Shown: positions 1-64,000 of the stretch, one piece after another
How positions within the stretch are numbered: the first letter of the stretch is position 1
Layout of the letters: each line of letters opens with the position of its first letter
NCBI GenBank assembly: GCA_947502145.1
Contig: CANMYO010000003.1
Location: forward strand, 62,001 to 126,000
Direction of reading: 5' to 3'
Source of the DNA: an uncultured Paracoccaceae bacterium
GTDB lineage: Bacteria > Pseudomonadota > Alphaproteobacteria > Rhodobacterales > Rhodobacteraceae
Length of the DNA: 64,000 nt
Notes under the pieces: model-generated
What the model saw: the letters and a program-made list of their open reading frames with translations, nothing else
What the model was told of the DNA's origin: nothing
The model's database searches: none
Position numbers and translations under genes: made by a program

Positions 1-140
1 GGACTGATCTCTGCGAGAGCAAACCTCTATGAACCATTAAAAAGTGGTAAGCTGCTACTCAAGCGTGGTTTATAGAGAAAGCTTAACTCCCCCATCAACT
101 GGCGAAATTTAGCGTTTATCGCGCCCTTAGTTATTCTGAA

Positions 141-290
141 GCAGACCTTGGCGAAGCCGCAGAGAGAGGTCACTATCTCCGCGATGCGTGAGTTCGACGA
201 AACTAGGAGTTCGCGCTTGCAGCGAATGACCGCTAAGCGTGCTGCGAATGCAGCATGGCCGAGAGTTGGTCAATGGCCGGTATGGGGCCG
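141..290 (+). repeat. Degenerate dispersed intergenic repeat, copy A
   Basis: gcagaccttggcgaagccgcag...gcgatgcgtgagttc...gcgcttgcagcgaatg; same ordered blocks recur at 2766 and 4203. Boundaries approximate. Confidence 0.6.
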
Positions 291-496
291 ACCTTTCATT
301 GGCGCTAGCACCTCATAGGGAAAATACTGCAACTGATCGAGTGGCCGGTTCGAGCCCACTTTACCGAATGCTGCAGATCGTTCCAACGTCCGCTCTTCAG
401 GAGATGGCCAAAACGCGACAAAGTCAAAAGCGGATTCGCCAAGGGTTTATGGCGCGTAGGTTGGGGCAGGGGGTTATTGTGCAATCAATTATTAGG

Positions 497-1579
497 CTAC
501 GGCGCTCTTTCGGCCTTACCAATTGAGGTCACGTTTGTTCTGGTTGCAGACTCATTGGACCATTTGCTTGGCGCAACACCCGTTTCCCGCAGGAATTCTC
601 GATTGAAATTGGATTTCGTATTGAAGCCACTTTCCAGCATCGCTTCGATAACGCTCATTCCAGATTCGATCTTTGCGCAGGCATGACGGATGCGCCAGGA
701 GTTGATGTATCGCGAGACATTGTTTCCAGTCGCGCGATTGACCGCCATGGACAGGCGCTTTTCGGGGAGGTGTAAACGTCGGGCAAGTCGCGCGAGCGTC
801 AAATTGGGATCAAGATGCATCGGTTCTCGTTTTAGAAAATCCTCCAACTTTGCGACAATCGCAACATCTTCCTGGCTGGTTTGAGGCAGAGGGGCTGCGG
901 CCTCCTGACCTTCGTCACCTCCGGTGCCGGATGCGGACGGGCTGCCACTGAGCATCCCGACTACAAGTAATACGAGAGAAGAGGACACTGATATCATCCA
1001 TCCGGTCCACTCGCCGTTCCCCGTGGCAAAGGCCATTGCGATGAGGATGTCGATGACCGCTGACGCGATCAGGGCCCACCCGAGGATTTGCCAGATCACC
1101 ACCGGCACGTGCCCGGCCTCCAAACGAGCCAGTGGCATATCAGCGGCACTGCGCAACAGTACAAGGATCGCGGCTCCATAGCCTACAAAAACAAGTGGCA
1201 CAACGACGTCGGTCGTCTCAGGCGCAAAGACCCTGCAGAACAGTGTGAATGCTGGAGCCGCTAGATGGCCAACCATCATTCTTACAGACAAGCGGCTGAC
1301 AAGCGCATCCTGGAAGGTGACCCATGCCAAAGGCGGGATAAGCGTTGCGCTCACCGGCAAAACGAAGCGGAGCCAACCAATTCCATAACCGCCAACAAGG
1401 GCAACCATGCCGGATTGCAAAGCGCAGGCAGCAAGGAATGCCACCAGAAGAAGTCGCCCCTCAGACAGAAAGGTGCGAAAGGCAAGATAGCCAAGAACAA
1501 GCGCGACAAAGGCTGGAATCGGAAGCATGGGCATAGGACGACTATCGTCCAAAATCCGGATCTTGACGACCTGAATCAC
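497..1579 (-). CDS. AraC-family transcriptional regulator with N-terminal multi-pass membrane region
   Basis: C-terminal HTH (LTLARLARRLHLPEKRLSMAVNRATGNNVSRYINSWRIRHACAKI...SGFNTKSNFNREFLRETGVAPSKW) is AraC-like; the N-terminal half is hydrophobic segments. Confidence 0.85.
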   Translation of the reverse strand: MIQVVKIRILDDSRPMPMLPIPAFVALVLGYLAFRTFLSEGRLLLVAFLAACALQSGMVALVGGYGIGWLRFVLPVSATLIPPLAWVTFQDALVSRLSVRMMVGHLAAPAFTLFCRVFAPETTDVVVPLVFVGYGAAILVLLRSAADMPLARLEAGHVPVVIWQILGWALIASAVIDILIAMAFATGNGEWTGWMISVSSSLVLLVVGMLSGSPSASGTGGDEGQEAAAPLPQTSQEDVAIVAKLEDFLKREPMHLDPNLTLARLARRLHLPEKRLSMAVNRATGNNVSRYINSWRIRHACAKIESGMSVIEAMLESGFNTKSNFNREFLRETGVAPSKWSNESATRTNVTSIGKAERAP

Positions 1580-1645
1580 GGAAACAGGACGCGAGGCGAT
1601 GATTTTTTGTTCATCCGTTGGGCAGCGTTCAAAACGGAGGTTCCC

Positions 1646-2659
1646 ATGAAACGTCTTGCTCTTTTCTCAATTCTTGCGCTGTCCCATGCTGTTCCTGCAG
1701 CGGCGGACATGCTCCCGGGTTATGATCGGTTTGACCTGATGGCAGATCATCGGGCCAGGCCCATTGCCGCATCGATCTGGTACCCGGCGGCGAACCCAAC
1801 ATACCGTGCTCCCGTCGGGGATGGACCTATCTTTGACCCGACCTTTGCTTTTATCGGCCCTGCCGTTGCTGAGGGAGAGCATCCACTTGTTCTACTTTCG
1901 CATGGATCAGGCGGCAATTCAGATAGTCTGGGTTGGTTGACCAGTGGACTGGTCGCAGAGGGTGCGATTGTGCTGGCGGTGAACCATCCCGGGTCAACCA
2001 GCGGGGACAGTTCCCCGCGACGTTCAACCGATCTTGACGCGCGGGCAAATGACCTGTCGGCAGCACTGGATATGGTGCTCTCTGACCCCGCTTTCTCGCC
2101 CTTCATTGATGAAAGCCGCGTTGGTGTCGTTGGCTTCTCCTTGGGTGGGACAACAGCGCTTGGACTTGGTGGTGTGCGCTTCAACGGTGAGGTCCAGGAT
2201 GAGAATTGCGCGACAGGACCTGAGGCCGCCGATTGCGTCTTCTTCCGACTGGGGGATGTACGGTTTGCGGATTACCCCGGATATCACGCTGATGCGCGCG
2301 ATCCCCGCATCATCCGGGCCGTCATTGTTGACCCCGGTTTCGGTGGGTCGGCTGATCCCGAAAGCCTGCAAGACGCGCTGGCGGGCATGACGCTTATCAA
2401 CTTGGGTGATGCTGACCGTCTGGGCGCGGTCGATGTGGGGCCGGACGGCAACAATCTGGCAGAGCATCTGCCTGATGCGACATATGTCGAGATTGCTCCG
2501 GCCAATCACTTCACCTTTCTGGGCACCTGTAAACCGCACGCGGCGGACCTTATTCAAGAAGATGGGGATGATCCGATCTGCACCGACCCTGAAGATACGG
2601 ATCGGGCCGCAGTTCACGGACAACTCGTTGATGTGATCGCCGAGGGCTTAGGCCTCTAG
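1646..2659 (+). CDS. Secreted alpha/beta hydrolase (dienelactone hydrolase/PAF-AH-like)
   Basis: Signal peptide MKRLALFSILALSHAVPAAA; HGSGG oxyanion region and GFSLGG nucleophile elbow. Start placed at ATG 1646 rather than the ORF-track start 1265. Confidence 0.8.
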   Translation: MKRLALFSILALSHAVPAAADMLPGYDRFDLMADHRARPIAASIWYPAANPTYRAPVGDGPIFDPTFAFIGPAVAEGEHPLVLLSHGSGGNSDSLGWLTSGLVAEGAIVLAVNHPGSTSGDSSPRRSTDLDARANDLSAALDMVLSDPAFSPFIDESRVGVVGFSLGGTTALGLGGVRFNGEVQDENCATGPEAADCVFFRLGDVRFADYPGYHADARDPRIIRAVIVDPGFGGSADPESLQDALAGMTLINLGDADRLGAVDVGPDGNNLAEHLPDATYVEIAPANHFTFLGTCKPHAADLIQEDGDDPICTDPEDTDRAAVHGQLVDVIAEGLGL

Positions 2660-2765
2660 AGCAAATCAGCTCTCCACCCAATTGAGATTTACGCGGCATG
2701 GCCAAGACTCATCCGTTTTGGCCATGCTGGATAGAGCCGTTTACACCGCACCTCCTTACATCAAA

Positions 2766-2925
2766 GCAGACCTTGGAGCAGGTGCAGCGAACTGGTGCTT
2801 TCGTCCGCAGACTGTGAATTCCGTTCGTTCGAGTTTTTGCACTTGCAGCGAATGGCGGCTCTGACGGGCCTCGCCGCAGCGTCTTGACCCGATGGCCAAG
2901 GTCTGGAATGGGCCGGTTCCACGTA
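2766..2925 (+). repeat. Degenerate dispersed intergenic repeat, copy B
   Basis: gcagaccttggagcaggtgcagcgaa...tccgcagactgtgaattc...gcacttgcagcgaatggcggctctgacgggcc; shares ctgcagcgaatggcggctctgacgggcc-type block with copy C. Confidence 0.65.
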
Positions 2926-3054
2926 GCCGGTCAGACGCGCGACCGCGCAGATGCCGCGCTGCATCCGATGACCGCGAAGATCCCTTGTGACCGATGCTGT
3001 GAGCGGCACGAACGGCGGCTTTGCAACTTGATCCATCCCGAATAGTGTAGTCGC

Positions 3055-3540
3055 ATGAACGATTTTCGAAATGCCAAACCTGCAGACGCAAATCGCTGCT
3101 TTGAAATAGAAACCGATGCCTACGAAGGCGACGAGGCAGCTAGCCTTGCGAAAATCGCAAAGCGCATCGGGACCTATCCAGAAGGTTTTCTGATCCTTGA
3201 AATCGATGGTCAAGTTGTAGGGTTCATCAATTGCGGATGTGCCTACAATGTCGAGATGTCAGACGAAAAGTTCAGGGAACTCATCGGTCACGATCCAGAC
3301 GCACCGAATGTGGTCATCATGTCAGTTGTTGTCGATCCCAAGCATCAAGGGAAAGGCTACTCAAAAGCACTGTTGGTCGAATTCGAGAGGCGCATGAGGG
3401 CACTGGGAAAATCCACCATCCATCTCATGTGCAAGGCGTACCATGTGCCGCTCTATGAGAAGTTTGGATATGACTATCAGCAACCCTCAGCCTCCGATCA
3501 CGGTGGGGTGGTCTGGCATGAAATGTCTATGACGCTGTGA
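3055..3540 (+). CDS. GNAT-family N-acetyltransferase
   Basis: VVIMSVVVDPKHQGKGYSKALLVEFERRMR is a GNAT acetyl-CoA binding motif (Q-x-x-G-x-G/A). Confidence 0.85.
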   Translation: MNDFRNAKPADANRCFEIETDAYEGDEAASLAKIAKRIGTYPEGFLILEIDGQVVGFINCGCAYNVEMSDEKFRELIGHDPDAPNVVIMSVVVDPKHQGKGYSKALLVEFERRMRALGKSTIHLMCKAYHVPLYEKFGYDYQQPSASDHGGVVWHEMSMTL

Positions 3541-3589
3541 ACTGCAAGTGGCATGAAGTTGCCAAGAATGGAAAATTGAAGGAAACCCA

Positions 3590-4192
3590 GTGAAGCAAAT
3601 CAGGCCAAACCTATCCGCCGCACTAGTCGCTCCGCTGCGTCCTTTCAAACCCCAAGATGCTGACACGGTGGCTCGGCTTAACGACATGGCATCCGGTGGC
3701 ATACTCCTAACAATCTGGAAGCGAATGGCAGGCAAAGAAGGTGATCCTTGGGAACACGGCCGACTTCAACAGTTCGAGCAGATAAAATCTGGTTGGAACA
3801 TCGTCGTGCTCGATCAAGGCTCCGGTGTTGAGGCGGTCATGATGGGACAACCCCACGGAACCGAACCAGCTACGTTAGAAGATATCGATGCCGAGTGGGT
3901 CCCAATTATTGAATTGGAGAATCTTGTCCCAGAAGCATGGTATCTGAACGTGATCGCAACACTGCCCGCATTTCGCGGCTTGGGACATGGTTCCCGTTTA
4001 ATGGCGCAAGCGCAAAGAATGGCCTGCGCTGGCGGACATTCCCGCATCGCTCTCGTGGTCTCCGATGCAAGCACTCCGGCGATCCGTCTTTACGAACGCA
4101 GTGGATTCAATGAATTAGCCCGGCGTCCTATGTTTAAGGGTGAATGGGAAGGGCCAGGCCAAGATTGGGTGCTAATGGTCAAATCGCTCTAA
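3590..4192 (+). CDS. GNAT-family N-acetyltransferase
   Basis: YLNVIATLPAFRGLGHGSRLMAQAQRMA...IRLYERSGFNELARRPM. Confidence 0.85.
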   Translation: MKQIRPNLSAALVAPLRPFKPQDADTVARLNDMASGGILLTIWKRMAGKEGDPWEHGRLQQFEQIKSGWNIVVLDQGSGVEAVMMGQPHGTEPATLEDIDAEWVPIIELENLVPEAWYLNVIATLPAFRGLGHGSRLMAQAQRMACAGGHSRIALVVSDASTPAIRLYERSGFNELARRPMFKGEWEGPGQDWVLMVKSL

Positions 4193-4202
4193 AAAACTCA
4201 AT

Positions 4203-4345
4203 GCAAACATTGGCGCAGCCGCAACGAATGCTCACTTTGTCCCGCGATCTGTGAGTTCTATCTGGTCCAGATTTTGCGCCTGCAGCGAATGGCGGCTCTG
4301 ACGGGCCGCGCGGCAGCATCATCTGGCCGTGCTCAAGGTCGGCAC
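4203..4345 (+). repeat. Degenerate dispersed intergenic repeat, copy C
   Basis: gcaaacattggcgcagccgcaacgaatg...cccgcgatctgtgagttc...gcgcctgcagcgaatggcggctctgacgggcc; same order and orientation as copies A and B. Confidence 0.65.
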
Positions 4346-5008
4346 TGGGCTGCCCATGTAGGCGACCCAACTGCATTTGATTTCAATGGCTTCAGCAATC
4401 GCCAAGGCATCCTCGAGTTCAACGCCCAAATATCTAACCGTACTGTCCATCTTCGTGTGGCCGAGCAAGAGTTGCTCGGCGCGAAGGTTGCCCGTCTTCT
4501 TATAGATTTGCGTAACCTTGGTCCTTCTCATCGAGTGTGTGCCATATGCCGTTGCCTCGAGACCGATCGACGTGACCCAGTCACGGACAATCCGTGCGTA
4601 TTGGCGCGTTGAGATGTGCAGGCGATCATGGAAGCGACCAGGCCAAAGGTACTCAGAGCCAACTATGAGCTCGTCTTCCATCTACTTCTCGACGGAGGCT
4701 CGAGTGCCTTCAGATATCTCAAAGCGCACAGGTTTCTGCGTTTTACTTTGCAGTACCGATGCCCGTTCTTTGATCTGCCCGGACGCCATAACGTCGACGA
4801 CCTTCATCTTTACCAGATCGCAACCGCGCAGTTTGCTATCGATTGCCATGTTGAAGAGAGCGAGGTATCGATGGTTTTCGGCCAGTTCAAGGCGAACTCG
4901 GATCGCCCAAACGTGCGTTGGTTTCAATGGTCGCTTTTGGCCTATGATGCGGCCTTTGTTCCAAGCCGGGCGAAGTGCGCGAATGGCTGGTAGGTTTGGT
5001 GTTTCCAT
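4319..5008 (-). pseudogene. Tyrosine recombinase / phage integrase split by in-frame TAG at 4682-4684
   Basis: ORFs 4682..5008 and 4319..4681 are in the same frame, separated only by TAG; the second half has HSMRRTK...LLLGHTKMDSTVRYLG (HxxR...H...Y), the first half LRGCDLVKMKVVDV (Arg I region). Confidence 0.8.
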
Positions 5009-5134
5009 GACTGATCCTCCGATCCGCCATGCCCTCCCACAACGACACCCGACGGTGACCGGGGCAGCATATCACAAGATGCTGCGGTGCGTCTGAGGTC
5101 TGCAAAGAGCCCAAACTAACGCCGGAGGTATTGC

Positions 5135-5467
5135 CTATTGCGGTGTGCGCCAGAGCTTGTCTGAGTTCTTACGGATGTATTCAGAAATCGCCTTCGAAAG
5201 CTTCGAAGCGTTCTCATCAACAAAAGTCTCGAGGGGTTCTGCCACATCAAGAAAATGCTCAAGGCCATCCCCAACGAGCTCTTTGGATGCAGTTTGAATT
5301 TCTGAAGCGCTTGATTGGCTGTCTAGTGTCAACAACTCCAGACCATGCCTCACCAATCGAGCAAAGTCCGGCAAATCCAACTCGGTAAACGCTTCAATTC
5401 CTGAGGAAGCGTGCTCGAATTGAAGCTCAAAGTAGCTGAACAAGCCACTCGAAAAAGTGCATAACAA
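5135..5467 (-). pseudogene. Hypothetical protein, probably 5'-truncated at the IS boundary
   Basis: Open frame abuts the IS end at about 5468; the translation has no internal Met and only a TTG candidate start at the junction. Confidence 0.45.
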
Positions 5468-5506
5468 CTGGACCTGTCACGCTTTTGTGCCGCTCCAAGT
5501 GCTCGT

Positions 5507-6364
5507 TTAAGCCACTTTCCTTTCGAATGCGACAGGGCTTTTCCAACCTGATGCTGAGTGCCGTCGCCGCGGATTGTAGAAGCCATTGATGTACTGGAAG
5601 ATTGCCAGTTCCGCGTCCCGTCGCGTGTGCCACGGCCTGCGCCAGATCAGCTCTGCCTTGATGGTCTTGAAGAAGGTCTCGACTGCCGAGTTGTCGTAAC
5701 AGTTTCCCTTGCCGCTCATCGATACCTGGAAGCCGTGCTGACGCAGGAGCTTCTGGTAGTCGTGTGAGCAGTATTGGCTGCCACGGTCGGTGTGGTGAAT
5801 GCATCCCTTTGGCGGTTGCCGCAGCGCCACAGCCATTTTCAAAGCCCTGATCGCCAGATCGCGCTTCATTCGGTTCGATACGGCCCAACCGATCACGCGA
5901 CGTGAACGCAAATCGAGAATGACCGCCAGATAGAGCCAGCCTTCGCGCGTCCAGACATGACTGATGTCGCCTGCCCACTTCTGGTTCGGCTGATCCGCAC
6001 GGAAGTCCCGGTTCAGCATGTTGGGCGCAATGTTGAAGGCGTGGTTGCTGTCGGTCGTCACCTTGTATGTCTTGGATCGTTCGACGCGTATGACCTTCTC
6101 GCGCATTAGCCGACCGACACGACGTTGCCCGACTTTCAGGCCGATCTCCTTCAGCTCTTCGGTCATCCGTGGACGGCCATAGCTGCCCAGGCTGAGACGG
6201 GACTGTTCCTTGATATGCGCCAAGACCACCATGTCGGTTCGCTGTCTTTGGCTGGCTGGGCGGCTGCGATAGGCGCGCAGGCCACGTGAACTGACATCCA
6301 AAACCTGGCAAAGCCGGTTGGTCGGGAAATCGTGGCCATGCTCTTCGATGAACCGGAACCTCAT
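5507..6364 (-). CDS. IS3-family transposase OrfB (DDE integrase core)
   Basis: NQKWAGDISHVWTREGWLYLAVILDLRSRRVIGW...HHTDRGSQYCS...GNCYDNSAVETFFKTIKAELI...YNPRRRHSA. Confidence 0.95.
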   Translation of the reverse strand: MRFRFIEEHGHDFPTNRLCQVLDVSSRGLRAYRSRPASQRQRTDMVVLAHIKEQSRLSLGSYGRPRMTEELKEIGLKVGQRRVGRLMREKVIRVERSKTYKVTTDSNHAFNIAPNMLNRDFRADQPNQKWAGDISHVWTREGWLYLAVILDLRSRRVIGWAVSNRMKRDLAIRALKMAVALRQPPKGCIHHTDRGSQYCSHDYQKLLRQHGFQVSMSGKGNCYDNSAVETFFKTIKAELIWRRPWHTRRDAELAIFQYINGFYNPRRRHSASGWKSPVAFERKVA

Positions 6365-6657
6365 GGCTTTTGGCTCGCGAAGAAGGCTGTGGCCTTTTTT
6401 AGGATGTCCCTCTCCTCCTTCAGGATGCGGTTTTCCCGACGAAGCCTTTCATTCTCGCGGGCAAGATCAAGGTCCTTGTCGGGCACAACATCAGTGTCGC
6501 GATGCGCAGTCACCCACTTGTTTAGCGTCGAAAGGCCGACGCCCAAATCTGACGCCACCTGTTTACGTGTAAGCCCGGTCGTCAGCGCGATACGCACCGC
6601 GTCAGCCCGGAATTCGTCCGTCCGGTTCATTCCCATAGTTCGTCTCCTTTGCTGCAA
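6361..6657 (-). CDS. IS3-family transposase OrfA (HTH)
   Basis: RTDEFRADAVRIALTTGLTRKQVASDLGVGLSTLNKWV plus leucine-zipper-like C-terminus; overlaps orfB by 4 nt. Confidence 0.93.
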   Translation of the reverse strand: MQQRRRTMGMNRTDEFRADAVRIALTTGLTRKQVASDLGVGLSTLNKWVTAHRDTDVVPDKDLDLARENERLRRENRILKEERDILKKATAFFASQKP

Positions 6658-6700
6658 TAAATGCTAACAAAGGAGCGGCATCAAACTGTGACAGGTCCAG

Positions 6701-8281
6701 GAGTTCAACTCACTGGATGCTCAGCGCGAGGCTTGCGCGTCCTATGTGGCCAGCCAAAAGCATGAAGGCTGGGTGCTCATATCAACGGCTTATGACGATG
6801 GCGGTTTATCTGGCGGATCGCTGGAGCGCCCGGCACTGCAACGGCTGATGCAGGACATGCGCGACGGATTGGTGGATCAGATCATCGTCTACAAGATCGA
6901 CCGTCTCACCCGGTCGCTGACGGACTTTTCCAAGATTGTCGATGTGTTGGATGCGGCGGGGGCCTCGTTTGTCTCGGTGACCCAGTCGTTTAACACGGCG
7001 ACAAGCATGGGACGCTTGACGCTGAACATGCTGTTGAGCTTTGCACAATTTGAACGAAAGGTTACCGCAGAGCGGATCCGCGACAAGATAGCAGCCTCCA
7101 AGCGCAAGGGGCTATGGATGGGAGGGCTGGTGCCCATTGGCTATGACGTGGATGGGCGCACACTGCAGATCAATGACGAAGAGGCGCGGATGGTCAAAAC
7201 GCTTTACGATCTGTACGAGGCACACGGAAGTGTTCGGGCTGTCAAAGAGCATGCCAATCGCCAAAGGCTCAGAACAAAGCGCCGCGAAGCTACCGATGGA
7301 TCGGTGAGTGGTGACGTCTCATTCTCCCGCGGACATATCCACCAGATCCTGACCAACCCGCTTTATGCCGGGCGCATCCGGCATCGGAAGACAATCCATG
7401 AGGGCCAACATCCCGCACTGATTGATCCGGCGCGCTGGGAGCAGGTGCAAGTGATGCTACAGGACGGAGCGACCAAGGCCAGACGTGCCAGATCCAAAAC
7501 GCAATCATCGCCGTTGTGTGGCAAACTCTTTGACGAGACGGGTGATCGTCTCACGCCATCACACAGCAAAACCAAGGCAGGGAAGCGGCTCCGGTATTAT
7601 GTCTCGCATCGCTTGATCGCAAAACGCGGTGAAGCGCATCAAGGCGGCTGGCGTTTGCCGGCGCCGGAACTGGAGACGCAGGTTGCAGCGCTGAACCGGA
7701 CGTCACTGACAAGCAAGGCCGCAGCGGCACGGCTCATGCTTGATGCGGCCACAGACAAGATCGGTCGTATACAGAGGGCGCTATGTGACTGGGTAGACGC
7801 AGCAGACCAGAAGCAGCTTCTCAACCCGGTAAAGAAGTTAACGATCACACCGGGCCAGCTAAGCATTGAGATGGATGCAGAACAGATGGCCGTGTTGCTG
7901 GACGTTCATGTCGACGCCTTAGACGAGGATGCCCTCAAACTCACCAACACGTTCCAAATGAGAAAGCGTGGTGTTGAGACAAAGCTCATTATGGCGGAAA
8001 GGCCTACTGGCCAAGATCCTAAGTTGATCAAGAACATCGCCAAGGCGCATCACTGGTTTGCGCAGATCAGAAAAGGCAAAAGCTTTGATGAGATCGCCGC
8101 AACCGAGGACACATCAAAGCGCCGGATCCAGCAAATGATCGATCTCGCGTTCCTCGCGCCTGATCTGGTGCGTGACGTGATGGATGGCAAACAGCCCGTT
8201 GGATTTACGTCCGATTGGTGTCTTCGTCATACGCTGCCGTCCGATTGGACCGCGCAGCGCGCATTGCTCCTAAGCCACTAA
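6701..8281 (+). pseudogene. Large serine recombinase (resolvase/recombinase domains), N-terminus lost at the IS boundary
   Basis: In-frame from 6701: EFNSLDAQREACASYVASQKHEGWVL...IVYKIDRLTRSLTDFSKIVDVLD...MGRLTLNMLLSFAQFERKVTAERIRDKI; the expected upstream Y-x-R-x-S catalytic segment is missing. ORF-track start is GTG 6746. Confidence 0.85.
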
Positions 8282-8450
8282 TCATGCCGCCAAACGCGTA
8301 TCGCCGAAATGCCAAGTGCAGACCTTGGGCCGTTTGGGCGCGTATTGCCGCAACATCTGCGGTCTGAGCAATCTGCCGCCACGCACAAGCCCTTGAAACC
8401 ACGGCACTAAACCGACGCCAATACGTTCCATCTCAAAATGGTTGGATCGC

Positions 8451-8525
8451 TGGCTGGGGTGGTAGGATTCGAACCTACGATACACGGTACCAAAAACCGA
8501 TGCCTTACCGCTTGGCTACACCCCA
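8451..8525 (-). tRNA. tRNA-Gln (anticodon TTG)
   Basis: Reverse complement TGGGGTG-TA-GCCAAGCGGTAAGGC-...CGGTTTTTGGTACCG...GTAGGTTCGAATCCTAC-CACCCCA-G-CCA; 7-bp acceptor stem, T-arm and encoded CCA. Confidence 0.93.
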
Positions 8526-8588
8526 TCAGCGAGGGGCTAGATACGCCAGAGGTATGGCCTGTTCAAGCCCTTAGCTGCACAAAATGAA

Positions 8589-9911
8589 TCATTCTTCATC
8601 ACCATCCTGATCCAACAAATCGGTTCGGCTGGTCTGCGCTCGCTCGGCGTCAATGATCCTCTCCAGCGCAACGTCGCTGGTCGCTGCGACGTCTACTGTT
8701 TCTTCGCGATGACTGATCGATGCTGCGGTGTTCTTGATCTTGGCATTGTCTGATGGTGTGCCAGGGCCTTCGCCGATCATTTGGATGCGATAGGTTGTGT
8801 CAGGAACCTCAACACCTATTGCCTCAATCGCGTTTTTGACCTGGCGCAGGGATTCTCCTTTGGCGCGCACAGCCGAGGTTTGTGTCTGGTCAATCCAACC
8901 GGTTACGGTCATGAATATTGCACCGTCGCCGATCCGGTCAATCCAGACCGATGGCGCAGGATCGTCCAGAATGAACGGTAAGCCCGCCACCGTTTGCGTT
9001 GCCAGTTCGCGCACGGCCGTCAGGTCACAATCTGATGCAACGCCAATCTCAAATTTGACCCGGCGTTCGTCGTTGCGCGTGAAATTCACAATCCGGCTTT
9101 TGAAGACTGTGCTGTTTGGGATGCGAATGTGATTCCCGTCATAGGACAGCAGAATCGTTGCACGGCTGGTGAGGCGAATAACCTTGCCTTCGTCGCCATT
9201 GATTTCGATCGCATCGTTGGGGCGGAATGGCTGCCTGATCGATAACATGATTGAGGCGATGAAATTTTCAACCGTATCACGCACCGCAAAACCAAGCGCC
9301 AGTCCGATAATCCCGGCAGCCCCCAGTATTGTCGAGAGGAGGGCGGTCGCATTCAGAATATCAAGCGCAACGACAAGGCCGAGGACAAAGAAAGCGATCC
9401 GCAGAACCTGGCGGTAGATCTCAGCAATGAAATCATTTGGTGCCAGACGGTTCCACGGCTGCTTTCGTCGTGCGATCCAGAATCCCGCCAGAACCACCAC
9501 CAGAAATACTGCTGTGGCGATCAAAATCAGAGGCAGCATCGTCAAGAGTTGCGACAGGCGGTTCTTGAACCGATCAACGGCGGGGTTTAGTCGTGCCGCA
9601 ACGTCGGTTGTTTCGGTAACGGTGTTACGGACCGCCACAACACCCTCAACCCGATTGGCAAGCGCAGTCAGCGCCTCTGCCTCGGTGAGCGACGTTGTGG
9701 TACCACGCAAGCTGACAACCCCGTCGCTGACGCTGACGGTGATGTCGCCGTAATTCTCAAGCTCTGCGATGATTTCGCGTATGCGGATCGCGATATCCGC
9801 GTCTTGCTGCGCTGAATTGCCGATTGTAATTGTCCCATTTGCTTCTTGGGCAAAGGCGACAGTCGGGATGGCAAATACCAACATGATGGCAAGGCAAGCT
9901 AGAAATCGCAT
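8589..9911 (-). CDS. Mechanosensitive ion channel (MscS family) with N-terminal BON domain
   Basis: Signal peptide; BON-like IRIREIIAELENYGDITVSVSDGVVSLRGTT...; MscS core LGAAGIIGLALGFAVRDTVENFIASIMLSIRQPFRPND. Confidence 0.9.
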   Translation of the reverse strand: MRFLACLAIMLVFAIPTVAFAQEANGTITIGNSAQQDADIAIRIREIIAELENYGDITVSVSDGVVSLRGTTTSLTEAEALTALANRVEGVVAVRNTVTETTDVAARLNPAVDRFKNRLSQLLTMLPLILIATAVFLVVVLAGFWIARRKQPWNRLAPNDFIAEIYRQVLRIAFFVLGLVVALDILNATALLSTILGAAGIIGLALGFAVRDTVENFIASIMLSIRQPFRPNDAIEINGDEGKVIRLTSRATILLSYDGNHIRIPNSTVFKSRIVNFTRNDERRVKFEIGVASDCDLTAVRELATQTVAGLPFILDDPAPSVWIDRIGDGAIFMTVTGWIDQTQTSAVRAKGESLRQVKNAIEAIGVEVPDTTYRIQMIGEGPGTPSDNAKIKNTAASISHREETVDVAATSDVALERIIDAERAQTSRTDLLDQDGDEE

Positions 9912-9976
9912 ATGAAAAAACTCAGACTGGCAATTTTGCCAAGCCTACGGGCTCACCACGGTTTCGAAAAGCCTTT

Positions 9977-10810
9977 TCAAACGCGAATTGGGTTGTCCTT
10001 GGCCAGCGCGTCGAAATCCATCAATGACCTGACCAGTGCCGGCATCTGATCAAGCGGAATCATGTTTGGCCCGTCTGATGGCGCAGTGTCAGGCGCCTCA
10101 TGCGTTTCGATGAATATGGCGGCAATGCCAAGCGACACGGCAGCCCGCGCCATAACTGGCGCAAACTCGCGCTGCCCACCAGTTGAACCACCTGCACCGC
10201 CCGGCTGCTGTACCGAATGCGTTGCATCCATGACAACCGGGTAGCCGGTTTTGGCCATCGTCGGCAGTGACCGCATATCCGCCACAAGCGTATTATATCC
10301 AAACGAAGTGCCACGTTCGGTCAGCAGAATGCGCGTGTTACCTGTGCTTTCAATTTTCGACACGACATTGGGCATGTCCCAGGGGGCAAGAAATTGCCCC
10401 TTCTTGACGTTGATAACAGCCTGGGTCTCACCGGCGGCCAGCAAAAGGTCGGTCTGCCGGCATAGAAATGCAGGGATCTGTAGGATATCCACAACCTCGG
10501 CGACCGTCGCACATTGATCTGGCGTATGGATGTCGGTGAGCGTCGGGCATCCGATCTTGTCTTTCACCGTCTGCATGACCTTCAGCCCAGCGTCCATGCC
10601 TAGCCCGCGCTTGCCGGAGAGTGAGGTGCGGTTCGCCTTGTCATAGCTGCCCTTAAACACGAATTGCGCACCTGCTTCGGCACAGGCCTGCGCCATCCGT
10701 TCCGCGATCATCAATGCATGCTCTGTCCCCTCAAGCTGGCAGGGGCCAGCTATGACCAAAAGCGGGCGATCGTTGCCCACGACAAGGTCACCGCACGTGA
10801 CGTCAATCAT
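9977..10810 (-). CDS. kdsA: 3-deoxy-8-phosphooctulonate synthase (KDO-8-P synthase)
   Basis: LVIAGPCQLE...FKGSYDKANRTS...GCPTLTDIHTP...QIPAFLCRQTDLLLAAG...DATHSVQQPG. Confidence 0.96.
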   Translation of the reverse strand: MIDVTCGDLVVGNDRPLLVIAGPCQLEGTEHALMIAERMAQACAEAGAQFVFKGSYDKANRTSLSGKRGLGMDAGLKVMQTVKDKIGCPTLTDIHTPDQCATVAEVVDILQIPAFLCRQTDLLLAAGETQAVINVKKGQFLAPWDMPNVVSKIESTGNTRILLTERGTSFGYNTLVADMRSLPTMAKTGYPVVMDATHSVQQPGGAGGSTGGQREFAPVMARAAVSLGIAAIFIETHEAPDTAPSDGPNMIPLDQMPALVRSLMDFDALAKDNPIRV

Positions 10811-12405
10811 GATGTGACCTGTTCACGCAGGATCGAGGCGGTGATCGAAATCATCAAATAGATCCCTGCGAAAATCAGGAACGCCAGAACGGTGTTCTCG
10901 AACGCGCGTGGGTAGGTGGCCTCATCCGGGGCGACGGGTTTGACGCCAAGAGAAAGGTATCGCACTTGTCGGTTCGCTTCGATCTGGGCCGCTTCCATCT
11001 GGGTCAGCGCCTGCTGAACCAACAAGGTCTGGAACGTATAATTCTCTTCGGCAAGCCGGAGTTCGGTGTTACGCGACGCAAGTGAGCCGCCCGAGGCGGC
11101 TGTCATTTGCTGGCGCAGCTCAGAGATCAACGATTCAATATTGGCAATTTGCCCGCGCAGACCAGCAACCTGTGCTTCATTGGGGGTGCGCACGCTCAGG
11201 CGATCCGAAAGGGTCAACTGAAACTGCTGCCGGCGCTGTTCCAGGGCGCTGATCTGGGCAGTCAATGCGCCCGTCTCACCAATGGGGTCAATGATTTCAG
11301 AGGCTTCCTGAATGGTTAGCCATTCTTCAAGCGCTTGCGTCCGGCGCAGCTCTGCCGCTTCATAGCTTGCACGGGCGCCGGCCATCTGGTCTTCGCGCAA
11401 CCGTTGGGTCAGCTGGTCGACCTGTTCTTCTGCATAACCGATCAGTGCCCAGGAAAATTCCTGACTTGCTTCGGGACTGGCGGCAATGACTTCCATCCGC
11501 AACAAGCCTTCGGTTGGGTCATAGCTGACCTTTACCTTGTCGGAATATAACGAATAGGCGGATTCATTTGTTGCGTCAGCATCAAGTCGCTGGATCGGGT
11601 CGATTTTGTCGCTGCTGAAATGCTGTTTGAAGGCATGGTCTTCGCTCAGTTTGACCATCGCTTCGCGTGACTGGAGAAACGACTGAACGGCGATGGAGTC
11701 CTGTTGAGTCGCCATCGACGTCCCTTGGAACAGGCCGCCAAGACCGCCAGCAGATGCGCCGGATTCAGCTTGCTGGATGACAAATTCGGATTTGGTCGCA
11801 AACATTGGCGTTGCGATAAAGGTGAAGTACCAGCCGACAAACAGCGTTGGCAGCAATACGAAAATGCTTAGGCGGGTGAATAGCAACGCAAGTTTGCGTC
11901 GCCGCCGCCGCGCGATATCACGCTGAATTTGCATGATTTCCTTTGCGCGCACGTCCATTGGGTTCGCGCGTTCGGTGGATGGTAGATTTGCATCTTCGCG
12001 CGGAATGGTTTGTGGCAGTTGCACCCGCCCGGCCTGCTGTCCTGCACCCGGGGCAGCGCCCGGCGCATCGGTGCCGCCTTTTGGCGCGACCAGTTCTAGA
12101 ATGGTTGATTGCTGGAATGGATCAATGCCTGCAGCACGCAACTGGCGCACCGCATCGAAATCTGACGTCACGGCCATGCCGTTTTTCTGGGCCACGCGGC
12201 GCGCCATGCGCAATTGTCGGCCCGTCAGCCCTTCCTTGCGGATTTCATCAATCGACGTCGCCTTCTTGGCCGCAGGCGATGGGCTCGCTGCCGGTTGCGC
12301 AATGCCTGCGGCAGCCGGTCCCGGTGTGGTGATGGACGGCGGCGTCTGGCCCATTGATCCACCTCGGCGGATGCGAAATTTCTTAGCCTTAGGTTTGGTA
12401 GTCAT
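10807..12405 (-). CDS. kpsE: Capsule polysaccharide export inner-membrane protein (KpsE-like)
   Basis: Long coiled-coil with two terminal TM segments; FATKSEFVIQQAESG...; start chosen at MTTKPK (12405); overlaps kdsA start by 4 nt. Confidence 0.8.
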   Translation of the reverse strand: MTTKPKAKKFRIRRGGSMGQTPPSITTPGPAAAGIAQPAASPSPAAKKATSIDEIRKEGLTGRQLRMARRVAQKNGMAVTSDFDAVRQLRAAGIDPFQQSTILELVAPKGGTDAPGAAPGAGQQAGRVQLPQTIPREDANLPSTERANPMDVRAKEIMQIQRDIARRRRRKLALLFTRLSIFVLLPTLFVGWYFTFIATPMFATKSEFVIQQAESGASAGGLGGLFQGTSMATQQDSIAVQSFLQSREAMVKLSEDHAFKQHFSSDKIDPIQRLDADATNESAYSLYSDKVKVSYDPTEGLLRMEVIAASPEASQEFSWALIGYAEEQVDQLTQRLREDQMAGARASYEAAELRRTQALEEWLTIQEASEIIDPIGETGALTAQISALEQRRQQFQLTLSDRLSVRTPNEAQVAGLRGQIANIESLISELRQQMTAASGGSLASRNTELRLAEENYTFQTLLVQQALTQMEAAQIEANRQVRYLSLGVKPVAPDEATYPRAFENTVLAFLIFAGIYLMISITASILREQVTS

Positions 12406-13042
12406 AAAGCTGTTTTGCCTCTTCCAAGGTATCAAACATATGCAGGTGCCCGTCCTTTAGCACAGCGGCTGATCGGGCAAAGCGTTCAAGTGTTGCCGCT
12501 TGGTGCGATACGATAATGACGGTTGTATTTTCCAATCGCTCACGCAGAACCTCACCTGCTTTGCGATTGAATTCGACGTCGGTTGTAGAAGGCATGCCCT
12601 CATCAATGAGGTATATATCAAAGTCCAGCGCCAACATAAGCGAGAATGTGAATCTGGCCCGCATGCCTTGCGAATAGGTGCCGATGGGCATGTCGAAATA
12701 TTCGTTGATCCCGCACATCCAACGGCAGAACGCCTCAACATAATCAGGATCAAGACCGTAAAGTTGAGAGATATAGCGCGCGTTTTCGCGCCCGGTATGG
12801 CGGTTTACAACGCCGCCCATGAATCCAAGCGGAAAGGAGATCCGACAGCCACGCTCAATGACGCCTTCATCAGGCTTTTCGAGGCCGGCCATCATATTGA
12901 TCAAGGTTGTCTTGCCCGTTCCATTGGGCGCAAGGATGCCTAGCGAATTGCCCAACTCGACCTTGAACGACACCTGATCAAGAATGACCTTGTGTTGTGT
13001 GCCCGTCCAAAAGGACTTGCTGACGTTCACGAATTCCAGCAT
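12389..13042 (-). CDS. kpsT: Capsule polysaccharide ABC transporter ATP-binding protein (KpsT-like)
   Basis: Walker A PNGTGKTT; GTYSQGMRARFTFSLMLALDFDIYLIDEG typical of KpsT/Wzt-type ATPases. Start MLEFVNV at 13042. Confidence 0.88.
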   Translation of the reverse strand: MLEFVNVSKSFWTGTQHKVILDQVSFKVELGNSLGILAPNGTGKTTLINMMAGLEKPDEGVIERGCRISFPLGFMGGVVNRHTGRENARYISQLYGLDPDYVEAFCRWMCGINEYFDMPIGTYSQGMRARFTFSLMLALDFDIYLIDEGMPSTTDVEFNRKAGEVLRERLENTTVIIVSHQAATLERFARSAAVLKDGHLHMFDTLEEAKQLYDYQT

Positions 13043-13195
13043 CCGTTGGCCTGTTGCTCTCACTTGCTCGCCGTCATTGTTGACCGCAAGAGGTTAATGC
13101 CCCTTGAGGAGCCCTCATTTTTAGCAAGTATGCCTAAAGATCGTGACCGAATATAGGCGTTTGTACAAATTCCCGAAGAAGTGAGCGCAGGTGTG

Positions 13196-14485
13196 CTAGC
13201 CGTCCTGCTTTTGCACACCGGTGACCTTGCCAGCGATCAAAGACACGATCGCTGCTGCAAAGCTGAACAAGGCTCCCATTTTTGCTGCATCCTGCACCCG
13301 CACATCGCCAAGCATGACGCTGCTGTCAAAGGCAACGGTCGCGATAAACAGCGATACGGTAAAGCCAATCGCAGCAACGCAGCCGATGACGAACAAGTCG
13401 ACAATGCGCATGCCCTGCGGGAGCCCAAAGCCAAGCGGTTTCGCGGCCAGCCAGCCAAACAACAGCACGCCAAACGGCTTTCCGATCAGAAGACCGGCAA
13501 GCACGAGCCACGTCGGGGATCCGATCGAGGAAAATTCAACACCTGCGTTCAATAGTCCAAAGAAGAAAAGGATGATCTCAACTGGATGCTTGAGGATATG
13601 TTCGCAGTGGTTCAGCAGATCAGTCAGGTACTGCTCAGCCTCGGCAAAAATGCCAAACGCCCGGTCTGCGTGGGGCAGGGTCGGCACAATTGGTAACAGG
13701 CCAAGGGCGGGGTGGATCCCAGCCTCTTGAAAGCCGAACCATGACAGGCACCCGGCGAGGAGATATGGCCAAAACGACAGCTTCTCACGCACCCAGGTTG
13801 AGTTCGGACGCAGTTCATTGCCCTGATCCATCTTGCGCGGCAACCAGTTGAATATCAAATAAATGCCAATAGCAGACGCAAGCGAGAGCAAGAGCCAGAC
13901 AGGCTGCAATTCGCCAGATGGATAGAACACGGCCAGAATAATCAGACCCGCCGCATCGTCAGCAATAGCCAACAGCAGCAAGAACCGCACAGCAGGGTGA
14001 CCAGCACCGAACACCATACGCCCGACGAGGTAGCTGAACGCAATATCCGTGGCAGTGGGGATTGCCCAGCCACGGGCCACTGCGTCATAGGTGTCAGAGC
14101 CCAGAAACCAAGCGATTCCAAGGTATACGGTAATCGGGCCAACCATGCCGCCGACTGTCGCAACCAAGGGTGTTGCGGCCTTTTTGCCGCGTAATGATCC
14201 GTTCTTCAGGATAACCGCTTCCCAAACTTCCTTGGCCGCAATGGCAAAGAAGAAGGCCATCAGGACATCGTTCACAAGGTAATGCAGCGTCAGCGTACGG
14301 TATTCCACCAGACCGGCGCTGTCATAGTGAGGATGCCCCACAAAAAAGTGGTCAATCAGGACGAACTCAACAAAGTGATGGTAACTGTCGGGATTCGTAT
14401 TCGCCCAGACAAGGGCGGCAATCGCGCCAATGATTAACAAAAGTGAGTAGTTTGTTAGAAAATTCCAGACGCGATACATGTCCAC
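13196..14485 (-). CDS. nhaA: Na+/H+ antiporter NhaA
   Basis: FFFAIAAKEVWEAVI...GMVGPITVYLGIAWF...GWAIPTATDIAFSYLVGRMVFG...LLLLAIADDAAGLIILAVFY. Confidence 0.95.
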   Translation of the reverse strand: MDMYRVWNFLTNYSLLLIIGAIAALVWANTNPDSYHHFVEFVLIDHFFVGHPHYDSAGLVEYRTLTLHYLVNDVLMAFFFAIAAKEVWEAVILKNGSLRGKKAATPLVATVGGMVGPITVYLGIAWFLGSDTYDAVARGWAIPTATDIAFSYLVGRMVFGAGHPAVRFLLLLAIADDAAGLIILAVFYPSGELQPVWLLLSLASAIGIYLIFNWLPRKMDQGNELRPNSTWVREKLSFWPYLLAGCLSWFGFQEAGIHPALGLLPIVPTLPHADRAFGIFAEAEQYLTDLLNHCEHILKHPVEIILFFFGLLNAGVEFSSIGSPTWLVLAGLLIGKPFGVLLFGWLAAKPLGFGLPQGMRIVDLFVIGCVAAIGFTVSLFIATVAFDSSVMLGDVRVQDAAKMGALFSFAAAIVSLIAGKVTGVQKQDG

Positions 14486-14600
14486 CCTCAGTCGCTGTTC
14501 ACAATTGAGTAGAGCAAAGCGTTAAGTGCTTCAACCTGTCGCAGGCAGAGATCATACCGAAGCAAGTTTCATTTCTACAGATTCCGGTCCATCTTGCGAC

Positions 14601-15182
14601 ATGTCTTTGCAAAGCGAAATTTCAGCATGCCGGATTTGTGCGGACCGATTTGCTGCAACAAAGACCCGGCACTCACCGCGGCCGGTTGCATGGTTTGACA
14701 AGGATGCGCCAATTTTGATTGCCGGACAGGCGCCTGGCGCCCGGGTCCATGAAAGTGGCATCCCCTTCGATGATCGCTCGGGTGATCGGCTGCGTGACTG
14801 GTTGGGTGTGACACCAGAGGCGTTTTATGATCGCGGGAAGTTCGCGATTCTGCCAATGGCCTTCTGCTTTCCGGGGTATGACAAATCGGGATCGGATCTG
14901 CCGCCGCCCACGATCTGCGCGCAAACTTGGCGGGACATGGCAATGGATCAGATCGGAACGCCACACCTAACGCTCCTGATTGGGGCCTATGCTCAGCAAT
15001 GGCACTTGGGTGGGCGTGTGCCCGTAACATCTCGGGTCGCGGATTGGCGCGCGACCGCACCTGCTGTTTTTTCCTTGCCGCATCCCTCATGGCGAAATAC
15101 CGGTTGGCTCAAACGCAATCCATGGTTCGAAAACGATCTGCTGCCCGCGCTTCGTGCCCAAGTTCAGAAAGCACTTTCATGA
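14601..15182 (+). CDS. Uracil-DNA glycosylase family protein
   Basis: CRICADRFAATKTRHSPRPV...ILIAGQAPGARVHESGIPFDDRSGDRLRDWLG...LPHPSWRNTGWLKRNPWFE. Confidence 0.8.
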   Translation: MSLQSEISACRICADRFAATKTRHSPRPVAWFDKDAPILIAGQAPGARVHESGIPFDDRSGDRLRDWLGVTPEAFYDRGKFAILPMAFCFPGYDKSGSDLPPPTICAQTWRDMAMDQIGTPHLTLLIGAYAQQWHLGGRVPVTSRVADWRATAPAVFSLPHPSWRNTGWLKRNPWFENDLLPALRAQVQKALS

Positions 15183-15961
15183 CAGAGACCGATCTTGATC
15201 AGGCCCATGCCCGCATGAATGCCGCGCCAGATGATGATGCCGCGCGGTTACAGTTTTACGAACGTCTGGCCGATACGGAATTGTTCATGCTCTTGGGCAC
15301 CGAACCCAGTGATGATCAGATTGAGCCTGAACTTTTCGAAGTTCAGGGTACACAATTCGCGCTTGTCTTTGATCGCGAAGAACGCCTCACAGAGTTTACG
15401 GGCCGCGCGTCGCCCTATGCCGGGCTGCCTGGGCGGGCACTGGCCGGGATGATGGCGGGGCGGGGCATCGGATTGGCCCTGAATCTGCAGGTTGCACCCT
15501 CCGCCATGCTGATCCCGGCTGAAGGCATCGACTGGCTGTTTGAGATGCTCCAGCAAGGACCGGAAGCAGCAGAGGCGCACCTGACCGAGATTTCGCAACC
15601 CAAGGGATTGCCCGAGGCGATGATCAGCGGATTGGATCGAAAGCTTGCGATTGCAGCCGGCCTTGCTGAACATGCCTATCTGGTTGCCGCGACGTATGCG
15701 GGGGATGGCAAGGGGCATGTGCTCGCCTTCGTCGGGGCCAAAGAGGGAGCGGAAACCGCGCTTGCCAATGCAGCGAGTGAGGCATTGCAGTTTTCTGGCG
15801 TCGCTGCCGGGGCGATGGATGTCCTGTTTGTCAAGTCCGACGACCCCTTGACCGCACGGCTCGAAAAAGTCGGCCTGCGCTTTGATCTGCCCGATATCGC
15901 GACCCGTGCTGCCCCGATTGCACTGGGCAGCGACCCCGACAAACCACCCCGGTTGCGCTAA
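15179..15961 (+). CDS. SseB family protein
   Basis: Start ATG 15179 (MTETDLDQAH...); FYERLADTELFMLL...FALVFDREERLTEFTG resembles SseB N-terminal domain. Confidence 0.75.
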   Translation: MTETDLDQAHARMNAAPDDDAARLQFYERLADTELFMLLGTEPSDDQIEPELFEVQGTQFALVFDREERLTEFTGRASPYAGLPGRALAGMMAGRGIGLALNLQVAPSAMLIPAEGIDWLFEMLQQGPEAAEAHLTEISQPKGLPEAMISGLDRKLAIAAGLAEHAYLVAATYAGDGKGHVLAFVGAKEGAETALANAASEALQFSGVAAGAMDVLFVKSDDPLTARLEKVGLRFDLPDIATRAAPIALGSDPDKPPRLR

Positions 15962-15982
15962 GGGCCGATGACCCGATCCGGG

Positions 15983-16915
15983 TCAGTAGCCGGCGGTTCT
16001 GTCCACGACATGCCGCAAAGGATGGCCATTTCCGTGATCGGCAATGGTTTTTGCAATGACCTCTGCCGCGGTTTCCGGACGTGTGAAAGAGGCGATATGC
16101 GGCGTGACCGTGACCTTCTGGTGCTGCCAATAGGGATGGTCCGGCGGCAAAGGTTCGGTGCGGAAAACGTCCAGCGTCGCATGGCCCACCTGACCGGAGT
16201 CCAGCGCCTCAAGCAGCGCATGATCATCAATGAGCTGCCCACGACCCGGGTTGATAATAAATGCGCCATCGGCCAACAGGGCCAGCGTCTCTGCATTCAG
16301 CGTATTTTCTGTTGCTGCTGTTCCCGGCAATAACAAAACGACAACTTCGGCGCCATTCAGCGCCGTCTTCAGTCCCGTTTCCCCGTGCAGGCACTGAATA
16401 CCGGCAAGTGTCTTTTGTCGCCGGCTCCACCCCGTGACGGGGAAGCCCAAATCCCTGAGCGCAATCGCGCAGGCTGTGCCAAGTTCACCAAGACCCAGAA
16501 CAGTCGCCGGTCGATCGCGTGAAAGCGGCGGAAAGATCAGTTCGCGCCATCGTCCATCCTGCCCGTGAATATGGGCATCCATGCCAAGGTGCAGCCGCAT
16601 GGTGTGTCCGACGACCCATTCGACCATGCCCTGTGTCAGCCCAAAGTCCACCATACGCACAATTGGCTGCGTGACTGTCGGGTTCTTGATGATCCCCTCC
16701 ACACCGGCCCAAAGGCTCAGCAGCGCCTTGCATTTCGTATAGGGACGGAAGTCTTTCACCGGACCGTTGGGCGCAAATATGACGTAGTCCACATCTTCCG
16801 GGGCGTGATCCACGCCGATGTCAACGGTCAGCCCCGCAGCGGCACAGGCTTTGCGCAGTGGTGCTTCATATACATCCCAGCGTTCAGATTGGGCAGAGAA
16901 CTGTATTTTGATCAT
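15983..16915 (-). CDS. ghrA: Glyoxylate/hydroxypyruvate reductase A
   Basis: VLGLGELGTACAIALRDLGFPVTGWSR...INPGRGQLIDDHALLEALDSGQVGHATLDVFRTEPLPPDHPYWQHQKVTVTPHIAS; start MIKIQFSAQ at 16915. Confidence 0.88.
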   Translation of the reverse strand: MIKIQFSAQSERWDVYEAPLRKACAAAGLTVDIGVDHAPEDVDYVIFAPNGPVKDFRPYTKCKALLSLWAGVEGIIKNPTVTQPIVRMVDFGLTQGMVEWVVGHTMRLHLGMDAHIHGQDGRWRELIFPPLSRDRPATVLGLGELGTACAIALRDLGFPVTGWSRRQKTLAGIQCLHGETGLKTALNGAEVVVLLLPGTAATENTLNAETLALLADGAFIINPGRGQLIDDHALLEALDSGQVGHATLDVFRTEPLPPDHPYWQHQKVTVTPHIASFTRPETAAEVIAKTIADHGNGHPLRHVVDRTAGY

Positions 16916-18051
16916 CGGGGTTTGTGCACATGCGCGGATTGGACAAGCCCAAAGGCAACTAGCAGCACAAGCATTGCAGACCCCCCGTAGCTCACAAGGG
17001 GCAGCGGTACGCCGACAACAGGCGCAAGCCCCGTTACCATCGCCATATTGACAGAAAAGAAGAGGAAGAATGTTGTCGCGATTCCAAGTGTCAGCAACGC
17101 GGCAAACCGGTCGCGATTTGTCACCGCCGAGACGACGCAAAAGAAAATGATCAACACATAAAGCGAGAGCAGGGCGATGCCACCGACAAAGCCGAACTCT
17201 TCCGCCAGCGTTGTGAAGATAAAGTCGGTGTGTTTTTCAGGAAGGAAATTCAGCCGGCTTTGCGTCCCTTGCATGAAACCACGTCCGGTCCAGCCGCCCG
17301 AACCTAACGCGATCTTGGCTTGGGTAATGTGATATCCTGCGCCAAGTGGATCATTCGCAGGATCAATAAAGGTATCGATACGCCGGTACTGATAGTCTTT
17401 CAGCAATTGCCACGTGGTTCCGCGCGATTGGAAAACCGCTACGATGACAGAAATGCCGGCCGTGATGACGGTCGCAAAATATGCCCAATGGACGCCAGCA
17501 AAGAACATGATTGCACCGCCTCCCATCAGCAACAACAAGGCCGTACCAAGATCCGGCTGTGACAGGACCAGATAGGTTGGGATCAGAATGAAACACACCG
17601 GAAGAAACACCCAGATCGGGCGCGAGGTTTTGTTTGCGGGAAGCCAGTCGTAATAAGCGGCAAGCAACATCACCAGCGTAATCTTGGCCAATTCCGAGGG
17701 CTGAAGGTCCATCGGGCCAAGGTCGAGCCAACGGCGCGATCCGTTGCGTTCAACACCGACGAATTCGACAGCGACAAGCAGCAGGATCGACACCAGGAAT
17801 GCCAACACCGCCATATTGCGCCAGAACCAGATGGGCACCATTGCAACAACAAGCATCAGCACCATGCCAAGGGCAAACCGCCGGATTTGCGGTTCCATCC
17901 AGGGGGTCGCAGACCCACCGGCAACCGAATACAGCATGATAAACCCGGCGCAGGCGACGGCGGACAGCAATACGATCACCGGCCAATTCAGGTAGATCAG
18001 CTTGCGAAATCCTGTTGGAACATACTTGGCCTGATACTCAAGATAACTCAT
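16912..18051 (-). CDS. rodA: Rod shape-determining protein RodA (SEDS glycosyltransferase)
   Basis: GSRRWLDLGPMDLQPSELAKI...FLPEKHTDFIFTTLAEEFGFVGG...GLAPVVGVPLPLVSYGGSAML. Confidence 0.96.
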   Translation of the reverse strand: MSYLEYQAKYVPTGFRKLIYLNWPVIVLLSAVACAGFIMLYSVAGGSATPWMEPQIRRFALGMVLMLVVAMVPIWFWRNMAVLAFLVSILLLVAVEFVGVERNGSRRWLDLGPMDLQPSELAKITLVMLLAAYYDWLPANKTSRPIWVFLPVCFILIPTYLVLSQPDLGTALLLLMGGGAIMFFAGVHWAYFATVITAGISVIVAVFQSRGTTWQLLKDYQYRRIDTFIDPANDPLGAGYHITQAKIALGSGGWTGRGFMQGTQSRLNFLPEKHTDFIFTTLAEEFGFVGGIALLSLYVLIIFFCVVSAVTNRDRFAALLTLGIATTFFLFFSVNMAMVTGLAPVVGVPLPLVSYGGSAMLVLLVAFGLVQSAHVHKPR

Positions 18052-18054
18052 GCT

Positions 18055-19995
18055 TTACGCCCGATCCTGCGCCCGGCCGCCGGGGATAATGCGCTGGCGG
18101 ATCCGTTCCTGCTGTTCTGCAATGCGCCCGCGATCTGCCGTAGGGTACGCCTCTAGCGGAGGATCACCATCGTAAAGCGCCTGCAAAGTCACATCTCGGC
18201 CGATGGGCGCTGCCGCTGATGATCCACCGCCGCCATGTTCAACGACGACTGCGACCGCAAAGCGTGGATTCTCAACGGGTGCGAAGTTGACGAATAGCGC
18301 ATGGTCGCGGCGCTCCCACGGCAGGTCGCTGTTGCGGGTGACGCCGCGCGCGCGCTCTTCCGGAGTGATCCGTCTGACCTGCGATGTGCCGGTCTTGCCG
18401 GCCATTTCCATTCCGTCTGCAACAATTCGGCTGCGATAAGCCGTACCGCGACGATGGTTGCTGACGGCGGTCATCGACTGGCGCAGCCGACGCAGGTTGT
18501 TTTCGTTCAATCCCAGACTTTCGCCAAGGCCGCTTGGTTGCTCGATCCCGTCGATGGATTTGACCAGACGTGGTGTGACGACGCGCCCGGTCGCGATCCT
18601 TGCTGCCATAACCGCCAGCTGCAGGGGCGAAGACAGCACGTACCCTTGTCCGATCGACGCGTTCACTGTGTCGCCAATCCGCCATTCTTCGCTACGCACG
18701 TCACGTTTCCACGCTTTGTCGGGGGCCAACCCCTGTGCGACTGCGGAAAGTGGCAAATCGTGCCGAATGCCCAATCCAAGTTTGCGAGCCATTTCGGCCA
18801 TTTTGTCGATGCCAATGCGTTGGCTGACTTCGTAGTAATAACAATCGCAAGATTGTTTCAGGCTTTCGTGAAAATTGATGTTGCCATGCCCGCCGCGTTT
18901 CCAGCAGTGGAAACGCGTCCCGGCCACGTTGGTGTAGCCGGGGCAATAGACCGTTTCATCCGGACTGATCACGCCGCCTTCCAGCGCGGCGAGCGCGGTC
19001 ACCATCTTGAACGTTGATCCGGGTGGATAGGTTCCTTGCACGGCTTTGGCTGCAAGCGGACGATAGATGTTTTCGTTAAGCTCGGTCCAATTCTTGACCG
19101 AAATGCCCCGCACAAAGAGGTTGGGATCAAACGCCGGCGCAGATGCGATGGCCCGCAAATCGCCATTCTCAAGATCGATGACGACAACCCCGGCGCTTTC
19201 GCCATCCAGACGGGCCTGCACATAGCTTTGCAGCCGACCATCGAGTGTCAGCTGAATGTCCTGCCCAGGGATGCCTTCTTGCCGGTCCAGCTCACGCATC
19301 ACACGTCCCAGGGCATTCACCTCGATGCGCTTGGTTCCCGCAGAGCCACGCAGCGCATGTTCCAGCTTATTCTCGACGCCCGTTTTGCCAATCTGAAACT
19401 TCGGGATCTGCAACAACGGGTCCTGATCATCAATGCGACTGAGATCATAGTCGCTGACCGGGCCGACATAGCCCACAACATGGGCAACATCTGCCCCCCA
19501 AGGATAATGCCGCGACAGGCCAACCTCGGCAGTGATGCCGGGCAGGGCAGGGGCATTGATGTTGATCTGTGCGACGTCTTCCCACGCCAATCTGTCGGCA
19601 ATGGTGACAGGGACAAAGGGAGAGCGGCGGTTCATTTCCTCAACGGCGCGTGCAATGTCATCGGGATCAATGTCGACAATCTGTGTCAGACGATCCAGCG
19701 TTTCCTGTACATCGCCAGCGGCTTCGCGGACCATTACGACCCGGTAGTTCTGTTCATTCTCAGCCAGCGCGAGCCCGTTGCGGTCAAAAATCAGGCCGCG
19801 GGCCGGCGGGATCAGGTTGATGTTGATCCGGTTTTCTTCCGCCAGCAGACGGAACTGATCGGCCTGTTCAACCTGCATGGATTGCATCCGCCACGCGAGC
19901 GTGCCGGCGATGCCCAATTGCACCGACCCCAGCAGCAATGCGCGGCGGCTCAGCCGTCGCGTGCTCTCTTCGGTATCGCGCTGTGGTTTCTTCAT
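18055..19995 (-). CDS. mrdA: Penicillin-binding protein 2
   Basis: Transpeptidase motifs YPPGSTFKMVTAL (SxxK) and GKTGTSQV (KTG); position in mre-rod operon. Confidence 0.95.
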   Translation of the reverse strand: MKKPQRDTEESTRRLSRRALLLGSVQLGIAGTLAWRMQSMQVEQADQFRLLAEENRININLIPPARGLIFDRNGLALAENEQNYRVVMVREAAGDVQETLDRLTQIVDIDPDDIARAVEEMNRRSPFVPVTIADRLAWEDVAQININAPALPGITAEVGLSRHYPWGADVAHVVGYVGPVSDYDLSRIDDQDPLLQIPKFQIGKTGVENKLEHALRGSAGTKRIEVNALGRVMRELDRQEGIPGQDIQLTLDGRLQSYVQARLDGESAGVVVIDLENGDLRAIASAPAFDPNLFVRGISVKNWTELNENIYRPLAAKAVQGTYPPGSTFKMVTALAALEGGVISPDETVYCPGYTNVAGTRFHCWKRGGHGNINFHESLKQSCDCYYYEVSQRIGIDKMAEMARKLGLGIRHDLPLSAVAQGLAPDKAWKRDVRSEEWRIGDTVNASIGQGYVLSSPLQLAVMAARIATGRVVTPRLVKSIDGIEQPSGLGESLGLNENNLRRLRQSMTAVSNHRRGTAYRSRIVADGMEMAGKTGTSQVRRITPEERARGVTRNSDLPWERRDHALFVNFAPVENPRFAVAVVVEHGGGGSSAAAPIGRDVTLQALYDGDPPLEAYPTADRGRIAEQQERIRQRIIPGGRAQDRA

Positions 19996-20531
19996 AGCCG
20001 ATGCCCCAAGCTATCCACGGCACCCGGCGCAGGGCGTGCCACACCAAACAGGTATTGCCCCACAAAAACGACTACCGGGTAGACTGCAATCGTCATCAAC
20101 ATTTGGATCAGGGTCAAGCCAAGTGGCGCTTGCGGCAACATCACAATTGTGAGCACGATGCGATTTGCAATCGTTATTGCGACGATACCAATTGCGACGC
20201 CGCCCCATTCAAGCAGCAGCGGCATATTGCGGATTTTGATCGCCCGCGCCCGGAGGACCTCGGTGAGGATCAGGACCAACGCGGCCCACAGGCCCGGCGG
20301 TCGTTGAAACAGCAGATCAGTCAGCAGAAAGATTGTCGCAACAACCAGAAACGGCGCGTAGTCGGGGCGTCGTGCAGACCATGCCAGCGTCGCCGCAAGC
20401 AAAAGGTCCGGTGGCGCCCAGCGGCCCGGCTGCATATCCAGTGGCAGCAATTGCAGGAAGATCAGCGCAAGGGCGATGGTCACGAATGTCGCGCGCCCAA
20501 TCCAGACCTGTGTTGCAGGGGTCTCAGCCAT
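19992..20531 (-). CDS. mreD: Rod shape-determining protein MreD
   Basis: Small multi-TM protein between mreC and mrdA; start MAETPATQ at 20531 overlaps mreC end. Confidence 0.82.
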   Translation of the reverse strand: MAETPATQVWIGRATFVTIALALIFLQLLPLDMQPGRWAPPDLLLAATLAWSARRPDYAPFLVVATIFLLTDLLFQRPPGLWAALVLILTEVLRARAIKIRNMPLLLEWGGVAIGIVAITIANRIVLTIVMLPQAPLGLTLIQMLMTIAVYPVVVFVGQYLFGVARPAPGAVDSLGHRL

Positions 20532-21444
20532 CGGTGCCGCCGGCGCTGTTCTCAGCAGTTTGGGGCATCGGACCGAAGAACTGCGGCTCGGTCGGGCGAA
20601 GCAACCCGCCGGGGTCGCTGATCTGCTCGTGCGGATGGGCGCGCAGGATGCGCAGGAACTCCAACCGGCCATAATCGGCGGACAACCGAACCCGCAGGCG
20701 ACGATCAGAGCCAAGGGCCACCTGACCGACCAACAGATCGGGCGGAAAGACCCCGCCGTCACCCGACGAAACCACGCGGTCGCCAGGGCGGACAACAGCG
20801 GCATCCTCAAGATATTCGATCGGTGGATTCAACGTGTTGTCACCCGCCAGAATGGCCTTTTGACCAGAGGGTTGGATTGTTACAGGTATCCGGCTTGAAG
20901 TGTCCGTCAGAAGAATGACCCGTGATGTTTTTTGCCCAACACCGCTGATCCGTCCGACTAGGCCAATGCCATCCATCGCGGGCCAGCCGTCTATGATTCC
21001 ATCACGACTGCCAACATTCAAAAGAACCGATTGCCGAAAGGGCGATCCGCTATCCGTCATGACCACGCCGGTTACATAGGTGAGCTGCGGATCAAGCCGG
21101 ACGTTGTTGAGATCCAGCAAACGGGCGTTTTCCTGCTCCAGTTGAAGCGCCGCCTCTTTCCAGGATTTCATTTGTTGAAGTTCGCGGCGTAAGTCGCTGT
21201 TTTGTTCAGCCAATTGTTGGTAGCTGCGAAAGTCGCTGACAAGGTTGGCAACCCCGGTCACGGGGGCCATCGCCCAGTCAAAAGACGGCACCACACGGTC
21301 AATGACAGCTGCGCGAAACCGTTCCACACGCGGGCTGTCAATCCGCCAAACCAGAAAGGTGCCGATCAAAAGAAATACGCAAACCCCAACCAGCAATCTG
21401 CGGATTGGGCCGACAAAGTCGTCGCTGTCGCGGTTTCGTGCCAA
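20524..21444 (-). CDS. mreC: Rod shape-determining protein MreC
   Basis: QQLAEQNSDLRRELQQMKSW...VVMTDSGSPFRQSVLLNVGSRDGIIDGWPAMDGIGLVGRISGVG. Confidence 0.93.
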   Translation of the reverse strand: MARNRDSDDFVGPIRRLLVGVCVFLLIGTFLVWRIDSPRVERFRAAVIDRVVPSFDWAMAPVTGVANLVSDFRSYQQLAEQNSDLRRELQQMKSWKEAALQLEQENARLLDLNNVRLDPQLTYVTGVVMTDSGSPFRQSVLLNVGSRDGIIDGWPAMDGIGLVGRISGVGQKTSRVILLTDTSSRIPVTIQPSGQKAILAGDNTLNPPIEYLEDAAVVRPGDRVVSSGDGGVFPPDLLVGQVALGSDRRLRVRLSADYGRLEFLRILRAHPHEQISDPGGLLRPTEPQFFGPMPQTAENSAGGTDG

Positions 21445-21469
21445 GGGTCAAACACCCCTTTGGATATGT

Positions 21470-22567
<1,098 letters not shown>

Positions 22568-22764
22568 CTAATGCCTTATACGGGCGTGGGAAAGCGGTTG
22601 AAACCCTTAGTTTCAAGGGTCTGCGCGTCAATTTGCCACTTGCACAAATCGAACAAAATTGAGCGACTTAGCAAGTGATCTTGAGGCAAAATAGCAAGAA
22701 ACCAACATACCGCTTCGTAGGATGGCAGCGCAATTTTCATCACGCTGGCATCTTGAGGATTCGA

Positions 22765-24321
22765 TCAACCAGCGTCTTTGTAACTGACGCCTTTGGTGTC
22801 ATACCCCGGTTCCGATTTCGTGCGGCGTACAATCAATCGGTTGAGCGCGTTGATATAGGCCTTCGCAGAAGCAACGACTGTGTCAGTATCCGACGATTGG
22901 CCGGTTGCAATGCGCCCGTCTTCCTCCATCCGGACAGACACGGTTGCCTGCGCGTCCGTGCCTTCTGTCACCGCATGAACCTGATACAATTGCAGCCGCG
23001 CGCGATGGGGGTAGATCTCCTTGACGGCGGAAAACGTTGCATCGACCGGGCCATCACCCGTCGTGCTCACAGATTGTTCGGAACCCTCAACCAGCATGAC
23101 CATGTCAGCCGTTTGCGGGCCTTCGGTGCCACAGGCCACTTTCAGCGACTTCAACTGCAAGGTGTCATCCTCGGTCGCGTTGCTGTGCATCAAAGCGATC
23201 AAATCGTCTTCGAAGACTTCCTTCTTGCGGTCGGCCAGTTCCTTGAACCGAACGAAGACATCCATCAGTTCGTTGTCGCCCAAATCATATCCGAGCTCTT
23301 CCAACTTCGATCGCAAAGCGGCGCGACCGGAATGCTTGCCCATGACAAGGTTGGTTTCGGAAAGGCCAACGTCGGTGGGGCGCATGATCTCAAACGTTTC
23401 CGCGTTTTTCAGCATGCCGTCCTGATGGATTCCGCTTTCGTGCGCAAAGGCGTTCTTTCCAACAATGGCTTTATTGAATTGCACCGCAAACCCACTGACC
23501 GATGCAACACGACGAGAGATATTCATGATTTTCGTGGTGTCGATTTTGGTGGACCAAGGCATGATGTCATTGCGGACTTTCAAGGCCATGACAACTTCTT
23601 CCAGAGCAGTGTTTCCAGCACGCTCCCCCAGACCGTTGATGGTACATTCTATCTGACGGGCACCACCCTCGACCGCGGCAAGGCTGTTCGCCGTCGCCAT
23701 GCCAAGGTCATTGTGGCAATGGGTTGCGAATATCACGTCATCTGCACCGGGAACCCGGTCGATCAACATCTTGATCAGGTCCGCGCTTTCACGCGGCGCG
23801 GTATAACCAACGGTGTCGGGAATATTGATTGTTGTCGCGCCGGCCTTGATCGCAATCTCGACGGTCCGGCACAGGAAATCCTCTTCGGTGCGGGTCGCGT
23901 CCATCGAAGACCATTGCACATTGTCACAAAGGTTGCGTGCGTGAGTGACGCAATCGTGGATGCGTTCCGCCATCTCATCTTGGGTCAGATTCGGAATCGC
24001 CCGGTGCAGCGGCGAAGTTCCGATGAAGGTGTGAATGCGTGGCGCTTTGGCGTGCTTTACCGCCTCCCAGCAGCGATCAATGTCCTTGAAGTTGGCGCGG
24101 GACAGCCCGCAGATCACACTATTCTTGGCGTTTTTCGCGATTTCGGTTACTGCGGCAAAGTCGCCTTCTGAAGCGATTGGAAAGCCAGCCTCGATAATAT
24201 CGACGCCCATTTCATCCAGCAGCGCTGCAATCTCAAGTTTTTCAGCATGTGTCATTGTCGCGCCGGGTGACTGCTCACCATCACGCAAAGTGGTGTCAAA
24301 AATCAAAACTTGGTTGGTCAT
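22765..24321 (-). CDS. leuA: 2-isopropylmalate synthase
   Basis: VLIFDTTLRDGEQSPGATM...FATHCHNDLGMATANSLAAVEGGARQIECTINGLGERAGN...FAHESGIHQDG. Confidence 0.97.
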   Translation of the reverse strand: MTNQVLIFDTTLRDGEQSPGATMTHAEKLEIAALLDEMGVDIIEAGFPIASEGDFAAVTEIAKNAKNSVICGLSRANFKDIDRCWEAVKHAKAPRIHTFIGTSPLHRAIPNLTQDEMAERIHDCVTHARNLCDNVQWSSMDATRTEEDFLCRTVEIAIKAGATTINIPDTVGYTAPRESADLIKMLIDRVPGADDVIFATHCHNDLGMATANSLAAVEGGARQIECTINGLGERAGNTALEEVVMALKVRNDIMPWSTKIDTTKIMNISRRVASVSGFAVQFNKAIVGKNAFAHESGIHQDGMLKNAETFEIMRPTDVGLSETNLVMGKHSGRAALRSKLEELGYDLGDNELMDVFVRFKELADRKKEVFEDDLIALMHSNATEDDTLQLKSLKVACGTEGPQTADMVMLVEGSEQSVSTTGDGPVDATFSAVKEIYPHRARLQLYQVHAVTEGTDAQATVSVRMEEDGRIATGQSSDTDTVVASAKAYINALNRLIVRRTKSEPGYDTKGVSYKDAG

Positions 24322-24352
24322 TTTCTTATTCCTGATGTTGCTGTCGTGGCGC

Positions 24353-24391
24353 GAAAACCCCCCTGAGCGGTCGCGCCGGATGGCACGCTCA
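24353..24391 (-). terminator. Putative attenuator hairpin upstream of leuA
   Basis: Minus strand TGAGCG-(16 nt)-CGCTCA followed by GGGGGGTTTTC; 5' arm overlaps the leader stop codon. Confidence 0.55.
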
Positions 24392-24472
24392 GAGGCGGCT
24401 TAGGAGCAGCAATAGCGCACGCAGCGACAGGCCCGTGGGGGCCATAGCAGGATTATGTGCGCGCGTCATCAT
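24389..24472 (-). promoter_or_regulatory. leuL: leuA leader peptide (transcription attenuation)
   Basis: 27-aa ORF MMTRAHNPAMAPTGLSLRALLLLLSRL* upstream of leuA; 8 Leu codons in the last 13 residues, overlapping the tgagcg/cgctca inverted repeat. Confidence 0.8.
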
Positions 24473-24567
24473 GGCGGGCACTATACCGCGGGAAAATTGT
24501 TTGGAAAGACTGAATCTGGTTCCGGCGCTTTGCTTGACCCGATCAGCAACCCGGCTAACTGGCGGGG

Positions 24568-25221
24568 ATGAAACGGGCATTGATCATCGGGGCGTCGGGC
24601 GGGATCGGCGCCGAGGTTGCGCATCAACTGTCGGCGCAAGGCGTTGATATCGTTGCGCTTTCGCGATCACGAGATGGATTTGACCTGAGTGATCCGGATA
24701 CTGTCGACACCTCATTGACCGCGGTGGAGGGGGTTTTCGACCTGATCTTTGTCGCTACGGGAATGCTTGGATCGCCCGAGAAATCCCTGTCTGCGGTGAC
24801 CGCTGATGAGTTGAAAAAAATATTTGCGATCAATGCGATAGGCCCAGCGCTGATCATGCGGCACGTGCCGCGACTTCTACGGCGGGATGGTCGGGCCGTT
24901 GCGGCGTTCCTGTCGGCGCGGGTGGGGTCCATCGGGGACAACAAGATCGGCGGGTGGCATAGCTATCGAACGTCAAAAGCTGCATTGAATCAACTGGTTA
25001 GGGGTTGTTCCATCGAAGTGGCGCGAAGCCATAAGCAGGCCGTCGTCGTGGCGTTGCATCCCGGCACCGTCGCGACACGGTTTACCGAGAGGTTCGCGAC
25101 CCGTCACAAGACCGTGCCCGCCGATGTCGCGGCTGCCAACCTGTTGAAAGTCATCGCGAATCTGGGCCCGTCGGATAGCGGTCGGTTCTATGATTATGCC
25201 GGTGAAGAGGTGCCGTGGTGA
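24568..25221 (+). CDS. Short-chain dehydrogenase/reductase (C-factor-like)
   Basis: ALIIGASGGIGAEVAHQL; NAIGPALI; WHSYRTSKAALNQL (YxxxK). Confidence 0.9.
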   Translation: MKRALIIGASGGIGAEVAHQLSAQGVDIVALSRSRDGFDLSDPDTVDTSLTAVEGVFDLIFVATGMLGSPEKSLSAVTADELKKIFAINAIGPALIMRHVPRLLRRDGRAVAAFLSARVGSIGDNKIGGWHSYRTSKAALNQLVRGCSIEVARSHKQAVVVALHPGTVATRFTERFATRHKTVPADVAAANLLKVIANLGPSDSGRFYDYAGEEVPW

Positions 25222-26735
25222 CATTGGTTTTGGTGCTGGGGGATCAGTTGTCAGAGCAGCTTTCTGCGCTGAAATCGGCCGATAAATCGCGTGATATCGT
25301 TGTCATGGCCGAAGTCGCGGCGGAAGCAACGTACGTTGCGCATCACCCCAAGAAAATTGCCTTTACATTCAGTGCAATGCGCAAGTTTGCAGCCAATTTG
25401 CGCGCGGCAGGCTGGACCGTGGCATTTACCAAGATTGACGCTGGTGTGCGGTCGATCAACGCCGCCCTTTTGGCGGCGGCTGAAACCTATGGACTGCGCG
25501 ACGTCATCGCAACAGAGCCGGGGGAGTGGCGCCTAATCCATGCGCTGCAGGACTGTCCGCTTGATATCACGATTCTGCACGACGACAGGTTTATCGCCAC
25601 TCATACCGAGTTCGAGACCTGGGCCACGGGTCGTAAGGCATTGAGAATGGAGTATTTTTACCGCGACGTGCGGCGCAAGACCGGGCTTTTGATGGATGGC
25701 GATACGCCCATGGGCGGGCGGTGGAATTATGATCACGACAATCGCAAGGGCGCACCGGATGCTGTGCATTTTGCCGGACCAAAACGGTTTGCCCCCGATG
25801 AGATCGTGCAGGAGGTTCTGGATCAGGTGGGTGCAAGATTTGCCAGCAATTTTGGTGATTTGGATGACTTTTGGTTCGCCACCGATCACGCAGAGGCGAA
25901 GGCGCATTTTGACCATTGGCTTCGCTATGCTGCCCCGCATTTTGGCGACTATCAGGATGCGATGCTATCTGATGAGCCGTTCATGTATCACGGGCTGGTG
26001 GGCCTTTATCTGAATGCAGGTTTGCTGGAGCCAATTGAACTGTGTCAAGCCGTTGAAACCGCATATAAAAACGGTGATGTACCGATCAACGCGGCAGAGG
26101 GGTTCATCCGTCAGATCATCGGCTGGCGCGAATACATCCGCGGCATCTATTTCCTTGAAGGCGCAGATTATGCATCCCGAAACGTGCTGCAACACAACGC
26201 CGCGCTACCTGCCGTGTACTGGGGAAAGCCGACCCGGATGCACTGCCTGTCACAGGCGATTTCACAAACAAGGTCAGAGGCTTACGCCCATCATATTCAG
26301 CGCCTGATGATCACCGGCAATTTTGCCCTGTTGGCGGGCGTTGATCCCGAAGCCGTGCACGAATGGTATCTTGCCGTCTATGCGGATGCCTATGCCTGGG
26401 TCGAGACCCCCAACACCATTGGAATGAGCCAGTTTGCCGATGGCGGCATCATCGCCTCAAAGCCTTATATTTCCTCAGGAAATTACATCAACAAGATGTC
26501 GAATTACTGCGCATCCTGCCACTATCAGGTGAAGGCCAAGACCGGGGCGGACGTCTGTCCCTTCAATCTGCTGTATTGGCAATTTTTGGACCGGCACAGT
26601 GAAAGGTTCAGGGAAAATCCGCGCATGGGCCATATGTATCGGACATGGGATCGCATGGATGACGGGCACAAATCCCGCGTTTTGCGTGAGGCAGAGGCGC
26701 TGTCAAAGGTTATCGCTGCGAACGGCGATTTTTGA
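25215..26735 (+). CDS. Cryptochrome/photolyase family protein, prokaryotic FeS (6-4) photolyase type
   Basis: LVLVLGDQLSEQLSAL...; AEGFIRQIIGWREYIRG; four candidate [4Fe-4S] Cys: MHCLSQAISQT and NYCASCHYQVKAKTGADVCPFNLLYW. Confidence 0.9.
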   Translation: MVTLVLVLGDQLSEQLSALKSADKSRDIVVMAEVAAEATYVAHHPKKIAFTFSAMRKFAANLRAAGWTVAFTKIDAGVRSINAALLAAAETYGLRDVIATEPGEWRLIHALQDCPLDITILHDDRFIATHTEFETWATGRKALRMEYFYRDVRRKTGLLMDGDTPMGGRWNYDHDNRKGAPDAVHFAGPKRFAPDEIVQEVLDQVGARFASNFGDLDDFWFATDHAEAKAHFDHWLRYAAPHFGDYQDAMLSDEPFMYHGLVGLYLNAGLLEPIELCQAVETAYKNGDVPINAAEGFIRQIIGWREYIRGIYFLEGADYASRNVLQHNAALPAVYWGKPTRMHCLSQAISQTRSEAYAHHIQRLMITGNFALLAGVDPEAVHEWYLAVYADAYAWVETPNTIGMSQFADGGIIASKPYISSGNYINKMSNYCASCHYQVKAKTGADVCPFNLLYWQFLDRHSERFRENPRMGHMYRTWDRMDDGHKSRVLREAEALSKVIAANGDF

Positions 26736-26811
26736 GGATGCACAACCCATGCACATCCTGCCAACAACCCATGCAGACGTGAATCTTAACCAGCGTTAAC
26801 CTTTTGAGGCG

Positions 26812-27201
26812 TCACAGAAGGTGGCTGAGGTCGGTGGCAACGGCGAGCGCGGCTTCGCTGAAGGGCGTAAAGGGGTAGGCAGCGGGACGGTGCAACCGGG
26901 GCAGATCAAAACCCGGATCATTGCTATGGTCGAGCACGTGAAATCCCTGTGCCAGATCAATCACCACCATCGGCCGTATCCAATCGCGATGATGTGCGTT
27001 GAGCTTGATGGCAAATTGCCTGTCATTGATCCAATGCGCCTCTGCCATGACGGGCAGGCGGCTGATTGTGCCAAGCACCGTTTTGGGATCATCCCGGGCC
27101 AGCCAAAGCGCGCGCGCCGCGCGGGTGCCGCTGCGTTCTTCATTGATGGCGTAGAGGCACAGAAAGTGCTGGCCGTCGGGCGCGGGGTAGCTGTGATCCA
27201 T
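26812..27201 (-). CDS. Hypothetical protein (start uncertain)
   Basis: MDHSYPAPDGQHFLCLYAINEERSGTRAARALWLARDDPKTVLG...; frame open upstream to about 27240. Confidence 0.5.
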   Translation of the reverse strand: MDHSYPAPDGQHFLCLYAINEERSGTRAARALWLARDDPKTVLGTISRLPVMAEAHWINDRQFAIKLNAHHRDWIRPMVVIDLAQGFHVLDHSNDPGFDLPRLHRPAAYPFTPFSEAALAVATDLSHLL

Positions 27202-27262
27202 CGTCCAGCGGCCACGGTGATGCGGCGGCAGATCGCTTTCGCAAAGTCCGGGGGGCAGACCG

Positions 27263-28690
27263 TCAGGGATTGCTGGTATCCTCGTCCGGTTCGGCGGTTG
27301 GGGCCGTGTCGTTCAGGATTGCGCCATCCGCCCATTCGCCTTGTTCGACCTCTCCGCTGGCATAGCGCATGGTGCCCGGACCCTGGCGGCGGCCCCGTAC
27401 AAAGCTGCCTTCATAGACATCGCCATTGGCATAGGTGGCCACGCCAACACCGGACATTTCACCTTCGGACCACTGGCCTTCGTAGGTAAATCCGTCGGGC
27501 AGGACGATGGAACCGGTGCCATGCCGCTGGCCGCCCAGGAACTCGCCTTCGTAGACGGTGCCGTCGGCGTAGACCGCGCGGCCCTGTCCGCTGCGCTGAC
27601 CCTCGGCCCACATGCCGTCATAGGTGTAGCCATCGGAATAGGTCATCTTGCCCCGTCCGTGGTTCTTGGCGTTCAGGAATTCACCTTCGTAGACAAGACC
27701 ATTGGCATAGGTTGCGATGCCGCTGCCGTTGATCACGCCGGTTTGCCAGTCACCTTCGTAGCTGGACCCGTCGGGATAGGTGATTTTGCCCTGACCATCT
27801 GCCAGATCCGCGGTGAAGCTGCCCACATAGAGTGAGCCATCAGGGTAGGTGACCTCTCCTTGCCCGTCGATTTGGCCATTGGCCCAGGACCCGACATAGC
27901 GATAGCCATCCGTGCCGATAAAGGTGCCCTGGCCGTGGCGCTTGTCGTCCTTGAACCCGCCCTGGTAGGTGTCGCCATTGGCGTAGGTCACGATGCCGGT
28001 GCCTTCGCGCCGACCGGCGACAAGGTCGCCTTCGTAGACGTCGCCATTGGGCTGCGACAGGCGGCCCTTGCCTTCGATCTGGCCGTCGACCCAGGTGCCG
28101 GCGTAGACAAGCCCGTCTTTCATCCGCAACGTGCCGCGGCCTTCACGTTCGCCATTGACGAGCGCGCCTTCGTAGATGGAGCCGTCGGGATAGGTGATCT
28201 TGCCTTCGCCTTCCTTGACGCCATTGATCCAGGGGCCTTCGTAGACGTAACCATTGGCAGAGCGCATGGTGCCGGTGCCGTGGTGCATGGCGTTGCGAAA
28301 TTCGCCTTCGTAGTTCACGCCGTTGGCGTAGTTGGCGATGCCACGACCGGTGATGTTGCCATCAGCCCAGTCCCCTTCGTAGGTGCCGCCGTCAGCAAAG
28401 GTGATCATCCCGGTGCCATGCGGTTTGCCAGCCTGGAACTGCCCGACATAGACCGATCCGTTGGGAAAGGTCGCGGTGCCCTGGCCGCGGATTTCGCCTT
28501 CGACCCAGTCGCCGGTGTATTCATAGCCATTGGGCAGCCGATAGGTGCCCTGACCGTGCTGCTTGCCATTCAGGAATGCGCCTTCATAGACGCCGCCGTC
28601 GTCGTATTGCTTGGTCTCGATGGTCTGGGCATGGGCCATGCCCGCCATCGCCACTGCCAATGATCCTGCCCATGCAAGCCGCTTCATCAT
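27263..28690 (-). CDS. Secreted MORN-repeat protein
   Basis: Signal peptide MMKRLAWAGSLAVAMAGMAHA followed by 18 complete 23-aa MORN units (YEGxFxxGxxHGxGxxxxxxGxx) plus a partial unit; start at 28690. Confidence 0.93.
   Translation of the reverse strand: MMKRLAWAGSLAVAMAGMAHAQTIETKQYDDGGVYEGAFLNGKQHGQGTYRLPNGYEYTGDWVEGEIRGQGTATFPNGSVYVGQFQAGKPHGTGMITFADGGTYEGDWADGNITGRGIANYANGVNYEGEFRNAMHHGTGTMRSANGYVYEGPWINGVKEGEGKITYPDGSIYEGALVNGEREGRGTLRMKDGLVYAGTWVDGQIEGKGRLSQPNGDVYEGDLVAGRREGTGIVTYANGDTYQGGFKDDKRHGQGTFIGTDGYRYVGSWANGQIDGQGEVTYPDGSLYVGSFTADLADGQGKITYPDGSSYEGDWQTGVINGSGIATYANGLVYEGEFLNAKNHGRGKMTYSDGYTYDGMWAEGQRSGQGRAVYADGTVYEGEFLGGQRHGTGSIVLPDGFTYEGQWSEGEMSGVGVATYANGDVYEGSFVRGRRQGPGTMRYASGEVEQGEWADGAILNDTAPTAEPDEDTSNP
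27347..28588 (-). repeat. Tandem 69-bp coding repeat (18 MORN units)
   Basis: 18 x 23 codons counted from the translation, with no indels between units. Confidence 0.9.
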
Positions 28691-28823
28691 GTCGGTCCCC
28701 GCTCGTTCCCTCGGGCGCAATCTAGAGGAGGGGCGCGGGGGTGACAACGGGGCGTGATCGGCAATCGGCTTTCCCTTGCGCGCCAGTCTGCTACATCTGG
28801 CGCAATGCAATGAGGGCCACGTG

Positions 28824-30482
28824 ATGACCGAGACATTTCGCCTGACGATGGCGCAGCTGAACCCTACGGTGGGGGATCTGGCGGGCAATGCCGCGCTGGC
28901 CCGCAAGGCCTGGGCGGAGGGCAAGGCGGCGGGGTCCGATCTGGTGGCGTTACCCGAGATGTTCCTGGTTGGATATCAGACGCAGGATCTGGTGCGACGC
29001 CCGGCCTTCATTGCTGACGCGATGACCCATCTGCTGGCGCTGGCGGATGATTGTGCGGACGGCCCGCTGCTGATGATTGGGGCGCCCGTGCTGGATGCGG
29101 GGCGGCTGCTGAATGCCTACTTCCTGCTCGGCGGTGGCAAGATCGTTACCCGGTTCGACAAGCATTTCCTGCCGAATTTCAACGTCTTCGACGAGGTGCG
29201 CCTGTTCAATCGCGGGGCAATCACGGGCCCGTTTTCGACCAGCGGACCACGAATCGGATCCCCGATCTGCGAAGATGCCTGGTATCCGGACGTGGCCGAA
29301 GCGATGGTCGAGAGCGGGGCAGAGCTGCTGCTGGTGCCCAACGGCTCACCCTATTTCCGGGGCAAGATGCCGATCCGGATGAACGAAATGGTCTCGCGCG
29401 TGGTCGAAAACCAGGTGCCGCTGGTCTATCTCAACATGCTGGGCGGGCAGGATGATCAGATGTTTGACGGGCGATCCTTTGTCCTTAATCCCGGCGGCCA
29501 TCTGGCAGTGCAATTACCCTTCATGGAAGAGGCGATTGCACATGTCGATTTTGAACAGACCGACGCCGGATGGCGGGCGCTGGAGGGCGAAAAAGCGGCC
29601 CTGCCAGAGGAAACCGAGCGCGATTATCACGTCATGGTCGGGGCATTGCAGGATTACATGCGCAAGACCGGATTCAAGAAGGTGTTACTGGGTCTGTCGG
29701 GCGGGATTGATTCTGCCATCGTGGCCACCATCGCGGCCGACGCGCTGGGCCCGGAGAATGTGCGCTGTGTGATGTTGCCTTCTGAATATACCTCGCAAGG
29801 GTCATTGGACGATGCGGCCGCCTGTGCCAAAGCGCTGGGCTGCGATTACGACCTGGTGCCGATCAAGGCGACGCGGGACGCGGTGACGCAGACGCTGGCG
29901 GGGCTTTTTGAGGGCCGTGATGCCGATCTGACCGAAGAGAATATTCAAAGCCGGATCAGGGGGCTGCTGCTGATGGCACAATCCAACAAGTTTGGTGAGA
30001 TGCTGCTGACCACCGGCAACAAGTCCGAGGTCGCTGTGGGATATGCGACGATCTATGGCGATATGGCCGGCGGGTACAATCCGATCAAGGACATGTACAA
30101 GACCCGTGTCTTTGACACCTGCCGCTGGCGCAATGCAAACCACCGTCCCTGGATGAAAGCCCCGGCAGGCCAGGTCATTCCCGAGGCGATTATCAACAAA
30201 CCTCCGTCGGCGGAGTTGCGCCCGGATCAGAAGGATGCTGACAGTCTGCCGCCTTATGATGTGCTGGACGGTATTCTGGAGCTGTTGGTGGATCGGGAGG
30301 CAAGCGTGGCTGACTGTGTCGCGGCAGGCTATGACCGGGAGGTGGTCAAGCGCGTTGAACATTTGATTTACATCAGCGAATACAAGCGGTTCCAGTCCGC
30401 GCCGGGGCCGCGGCTTTCGGATCGGGCGTTCTGGTTGGACCGGAGATACCCGATTGTGAACCGGTGGCGTGATCCGTCCTAG
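28824..30482 (+). CDS. nadE: NAD+ synthase (glutamine-hydrolysing)
   Basis: Nitrilase-like glutaminase domain (LPEMFLVGYQ, ICEDAWYPD) and synthetase LLGLSGGIDSAIVATIAADALG; TTGNKSEVAVGYATIYGDMAGGYNPIKD. Confidence 0.96.
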   Translation: MTETFRLTMAQLNPTVGDLAGNAALARKAWAEGKAAGSDLVALPEMFLVGYQTQDLVRRPAFIADAMTHLLALADDCADGPLLMIGAPVLDAGRLLNAYFLLGGGKIVTRFDKHFLPNFNVFDEVRLFNRGAITGPFSTSGPRIGSPICEDAWYPDVAEAMVESGAELLLVPNGSPYFRGKMPIRMNEMVSRVVENQVPLVYLNMLGGQDDQMFDGRSFVLNPGGHLAVQLPFMEEAIAHVDFEQTDAGWRALEGEKAALPEETERDYHVMVGALQDYMRKTGFKKVLLGLSGGIDSAIVATIAADALGPENVRCVMLPSEYTSQGSLDDAAACAKALGCDYDLVPIKATRDAVTQTLAGLFEGRDADLTEENIQSRIRGLLLMAQSNKFGEMLLTTGNKSEVAVGYATIYGDMAGGYNPIKDMYKTRVFDTCRWRNANHRPWMKAPAGQVIPEAIINKPPSAELRPDQKDADSLPPYDVLDGILELLVDREASVADCVAAGYDREVVKRVEHLIYISEYKRFQSAPGPRLSDRAFWLDRRYPIVNRWRDPS

Positions 30483-30572
30483 CCGTCGGGTGACGCTGTT
30501 CGCCTTTCGGCGAAGGCGCCCCACCCGCCGTCCCTGACTTGGCCAATCGCAAATCTGTGTTAATCTGGCGGC

Positions 30573-31001
30573 ATGGCAGAGAACAAGACCCAGGCCACCG
30601 ATGTTGCGGTGGCTGATTTCATCGAGAGCGTCGCACATCCGGTGCGCCGGGCGGATGCCAAGGTGCTTGACCAGGTTTTTCGCGATGTCACCGGCTGGAC
30701 GCCCCGGATGTGGGGGCCGTCGATTATCGGGTACGGTGCGTATCACTACATTTATGACAGCGGCCGCGAGGGCGATTTTCTGGCCACCGGGTTCAGCCCG
30801 CGCAAGGCCAATATGGTGTTGTATATCATGCCCGGTTATCAGGATTTCGGAGGTTTGCTTGACCGCATTGGCAAACACAAGATTGGCAAATCCTGTCTGT
30901 ACCTCACCCAGCTCAAACACAACGATCTGGATGTGATCGCAGAGCTGATCCGTGCCGGGCTGGATGATCTCGCGACCCGCTGGCCGGTCAGGCCGTCCTG
31001 A
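30573..31001 (+). CDS. DUF1801 domain-containing protein
   Basis: WGPSIIGYGAYHYIYDSGREGDFLATGFSPRKANMVLYIMPGYQDF...KSCLYLTQLKHNDLDVI. Confidence 0.8.
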   Translation: MAENKTQATDVAVADFIESVAHPVRRADAKVLDQVFRDVTGWTPRMWGPSIIGYGAYHYIYDSGREGDFLATGFSPRKANMVLYIMPGYQDFGGLLDRIGKHKIGKSCLYLTQLKHNDLDVIAELIRAGLDDLATRWPVRPS

Positions 31002-31053
31002 TCTGGACTTTGCGCATGGCGCGTGACACATGGGGTTCAACAGGAGACACCCC

Positions 31054-32376
31054 ATGACAACGACCCGTTTTGCCCCTTCACCCACTGGCTGGCTGCACAT
31101 TGGCAACCTGCGTGCGGCCTTGTTCAACTATGCAATTGCGCGCCAGAACGGCGGCACATTCGTGCTGCGGATTGATGACACCGATGCAGAGCGGTCCAAG
31201 GAAGAATATGTCACCGGTATCACCGATGTTCTGGGCTGGCTTGGATTTGACTGGGACCGGGTCGAGCGGCAGTCAGCGCGCATGGATCGCTATCTTGCCG
31301 CCAAGGATGCGCTGATTGCGGCGGGACGGTTGTACGAATGTTTTGAAACTCCGGTTGAACTGGACCTCAAGCGCAAGAAGCAGCTGAACATGGGCAAGCC
31401 GCCGGTCTATGACCGCGCCGCACTTGACCTGACCGACGTCCAAAAGGACGCCTATCGCGCTGAGGGCCGTAAAGGGCATTGGCGCTTCAAGCTTGATCAG
31501 GCACGGATCGAATGGACGGACGGTATTCTGGGCGATATTTCCATTGATGCGGCCTCTGTGTCGGACCCGGTGTTGATCCGCGGTGATGGGCAGATGCTTT
31601 ATACGCTCGCCTCGGTCGTGGATGATACCGAGATGGGGATCACGGATGTGGTGCGCGGGTCTGATCACGTTACCAATACGGCGACGCAGATACAGATCAT
31701 CGAGGCGTTGGGCGGGACCGTCCCGCGCTTTGCGCATCATTCCCTGCTGACCGGACCACAGGGCGAGGGTCTGTCCAAGCGGCTGGGCACGCTGGCGTTG
31801 AAGGATTTGCGCGCGCAGGGCATTGCGCCACAGGCGATCCTGTCGCTGATGGCGCGGCTGGGATCATCAGACCCGGTTGAATTGCGCGCCACCATCCAAG
31901 AGGTTGTGGACGGGTTCGATTTGTCCAAGTTCGGATCGGCACCGACGAAGTTTGACGTGGAAGATCTGCGCCCGCTGACCGCACGGCATCTGGCCACGTT
32001 AAGCGCGGCTGATGTGGCCGCGACGCTGGATGCCGCCGGGGTTCCGGGGGACAAACACGCGGCATTCTGGGCGGTGGTGCGCGAAAATATCGCAACACTG
32101 GACGATGTTGCGGGATGGTGGACACAATTCCGCGACGGGGCGACCCCGTTGGTGTCTGACGAAGACCGGGAATTTGTGGCCACGGCCTTTGATTTGCTGG
32201 GGGATCCGCCCTACGCTGCTGACACGTGGTCCAGCTGGACCAACGCCGTCAAGGAGGCGACAGGGCGCAAGGGCAAGGGGCTGTTTATGCCGCTGCGCCA
32301 AGCCGTTACGGGGCGCCAGCGCGGACCTGAAATGGCCGAGGTGATGCCGCTGCTGCAGGTGAAGCCAAAACTTTAG
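31054..32376 (+). CDS. gltX: Glutamate--tRNA ligase
   Basis: TRFAPSPTGWLHIGNLRAALFNYAIAR (HIGH-type motif), LSKRLG (KMSKS-type motif). Confidence 0.95.
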   Translation: MTTTRFAPSPTGWLHIGNLRAALFNYAIARQNGGTFVLRIDDTDAERSKEEYVTGITDVLGWLGFDWDRVERQSARMDRYLAAKDALIAAGRLYECFETPVELDLKRKKQLNMGKPPVYDRAALDLTDVQKDAYRAEGRKGHWRFKLDQARIEWTDGILGDISIDAASVSDPVLIRGDGQMLYTLASVVDDTEMGITDVVRGSDHVTNTATQIQIIEALGGTVPRFAHHSLLTGPQGEGLSKRLGTLALKDLRAQGIAPQAILSLMARLGSSDPVELRATIQEVVDGFDLSKFGSAPTKFDVEDLRPLTARHLATLSAADVAATLDAAGVPGDKHAAFWAVVRENIATLDDVAGWWTQFRDGATPLVSDEDREFVATAFDLLGDPPYAADTWSSWTNAVKEATGRKGKGLFMPLRQAVTGRQRGPEMAEVMPLLQVKPKL

Positions 32377-32387
32377 GGGGCCCGCGC

Positions 32388-33773
32388 ATGGCCGAAGAGG
32401 CCAAGTTTCTGACCGGCAGTACGATGCGCCATGTGGTTGTCATGGCGCTGTCGTCGACGGTCGGACTGATGGCGGTTTTCCTGGTCGATTTCATCGACAT
32501 GATCTTTATTGGCATGCTGGGCAATGCGGCGCTGGCGGCAGCCATCGGCTATGCCGGGGCAATCCTGTTTTTCACCGGCTCATTCGGGATCGGGGTGGCG
32601 ATCGCCTGCGGGGCGCTGGTGGCAAGGGCGCTGGGCGAGGGCGATACCGCACTGGCGACGCGGCGGGCGTCAAATGCGCTGATCATCGGGTTTGTGGCGG
32701 GGGCCGTCTTTGCGGCAATTGTCTGGGCCTATGCGCCAGCGCTTATCGCGCTGCTGGGTGCCGTGGGCGAAACTGCGGATTTGGCGATCAATTTTCTGCG
32801 GATCATCCTGCCAAGCCTGCCGATCCTGCTGCTTGGTATTGTGGGCGGGGCCGTGTTGCGCGCCCATGGGGACGCAAAGCGGTCGATGTGGGTGATGATC
32901 TGGGGCGGTGCGGTCAACGCAGTGCTGGACCCGATCCTGATCTTCGGGTTTGACCTGGAGCTGACCGGCGCGGCTTTGGCGAGCGTGGCGGCGCGCTGCA
33001 CAATCGCGGCGGCAGCGCTGTGGGCGATCCACCGGCACCACGGCGGCTTTGGCAAGCCGACTCCGGGCGAGGTTATGCATGACTTGCGCCCGATCATGGC
33101 GATTGCGGCCCCGGCTGTTCTGACGCAATTGGCGACGCCGGTCGGGCAGGCCTATGTGACCCGCGCGATGTCGACCTATGGCGAGGAAGCGGTTGCGGGG
33201 ATGGCGATTATTGGCCGGCTGACGCCGGTCGCCTTTGGCGTGATCTTTGCGCTGTCGGGCGCGGTGGGGCCGGTGATCGGGCAGAATGCGGGGGCGGGCA
33301 AACAGGACCGGGTCCGCGAAGCTTATCGCGACGGATTGCTGTTTACCGGTGGTGTGGTGCTGCTTGTCTCGCTTTTGCTGTTTGCGCTGCGTGGGCCATT
33401 GCAATGGTTGTTTCAGCTTGAAGGCGTGGCGCTTGATCTGGTCTTTCTGTTTGCCGGGCCGCTGTCGCTGCTGTGGTTCTTTAACGGCATGATTTTCGTC
33501 AGCAATGCGGCCTGCAACAATCTGGGGCATCCGTTCTATTCGACATGGGTGAACTGGGGACGGCACACGCTTGGCACGATCCCCTTTGTGATGCTGTTTG
33601 CATGGTGGTTTGGCGCGGCGGGTGTGCTGATCGGGCAGGCCGTTGGTGGGGTGGTCTTTGGGCTGATCGCGGGCTGGATTGCCAACAGCGTCATTGCCAT
33701 TGGCAAAGGCGACAGCCGTGGCCCGTTCGAGCGGCAGCTGACGCTATTCCGGCATCTGCACACGCGTCGCTAG
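32388..33773 (+). CDS. MATE family efflux transporter
   Basis: Twelve-TM-like hydrophobic protein; GNAALAAAIGYAGAILFFTGSFGIGVAIACGALVARALGEGD; second MatE repeat AVLTQLATPVGQAYVTRAMSTYGEEAVAGMAIIGRL. Confidence 0.92.
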   Translation: MAEEAKFLTGSTMRHVVVMALSSTVGLMAVFLVDFIDMIFIGMLGNAALAAAIGYAGAILFFTGSFGIGVAIACGALVARALGEGDTALATRRASNALIIGFVAGAVFAAIVWAYAPALIALLGAVGETADLAINFLRIILPSLPILLLGIVGGAVLRAHGDAKRSMWVMIWGGAVNAVLDPILIFGFDLELTGAALASVAARCTIAAAALWAIHRHHGGFGKPTPGEVMHDLRPIMAIAAPAVLTQLATPVGQAYVTRAMSTYGEEAVAGMAIIGRLTPVAFGVIFALSGAVGPVIGQNAGAGKQDRVREAYRDGLLFTGGVVLLVSLLLFALRGPLQWLFQLEGVALDLVFLFAGPLSLLWFFNGMIFVSNAACNNLGHPFYSTWVNWGRHTLGTIPFVMLFAWWFGAAGVLIGQAVGGVVFGLIAGWIANSVIAIGKGDSRGPFERQLTLFRHLHTRR

Positions 33774-34286
33774 GCAGGCATCGACCAGCGCGACCTCGGC
33801 CGCGCGGAGTGTCTGACTGCGCGGATATTGCGGCGCGGCGCGATCATCACGGACTGGCGTATCCCATCCGTGTGTCGAGGCAAAGAACCGCGCCACACCT
33901 TGCGGCCCATGCATCCGCAACAGGCCCTGCACGACAACGTCAAGATAGCTGAGCAGGATGTGCCCGCCGCGTTCCGTGGTGAGACTGTCGATCACCCGGT
34001 AGACAACCGTTGTATGCGCCGCGCCCAGCGCCGCGGTGACATCGACCTTGGCATAGGCGGCCTCGCGCGCGTCAAGTGCGGCCCAGCTGCCGCCACGCAC
34101 CGTGGCGATCACACCGTCGATATGGCTGTCGGGGTCGCGTTCCACAGACAGAAAGGCTGCGTCACGCAGTGTCGTCTTTCGCCAGACCCGCCGCCAGCCA
34201 TAGAGCGTTGCGGGCCGGGGATCGACGTAGTCATGGGTGGCAAGGTTCACCAGAGAACCATAGCCAAAGAAAGCCGGATCGCTCAT
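33744..34286 (-). CDS. Gamma-glutamylcyclotransferase family protein
   Basis: FFGYGSLVNLATHDYVDPRPATLYGWRRVWR matches the GGCT YGSL fold start. Confidence 0.8.
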   Translation of the reverse strand: MSDPAFFGYGSLVNLATHDYVDPRPATLYGWRRVWRKTTLRDAAFLSVERDPDSHIDGVIATVRGGSWAALDAREAAYAKVDVTAALGAAHTTVVYRVIDSLTTERGGHILLSYLDVVVQGLLRMHGPQGVARFFASTHGWDTPVRDDRAAPQYPRSQTLRAAEVALVDACLATRVQMPE

Positions 34287-36799
34287 TCGCGCGCCCGTAA
34301 CACCTGCGCAGGCTTTGCCGCCAGCGGGCGCGCGGCAAAGGCGAGCCCGGCCAGCAAGGACACCAACATGCCGCCGCCGACAATCGTCAGGGCGTTGCCC
34401 CAGATAACGGTGAAGTCGTTTTCCATGATGTAGGTCTGCACCGCCCAGCCGCCCAATATCCCCGCACCCAGTGCCACGGCCCCAGCCGCGAGCCCCAAAA
34501 GCGCAGAGCGCAGGGCGAAACTGCTGATGATGCGGCCGCGCGTTGCGCCAATCGTCTTGAGCACGGCGGCTTCGAATGTGCGGGCGCGTTCCCCGGCGGC
34601 CGCGGCCCCGATCAGCACCAGAAACCCTGTGACCAGCGTGGCCAGCGCGCCATAGCGGGTGGCTGCGGAAATCCCTTCGACCAGCGATGCAACCTGATCA
34701 ATCGCATCCTTCACCCGGATCGCGGTGATGTTGGGATAGGCACTGGCAAGATCACGCAGGATCGGCGCCTCGGCCTCGGGGGTGGCATAAACCGTGCTGA
34801 TCCAGCTATGGGGCGCACCCGCCAGCGCGGATTGGTTCATGGTCAGCACAAAGCCGATGCCAAAGTCGTCCCATGTCACCTCTTGAAAAGAGGCGATTGT
34901 GCCAGTGATGTCCCGCCCAAGGATGTTGATCGTGATCGTATCACCGATTTCGAGGCCCATTTCCTCGGCCTCTTCGGCGGCAAAGCTGATCAACGGCGGG
35001 CCTGTGTAATCCTCTTCCCACCATTCGCCCTGGGTCAGCACGACATTTTCCGGCATTGCCGCGTCATATGTTACACCGCGATTGCCCCGGGTGACCCAAT
35101 GCCCGTTTGCATAAGCCTCGGCAGGTTCGCCATTGATCCGGCTGATTTGTCCTCGCAACATCGGTGCTGCATCAACCCGGCTGACGTTGCTGTCTTTGGC
35201 GAGGCGATCCTTGAAACCACCGATCTGGTCGGGCTGGATATCCACAAAGAAATAGCTTGGCGCGACCTCTGGCACTTCGTTGGTGAAGGCATTGCGCAGG
35301 TTACCATCAATCTGGCCAACCGCCGCCAGCACCGAGAGGCCAAGGCCCAGGGAGAGTACAACGCTGGTCGCTTCACCCCCGCGGGCGGAAATGGACCCAA
35401 GCGCGAGGCGCAGGGCCGGTCGCCCGCGCGCAGCTTTGCGGCTGATCCGGGCGATTAGGCGGATCGCAAACGCTGAGAGGACCAGAATGACCAATGCGCC
35501 AACAATGCCACCTGCAGTCCAAAGCGTGAGCCAGACCGTGCCGGAAAACCAGACAGCAAGGCCCAGTAGTGCCCCGATCAGCGCCGCGGTCACCAGCAGA
35601 TAGGGCCAGCGTGGAAAGGTCCGTCCGCCTGCAAATGCATCGCGGAACAGGGTTGCGGCGCGAATGTCATCAGTGCGCGCAAGCGGCCAAAGCGTGAAGA
35701 TCAGCGCGGCAAGCAGACCGTAAGCCGCCGCTTCGCCCAAGGGTCGCGGGTCAAAGGCGAAATTGGCCGGGATCGGCAACGCGCCTTCGATCATTGGCGC
35801 AAGCAGCAGCGGCAGCGTGCCGCCAAGCGCGAGGCCAATCGCGATGCCCAGCAGCGTGAGGACACCGATTTGCAGGAAATATGTCAGAAAGATCGTGCGT
35901 CGCGTGGCGCCAAGGGTTTTGAGCGTCGCAATTGTGCCAGTTTTGCCAGCAAGATAAGCGCGTACTGCGGCACTGACACCCACGCCCCCGACGGCAAGAC
36001 CCGACAGGCCCACGAGGATCAGGAAGGACCCAAGGCGGTCAACAAAGCGTGCCGTACCGCCAGCACCGTCGCGGCTGTCGCGCCATTTCAGGCCCGATGC
36101 GCTTAGCGTTTCATTGGCCAGGGTTTCAAGGGCGGGCAGGTTGGTGTCGGGGGGCAGGTCAAGCCGGTAGTTCGTTTCAAACAATGTGCCTTCGGCGATC
36201 AGACCGGCGTTGGCCAGCGCAGCGGTGCGCACAATCGTGCGCGGGCCAAGGCCAAACCCGCCCGAGGCATTGTCAGGATAGCGTTCCAGAATGGCGCGCA
36301 GCGTGAACACCTCTGTGCCAAGCTGAAACCGGTCGCCGGGCACCAGCCCCAGACGGTCGGCAAGAACCCGTTCCATCACCCCGCCAAAATCCGCAAGGGC
36401 GTCATCAAGCGACATATCCGGAGCCAGCTGAACCTGACCGATAAGTGGATAATTGCCATCAACGGCAAGGACCTGCGTGAGGCCGCGTTCGGCGGTGTCG
36501 CCCGACCCCGCCACTGCCATCGAGCGGAAATCGACCGTTTCGGAGACCACCGTGGCCACATCGTTCAGAAATGCCTGTTCAGCTGCGTCGGCAAACCGGT
36601 AGGTAAAGGTGGCCTGTGCGTCGCCGCCCAGAAGCTCTGCCCCTTTTTCGGCCAGTCCCGCTGCGATGCCGGTCCGCACCGTGCCAACGGCGGCGATGGC
36701 TGCGACACCCAGTGCAAGGCAGGCCAGAAAGACCCGAAACCCGCGCAAGCCGCCGCGCAATTCGCGACGGGCAAATGTGGCGGCGAGGCGCAGGCTCAT
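34283..36799 (-). CDS. ABC transporter permease (YbbP/FtsX-like)
   Basis: LAATFARRELRGGLRGFRVFLACLALGVAAIAAVG; two FtsX-like TM blocks (KTGTIATLKTLGATRRTIF; EAAVLKTIGATRGRI). Confidence 0.92.
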   Translation of the reverse strand: MSLRLAATFARRELRGGLRGFRVFLACLALGVAAIAAVGTVRTGIAAGLAEKGAELLGGDAQATFTYRFADAAEQAFLNDVATVVSETVDFRSMAVAGSGDTAERGLTQVLAVDGNYPLIGQVQLAPDMSLDDALADFGGVMERVLADRLGLVPGDRFQLGTEVFTLRAILERYPDNASGGFGLGPRTIVRTAALANAGLIAEGTLFETNYRLDLPPDTNLPALETLANETLSASGLKWRDSRDGAGGTARFVDRLGSFLILVGLSGLAVGGVGVSAAVRAYLAGKTGTIATLKTLGATRRTIFLTYFLQIGVLTLLGIAIGLALGGTLPLLLAPMIEGALPIPANFAFDPRPLGEAAAYGLLAALIFTLWPLARTDDIRAATLFRDAFAGGRTFPRWPYLLVTAALIGALLGLAVWFSGTVWLTLWTAGGIVGALVILVLSAFAIRLIARISRKAARGRPALRLALGSISARGGEATSVVLSLGLGLSVLAAVGQIDGNLRNAFTNEVPEVAPSYFFVDIQPDQIGGFKDRLAKDSNVSRVDAAPMLRGQISRINGEPAEAYANGHWVTRGNRGVTYDAAMPENVVLTQGEWWEEDYTGPPLISFAAEEAEEMGLEIGDTITINILGRDITGTIASFQEVTWDDFGIGFVLTMNQSALAGAPHSWISTVYATPEAEAPILRDLASAYPNITAIRVKDAIDQVASLVEGISAATRYGALATLVTGFLVLIGAAAAGERARTFEAAVLKTIGATRGRIISSFALRSALLGLAAGAVALGAGILGGWAVQTYIMENDFTVIWGNALTIVGGGMLVSLLAGLAFAARPLAAKPAQVLRARE

Positions 36800-37482
36800 G
36801 CTGCGGCCCGGGCGGTGTCGATGCGCCCGTCGCGCAGCGGAACAACCCGGTCGCAGCGATTGGCCAGCGTGCGCGAATGGGTGACCATCACCAGCGTCGC
36901 ACCGTGGCGGTCGCGCAGATCAAACAGCAATTGCATGATGGCCGCGCCGTTGGTTTCGTCGAGATTGCCAGTGGGCTCGTCAGCCAGCAGGATCCGGGGC
37001 CGGGGCGCAGAGGCGCGGGCCAGCGCCACGCGCTGCTGTTCCCCGCCTGACATCTGGCTGGGGTAATGATCGGCGCGATCAGACAGGCCAACGGCCGCAA
37101 GTTCATCCGCAGCCCGCTGAAAGGCGTTGCGTTCGCCGGCAAGTTCAAGCGGGGTTGCAACGTTTTCCAGCGCAGTCATTGTCGGGATGAGGTGGAAAGA
37201 TTGAAACACCACCCCCATATTATCCCGACGGAAGCGCGCAAGCTGGTCTTCGTTCATGGCTGTCAGGGGCTGGCCGAGCGCGGTCACCTGACCGGATGTT
37301 GCCTGTTCCAGCCCGCCCATCAACATAAGGAGCGAAGATTTGCCCGACCCACTTGGCCCGATCAACCCAAGCGTTTCGCCCGCAGCGACGTCAAGCGATA
37401 CGTCATGCAGGATGTCGACCCGCCCGGCGTTGCCCATCAACGACAGGCTGGCTTTGGAAAGGGACAGCACGGGGTCAGTCAT
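36796..37482 (-). CDS. ABC transporter ATP-binding protein (YbbA/LolD-like)
   Basis: LIGPSGSGKSSLLMLMGGLEQ; SGGEQQRVALARA; LLADEPTGNLD. Confidence 0.93.
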   Translation of the reverse strand: MTDPVLSLSKASLSLMGNAGRVDILHDVSLDVAAGETLGLIGPSGSGKSSLLMLMGGLEQATSGQVTALGQPLTAMNEDQLARFRRDNMGVVFQSFHLIPTMTALENVATPLELAGERNAFQRAADELAAVGLSDRADHYPSQMSGGEQQRVALARASAPRPRILLADEPTGNLDETNGAAIMQLLFDLRDRHGATLVMVTHSRTLANRCDRVVPLRDGRIDTARAAA

Positions 37483-37549
37483 CGGGATCGCCTTTGTTTG
37501 GTTAACTTCTGTTGGATATGGGGTTCGGTGGGCAGTTCTCAACCTGATT

Positions 37550-38152
37550 ATGCTGATATTTGGTGCAGGAATCGTGCATGCGGAGCCGGTGAGGATTGCC
37601 GCGCTGGGGGACAGCCTGACCGCAGGCTACGGTTTGCCGCCCGAAGATGGGCTGACCGCGCAGTTGCAGCGTTGGCTGGATGCGCGCGGTGCGCAGGTCA
37701 CGATCATCAACGCGGGCGTGTCCGGTGACACAACGGCCGGAGGGCTGGCGCGGGTTGACTGGACATTAGGCGATGACGTGGATGCGATGATTGTCGCGCT
37801 GGGCGCAAACGACTACCTGCGCGGGCTGGACCCAAACCTGACACGGGAAAACCTGGATGGCATTCTGACAGCCGCAGGTGACAGGGCGGTGCCGGTGATG
37901 TTGGTTCAACTTGAGGTCGGCGCAAACTATGGCACTGACTACAAAGAGAAATTTGACGCGATCTATCCAGAGCTTGCCACCGCCCATGAGGCCGTGCTTG
38001 TGCCGGGATTTTTCGAAAGCCTGATCGTGGCAGAGGGCAATCTGGTTGATTATCTGCAGGCCGACGGGCTGCATCCGACCGCAAGCGGGGTGGCGCTGAT
38101 CGTGGATGACCTGGGCCCCCGGGTGCAGGATTTTGCCGCGGGTCTGGACTGA
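37550..38152 (+). CDS. Arylesterase / SGNH hydrolase (TesA-like)
   Basis: IAALGDSLTAGYGL (GDSL), VSGDTTAGGL, VALGANDYLRG, DGLHPTASG. Confidence 0.92.
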   Translation: MLIFGAGIVHAEPVRIAALGDSLTAGYGLPPEDGLTAQLQRWLDARGAQVTIINAGVSGDTTAGGLARVDWTLGDDVDAMIVALGANDYLRGLDPNLTRENLDGILTAAGDRAVPVMLVQLEVGANYGTDYKEKFDAIYPELATAHEAVLVPGFFESLIVAEGNLVDYLQADGLHPTASGVALIVDDLGPRVQDFAAGLD

Positions 38153-38742
38153 TGCCCGGGCGGCTGTTTCTGGGGCAGGACCCGCAAATCGCCGGGATCA
38201 CATTTGAAGGGCCACGCTGGAACATGGCGCCGGGACAGGATCTGATCACACTGACCGCGGAGGGCGGTCGAAACATGCGCTGGGGGATCATCCCAGTGGG
38301 GCGCGTGAATGCGCGCGGTCGGCCGGTGATGGAGACGATCATCAACGCCAGATCAGAAACGGTGTTCGACAAATCCGCCTTTGCCGGGGTCAAGCGGGCG
38401 GTGGTGCCGGTAGACGGCTGGTACGAATGGACCGGCAAAACCCGCCGCAAGACAGCCTGGCGGATCACACGCAAAGATCAGGCGCTGATCTGGTTTGCGG
38501 CGATCTGCGATGTCTGGGCCGCGCCGGGGGGCTCCGAAATCCATCAGGTCGCAACGGTCACCTGCGCGCCTTCGGCCGATGTGCGCGATATTCATCACCG
38601 CATGGGCGTCATCCTTGAAAAGAAGGACGTTTCAACCTGGTTGGGTGACGACGAGGATGCGGCCAGGGCGCTGATGCTGCCCTATCGCGATGGCGGACTT
38701 CAGGTTGACGAGGCGGCAGGCGTGAATTGGAACGGCGCATGA
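38152..38742 (+). CDS. SOS response-associated peptidase (SRAP/YedK-like), Cys2-less variant
   Basis: RWGIIPVG, INARSETV, RAVVPVDGWYEW, IHHRMGVIL are SRAP motifs, but the N-terminus is MPGR, not MCGR. Confidence 0.88.
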   Translation: MPGRLFLGQDPQIAGITFEGPRWNMAPGQDLITLTAEGGRNMRWGIIPVGRVNARGRPVMETIINARSETVFDKSAFAGVKRAVVPVDGWYEWTGKTRRKTAWRITRKDQALIWFAAICDVWAAPGGSEIHQVATVTCAPSADVRDIHHRMGVILEKKDVSTWLGDDEDAARALMLPYRDGGLQVDEAAGVNWNGA

Positions 38743-38779
38743 GCTAAGATATCTGCACGTTCACATGAAAGGGAGAAAC

Positions 38780-38986
38780 ATGTCTTCAGTAGCAAAAGTC
38801 ACAGAAATCATTTGCGAGTCTTCAAAGTCATTTGATGATGCGGTCGAAAATGGCATCGCACGGGCATCAAAAACGCTAAAAGGGATCAAGGGCGCTTGGG
38901 TTGCCGATCAGAAGGTCACGGTTGATGACGGCAAGGTCACCAGCTATCGCGTCGTGCTGAAAGTGACATTCGTATTGTCCGATTGA
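38780..38986 (+). CDS. Dodecin
   Basis: VAKVTEIICESSKSFDDAVENGIARASKTLKGIKGAWV...GKVTSYRVVLKVTFVL. Confidence 0.92.
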   Translation: MSSVAKVTEIICESSKSFDDAVENGIARASKTLKGIKGAWVADQKVTVDDGKVTSYRVVLKVTFVLSD

Positions 38987-38992
38987 GCACAA

Positions 38993-39027
38993 AAATGGGC
39001 GCCACGGTCATCATCGGGCGCCCATTT
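38993..39027 (-). terminator. Rho-independent terminator-like hairpin (cold-shock gene side)
   Basis: Perfect 11-bp stem aaatgggcgcc / ggcgcccattt, loop 13 nt; on the minus strand followed by TT then GTGC. Confidence 0.55.
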
Positions 39028-39041
39028 GACGTGTCTGCCGA

Positions 39042-39251
39042 TTAATCGGCCAGGGTCAGGTTGACGGCGCTTTCGCGGCCATCACGCCCCGCTTCGATAT
39101 CAAAGTTTACTTTTTGATCATCTTTCAATCCGGTCAGGCCGGACCGTTCGACTGCAGAAATGTGCACGAACACATCCTTGCTGCCGCCATCGGGCGCGAT
39201 AAAACCGTAACCTTTGGTGGTATTGAACCATTTGACAGTGCCTGAGGCCAT
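39042..39251 (-). CDS. Cold-shock protein (CspA family)
   Basis: [35 protein letters not shown]. Confidence 0.96.
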
Positions 39252-39474
39252 GTCATTCCTCCTGATTTTCCGCTCGCGGGATGCAGCGGGCCGGCTCGTC
39301 AGTGCTTGATCGAGAGACTGGGCCGTTCACAGGTGCAGTGGTCGATAGAGGTAACGTAGCAACATCAGTATGCCGCAGCGGTCAAAAAAATCAAAGGAAT
39401 TGGAAATATCTGGTTTTTCAGCAACTTGCTAGTTGCCAAGGGTGGGTGCGCAATTGCTGCGCACCCGAATCTGT

Positions 39475-39681
39475 TTAGGCGAGTGCCAGATTTACAGCCG
39501 ACTCGCGGCCGTCACGGCCTGCTTCTACGTCGAATGTCACTTTCTGATCGTCTGCCAGACCTGTGAGGCCGGACCGCTCAACAGCGGAAATATGGACGAA
39601 TACGTCCTTGGAGCCGCCATCAGGGGCGATAAAGCCGAAGCCTTTGGTTGAGTTGAACCATTTCACGGTGCCAGTAGCCAT
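39475..39681 (-). CDS. Cold-shock protein (CspA family)
   Basis: [35 protein letters not shown]; close paralog of the 39042..39251 gene. Confidence 0.96.
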
Positions 39682-39845
39682 CGTGTGTTTCCTTTTATGG
39701 GCCGCCCGCGTGATTGCGGCGGTTTGGCGAAGTCAGTGCATAATCGAGCGCTGTTGCCGAAAAGGATAACAGAGGGTCGAGATGGAATAACGTTGCAAGT
39801 CCCACATGGGGCCGGACGCGGCAGAAGGCAAGCAAAAACGCGCAG

Positions 39846-40016
39846 CTAGGCGGTGACCCGCGGAAGTGTCGCGCCGGTTGACATGTGAAGGACCGGTGCG
39901 GCGGTGCCCATAATCCAGTAGATCAAAAACGCCTCACCCAGGGAGATGGTCCCAAAAAGCGTGCAGCCAAGCGCGCTGATAGCCCCTATGATCGCACCAA
40001 AGAATACAAAGCCCAT
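39846..40016 (-). CDS. Putative small membrane protein (56 aa)
   Basis: MGFVFFGAIIGAISALGCTLFGTISLGEAFLIYWIMGTAAPVLHMSTGATLPRVTA*, read by hand; shorter than the ORF-track cutoff. Confidence 0.4.
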   Translation of the reverse strand: MGFVFFGAIIGAISALGCTLFGTISLGEAFLIYWIMGTAAPVLHMSTGATLPRVTA

Positions 40017-40096
40017 GACAACCCCTATTGCAAAGGGCAGATCCCCAAGTTTTGGGAATTTGCCGTATCGGTTGGGATCAGCTTAGGGGCGGAGTC

Positions 40097-40471
40097 TTAG
40101 CGAAACGTGAACGGGTCCGCGGCTTTGATCGTTTTCCCAAGTTGCGCAGAGGTGGCGGTGACCAGCGCAGAGGTTGCGATCCAGCCATAAAACCAGGCTT
40201 TTCCGGCGGTTGCGTTTTCCGCAAAAGACGCGGCAAAGACGGTTTTCCCCTGATGGGCGACAAGGAAAGCGGCAATCGTGAGCGCGGCAAAGACCAAAAG
40301 CGTCACCAGATTCCGCAGCCGGAATGCACACAGAAACAGCAAAACGCCGATGGGCGCGCCATAAAGGATGACCTTTGTCGACCAGAACGGATGCGCGCCA
40401 AGCGCAAGCGGCAGGTCCAAAGCCCACATCAGCACGGCCGCGGCCGCCCCTATGAGCACCCCAAGGATCAC
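40097..40471 (-). CDS. Hypothetical membrane protein
   Basis: MILGVLIGAAAAVLMWALDLPLALGAHPFWSTKVILYGAPIGVLLFLCAFRLRN...; overlaps ettA end by 4 nt. Confidence 0.65.
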   Translation of the reverse strand: MILGVLIGAAAAVLMWALDLPLALGAHPFWSTKVILYGAPIGVLLFLCAFRLRNLVTLLVFAALTIAAFLVAHQGKTVFAASFAENATAGKAWFYGWIATSALVTATSAQLGKTIKAADPFTFR

Positions 40472-42123
40472 CGGACAAACTTCTTATGTTTCATGCGCTT
40501 CGGCTCCATCGCGTCTGCGCCCAACCGGCGCTTTTTGTCTTCCTCGTAATCCTCGAAATTGCCCTGGAACCACTCCACGTGGGCATCCCCTTCAAAGGCT
40601 AGGATATGCGTGCAGATCCGGTCAAGGAAGAAGCGGTCGTGGCTGATGACCACGGCACAGCCTGCAAACGTGGTGAGCGCATCTTCGAGTGCGCGCAGGG
40701 TTTCGACATCAAGATCGTTGGTCGGTTCGTCAAGCAGCAGGACATTTCCGCCTGATTTCAGCAGTTTCGCCATATGGACGCGATTGCGTTCACCGCCTGA
40801 CAGAAGTCCGACCTTCTTTTGCTGGTCGCCGCCTTTGAAATTGAACGCAGAGCAATAGGCCCGGCTGTTCATCGACGCATCGCCAAGCTCGATCAGTTCG
40901 GCACCGCCGGTGATTTCTTCCCACACGGTCGAATCGGGGCTGAGCGCGTCGCGGGACTGATCAACGTAGGACAAAGAGACCGTATCACCATATTCAACGC
41001 TGCCTTCATCCGGTGTTTGCTGACCGGTCAGCATGGAAAACAGCGTCGATTTACCAGCGCCGTTTGGCCCAATCACGCCAACAATGCCGCCGGGGGGCAG
41101 GTCAAAGGACAGGTTCTCGATCAGGAGCTTGTCACCCATTGCCTTTTTCAGCCCATTAACCTCGATCACCTTGGAGCCAAGGCGCGGGCCGTTGGGGATG
41201 ATGATCTGGGCGCGGCCCAGTTTTTCACGTTCGGACTGATTGGCAAGGTCGTTATAGGCGCTGATCCGGGCCTTTGATTTTGCCTGCCGGGCCTTGGCGC
41301 CCTGCCGCATCCACTCCAGCTCGCGTTCCAGCGTGCGCTGCTTGGACTTGTCTTCCTTGGCCTCACGCTCAAGCCGCTTTGCCTTTGCCTCAAGCCAACT
41401 GGAATAATTGCCTTCGTGCGGGATGCCGGAGCCACGATCCAGTTCGAGAATCCAGCCGGTGATGGCATCCAGGAAGTAGCGATCGTGGGTCACGATCAGG
41501 ATTGTGCCTTTGTAATCAATAAGATGCTGTTGCAGCCAGGCAATCGTTTCGGCGTCCAGGTGGTTGGTCGGTTCGTCAAGCAGCAGCATGTCAGGTGCTT
41601 CAAGCAGCAATTTGCACAGGGCAACGCGGCGCTTTTCACCACCAGAGAGCGTGTTGACATTTGCGTCATCAGGCGGGCAGCGCAGCGCCTCCATGCTGAC
41701 GTCGATCTGGGCATCAAGATCCCACAGGTTCTGGGCGTCAATCTCGTCCTGAAGTTTCGCCATCTCATCGGCGGTTTCTTCGGAGTAGTTCATCGCCAGT
41801 TCATTATAGCGATCCAGCACGGCCTTTTTCTCGGCCACGCCAAGCATGACGTTTTCCCGCACGGTCAGGGCGGCATCAAGTTCCGGTTCCTGCGGCAGAT
41901 AGCCGACACGCGCGCCCTCGGCCGCCCAGGCCTCACCGGCGAAATCCTTGTCCTGCCCGGCCATGATCCGCATCAGCGTCGACTTACCGGTACCGTTGAC
42001 GCCAACAACGCCGATTTTCACGCCAGGCAGAAAGTTCAGCCGGATATTTTCAAAGACCTTCTTCCCACCCGGATAAGTCTTTGAGACACCGTCCATGAAA
42101 TAGACGAATTGGTAACTGGCCAT
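40468..42123 (-). CDS. ettA: Energy-dependent translational throttle protein EttA (ABC-F)
   Basis: Two ABC domains (GVNGTGKSTLMRIM; GPNGAGKSTLFSML), LSGGEKRRVALCKLLL, DEPTNHLDAETIAWLQQ, RVGYLPQEPELD. Confidence 0.95.
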   Translation of the reverse strand: MASYQFVYFMDGVSKTYPGGKKVFENIRLNFLPGVKIGVVGVNGTGKSTLMRIMAGQDKDFAGEAWAAEGARVGYLPQEPELDAALTVRENVMLGVAEKKAVLDRYNELAMNYSEETADEMAKLQDEIDAQNLWDLDAQIDVSMEALRCPPDDANVNTLSGGEKRRVALCKLLLEAPDMLLLDEPTNHLDAETIAWLQQHLIDYKGTILIVTHDRYFLDAITGWILELDRGSGIPHEGNYSSWLEAKAKRLEREAKEDKSKQRTLERELEWMRQGAKARQAKSKARISAYNDLANQSEREKLGRAQIIIPNGPRLGSKVIEVNGLKKAMGDKLLIENLSFDLPPGGIVGVIGPNGAGKSTLFSMLTGQQTPDEGSVEYGDTVSLSYVDQSRDALSPDSTVWEEITGGAELIELGDASMNSRAYCSAFNFKGGDQQKKVGLLSGGERNRVHMAKLLKSGGNVLLLDEPTNDLDVETLRALEDALTTFAGCAVVISHDRFFLDRICTHILAFEGDAHVEWFQGNFEDYEEDKKRRLGADAMEPKRMKHKKFVR

Positions 42124-42156
42124 CGCGGATGCTCGCTTTGCAAATGAAATTTGCCT

Positions 42157-44055
42157 TTAGATAGCGATGGGACGCGGCGGGGGCAATTGCGGATGAATGT
42201 CACAGAATGCACCGTCGCCGGTTTTTCTGGCCTCCAGCCACCCAATGACCGAGTCTGCCGCCATTGGTTGTGCAATCCAGTGCCCCTGCGCGATATCGCC
42301 GCCGATCTCCCGAATGACCTGAAACTGTTCTTCACTTTCGACGCCGACGGAAATGCACAACAGGCCGATATCCTTGGCCAGCTCAATCACGACCTGTAGG
42401 GTGCGTTGGCAGGCGGGTTCCGTCAGCAGGTTTTCCATCAGACCGCGTGCGTTCTTGAAACCGTCAATTTCCAGCTGCACCAGATGCATCAACCCGGCGA
42501 AACCGGCGCCGAAATCATCAAGCACGATGCTGAACCCAAGCGCATGAAGCTGATGAACGATGCTGACCCTCTGTTCGGGAAAGATATGTTCGCCAAACAG
42601 GACGCTTTCAGGAAGTTCGACAACAATATTGTCGGTCGATAACCCAAGCCGCGCGGGCATGTTGATGAATTCGGGATGAATTTCGCCGTCAGTGAACAAG
42701 GCGCTTGAGGCATTAAAGCCGGTGCGCATGTTTTCCCAGCCCGCGGCGATCAACTTTGACCGCAATACCATCGCGGCGTTCATTGCCTGTAGATCAATAT
42801 CGACCATCAGGCCAAGATCATGTGCAAGAGGGAGAAATTGCGCCGGCAGCAACATGCCTTCCTTTGGATGATCCCAACGCACAAGCGCCTCAAAACCGCG
42901 TACCTCACCATCTGCGGCAAGGATTGTCGGTTGAAAGTGGAACGTCAGTTCGTTTTCGCGCACGGCGCGCAGCAATTCGTCTGAGCGACGCTCTTTGCGG
43001 CGCAATCGTCTGTGGAGACGCTCGTCATAGATGGCCACGCTGCCGCGCCCGCTTCGCTTGACCTCATAAAGCGCAAAGTCCGCCTTGCGCAGAAGTTCAT
43101 CAAGCGTTTCGGTGTTGGTTTCGGATATGACGGCGCCCAGACTGATGGACGGGCTGATTTCCTGCGACCCAAACGTGAATGGCTTGCGTGCCACCTCGCA
43201 AATGGTGGCGCCCAGTTTTTGCAGTTGCGAAATATCTGCGACATCCTGACAGACTGCTACAAATTCATCCCCGCCAATTCGTGCCAACAGATCGGTTCCA
43301 CGCAATGTCCGGGTGACCCGATCAGCAATCGTCTTGAGCACAGCGTCACCGGTTGCATGGCCATGCGTGTCATTGATTTCCTTGAATTTGTCCAAGTCGA
43401 TCTGCAACAGGCCGACCTGGGTTCCGGTGTCGCGCGCACGGGCCAGCGCCTCGGTCACGAAACTGGTCAGCTTGGCGCGGTTTCCGGCCCCCGTCAGGCC
43501 GTCGTGAGTGGCCACATGGGCAAGCTCAGCAGTTTTTTCGCGCAGGCGTTCGGCATTTTCAACCTCCTCAGTGACATCCCGGCAGACGAGGATCACGAAG
43601 GTCGTGCCGTCGGGGGCTACATGGAATGAAACATTGATCTGATTCCAGAACAGCTCTCCTGATTTCTTGACGTTTTGATGCAGGGCAAGCTGGTTCCACG
43701 TCGGGTCGGCGGCATCAAAGCGGAACGCGGCAATGTCTTGCGCTGTCATTTGCCGGTCTTTGGGCAGGCAATATTCAAGCGGGTTGCGGCCCAGCATTTC
43801 ATGCGCTTCCCAGCCCATGATTCGACAATATGCGGGATTGACCCAAAGCACCTTGCCGGTGAGGTCCTGAACAACGAGGCCGTCGTCGGTGCAGGCCGAC
43901 GCGATCAGGTGAAATTGCTGGTCCTGGGTCAGCGATCGCGGTGCAAGTCCATTCCGGGCCATTTTGGACCATTGCCAACGCGAAAACAGGCGCGTGGCAG
44001 CGGCTGTCACGACAACAAGCATCAGCGATGCAAAAAGTAATAGCCCCAACGACAT
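42157..44055 (-). CDS. PAS-GGDEF-EAL protein (c-di-GMP signalling)
   Basis: PAS (LWVNPAYCRIMGWEAHEMLGRNPLEYCLP), ARIGGDEFVAVC, GFEALVRWDHP, LDDFGAG. Confidence 0.93.
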   Translation of the reverse strand: MSLGLLLFASLMLVVVTAAATRLFSRWQWSKMARNGLAPRSLTQDQQFHLIASACTDDGLVVQDLTGKVLWVNPAYCRIMGWEAHEMLGRNPLEYCLPKDRQMTAQDIAAFRFDAADPTWNQLALHQNVKKSGELFWNQINVSFHVAPDGTTFVILVCRDVTEEVENAERLREKTAELAHVATHDGLTGAGNRAKLTSFVTEALARARDTGTQVGLLQIDLDKFKEINDTHGHATGDAVLKTIADRVTRTLRGTDLLARIGGDEFVAVCQDVADISQLQKLGATICEVARKPFTFGSQEISPSISLGAVISETNTETLDELLRKADFALYEVKRSGRGSVAIYDERLHRRLRRKERRSDELLRAVRENELTFHFQPTILAADGEVRGFEALVRWDHPKEGMLLPAQFLPLAHDLGLMVDIDLQAMNAAMVLRSKLIAAGWENMRTGFNASSALFTDGEIHPEFINMPARLGLSTDNIVVELPESVLFGEHIFPEQRVSIVHQLHALGFSIVLDDFGAGFAGLMHLVQLEIDGFKNARGLMENLLTEPACQRTLQVVIELAKDIGLLCISVGVESEEQFQVIREIGGDIAQGHWIAQPMAADSVIGWLEARKTGDGAFCDIHPQLPPPRPIAI

Positions 44056-44171
44056 TAAGGCCCCTCAGAAAGACTGCGTTTCAGGCTAGTCAGCAAACCT
44101 TACCGTCAGGTTAAGCCCACAATGCGATTTTGGTGCGAAAAGGCCCTTTACACGCAACACTTTGGGCGGCC

Positions 44172-44783
44172 ATGTGGAGGGCAATGCCACAGGGGTTTCC
44201 AAATGCCGCGCGGGGCCGGGTTGTCGGCCTGCTGGGGGGATCGTTTGATCCACCGCATGAGGGGCATGTCCATATCACACGGCAAGCGTTGCGGCGGTTT
44301 GGGCTGGATCAGGTTTGGTGGCTTGTCTCACCCGGTAACCCCTTGAAGGAAAAGGGGCCCGCGCCGCTGGAAGAACGCATGCAGGCCGCACGTGCATTGA
44401 TGCGCCATCCGCGGGTGACCGTGACCGATATCGAGGCGCAACTGGGGACACGCTACACTGCCGAGACGCTGCGGGCCTTGCTGGACCACTATCGCGGCAC
44501 GCGGTTTGTCTGGCTGATGGGGGCAGACAATCTGGCGCAGTTTCATCGATGGCAGGACTGGCGCTGGATCATGGAAACGGTGCCGGTTGGCGTCCTTGCC
44601 CGCCCTGGTGATCGCATTCCAGCGCGGCTGTCGAAAGCGGCACGGATTTACAGCCATGCGCGGGTGCCTGGCCGGGCATCACGGAGGCTGGCCTTGCGGG
44701 ACGCGCCGGCATGGTCGTTTGTCAATTTGCCAATGAATGCCGCGTCATCCACGGCGATCCGGGGGCGCGGCGAATGGGGTTAG
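44172..44783 (+). CDS. nadD: Nicotinate-nucleotide adenylyltransferase
   Basis: [63 protein letters not shown]. Confidence 0.95.
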
Positions 44784-44850
44784 GCGGAATTTGTGAAAGT
44801 GAGCACAGCCCGGGTTTAGCTGTCGCGATGACTTGGCTAGATTGGCGGTC

Positions 44851-46383
44851 ATGAATCATTCCCTTCTGACCCGTCGGGCCCTGATTGCGGGATTGGCTGC
44901 CTGTGGCACAGCCGCCTGGGCCGATGCGCCCGCGACGTCCTTGCGGCCCCTGGCGCGTACCAGCAACCTGTCGCGGACACGGCCGCAGGCGCGACGTGGA
45001 ATCGCGGATATCATCAGCAATGCCGGGTTGACCGGGCAGGTGGGGTTTGTCATCGCGGATGCCAGTGACGGGCAGTTGATCGAAGCGGTGGAGCCGGATG
45101 TGCCGCGCCCCCCGGCGAGTGTGACCAAGGCGGTGACTGCGCTATATGCGATTGAGGGGCTGGGCGCTGATTATCGTTTTGAAACAGTGATCTATGCCAC
45201 GGCTCCGGTGGTTGACGGGGTGTTGGACGGAGATCTGATACTGGCAGGGGGCGGTGATCCGAACCTGCTGACCGATCATCTGTTCACCCTGTCTGAACGG
45301 TTGATCGCAACCGGGATCAAGACCGTCACCGGCGATTTTCTGGTCTGGGGCGGAGCGCTGGCCAGGGTCGAAGAGATTGACGACACGCAGCTTGACCATC
45401 TGGGATATAACCCTTCGGTGTCCGGTCTGAACCTGAACTTCAACCGGGTCTATTTCGAATGGAAGCGGGAGGGCGGCAGCTATACCGTGGCGATGGATGC
45501 GCGCAGCGAACGGCACAGGCCGGCGGTGCGGATGGCGCGAATGGAAATCGTTGATCGCAGCAGCCCGGTATATGCCTATCGGGATGCCAATGGTGTCGAC
45601 CTGTGGAGCGTTGCGCGCCGCGCACTTGGCGCCTCGGGTTCGCGGTGGTTGCCGGTGCGGTATCCGGCGCTTTATGCGGGGGACGTTTTTGGCACCTTCA
45701 TGCGGACCCATGGGCTGGCCCTGAAACCGGCCAAGCGCATCGCCACGCTGCCCGCAAGTGCGGCGGTGATTGCCAAGATCGACAGCGCGCCGCTGCGCGA
45801 GATCATGCGTGACATGCTGAAATTCTCAACCAACCTGACCGCAGAGGCAGCGGGACTGACCGCAACAGGCGCGATGACCGGGCAACGGCGCGGGTTGCGG
45901 ACCTCGGCGCTGGGCATGGCACGCTGGGCGGATGCGCGCGCGGGGATCACCCCGTCATTTGCAGATCACTCTGGCCTTGGGGATACATCGCGCATCGCCG
46001 CGGGCGACATGGTGACACTATTGACAGCCCCAGGCGTGGCCGAAACCTTGCATCCGATCATGAAAAAGATTGCGCTCAAGGACCGGCAGGGCCGCCCGAT
46101 GCGCTATCATCCCGCAGAGGTGCGGGCAAAGACCGGCACGCTGAATTTTGTGTCGACCCTGGCTGGATACCTGACGACGGCGGGCGGGCGACGGCTGGCC
46201 TTTGCCATTTTTGCCGCTGATCTTGAGGCCCGCGCGCGCGGCAAGGCCACCAACGAGGAGCGCCCCGCGGGGGCGGCCAGCTTCAACACCCGTGCCAAGC
46301 GCCTGCAGCAGGATATCCTGCAACGCTGGGCGCTGATGGGTGATCTGGGCAACGTCGCCACCGCCGAGGTGGCCACCGACTGA
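44851..46383 (+). CDS. dacB: D-alanyl-D-alanine carboxypeptidase/endopeptidase (PBP4 type)
   Basis: RPPASVTKAVTALYAI (SxxK), DGDLILAGGGDPNL, KFSTNLTAEA (SxN), AKTGTLNFVSTLAGYL (KTG). Confidence 0.93.
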   Translation: MNHSLLTRRALIAGLAACGTAAWADAPATSLRPLARTSNLSRTRPQARRGIADIISNAGLTGQVGFVIADASDGQLIEAVEPDVPRPPASVTKAVTALYAIEGLGADYRFETVIYATAPVVDGVLDGDLILAGGGDPNLLTDHLFTLSERLIATGIKTVTGDFLVWGGALARVEEIDDTQLDHLGYNPSVSGLNLNFNRVYFEWKREGGSYTVAMDARSERHRPAVRMARMEIVDRSSPVYAYRDANGVDLWSVARRALGASGSRWLPVRYPALYAGDVFGTFMRTHGLALKPAKRIATLPASAAVIAKIDSAPLREIMRDMLKFSTNLTAEAAGLTATGAMTGQRRGLRTSALGMARWADARAGITPSFADHSGLGDTSRIAAGDMVTLLTAPGVAETLHPIMKKIALKDRQGRPMRYHPAEVRAKTGTLNFVSTLAGYLTTAGGRRLAFAIFAADLEARARGKATNEERPAGAASFNTRAKRLQQDILQRWALMGDLGNVATAEVATD

Positions 46384-46387
46384 CAGC

Positions 46388-46807
46388 CTAAAGCGTCATG
46401 TGGCGGGCACCGGCACCGCGTTCGATCGCCGCGGCATGCAGCCTGTCAATGTCGAGCTCGTAGCGGATTTCCTCGAGCATCCGTGCCTCGGCCCCGGCGA
46501 TAGCGCCGTCAGCGGCGGCCACGTCACAGGACAGCGCATAGGCGGTTTCGTTAAGCTTCTCGGGCAATGCGCCGCGGATCAGGCCAAACAGGGCTTCCAA
46601 CCCGTCTTCCTGCTCAAGCAGGTCAAAGACCATTTCGCTCATCCGGGGGAGGTGATCAACGTCGTATCCGGCAAAAACCGGCAGGTTATTGATGGCATTG
46701 TTGATCTTCACAAGTTCGGCCGTGCGAATATCGGAATCCGAGGCCGACACGGCGATCATCAGCGCGGCAAGGGCATCCTGGGCAGAGATCGGTTGTTCGG
46801 GCGTCAT
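46388..46807 (-). CDS. TerB-like family protein
   Basis: DALAALMIAVSASDSDIRTAELVKINNAINNLPVF...CDVAAADGAIAGAEARMLEEIRYELDID resembles the TerB helical repeat. Confidence 0.75.
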   Translation of the reverse strand: MTPEQPISAQDALAALMIAVSASDSDIRTAELVKINNAINNLPVFAGYDVDHLPRMSEMVFDLLEQEDGLEALFGLIRGALPEKLNETAYALSCDVAAADGAIAGAEARMLEEIRYELDIDRLHAAAIERGAGARHMTL

Positions 46808-46916
46808 GTCGCATCCTTTACTGGTTCATAACCCATTTATTGACCCGACCGCCTTGCCGCAATAGGGAGTGCGCTTGAGCGGCCATGGGGGCCAGCCCGA
46901 AAAGTGAGAAAAAGAC

Positions 46917-48485
46917 ATGACCTCTTTGCGTGATGAAGCGATGAAGTCCAAAGCCTGGCCCTTTGAAGAAGCCCGCCGGGTGCTGAAACGCTATGAAAAG
47001 AAGGCGCCGGAAAAGGGCTATGTCTTGTTTGAAACCGGCTATGGCCCATCCGGGTTGCCCCATATCGGCACCTTTGGCGAAGTCTTGCGCACAACAATGA
47101 TCCGCCGCGCCTTTGAGGTGATCAGCGACATCCCGACCAAGTTGATTTGCTTTTCAGATGATCTGGACGGGATGCGCAAGGTGCCGGGCAATGTGCCGGG
47201 GCAAGCGGAACTGGCCAAGCATATGCACAAGCCGCTGACCAGCGTGCCGGACCCCTTTGGCACGCATGAAAGTTTTGGTCACCATAACAACGCGATGCTG
47301 CGGCGGTTTCTGGACACCTTCGGGTTTGACTACGAATTCTATTCAGCCCGCGAATTCTATCAGTCCGGGCAATTTGATGACGTCCTGAAACGGGCCGCGG
47401 AGCGCTATGACGAGGTGATGAAGGTGATGCTGAAATCGCTGCGCGAAGAACGCGCGGCGACCTATTCGATCTTTCTGCCGATCCATCCCGAAACGGGCCG
47501 GGTTCTTTATGTGCCGATGAAAAATGTCGACGGGGTGAACCACACGATCACCTTTGATGACGAAAACGGCAAGGAGTGGACCCTGCCGGTGACCGGCGGC
47601 AACGTGAAGCTGCAATGGAAGCCGGATTTCGGCGCGCGTTGGGCCGCACTCGATGTCGACTTTGAGATGTATGGCAAGGAACATGCCACCAACACCGCGA
47701 TCTATGACCGGATCTGCGAGATTCTGGGCGGCAAGAAGCCCGAGCATTTCAGCTATGAGCTGTTTCTGGATGAGAACGGGCAGAAAATTTCGAAGTCTTC
47801 CGGCAACGGCATTTCGATTGACGAATGGCTGACCTATGCCGCGACGGAATCGCTGTCCTATTTCATGTATCTTAAGCCCAAGACGGCAAAGCGGATGCAT
47901 TTTGACGTGATCCCCAAAGCGGTCGACGAATATCACCAGCAATTGCGCGCCTATGCCGATCAGGACGCCGCAAAACGGCTGAATAACCCGGTGTTCCATA
48001 TTCACGGGCACAACGTTCCCAGCAGCGACATGGTTGTGCCGTTTGCCATGCTGCTTAATCTGGCAAGCGTGTCGGGGGCCGAGGACAAAGACACGCTTTG
48101 GGGCTTTATCCAGCGTTATGCGCCTGAGGCCTCGCCAGAGAAAAACCCGCAGATGGATCAAGCCGCGGGCTTTGCGGTGCGCTATTACAATGACTTTGTG
48201 AAACCCACCAAGGTCTACCGCGCGCCGGATGAAAAAGAGCGCGCCGCCATGGAAGACCTGATTGAACGACTCAAGGCCTGGGAGGGCGGGCTGGACGCCG
48301 AGGCGTTGCAGTCAGAGGTGTTTGCGGTTGGCAAGGCGCATGATTTCGATCCGCTGCGCAGCTGGTTCACAGCCCTTTACGAAGTTCTGCTCGGGGCTTC
48401 ACAAGGGCCGCGCTTTGGCGGGTTCATCGCGCTATACGGGATTGACGAAACGATCACGCTGATGCAGGAGCGACTAGCCGGCTAG
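46917..48485 (+). CDS. lysK: Lysine--tRNA ligase, class I
   Basis: [29 protein letters not shown]...[16 protein letters not shown]...[18 protein letters not shown]. Confidence 0.96.
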
Positions 48486-48511
48486 ATCGTTCGCGACCCA
48501 CAAAACAGAGA

Positions 48512-48542
48512 AAGCGCCGCGACTTGCGGCGCTTTTGTTTTT
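48512..48542 (+). terminator. Rho-independent terminator after lysK
   Basis: aagcgccgc-gactt-gcggcgctt followed by ttgttttt; perfect 9-bp stem. Confidence 0.85.
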
Positions 48543-48553
48543 CACGGCAGTGG

Positions 48554-49111
48554 TTAGCCGAACCAGCCTTTGACCTTGCCCCAGACAGAGGTGTCTTCGA
48601 CAATCTCGACCGGTGCAGCAGCCTCAGCCTTGACCGGTTCGACGCCTTTGATGTCCGGCATGGGTTCGCTTTCAAAATGTTCTTCGTCCGGTTGGACCTG
48701 CGCCAGTTTCACGGTTTGCGGGGTCATCATGGCAGCAAATGACAGCATGGTGGCCAATGTTTTGGGCCCGGCGATCCCGTCAGCGGGCAGGTTGTTGGCG
48801 GTCTGGTAGGCCTGTACGGCTTTCTTGGTTCCGGGCCCAAATTTGCCGTCCGCGTCAATGCCCAGATCCATCTGCAGCAATTTGACCGCCTCACCGCGCG
48901 ACCCCTGCCGCAGCAGGATCAATTCGGGCAATCCCAGGACGGTGAATGTATCGGGGCCGACGATACCATCAACGATGAGCCCCTTTGAGTCCTGAAATTC
49001 CTTGACCGCGCGTTCGGTGCCGGGACCAAAATCGCCATCGGCTTCGATCCCCAGTTTTTTCTGCAGGCGCTTGACTGGCGCACCTTTCATGCCGCGTTTC
49101 AAGATTGACAT
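48554..49111 (-). CDS. Peptidoglycan-binding protein with two PG_binding_1 repeats
   Basis: GAPVKRLQKKLGIEADGDFGPGTERAVKEFQDSKGLIVDGIVGPDTF and GEAVKLLQMDLGIDADGKFGPGTKKAVQAYQTANNLPADGIAGPKTL. Confidence 0.88.
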   Translation of the reverse strand: MSILKRGMKGAPVKRLQKKLGIEADGDFGPGTERAVKEFQDSKGLIVDGIVGPDTFTVLGLPELILLRQGSRGEAVKLLQMDLGIDADGKFGPGTKKAVQAYQTANNLPADGIAGPKTLATMLSFAAMMTPQTVKLAQVQPDEEHFESEPMPDIKGVEPVKAEAAAPVEIVEDTSVWGKVKGWFG

Positions 49112-49241
49112 CGCATTCCCCTGTTTTGTGCGTTTGTCAAAGCCCATCACATTGGCATGGGAATGGAAAGGGGAACGATCCGGCGCGGACGTCAGAACCC
49201 GCGGGATTTTGTCTTGTCCACAAGCTGTGGTACGCAGGGGC

Positions 49242-49592
49242 ATGGGATTTGATCGCGATACTGTCGTTGCCGTTTACGATCGCCTGCTGGCGCGGCATCC
49301 GGACCTGACCCGCAAGGGCAAGGCCACCGCCTATACCGCGATGAACGGAAATATGTTCAGTTTTGTCGGCCCGGATGGTGAAATGTGTATCCGCCTGTCA
49401 AAGGAGGATATCGCCGCATACGGCGGCGATTGGGACAATGCGCCGGTGATCCGCCACAATAGCGTGATGAACGGCTATGTTGCTGTTTCGCAAGCGTTAT
49501 TGGATGACGAGGCCCGTCTTGCGGGTTGGTTTGACCGCTCTGTCGCCTTTGCCCGGACGCTAAAGCCCAAGCCGACCCGAAAAAAGAAATGA
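49242..49592 (+). CDS. Hypothetical protein (possibly TfoX/YjbR-like fold)
   Basis: MGFDRDTVVAVYDRLLARHPDLTRKGKATAYTAMNGNMFSFVGPDGEMCIRLSKEDIAAY...; start at ATG 49242. Confidence 0.65.
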   Translation: MGFDRDTVVAVYDRLLARHPDLTRKGKATAYTAMNGNMFSFVGPDGEMCIRLSKEDIAAYGGDWDNAPVIRHNSVMNGYVAVSQALLDDEARLAGWFDRSVAFARTLKPKPTRKKK

Positions 49593-49645
49593 AACTGTTG
49601 GGGTGATTGCTGCGTATCTTTCATAAGGCAGTTTGGAGGAACGTA

Positions 49646-50047
49646 ATGCGATTTCTGGCGATGATCGTGGCGGTCTGGGCGTTTGTGACGCCGCTGGCCG
49701 CACAAGACAGCGGTGACATTGAAGATGTCATTGGCCAACAGCTTGAGGCGTTTCTTGAGCGTGACGTGGACAAGGCCTGGACGTTTGCCAGCCCAATGAT
49801 CCAGGGCATGTTCGGTAATGCGGGCAACTTCGGCATGATGGTCCAGCAAGGTTATCCGATGGTCTGGGATAACCGTGACGCGACATTTCTTGAACAGGAA
49901 ACCGGCCCCGGAGAGACCTTGCAAAAGGTCTTCATTCGCGATGCGCAGGGCAACGGGTGGGTCTTGCTATATGCGATGATCGCCACGGATGCCGGGTGGA
50001 AAATCAATGGCGTGACGGTGATCCCTGCGCCGGACGTGTCTGCCTGA
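49646..50047 (+). CDS. DUF4864-like secreted protein
   Basis: Signal peptide MRFLAMIVAVWAFVTPLAAQ; IEDVIGQQLEAFLERDVDKAWTFASPMIQGMFG...YPMVW. Confidence 0.7.
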   Translation: MRFLAMIVAVWAFVTPLAAQDSGDIEDVIGQQLEAFLERDVDKAWTFASPMIQGMFGNAGNFGMMVQQGYPMVWDNRDATFLEQETGPGETLQKVFIRDAQGNGWVLLYAMIATDAGWKINGVTVIPAPDVSA

Positions 50048-50213
50048 CCCTGCCACCACCGCGCGGTGGGCCAAGCGGTTCTTTACTGCGCTTCTGTATC
50101 TCTATTCCCAGACGATCTGCCTTGGGTGGGCCGATCAAGACATCATGACGCCGTAGATCGTGGCGCCGGGCCCTGTCCGGTGCGTGATCACGGCCGGGTA
50201 TAGGGATGACACG

Positions 50214-52502
50214 ATGAACAAGGCGATAACCGACGGGATTGTGCTGATGCCACTGCCATTTGCGGCAGGGTTGGGCGTGTGGTCAAGCGGTGACGGGACG
50301 CCGGGGTCGGACACCTATGCGGTAAGCGGCACAGGCGTTTTCGTGTCTGCGGATCAGGATTTTGGCGGCTGTCTTGAAGTGCAAAAGACCGATGCGACCC
50401 AAAAGGTCCGCTACATGGGGGAAACGCCGATCCTTCCGGGCTGCTATCTGCGGGTCAGTGCCAAGGTGAAGGCCATCGCCGGACCGATCCCGAATGTCCG
50501 GATCGCCGGGTGGGCGGGCAAGGCGGGCGGTGGTGCTGCGTCTGTTCCGGTCAGTGTCGGACCGATCACGCCGCTAACCACCTACGGAGAGGTCGTAGAG
50601 GTCAGCGCCATCATCGGTGTCGGTGACCGCAATGGTGTCGACATGGTCTGGGCTGCGGCTGCCTATGGTCATTTAGGCATTGACCTGACAGGGCCAAGCG
50701 GCGGGCTGGTGCGTGTCGACGATATCCAGATCGAAGATATCACCTCGGCGTTTCATCGCAACATGATGGCGATGGTCGACGTGCGCGATTTTGGGGCCAT
50801 CGGTGACGGTTCCACGGATGACTCCGCAGCATTTGAGGCCGCCGATGCGGCGGCAAACGGGCGGCTGGTGCTGGTGTCAGAGGGCAACTACCGGCTGGCC
50901 AATGACGTCACGATTGAAAACCACATCCGCTTTGAAGGCACTGTCACGCAGCCGCGCGCAAAGCGGTTCATCCTGCGCAAGGATTACCACCTGCAGGCCT
51001 ATATTGACGCCTTTGGCGATGAGGAGGAGGCGTTCAAGAAAGCGTTTCAGGCGCTGATGAACTTTGCCGATCATGAATCGCTGGACCTGTGCGGGCGGCG
51101 GATCACGCTGTCCGGGCCGCTTGATATGCAAAACTGCGACCCGTCGCGCACCGCATTTGCAACCCGCCGCGTGATCCGAAACGGACAGTTTCAACCCGAT
51201 CCGGGCGGCGATTGGGCCACCACCAATGTCACCAGCCAAGGCACCTATGCGCCGTCCAACCCAACAACGTTGACCAATGTCGTTGACGTCGCAAACGTGC
51301 TGGTGGGCAGCCGTGTTGAGGGATCCGGCGTCGGGCGCGAGGTTTACGTGACCTCAAAGAACGTCGGGGCCAAGACGGTCAAACTGAGCAATCCGCTATT
51401 TGATGCGGCAGGCACCCAGAATTTCACGTTTCGCCGCTATAAGTACCTGTTGGATTTCTCGGGATTTGACAGCCTGAGCCAGATGGTGCTGGATGATATT
51501 GATTTTCAGTGCAACAGCCTGTGCAGCGGTGTCCTGTTGGCCCCGGATGGCATCGCGTTCCAGATCAAGGATTGTGCCATCACCAAACCCGCACATCGCG
51601 GGATCACCAGTCATGGTACAGGCTGTCAGGGGCTGCACATTGACCGATGTCAGTTCAATTCGGCAGAACAGGCGCTGCCGGTACAGAGCCGGGTGTCGGT
51701 GGCCTTCAATGCCAACGCCAACGATGTGAAAATTCGCAACAACCGGGTCGTGTTGTTCAAGCATTTCTGCGTGCTTGGCGGGTCGGGGTCGCTTATCGTT
51801 GGCAACCACTGGTTCCATGGTGACAATGAAAACGACGGCGTCCGCCGCGGCGGGATCATCATCACCACGCCCAATTGCAAATCGGTGTTTACCGGCAACT
51901 ACTGCGACAACAACTTTATCGAATGGACAAACGAGCATTCCGCCGACCCTGACTTTGCCAATCAGTTTTCGTTTGGCGGGCTGACGATCACCGGGAATAT
52001 TTTCACCTGCAATGATGTCGCGGCGGGTTTCAACTTCATCGTGATCAAACCCTACGGCAGCGGGCATTTCATTCACGGCTTTTCGGTTGTCAGCAATGTG
52101 TTCCGGTCGATCAACGGTTTCATCAACCGGGTGGAAAAGATTGATACGTCATTTTCGGACCTTGATTTCAGTCGGATGCGTGGCGTGACCTTTGCCGACA
52201 ACACCTTTCACGGGGTCACCAATGAGGCTTACAACCCGGCCAACCTGACACACACGCAAAATACCGCGTCCAAGACATGGGTTGCGGATACCGATCCCTA
52301 TCTTGCCTTCCGTGGGCAGGCGCGGTTTGTCGACAGCACCATGGCCGATGGCGCGATTGAAACCAGCGGGGGTGCGGATATTTTTGAACAGCCCTGGGCG
52401 GATACAAACTATGGCAGTGACAAACGTGAAGTCAGGTTTGTCTGGGACACTGCTGTAAAGGGCAAATTGCGGTATCAGGTGCGGATGGATAATCCGTTGT
52501 GA
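50214..52502 (+). CDS. Right-handed beta-helix protein (pectate-lyase superfamily / GH28-related, tailspike-like)
   Basis: VDVRDFGAIGDGSTDDSAAFEAADAAANGRLVLVSEGNYRL is the Pectate_lyase_3 entry motif; later beta-helix-like rungs (IVGNHWF, FTGNYCDNN, ITGNIFTCND, VVSNVF, FADNTF). Confidence 0.8.
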   Translation: MNKAITDGIVLMPLPFAAGLGVWSSGDGTPGSDTYAVSGTGVFVSADQDFGGCLEVQKTDATQKVRYMGETPILPGCYLRVSAKVKAIAGPIPNVRIAGWAGKAGGGAASVPVSVGPITPLTTYGEVVEVSAIIGVGDRNGVDMVWAAAAYGHLGIDLTGPSGGLVRVDDIQIEDITSAFHRNMMAMVDVRDFGAIGDGSTDDSAAFEAADAAANGRLVLVSEGNYRLANDVTIENHIRFEGTVTQPRAKRFILRKDYHLQAYIDAFGDEEEAFKKAFQALMNFADHESLDLCGRRITLSGPLDMQNCDPSRTAFATRRVIRNGQFQPDPGGDWATTNVTSQGTYAPSNPTTLTNVVDVANVLVGSRVEGSGVGREVYVTSKNVGAKTVKLSNPLFDAAGTQNFTFRRYKYLLDFSGFDSLSQMVLDDIDFQCNSLCSGVLLAPDGIAFQIKDCAITKPAHRGITSHGTGCQGLHIDRCQFNSAEQALPVQSRVSVAFNANANDVKIRNNRVVLFKHFCVLGGSGSLIVGNHWFHGDNENDGVRRGGIIITTPNCKSVFTGNYCDNNFIEWTNEHSADPDFANQFSFGGLTITGNIFTCNDVAAGFNFIVIKPYGSGHFIHGFSVVSNVFRSINGFINRVEKIDTSFSDLDFSRMRGVTFADNTFHGVTNEAYNPANLTHTQNTASKTWVADTDPYLAFRGQARFVDSTMADGAIETSGGADIFEQPWADTNYGSDKREVRFVWDTAVKGKLRYQVRMDNPL

Positions 52503-52538
52503 TGATTTGGGGGTGTCCCGCGGGGCGCCCCGATCGAT

Positions 52539-53207
52539 TCAAAAGGTCAGCCAGGTTTCAAGCTTGAGTGCGCCGCCCTTGTCGCCGGTCAGCCCCTTGA
52601 CCAACCCCAGCGCAAATTTCATGTCGTTGGGGGCGGTCCAAATCACCGAGGGGCTGATTTTTGCGTAATAATCATTGGTCCAGCCTTGTCCGGTTTGCAG
52701 CTGAAATGTCGTGGTCCAGCTGTCGTTCCAGTTGCGCCCCCAAGTGGCATCAACCTTGGGCCGCCAGGTTGTGTCGATAGTGCCGAATGTGGCGCTGGCA
52801 TCCAGCGCAAGCCAGCCGTTATCCAGCCCGCGCCCCCATGAAAACCCACCGCGCAGCAGGTTTTCCACCGGTTCGCCATTTGTGGCGCGCAGCCCATAGG
52901 CCAAGGTCACCATATAGCGGTTGGGGGCGGTGATATCGCCCACGGGAACCGAGACAAAGCCAAAGGCGGTCCCGATTTCGCCCTTTTGGGCAGTGTGCAC
53001 ATCAAGCCCGATCGTGATCCGGTCAGTCAGCCCATATTCAGCGTATAGCGTCGGGTCATAATGCACCGGAAGCTCTGACCCGTCTGACAGCAGGAAGTTG
53101 CCGCCAGCGGCAATAAAGAGTTCGCCCTTTTCGCGCGCCCAGGCCCCGGCAAAGGCGGATTGGGCGGCAAGACCAAACAAACATGCAAGCGTGGCAGCCT
53201 TCATCAT
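52539..53207 (-). CDS. Hypothetical outer-membrane beta-barrel-like protein
   Basis: Signal peptide MMKAATLACLFGLAAQSAFAG, then alternating amphipathic strands ending in aromatic TWLTF. Confidence 0.6.
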   Translation of the reverse strand: MMKAATLACLFGLAAQSAFAGAWAREKGELFIAAGGNFLLSDGSELPVHYDPTLYAEYGLTDRITIGLDVHTAQKGEIGTAFGFVSVPVGDITAPNRYMVTLAYGLRATNGEPVENLLRGGFSWGRGLDNGWLALDASATFGTIDTTWRPKVDATWGRNWNDSWTTTFQLQTGQGWTNDYYAKISPSVIWTAPNDMKFALGLVKGLTGDKGGALKLETWLTF

Positions 53208-53256
53208 ACTCTCTCACCTCACGGCGAGAGAATTCTTTATTATCGTTAATCTGCGG

Positions 53257-53724
53257 TTAACGGGGGAGTTTGCGTAGTTTTCGAGCGTAGGCCGGGATGG
53301 CGAGCAACTCTCTGAACCGCGCGCGCAGGAAAAACGGCCCGCCAGCGGGAAATGACACTTTGACATTCAGCCCGAAGTGGCGCGCGACCATTGCGGCGCG
53401 CCGGGTGTGATAGGCATCCGTCACCAGCACGACATCTTTTGCCTGATGCTGTGCCAGCAGCGGCAGGGCCAGCCGGATATTGTCGAGCGTATTGGTTGAC
53501 GTATCCTCTTGCAGGATCACGCCGGGGGGCACACCTTCGGCCACCAGAATATCGGTCATCGCCTGCGCTTCGCTGGGGGTGTGCTCGCCAACTCCGCCAC
53601 AGGGCACGATCAGAGGCGCGACCCCTGCTTTCCAGAGTGATGCGGCATGCAGCGTGCGGCGTTTGAGGGTCGGAGAGGGCCCATCCGCCCAGACGGCGGC
53701 CCCAAGAATGATAATGGCGTCCAT
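53257..53724 (-). CDS. YdcF family protein (DUF218)
   Basis: [34 protein letters not shown]...[30 protein letters not shown]...[11 protein letters not shown]. Confidence 0.85.
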
Positions 53725-53900
53725 GGCACCAAGTTGCGCATCATGGCGGTCAGGCGCAAGGCGGTGTGTCAAAAACTTTGCAATCCCTGCCCAGTGAGTC
53801 AGCAAAAATTGACAACATGCGGTCAAGGCCGAAGGCGTGGTCTTGGCATTTCGGCCAGATGCCCCATAGTGCGCAAAAGACACGTTTGGGGGGAACCAAC

Positions 53901-55856
53901 ATGACCGACAGCGCCAACCTTTATCCGCCAAGCGCCGAAAACGCTGCAAAAGCCCATGCAGACAAGGCAACCTACGAAAAGATGTATGCAGAGTCGATCT
54001 CTGATCCCGGCGCGTTTTGGGGCGAACATGGCAAGCGGATTGACTGGATCAAGCCCTATTCAAAGGTCAAGGATACATCTTTTGCGCCGGGCAACGTCAG
54101 CATCAAGTGGTACGAGGATGGCACGCTGAATGTCAGCGCAAATTGCATTGACCGGCATTTGGCCACCCGTGGTGAGCAGACTGCGATCATCTGGGAACCC
54201 GACAGCCCGGAGGAGGCGGCGCAGCATATCACCTATCGTGAACTGCACGCGAAGGTCAGCAAATTCGCCAATGTTCTCAAGGAAATGGGTGTGGGAAAAG
54301 GGGACCGCGTTGTCATTTACATGCCAATGATCCCCGAGGCCGCATATGCGATGTTGGCGTCGGCGCGTATCGGGGCGATACATTCGATCGTTTTTGCTGG
54401 GTTCTCGGCGGATGCCTTGGCGGCCCGCATATCGGGGTCACAGGCCAAGGTGGTGATCACCGCGGATGGGGCGCCACGCGGCGGTCGCGTGACAAACCTG
54501 AAGGACAGCGTCAATCAGGCGTTGATCAACGTGATGCATGACTGCAAATGCCTGTGCGTTCGCCGCACCGGGCAGCAGATCGCATGGCGTGCTGAGGGTG
54601 ACTATTGGCTGCACGAGATGGAAGAGTCCGTCAGTGCCGACTGTCCGCCCGAGGAGATGGCAGCAGAAGACCCGCTCTTCATCCTTTATACCTCAGGCTC
54701 GACAGGACAGCCCAAGGGCGTGGTGCATTCCACTGGCGGCTACATTGTCTACGCCAGCATGACCCATCAATACACGTTTGATTACCACGACGGTGACGTG
54801 TTCTGGTGTACGGCGGACGTGGGTTGGGTCACCGGACATAGTTACATTGTCTATGGTCCGCTGGCGAATGGCGCGACAACGCTGATGTTCGAGGGCGTGC
54901 CGACATTCCCCGATGCCGGGCGGTTCTGGGCGACCTGCGAAAAGCACAAAGTGAACCAGTTCTACACCGCGCCCACCGCAATTCGCGCGCTGATGGGGAA
55001 GGGGGATGACTGGGTGTCAAAGTATGATCTGTCCGATCTCAAGGTGCTAGGCACCGTGGGTGAACCGATCAACCCGGAGGCCTGGAACTGGTATCACAAC
55101 GTTGTCGGCAAGGGGCAGGTGCCGATTGTCGATACCTGGTGGCAAACTGAAACCGGCGGGCATCTGTTGACGCCGCTGCCCGGGGCCACAGCGACAAAGC
55201 CCGGCTCTGCCACCTTGCCGTTCTTTGGAATCCAGCCGGTGATCCTGGAGCCGACATCGGGAGAGGAAATTACGGATACCACGGCCGAGGGTGTGCTTTG
55301 CATTCGCGATAGCTGGCCGGCGCAGATGCGCACGGTCTGGGGTGATCACGCGCGGTTTGAGAAGACCTATTTCGCCGACTACAAGAACTACTATTTCACG
55401 GGTGACGGCTGCCGGCGCGACGAAGATGGCTATTACTGGATTACCGGCCGGGTAGATGACGTGATCAACGTCTCGGGCCACCGGATGGGCACTGCTGAGG
55501 TTGAAAGCGCGCTTGTCGCCCATGCTGCCGTATCAGAGGCCGCCGTGGTCGGGTATCCACATGATATCAAGGGGCAAGGCATATATGCATATGTCACGCT
55601 GATGGGCGGGCGGGAACCATCAGAAGAGCTGCGCAAGGAGCTGGAAACCTGGGTACGCTCTGAAATCGGTCCGATTGCAAAGCCGGATCTGATCCAATGG
55701 GCGCCGGGCCTGCCAAAGACGCGGTCAGGCAAGATCATGCGCCGCATTTTGCGCAAGATTGCGGAGGATGACTTTGGCGCGCTGGGCGATACATCCACGT
55801 TGGCCGAACCTGAGGTGGTGGACGACCTGATCGAAAATCGCATGAACCGGTCATAG
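53901..55856 (+). CDS. acs: Acetyl-CoA synthetase
   Basis: [86 protein letters not shown]. Confidence 0.97.
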
Positions 55857-55949
55857 GGATTAACCCTTTCTTTCGGTTCTGCGGGATTTTTGCGGCTTGA
55901 TCTGCTAGGATCGTCCCCGTGGTGGGGCGATCTGAGAACAGGTGAAGAC

Positions 55950-56315
55950 ATGGTGATTAATCCCGTGGCAGTGGTCAATATGCCCACCGTTGTGCAAGGC
56001 GCTGGACGTGATCCGTCGGGGCCGGAGGGCATGGCAAAGCCACAACAAGGCGCGCCTCTGGCCACCGCCAACACCGCCAAGGGTACGGTTGAATTGCCAA
56101 TGACCGCGCGGGTGCCGGCGCCAGAAGCCTTTGCGCGGATCAGCAAGGCAACGTCGCAATCCGTGTTACAGGCCAAGGCAGAGGCCGCACGCATGAAGGC
56201 AGAGGCGGACCGGGCCCACACCAAAGCCATGGCTGCAAGTTATGAGTTTCAGGCAGAATCGCGCAGCCGTGCCATAGACGACGCGGTCATTATTCCGGAC
56301 TCTGAATACGTCTAG
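55950..56315 (+). CDS. Hypothetical protein with coiled-coil-like segment
   Basis: MVINPVAVVNMPTVVQGAGRDPSGPEGMAKPQQGAPL...QSVLQAKAEAARMKAEADRAHTKAMAASYEFQAE; start ATG 55950. Confidence 0.6.
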   Translation: MVINPVAVVNMPTVVQGAGRDPSGPEGMAKPQQGAPLATANTAKGTVELPMTARVPAPEAFARISKATSQSVLQAKAEAARMKAEADRAHTKAMAASYEFQAESRSRAIDDAVIIPDSEYV

Positions 56316-56890
56316 ATATCGAAACCATATTTCAGGATCACCGGGACGATCAGTTCTTCCTCGTCGGTGAGGTGGCGATCAAGCAGCCTGTGCAATGTCT
56401 GCAACTCGCTTCGTAATCGGTCCGCTGCGGTTTGCAGTTGATCCCGATTATCGAGGACGTTGATCGTGCCATTTGCTGCGCCAACAAAGTTTGACAGATA
56501 CTGGTCAATCGCGTGATGGTCCTGATCCAGAATCTCAAACCCTTTTGAGATGCGCTGATCCTTTTGCGACAGCACGGGGAAGTAATGGGTATCCTCGATC
56601 GTGTGGTGTTCGTGCAGCCCGTTCACAAACATCCCGCCGTAGCGTGACATCATCGCGCCAAACCTGCGCGGGTCCAGATCGCGATCCAAAAGGCGTTCTG
56701 TCGTTGTTGTCATTTCGGTCAGGATCCGGCGGAACATCAGGTGGCGGTCCAGCCAAAAGCGGATCAGATCGTCAAATCCGGGGTCCGTCGTCCACCCGTC
56801 TTTCGGGTAGCTTTGCAGCAGAACATGTAACGGTTCCGGCAGGCCAGTGCGGTATTCAAGGGAAAGCGGATCGCGCATGGGGCGAATCAC
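56312..56890 (-). CDS. Hemerythrin domain-containing protein
   Basis: FVNGLHEHHTIEDTHYFPVLSQKDQRISKGFEILDQDHHAIDQYL...LLDRHLTDEEELIVPVIL: HHE His/Glu pattern. Confidence 0.9.
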   Translation of the reverse strand: MIRPMRDPLSLEYRTGLPEPLHVLLQSYPKDGWTTDPGFDDLIRFWLDRHLMFRRILTEMTTTTERLLDRDLDPRRFGAMMSRYGGMFVNGLHEHHTIEDTHYFPVLSQKDQRISKGFEILDQDHHAIDQYLSNFVGAANGTINVLDNRDQLQTAADRLRSELQTLHRLLDRHLTDEEELIVPVILKYGFDI

Positions 56891-57148
56891 CTATTGGAGT
56901 CTGGGGCGCGCATCTGGATGCAGCACGAAGGATCGACCGTGCAGCAATTGTTTGCGGGATTGGGGGCAAAGTGTCCATATATTGCGCCGCTTCACGGTGA
57001 AATTGGCAGTTCGCGTTTTCCGCAGGGTCACAATGACATCCCCCTTGCCATTTGGGCATTCGTCTCAAAAGATGAGACATCGGCCCACGTAGCGCGTGGG
57101 CATGACTTATGCAGGATCGGTTAACGATCCGCTATTTGGGAGACTTAC

Positions 57149-58783
57149 ATGACATTTTCACACAAGATGATGGCCTCAACCGCGGCACTACTGATTGCAA
57201 GCAGCAGTACAGTTTGGGCGGACGGTCACGCCACGCATCCGGAAACCGGCGAGACGCTGGCAACGGATCAGACATTTACCTATCGCGATCTGGACGAAAG
57301 CCCCTCGATTGATCCGGGCGTTGCCGAAGACAGCGCCGGTGGTGATATCCTGCGTGACCTTTTTGAAGGCCTCTACAATCAGGCCGCAGACGGCAGCCTC
57401 GAGCCGGGCGTCGCCCTGAGCCACACGGTCAGCGACGACAATCTGGTTTACACATTTACCTTGCGTGACAATGCGAAGTGGTCGGACGGATCACCTGTCA
57501 CCGCTGGCGATTTTGAATATGCTTGGAAGCGTGCAGCCTCGCCCGAGCTGGCCAGCCCTTACAGCTGGTACATTGAGCTGATGGCAATCGAGAACGCGGC
57601 CGCCGTTATTGCAGGCGAAATGGACCCGTCCGAAATGGGCGTGACCGCGATTGATGACACGACGCTGGAAGTTCGCCTGTCGCAGCCGCTGCCGTACTTT
57701 GACCAGATGGTCACCCACTTCACCACCTTCCCGGTGCCGGAAGCCGTAATTGCAGAGCATGGCGCCGAGTGGACCAAGCCGGGCAACATGGTGTCCAACG
57801 GTGCCTATGTGCTGACCGAACATGTGCCACAGGAAAAGCTGGTCCGTGAGCGCAACGAAATGTACTGGGACAACGCCAATACGATCATCGACAAGACCAC
57901 ATCACTGGTGATCAACGATGAAAACGTTGCGCTGACGCGGTATCTCGCTGGGGAACTGGACCGCACCGATGTGCCCGCAGGGCAATTCCCGGCGTTGCAG
58001 GCCGAATATCCTGATCAGGCTGTTTCTGTTCCGCTGGCATGTTCCTATTATTACACCGTCAATATGACCGACACGACAAATCCGGCGCTGTTGGATCCAA
58101 AGGTGCGTCAGGCGCTGTCCCTCGCGGTCAATCGCGATGTGGTGGTCGAGGCCGTTCTGGCCGGTGGTCAAAAACCAGCCTATACGTTCACCCATTGGGC
58201 GACAGCCGGGTTTGAAACACCTGACACCCCAATCGCCGGGATGAGCCAGGAAGAGCGTGACGCCAAGGCCAAGGAACTGATGGCCGAAGCCGGTTACGGG
58301 CCCGACAACCCGCTGTCGGTGAACCTGATCTACAACACTTCTGAAGCGCACAAATCCGTCGCGATTGCGATCACCCAGATGTGGAAGCAGACATTGGGTG
58401 TTGAGACGGAACTGGCAAACCAGGAATGGCAGACATTCCTCGAAACACGCGGCAATCAGGATTATGAACTTGCCCGTGCCGGCTGGTGCGCCGACTACAA
58501 CGAGGCGTCAACCTTCCTTGATCTGATGCAGTCCGAGTCTGGCTATAACGACGCCAAATACGTCAACGCCCGCGTTGATGAGTTGCTTGCCGAAGCCAAG
58601 ACCTCTGACAACCCACAGGCTGCCTATACCGAAGTTGAGCAGATCATCAGCGCTGAAGTGCCGATCATTCCGATCTACCACTACGCCGCGGTCAAGATGT
58701 TTGCTGAAAACCTCGAAGGCTGGCCTTTGGAGAACTTCCAGCAGAATTGGTATTCAAAAGACCTCTATAAGGTTGCTGAATAA
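57149..58783 (+). CDS. oppA: Oligopeptide ABC transporter substrate-binding protein
   Basis: Signal peptide; LRDLFEGLYNQAADGSLEPGVALSHTVSDDNLVYTFTLRDNAKWSDGSPVTAGDFEYAWKRAASPE. Confidence 0.94.
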   Translation: MTFSHKMMASTAALLIASSSTVWADGHATHPETGETLATDQTFTYRDLDESPSIDPGVAEDSAGGDILRDLFEGLYNQAADGSLEPGVALSHTVSDDNLVYTFTLRDNAKWSDGSPVTAGDFEYAWKRAASPELASPYSWYIELMAIENAAAVIAGEMDPSEMGVTAIDDTTLEVRLSQPLPYFDQMVTHFTTFPVPEAVIAEHGAEWTKPGNMVSNGAYVLTEHVPQEKLVRERNEMYWDNANTIIDKTTSLVINDENVALTRYLAGELDRTDVPAGQFPALQAEYPDQAVSVPLACSYYYTVNMTDTTNPALLDPKVRQALSLAVNRDVVVEAVLAGGQKPAYTFTHWATAGFETPDTPIAGMSQEERDAKAKELMAEAGYGPDNPLSVNLIYNTSEAHKSVAIAITQMWKQTLGVETELANQEWQTFLETRGNQDYELARAGWCADYNEASTFLDLMQSESGYNDAKYVNARVDELLAEAKTSDNPQAAYTEVEQIISAEVPIIPIYHYAAVKMFAENLEGWPLENFQQNWYSKDLYKVAE

Positions 58784-58799
58784 CCTGACTGTCTGAACG

Positions 58800-58834
58800 G
58801 CCGCGCCCCTGTTTGTCAGGGGCGCGGCGCTTTT
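58800..58834 (+). terminator. Strong intercistronic hairpin between oppA and oppB
   Basis: gccgcgcccctg-tttgt-caggggcgcggc, perfect 12-bp stem, followed by gctttta. Confidence 0.75.
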
Positions 58835-58867
58835 ATTGTTTCGCGACCAACAGCGGACCCCTGACAT

Positions 58868-59875
58868 ATGCTTAGCTTTATCGCGCGCCGCCTTTCGGTG
58901 GCCATCCCGACGCTATTGATCCTTGTCGTTCTCAGCTTTGTGCTGATGTATTCGGCCCCCGGTGGCCCCTTCAATTCAGAAAGGCCCTTACCGCCTCAGG
59001 TGCTGGCCAACATCGAAGCCAAATATGGCCTTGATCAACCGTTCTGGAAGCAGATCGTCAACTACGTCTGGTCGGTCACCACCCAGTTCGATTTCGGTCC
59101 GTCGTTTCAGTACAAGGACAGGACCGTCAATGACGTAATCGCGCAGGGATTTCCGGTGACGTTGACCTATGGGTTCTGGTCGTTCGTCGTGGCCGTGGTG
59201 GTCGGCGTGTCGCTTGGGATCGCCGCGGCGATCAAGCAGAATTCATGGCTGGACTATCTGGCGGTCGGAATCTCTGTTGGCGCGCAGGTCTTGCCCAACT
59301 TTGTGATGGCACCGCTGCTGACGCTGGGGCTGACGCTGGGATGGTTCTGGATGACCGGAGCCGCACTGCTGCCCGGCGGCGGATGGGAAGGCGGCGTCAT
59401 CGTCGCAGCCTGCGCCGAAAAGGATAACTTTTGCTTTGGTCTGCCCTGGGGTGGCGCCTGGCGGTTTGATTATCTGATTATGCCGGTTATCGCACTTTCG
59501 ACATCGTACATGGCCAGTATCGCGCGGATTACGCGCTCTTCGATGCTGGAAGTCCTGAACACAAATTTCATCCGTACCGCCAAGGCCAAGGGCCTGCCGA
59601 TGGGCCGGGTGATCCGCAAACACGCGCTGAAGCCGACAATGCTGCCAGTCCTGTCCTACCTTGGACCGGCCTTCGTGGGCATGATCACCGGCTCGGTGAT
59701 TATTGACGTGTTCTTTTCCACCGGCGGGATTGGCCAGTTCTTTGTGAATTCGGCCTTCAACCGCGATTACTCTGTCATCATGGGCATCACGATCCTCGTG
59801 GGTGCGCTGACGATGTTTTTCAACCTTGTGGTCGATATCCTTTACGCATGGATTGACCCCAAGATCAGATATTGA
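58868..59875 (+). CDS. oppB: Oligopeptide ABC transporter permease OppB
   Basis: ARRLSVAIPTLLILVVLSFVLMYSAPGGPF...SSMLEVLNTNFIRTAKAKGLPMGRVIRKHALKPTMLPVLSYLGPAFVGMITGSVIIDVFFSTGGIGQ. Confidence 0.95.
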   Translation: MLSFIARRLSVAIPTLLILVVLSFVLMYSAPGGPFNSERPLPPQVLANIEAKYGLDQPFWKQIVNYVWSVTTQFDFGPSFQYKDRTVNDVIAQGFPVTLTYGFWSFVVAVVVGVSLGIAAAIKQNSWLDYLAVGISVGAQVLPNFVMAPLLTLGLTLGWFWMTGAALLPGGGWEGGVIVAACAEKDNFCFGLPWGGAWRFDYLIMPVIALSTSYMASIARITRSSMLEVLNTNFIRTAKAKGLPMGRVIRKHALKPTMLPVLSYLGPAFVGMITGSVIIDVFFSTGGIGQFFVNSAFNRDYSVIMGITILVGALTMFFNLVVDILYAWIDPKIRY

Positions 59876-59886
59876 GGAGAGGCGAG

Positions 59887-60813
59887 ATGTATCCCAATCC
59901 TTCTACCGTCGAAGCGCTTGAGGACGCGGCCCTTCTGGCCGAGGTTCAGGGGCGATCACTTTGGGCTGATGCGCGGACCCGCTTTTTCCGCAACAAGGCG
60001 GCTGTCGTTTCGCTTGTGGTTTTGGCGCTGATCGCCTTGTTCGCATTGTTTGGTCAGTTTCTGACGCAATATGAGCGTGACACCGTTGATTTCGCGCTGA
60101 TGGGGGCCAACGCCCACAAGGGCGCGCCGTCATTTGAAACGGGCCATTACTTTGGCACGGACAATTCGGGCCGAGACCTGTTTGCGCGGGTGGTGCAGGG
60201 CACCGGGATTTCGCTGATGGTGGGGATCGTCGGCGCGATGGTCGCGGTGATCGTCGGCACGCTATATGGTGCGGTCGCGGGATACTTTGGCGGTCGGATT
60301 GACAACATCATGATGCGGATCGTTGATGTGCTGATGTCGATCCCCTTCATGTTCGTCCTGATCCTGATGCTGGTGATCTTCGGGCGGTCAATCTTCATGC
60401 TGTTTCTTGGGATCGGTCTGATTTCCTGGCTTGATATGGCCCGGATCGCGCGCGGCCAGACCCTGACCATCAAGAACAAGGAGTTTGTCGAGGTCGCCCA
60501 TGCGACCGGGGTGCATCCGATGAAGATCATCCTGCGCCATATCGTGCCCAATCTGCTGGGAATCGTGATCGTTTATGCGACACTTCTGGTGCCATCCATG
60601 ATCATCTTTGAGAGTTTCATCAGCTTTCTGGGCCTTGGCGTGCAGGAACCCAATACCTCGCTTGGGGCGCTGATTTCAGAAGGTGCCGGGTCGATGCAGT
60701 ATGGCACCCTTTGGCAGCTGATTTTCCCGCTGATCTTCTTTGTGCTGACGATCTTCTCATTTTTCTTCGTAGGCGATGGCCTGCGGGATGCACTTGACCC
60801 GAAAGACCGCTGA
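59887..60813 (+). CDS. oppC: Oligopeptide ABC transporter permease OppC
   Basis: HYFGTDNSGRDLFARVVQGTGISLMVG...ARGQTLTIKNKEFVEVAHATGVHPMKIILRHIVPNLLGIVIVYATLLVPSMIIFESFISFLGLGVQEP. Confidence 0.95.
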   Translation: MYPNPSTVEALEDAALLAEVQGRSLWADARTRFFRNKAAVVSLVVLALIALFALFGQFLTQYERDTVDFALMGANAHKGAPSFETGHYFGTDNSGRDLFARVVQGTGISLMVGIVGAMVAVIVGTLYGAVAGYFGGRIDNIMMRIVDVLMSIPFMFVLILMLVIFGRSIFMLFLGIGLISWLDMARIARGQTLTIKNKEFVEVAHATGVHPMKIILRHIVPNLLGIVIVYATLLVPSMIIFESFISFLGLGVQEPNTSLGALISEGAGSMQYGTLWQLIFPLIFFVLTIFSFFFVGDGLRDALDPKDR

Positions 60814-60815
60814 AC

Positions 60816-61784
60816 ATGAGCTTGCTAAACATTGAAGACCTGCGCGTGAGCTTTACCACCGCGGACGGGGACGTGAACGCGGTCAACGGGGTGAGTTTTG
60901 CCATTGATGCCAAGGAAACGCTGGCCATCGTGGGGGAAAGTGGTTCAGGCAAGAGCCAGACCGCATTTGCGGCGATGGGGCTTTTGGCCAAGAACGGCCG
61001 GGCCACGGGCAAAGTGATGTTTGATGGCACCGACCTACTGACCTTGTCAGAGCGGCAGTTGAACAAGGTGAGGTCCAAACAGGTGTCGATGATCTTTCAG
61101 GATCCGATGACCTCGCTGAACCCATATATTCGGATCTCCGAACAGATGGCTGAAGTGCTGATGCTGCACAAGGGGATGTCAAAGTCTGACGCCATCGCGG
61201 ATTCCGCGCGGATGCTGGACGCGGTCCGCATTCCTGACGCGCGCAATCGCGTGCGGTCATTTCCGCACGAGTTTTCGGGCGGCATGCGACAGCGGATCAT
61301 GATTGCGATGGCTCTGTTGTGTCAGCCCAAGCTACTGATTGCAGATGAGCCGACAACCGCGCTGGATGTGACCGTGCAAGCGCAAATCATGCAATTGCTG
61401 GGCGAAATCCGCGATGAATTCGGAACCGCGATTGTGCTGATCACCCATGATCTGGGGGTTGTGGCCGGCTTCTGCGACCGCACGCTGGTGCTTTATGGTG
61501 GGCAGATCATGGAGGACGGGCCAACCGATACGCTGTTTGCCGATCCATCGCACCCTTATACCCATGGGCTGTTGCGCGCGGTGCCGCGTCTGGACCGTGC
61601 GGATTCAGAACTTGCCACGATCGCGGGTGAGCCGCCGGATATGTCGCGCTTGCCCAAGGGTTGCCCGTTTACGCCACGTTGCGCGATGCGGCGCGACAAT
61701 TGCGCAGCCGACCGTCCGCCACTGGTCGATTTCGCCGGTGATCGCCGCCGGTCCTGCCACATTCCCATCAAGGAGGTCGTCTGA
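60816..61784 (+). CDS. oppD: Oligopeptide ABC transporter ATP-binding protein OppD
   Basis: [60 protein letters not shown]. Confidence 0.95.
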
Positions 61785-62788
61785 TGTCTGCGATCCTGTC
61801 TGTCAAAGATCTGTCGGTTACCTTTGATGTGCGCCCGCAGGGGGCCTGGCCCTGGACGCCGCCGCTTAAGCTGCATGCGGTCAGTGAAATGTCATTTGAT
61901 CTGGAGGCCGGGCAATGCCTTGGTGTTGTAGGTGAATCCGGTTCGGGTAAGTCCACGCTCGCGCGGGCAATTGTCGGCACAGTCCCAACGTCGGGCGGGC
62001 AGGTCAACTTCGAAGGCGGCGATCTGGCCAGCATGGGCCCGGCGGAACGGCGCGTGCATCGGCGCGACGTGCAGATGATTTTTCAGGACCCGCTTGCGGC
62101 GCTGAACCCGCGCATGACCGTGGGAGAGATCATTGCCGAACCGCTGGTGACCCATGAACCCGGCGTCAGCCGCGAAGAGCGCAAGAAGCGTGTACGCGAA
62201 CTGATGGAACGGGTCGGGCTGCTGCCAAATCTGATCAATCGCTATCCGCATGAGTTTTCGGGCGGGCAGTGTCAGCGGATCGGCATTGCACGCGCGTTGA
62301 TCCTGAAGCCCAAGCTTTTGATCTGTGATGAACCGGTCTCGGCGCTGGATGTTTCTGTGCAAGCGCAGGTGGTCAATCTGCTGATGGAATTGCAGCGCGA
62401 CATGGGGTTGTCGATGATTTTCATCGCCCATGATCTGAGCGTGGTGAAACATATCAGCGACCAGATCATCGTGATGTATCTGGGGCGCCAGATGGAGATG
62501 GCCACAGCGGAGACGCTGACGACCGTGCCAGAGCATCCTTATACGCAGGCGCTGATTTCGTCGGTGCCGATCCCTGATCCCGTGCTTGAAAAGGCGCGAG
62601 TGCGACCGGTGCTGGAAGGTGAATTGCCCTCACCGCTTGCCCCGCCAAGCGGTTGCGTGTTCCGCACCCGTTGCCCGAAGGCCCAGAACAGCTGTGCGGG
62701 TGATCGCCCCGCGATGCAGGCTTTGGGCAATGGGCACTTTGTTGCCTGCCCTTACCATCAGGCAGAGGAAGTCCTGGCGGCTAGCTGA
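61784..62788 (+). CDS. oppF: Oligopeptide ABC transporter ATP-binding protein OppF
   Basis: [61 protein letters not shown]; one-base overlap with oppD. Confidence 0.95.
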   Translation: MSAILSVKDLSVTFDVRPQGAWPWTPPLKLHAVSEMSFDLEAGQCLGVVGESGSGKSTLARAIVGTVPTSGGQVNFEGGDLASMGPAERRVHRRDVQMIFQDPLAALNPRMTVGEIIAEPLVTHEPGVSREERKKRVRELMERVGLLPNLINRYPHEFSGGQCQRIGIARALILKPKLLICDEPVSALDVSVQAQVVNLLMELQRDMGLSMIFIAHDLSVVKHISDQIIVMYLGRQMEMATAETLTTVPEHPYTQALISSVPIPDPVLEKARVRPVLEGELPSPLAPPSGCVFRTRCPKAQNSCAGDRPAMQALGNGHFVACPYHQAEEVLAAS

Positions 62789-63506
62789 ACCACAGGCAGA
62801 GCCGGCCAACCGGGGTAAAACCTGCATCGCAGGCTGCCGTCAGCACGTCGTCACGGGCATAGCCGGACACCGGCTGCCCAAGCCCAAATTCATGCGCCAG
62901 GCCGGCAAGCGGGGCAAATGCGTCGTCGCCAAAGACGTTGCTGATCCCGGTGCAGGTCACAGAGCGGTTCGCGATCCCGCCTGCGTCAAATCCGGTGCCG
63001 CGCCTGCGCCCCCAGATCGCGATATCGGGGCGGTCGAGAATGGCGGCCGGAAACTGCACCTTGTCACTGGGGGAGTCTTTGTTCCACGCCGCTTCCCAAA
63101 GGGACAGGTCTGCCGCTGTCCTGATCCGTTCCCACGCCGGGTTGGTGGCGGGTTGCGGCGGGTCGGACTGCCATATCCATGCCGCCTCAAACCCGCGCTT
63201 AAGGCCCTGATCCGCAAGGTTCAGGCGCGAAAAACTGTCCTTGAGTGCAAATCCATTTGTGTCCTTCAGAGCAGCGATCAGGCGCATTTGTGCGGTCACG
63301 GCGTCTGGTGCCAAAGTGACCATCGTGCCGTGATAGGGCGGCGGTGGGTCACGCATGACGAGCGCCTCTTTCAGACGGTCTAAACGGCACCCATGCAGGG
63401 CCGCCATCATCTCGTACCAATCTGCGTTGTTCGCCGCCGCGAGGATGGCTTTGGGATCGGTGTTAATAGTCGCGTTCAAAGAAAATACCGATGCTGGTTT
63501 CGCCAT
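62781..63506 (-). CDS. Hypothetical protein (start uncertain; ORF-track start overlaps the upstream TamB-like gene)
   Basis: AILAAANNADWYEMMAALHGCRLDRLKEALVMRDPPPPYHGTMVTLAPDAVTAQMRLI...GFTPVGRLCLWFS. Confidence 0.6.
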   Translation of the reverse strand: MAKPASVFSLNATINTDPKAILAAANNADWYEMMAALHGCRLDRLKEALVMRDPPPPYHGTMVTLAPDAVTAQMRLIAALKDTNGFALKDSFSRLNLADQGLKRGFEAAWIWQSDPPQPATNPAWERIRTAADLSLWEAAWNKDSPSDKVQFPAAILDRPDIAIWGRRRGTGFDAGGIANRSVTCTGISNVFGDDAFAPLAGLAHEFGLGQPVSGYARDDVLTAACDAGFTPVGRLCLWFS

Positions 63507-64000
63507 CAGCGTCCACCGTGCCTTTGGCGGTCACGTTGTCAGTAACGTCAAGGTTCAGGTTAATCTCCGTCTCGCCGTCGGCGTTGATTGTCACGTCGGT
63601 GTAGACATTTTCGGTCAGATATTTGCCTGCGCGGACCGCGGCATTGCCCTCTGCGTCTGTCGTGACGTCAAAATCATCAAGCCCGATGCCTTGCCGGAAG
63701 TTGTCGATCAGCCCGCCACTGCCGCGCCCGGCCAGCGTGCCAACGGCTGCCGCCAGTTGCACGGCCTGAAGCGGGCTGATTTCGGATAGGTTGCGCCCAA
63801 AGATCAACTGGGCGAGCACCTCGTCCTGCGGCAGGTCCGGAGTTGATTGGAACGTTACCTCTGGCGCGTTTGCCGGGCCCTCGATCACGATCCGTACCAA
63901 GGTGCCGTTGCGGCTTTCGGTGGCGGCCACCAGACGGATGTAGGGCAGGAAATCACCTTGCAGCGTGGCAGAGCCTTCGGTCAGGTCAAACCGCTGTTGC
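63463..64000 (-). CDS. TamB-like translocation/assembly module protein, C-terminal part (runs off window)
   Basis: VEGPANAPEVTFQSTPDLPQDEVLAQLIFGRNLSEISPLQAVQLAAAVGTLAGRGSGGLIDNFRQGIGLDDFDV... is the TamB/DUF490 C-terminal region; frame is open to the window end. Confidence 0.85.
   Translation of the reverse strand, partial: QQRFDLTEGSATLQGDFLPYIRLVAATESRNGTLVRIVIEGPANAPEVTFQSTPDLPQDEVLAQLIFGRNLSEISPLQAVQLAAAVGTLAGRGSGGLIDNFRQGIGLDDFDVTTDAEGNAAVRAGKYLTENVYTDVTINADGETEINLNLDVTDNVTAKGTVDADGETSIGIFFERDY

Follow-up and report, generated by a model that had tools for sequence, protein, structure and literature searches.

In an uncultured Paracoccaceae bacterium, leuA, which is the first gene dedicated to leucine synthesis, is preceded by a short open reading frame (ORF) that is rich in leucine codons, probably leaderless, and embedded in a predicted RNA pseudoknot, and we consider it fairly likely that this fold gates the translation of leuA. 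The best reading of the feature is that of an alphaproteobacterial variant of the LEU element, which had earlier been described only in Actinobacteria. Coordinates are those of the window, that is, the whole stretch of 64,000 nucleotides that was analyzed; the promoter, the leader, its pairing arms, and leuA are all on the minus strand.

The leader ORF and its conservation

The leuA gene (22765 to 24321) codes for a protein of 518 amino acids that matched the NCBIfam profiles TIGR00973 and NF002087, both above cut-off, and is a genuine 2-isopropylmalate synthase. Judging from the sequence, AGGA at 24330 to 24333 is its probable Shine-Dalgarno (SD) site. The leader ORF (24389 to 24472) begins with ATGATGACG at 24472 and consists of 27 codons and a TGA stop at 24391 to 24389 (MMTRAHNPAMAPTGLSLRALLLLLSRL). 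The sequence-only reading had described a leucine-rich ORF before leuA in which 8 of the last 13 positions are Leu, and both the sequence and the count are correct; at 10% Leu, the binomial probability of such a tail is about 8e-6. Five of the codons are consecutive (CTA TTG CTG CTC CTA, 24401 to 24415) and are taken as the regulatory ones. The sole promoter-like site in 450 bp is of the sigma-70 type (24480 to 24507), with a -35 box TTTCCA (24507 to 24502) and a -10 box TATAGT (24485 to 24480) separated by 16 nucleotides (nt). With a -10 box that ends only 7 nt ahead of the leader ATG, the mRNA of the leader is probably leaderless, and transcription would start at or beside the leader AUG. 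The same distance was 7 to 8 nt in 46 of the 54 relatives with a recognizable -10 box.

Downstream of leuA, on the same strand and after a gap of 258 bp, are genes that by eye resemble mreB and mreC (20524 to 22507). On the other side, a deoxyribodipyrimidine photolyase-related protein (Pfam DPRP, 25215 to 26735) is encoded divergently from leuA and adjoins a short-chain dehydrogenase gene, and the region from 27263 to 28924 codes for a long protein made mostly of MORN repeats.

We gathered leuA genes and the DNA preceding them from 30 genomes of relatives and from 80 named, mostly alphaproteobacterial contigs. A short ORF upstream of leuA was found in most of the loci examined, with a peptide whose last residues are LLLLSRL, LLLLSCP, or a near variant of these. 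When the ORFs were anchored on the promoter, all 43 ATGs located 6 to 9 nt after a -10 box were open and in frame with the leucine run, giving leaders of 18 to 33 codons; the associated P value of about 3e-21 is inflated by the relatedness of the loci, and there was no exception among the 43. The choice of codons is also distinctive, as CTT and CTA make up 34% and 13% of the leucine codons in the leader tails, against 8% and 1% in leuA of the same loci, while CTG is depleted (19% versus 55%). The leader ORF is thus coding, with rare Leu codons, and the kept frame together with the enrichment of these codons shows that the translation of the leucine run matters. Conservation of the run in related genomes had been proposed as a check on the leader, and the run is kept in them.

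Some variation in the peptides is worth recording. Early in the Rhodobacterales leaders, at about residues 4 to 8, there is an HI/HN/DI-type motif (DNA approximately CATATC; within 24472 to 24450 in the window) that was present in 32 of the 43 leaders; it lies far from the pairings described below and has no apparent role. In a Caulobacter vibrioides contig (L106:2835-2929), the TGA of helix A (described below) is replaced by TGG; the peptide becomes a few codons longer (LLLLALGLSRPWASV), and the RNA motif is preserved. Another relative (L009) has an extra small ORF (MTTRPNAATAAPTGIHGAPAVSPRPTKQGEAQ) between the leader element and leuA, whose TGA overlaps an ATG of leuA (CAATGAGC), which suggests translational coupling in that species.

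The distribution of the element was followed with R1, a covariance model of the alphaproteobacterial leader, in searches that used no information on the gene. There was a single credible match in the source genome, and within the family R1 matched 194 of 199 sampled genera, with one copy per genome. Across the class Alphaproteobacteria it was found in 58 of 385 genomes, reaching families other than that of the source, and in the phylum sample the matches were confined to Alphaproteobacteria. All 30 loci fetched from the source-genome and class searches were directly before leuA. The attachment of a Leu-codon leader peptide to leuA, as claimed from the sequence, is therefore strongly supported, since the leucine run and its frame are kept and the leader occurs solely before this gene. 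The class-wide conservation of ORF, frame, and helices means that the element is not due to chance. Rfam gave nothing relevant at the gathering threshold or at E values up to 10, and in particular no Leu_leader match; the sole match near the feature was to a CRISPR-repeat model, below its threshold.

Pairings of the leader RNA

Three pairings recur downstream of the leucine run across the relatives, which we call helix A, helix B, and stem C. Helix A joins CCTCTGAGCG (24395 to 24386) to CGCTCAGGGG (24369 to 24360). The leader stop had been placed within one arm of a TGAGCG...CGCTCA repeat (24391 to 24386 and 24369 to 24364), and this was borne out, the repeat being the core of a longer 10-bp helix whose 5' arm holds the stop codon. 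Across loci, CCTCTGAGCG pairs with CGCTCAGAGG. In alignment A1, 98.6% of the cells were paired and four pairs had changes on both sides, while alignment A2 (66 sequences) had 99.4% of cells paired and 40 changed on both sides, with the caveat that A2 was fitted to helix A and leans towards it. Helix A and the inner loop are also the places where long stretches are near-invariant.

Helix B crosses helix A, as its 5' arm (GGCGCGA, 24371 to 24377) is within the loop of helix A and its 3' arm (TCGCGCC, 24348 to 24354) is beyond it. The core GGCGCG/CGCGCC has compensated variants, including GGTGCG/CGCACC and CCGGGC/GCCCGG. When the arms of each locus were exchanged for foreign ones, the pairing score fell from 18.67 to 16.27 ± 0.29, and for the 23 divergent loops from 16.35 to 13.80 ± 0.55 (0 of 20000). 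Helices A and B together predict a conserved H-type pseudoknot architecture, and by these alignments and swaps the structure is well supported. An inner hairpin (GUGCC/GGCGC) had 92.9% of cells pairing and zero covariation, and was rejected as a conserved substitute for helix B; it may be a counterpart of the alternative hairpin that shares the base stem in the LEU element.

Stem C connects the last Leu codons with the region before the leuA start, examples being TCCTAAGCC/GGCTTAGGA in L048, a Roseovarius, and CTTCTTAGC/GCTAAGAAG in L009. In the window its arms are TTGCTG (24407 to 24412), inside the leucine run, and CAGCAA (24338 to 24343), 16 nt ahead of the leuA ATG; this best pairing has only 6 bp and is not significant alone (p = 0.22). 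An alternative pairing in the window would join UCCU (24405 to 24402) to the SD-like AGGA (24333 to 24330). As the single-sequence test gave p < 0.05 in only 23 of 87 loci, stem C being weak in part of the relatives, it was assessed at the level of the family. There, the own-versus-foreign swap gave 16.31 versus 13.18 ± 0.31, with 14.51 as the best of 20000 permutations. The two sides also vary together, leaders with CTTA having TAAG downstream (Fisher P = 0.006) and those with CTAA having TTAG (P = 0.0001). In many Rhodobacterales the 3' arm ends about 17 to 23 nt before the leuA AUG, so that stem C adjoins the SD sequence and does not cover it.

Folding of the window leader RNA gave a z score of -2.05. 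In masked folding, with the pseudoknot outside the model, a ribosome placed on the leucine run left the leuA SD region more open than in the free RNA (P = 1.6e-4), and the start region was no more open than with the ribosome on the stop codon.

The sequence-only reading had assigned the leader to transcription attenuation by an intrinsic terminator, which was not supported. Its T run GGGGGGTTTT is indeed present after the repeat in the window (24363 to 24354, with four T beyond helix A), but the relatives lack a U tract at that place: the run is absent in all five congeners compared, which read GAGGGGATAG, GAGGGGATGC, GAGGGAACGC, or GAGGGGACGC, and in 63 of the 71 relatives scored no 8 nt after helix A hold more than three T. 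The terminator scan of the leader region in the window called no intrinsic terminator either, and on these three lines of evidence we reject it. The mutually exclusive terminator and antiterminator that were expected were not found: A and B do cross, as a pseudoknot or as alternatives, but neither precedes a U tract in most loci.

Probable control of leuA translation

The conserved pseudoknot and the stem that ties the Leu codons to the start region point to control at translation initiation, and leuA is probably switched on by this route when leucine is short; we infer both the direction of the switch and the level of initiation. With ample leucine, the ribosome would pass the rare Leu codons, terminate at the UGA in helix A, and depart, after which helix A, the crossing helix B, and stem C would form and shut the leuA initiation region, with the last Leu codons bound to the purine-rich stretch ahead of the leuA start. 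With scarce charged tRNA-Leu, the ribosome would stall on the leucine run and, covering about a dozen nt downstream, would mask the 5' arms of stem C and helix A, so that the fold would be kept open and leuA translated. What favors translation control is the missing U tract together with the conservation of B and C, and not the geometry of the ribosome, as the same mask would block a terminator too.

Attenuation by Rho is unlikely but survives best among the rival explanations. Leader translation and the pseudoknot would here decide whether Rho loads on the untranslated leader before leuA, using the same leucine sensor; the lack of an intrinsic terminator fits, and Seliverstov et al. suggested a role of Rho where other leader peptides lack a terminator (PMC1262725). 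Only about 66 to 140 nt separate the leader stop from leuA in most loci, however, and they are largely structured, which would make a small landing site, and the conservation of stem C would be left unexplained.

We give a low probability, below that of Rho, to classical attenuation, in which helix A and the T run would form an intrinsic terminator and a stalled ribosome would mask its 5' arm. The layout of the window is just what it predicts (leucine run, stop in the 5' arm, a GC-rich stem of 10 bp, and GGGGGGTTTT), and the leu attenuators of gammaproteobacteria offer a precedent. Against it, the terminator scan was empty, the T run is missing in the five congeners and in most relatives, Rfam gave no attenuator match, and the crossing helix B and stem C, both conserved, would have no role. 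Equally improbable is an element for protein binding, where a regulatory protein would recognize the pseudoknot and the leucine run would be kept mainly for stem C. This has been proposed for the actinobacterial LEU element (PMC1262725) and would suit the near-invariance of long parts of helix A and the inner loop, but not the 43 of 43 leaders in frame or their enrichment in rare Leu codons. A chance ORF next to a chance hairpin can be practically dismissed, for a 27-codon ORF is unremarkable by itself but the class-wide conservation, the frame test, and the exclusive place before leuA refute it.

Besides the LEU element, three known systems come close to this leader. Classical leu attenuators (leuL, Rfam Leu_leader) occur in gammaproteobacteria and have in common with our leaders a Leu-codon peptide before leucine biosynthesis genes and ribosome stalling as the sensor, but here there is no Rfam match and no terminator with a U tract, and there are a pseudoknot and a pairing by the SD region. 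The ermC and cat leaders of resistance genes are translation attenuators, where stalling of a ribosome within the leader ORF frees the start region of the gene that follows. Their signal is an antibiotic, whereas charging of tRNA-Leu is proposed here, they differ in the pseudoknot of our element, and we claim no homology. Finally, trpL of Sinorhizobium is also a leaderless leader ORF of an alphaproteobacterium that serves amino acid control, but it responds to tryptophan through a terminator-type attenuator (PMC10117765), and its RNA is unrelated.

Relation to the actinobacterial LEU element

The closest likeness is to the LEU element located before actinobacterial leuA genes, which has an ORF with a leucine run, a pseudoknot, a base stem between Leu codons and the SD sequence, and no terminator (Seliverstov et al. 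2005, PMC1262725). Its authors preferred a protein-binding model, and mutations in the Streptomyces leuA leader behaved unlike the prediction of classical attenuation (PMC1262725). LeuL1 of Streptomyces lividans (MRFGLLLLSCRGEGL) is likewise leaderless and without a terminator (PMC8079986). Both kinds of leader thus lie upstream of leuA and share an ORF with a leucine run (leaderless in Streptomyces and probably so here), two crossing helices, and the absence of a terminator; a stem joining Leu codons to the leuA start region, which here is significant at the level of the family, would be a further likeness.

Four actinobacterial leuA leaders, taken from large replicons in a plasmid collection, were compared directly. 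R1 found three of them at the right place (Microbacterium, Nonomuraea, and Nocardia), with E values of 2e-4 to 2e-3 in 29 kb that were among its best matches, and missed the leader of Tsukamurella. All four have a strong helix A and allow a crossing helix B (p from 0.016 to 0.32 singly), while stem C is clear in the Microbacterium leader, which reads GGCCTGCTTCTTCTTAGCTGCC, close to the alphaproteobacterial leaders. No leader with a leucine run precedes L191 and L192, the leuA copies carried on Streptomyces plasmids.

The differences are also clear. Besides the phylum, the LeuA proteins belong to different subfamilies (TIGR00970 there and TIGR00973 here), so the leader was not simply inherited with one gene. 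The leader stop is in the 5' arm of helix A here and in the loop of helix A in the LEU element. The alphaproteobacterial peptide, with its LLLLSRL or LLLLSCP ending, is longer than the actinobacterial one (MQFGLLLLSCRDESSD in Microbacterium) and has a conserved AHI-like N-terminal part. Stem C is usually just upstream of the SD sequence here and on it in the LEU element. Whether there is one family of leucine-sensing leader RNAs, with a leaderless leucine-run ORF in a pseudoknot that controls translation initiation, across at least two phyla and two LeuA subfamilies is to us an even call; such a family would be either very old or moved between lineages independently of leuA. Common origin, transfer, or convergence could each account for the likeness.

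Leu-rich leader ORFs were also observed before TIGR00970-type leuA genes on replicons of Sinorhizobium meliloti, Sphingomonas, and Cupriavidus (L193:287-412, L194:416-478, and L195:391-480), ending in LLLLGLIRGCRVR, ALLLRSLRLIRP, and SSLLLSLPIGCRA, respectively; R1 scored the Sinorhizobium one at 13.5 bits (E = 0.05). The element may reach Betaproteobacteria.

We found no paper on a pseudoknot leader before alphaproteobacterial leuA, although such leaders may have been mentioned earlier by Vitreschak et al. (2004). A leader spotted by eye, and missed by gene callers and by Rfam, proves to be a regulatory RNA that is conserved widely in its class, with the caution that a Leu-rich leader and a hairpin before leuA are insufficient to call a transcription attenuator. 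The mechanism of the LEU element has been unsettled since 2005, partly because the Streptomyces mutants were unlike a classical attenuator. The near-universal, single-copy leuA leader of Rhodobacterales, present also in other Alphaproteobacteria, supplies many natural variants for covariation, and an alphaproteobacterial LEU element would give genetically tractable hosts in which to test the model of a stalled ribosome that opens the start.
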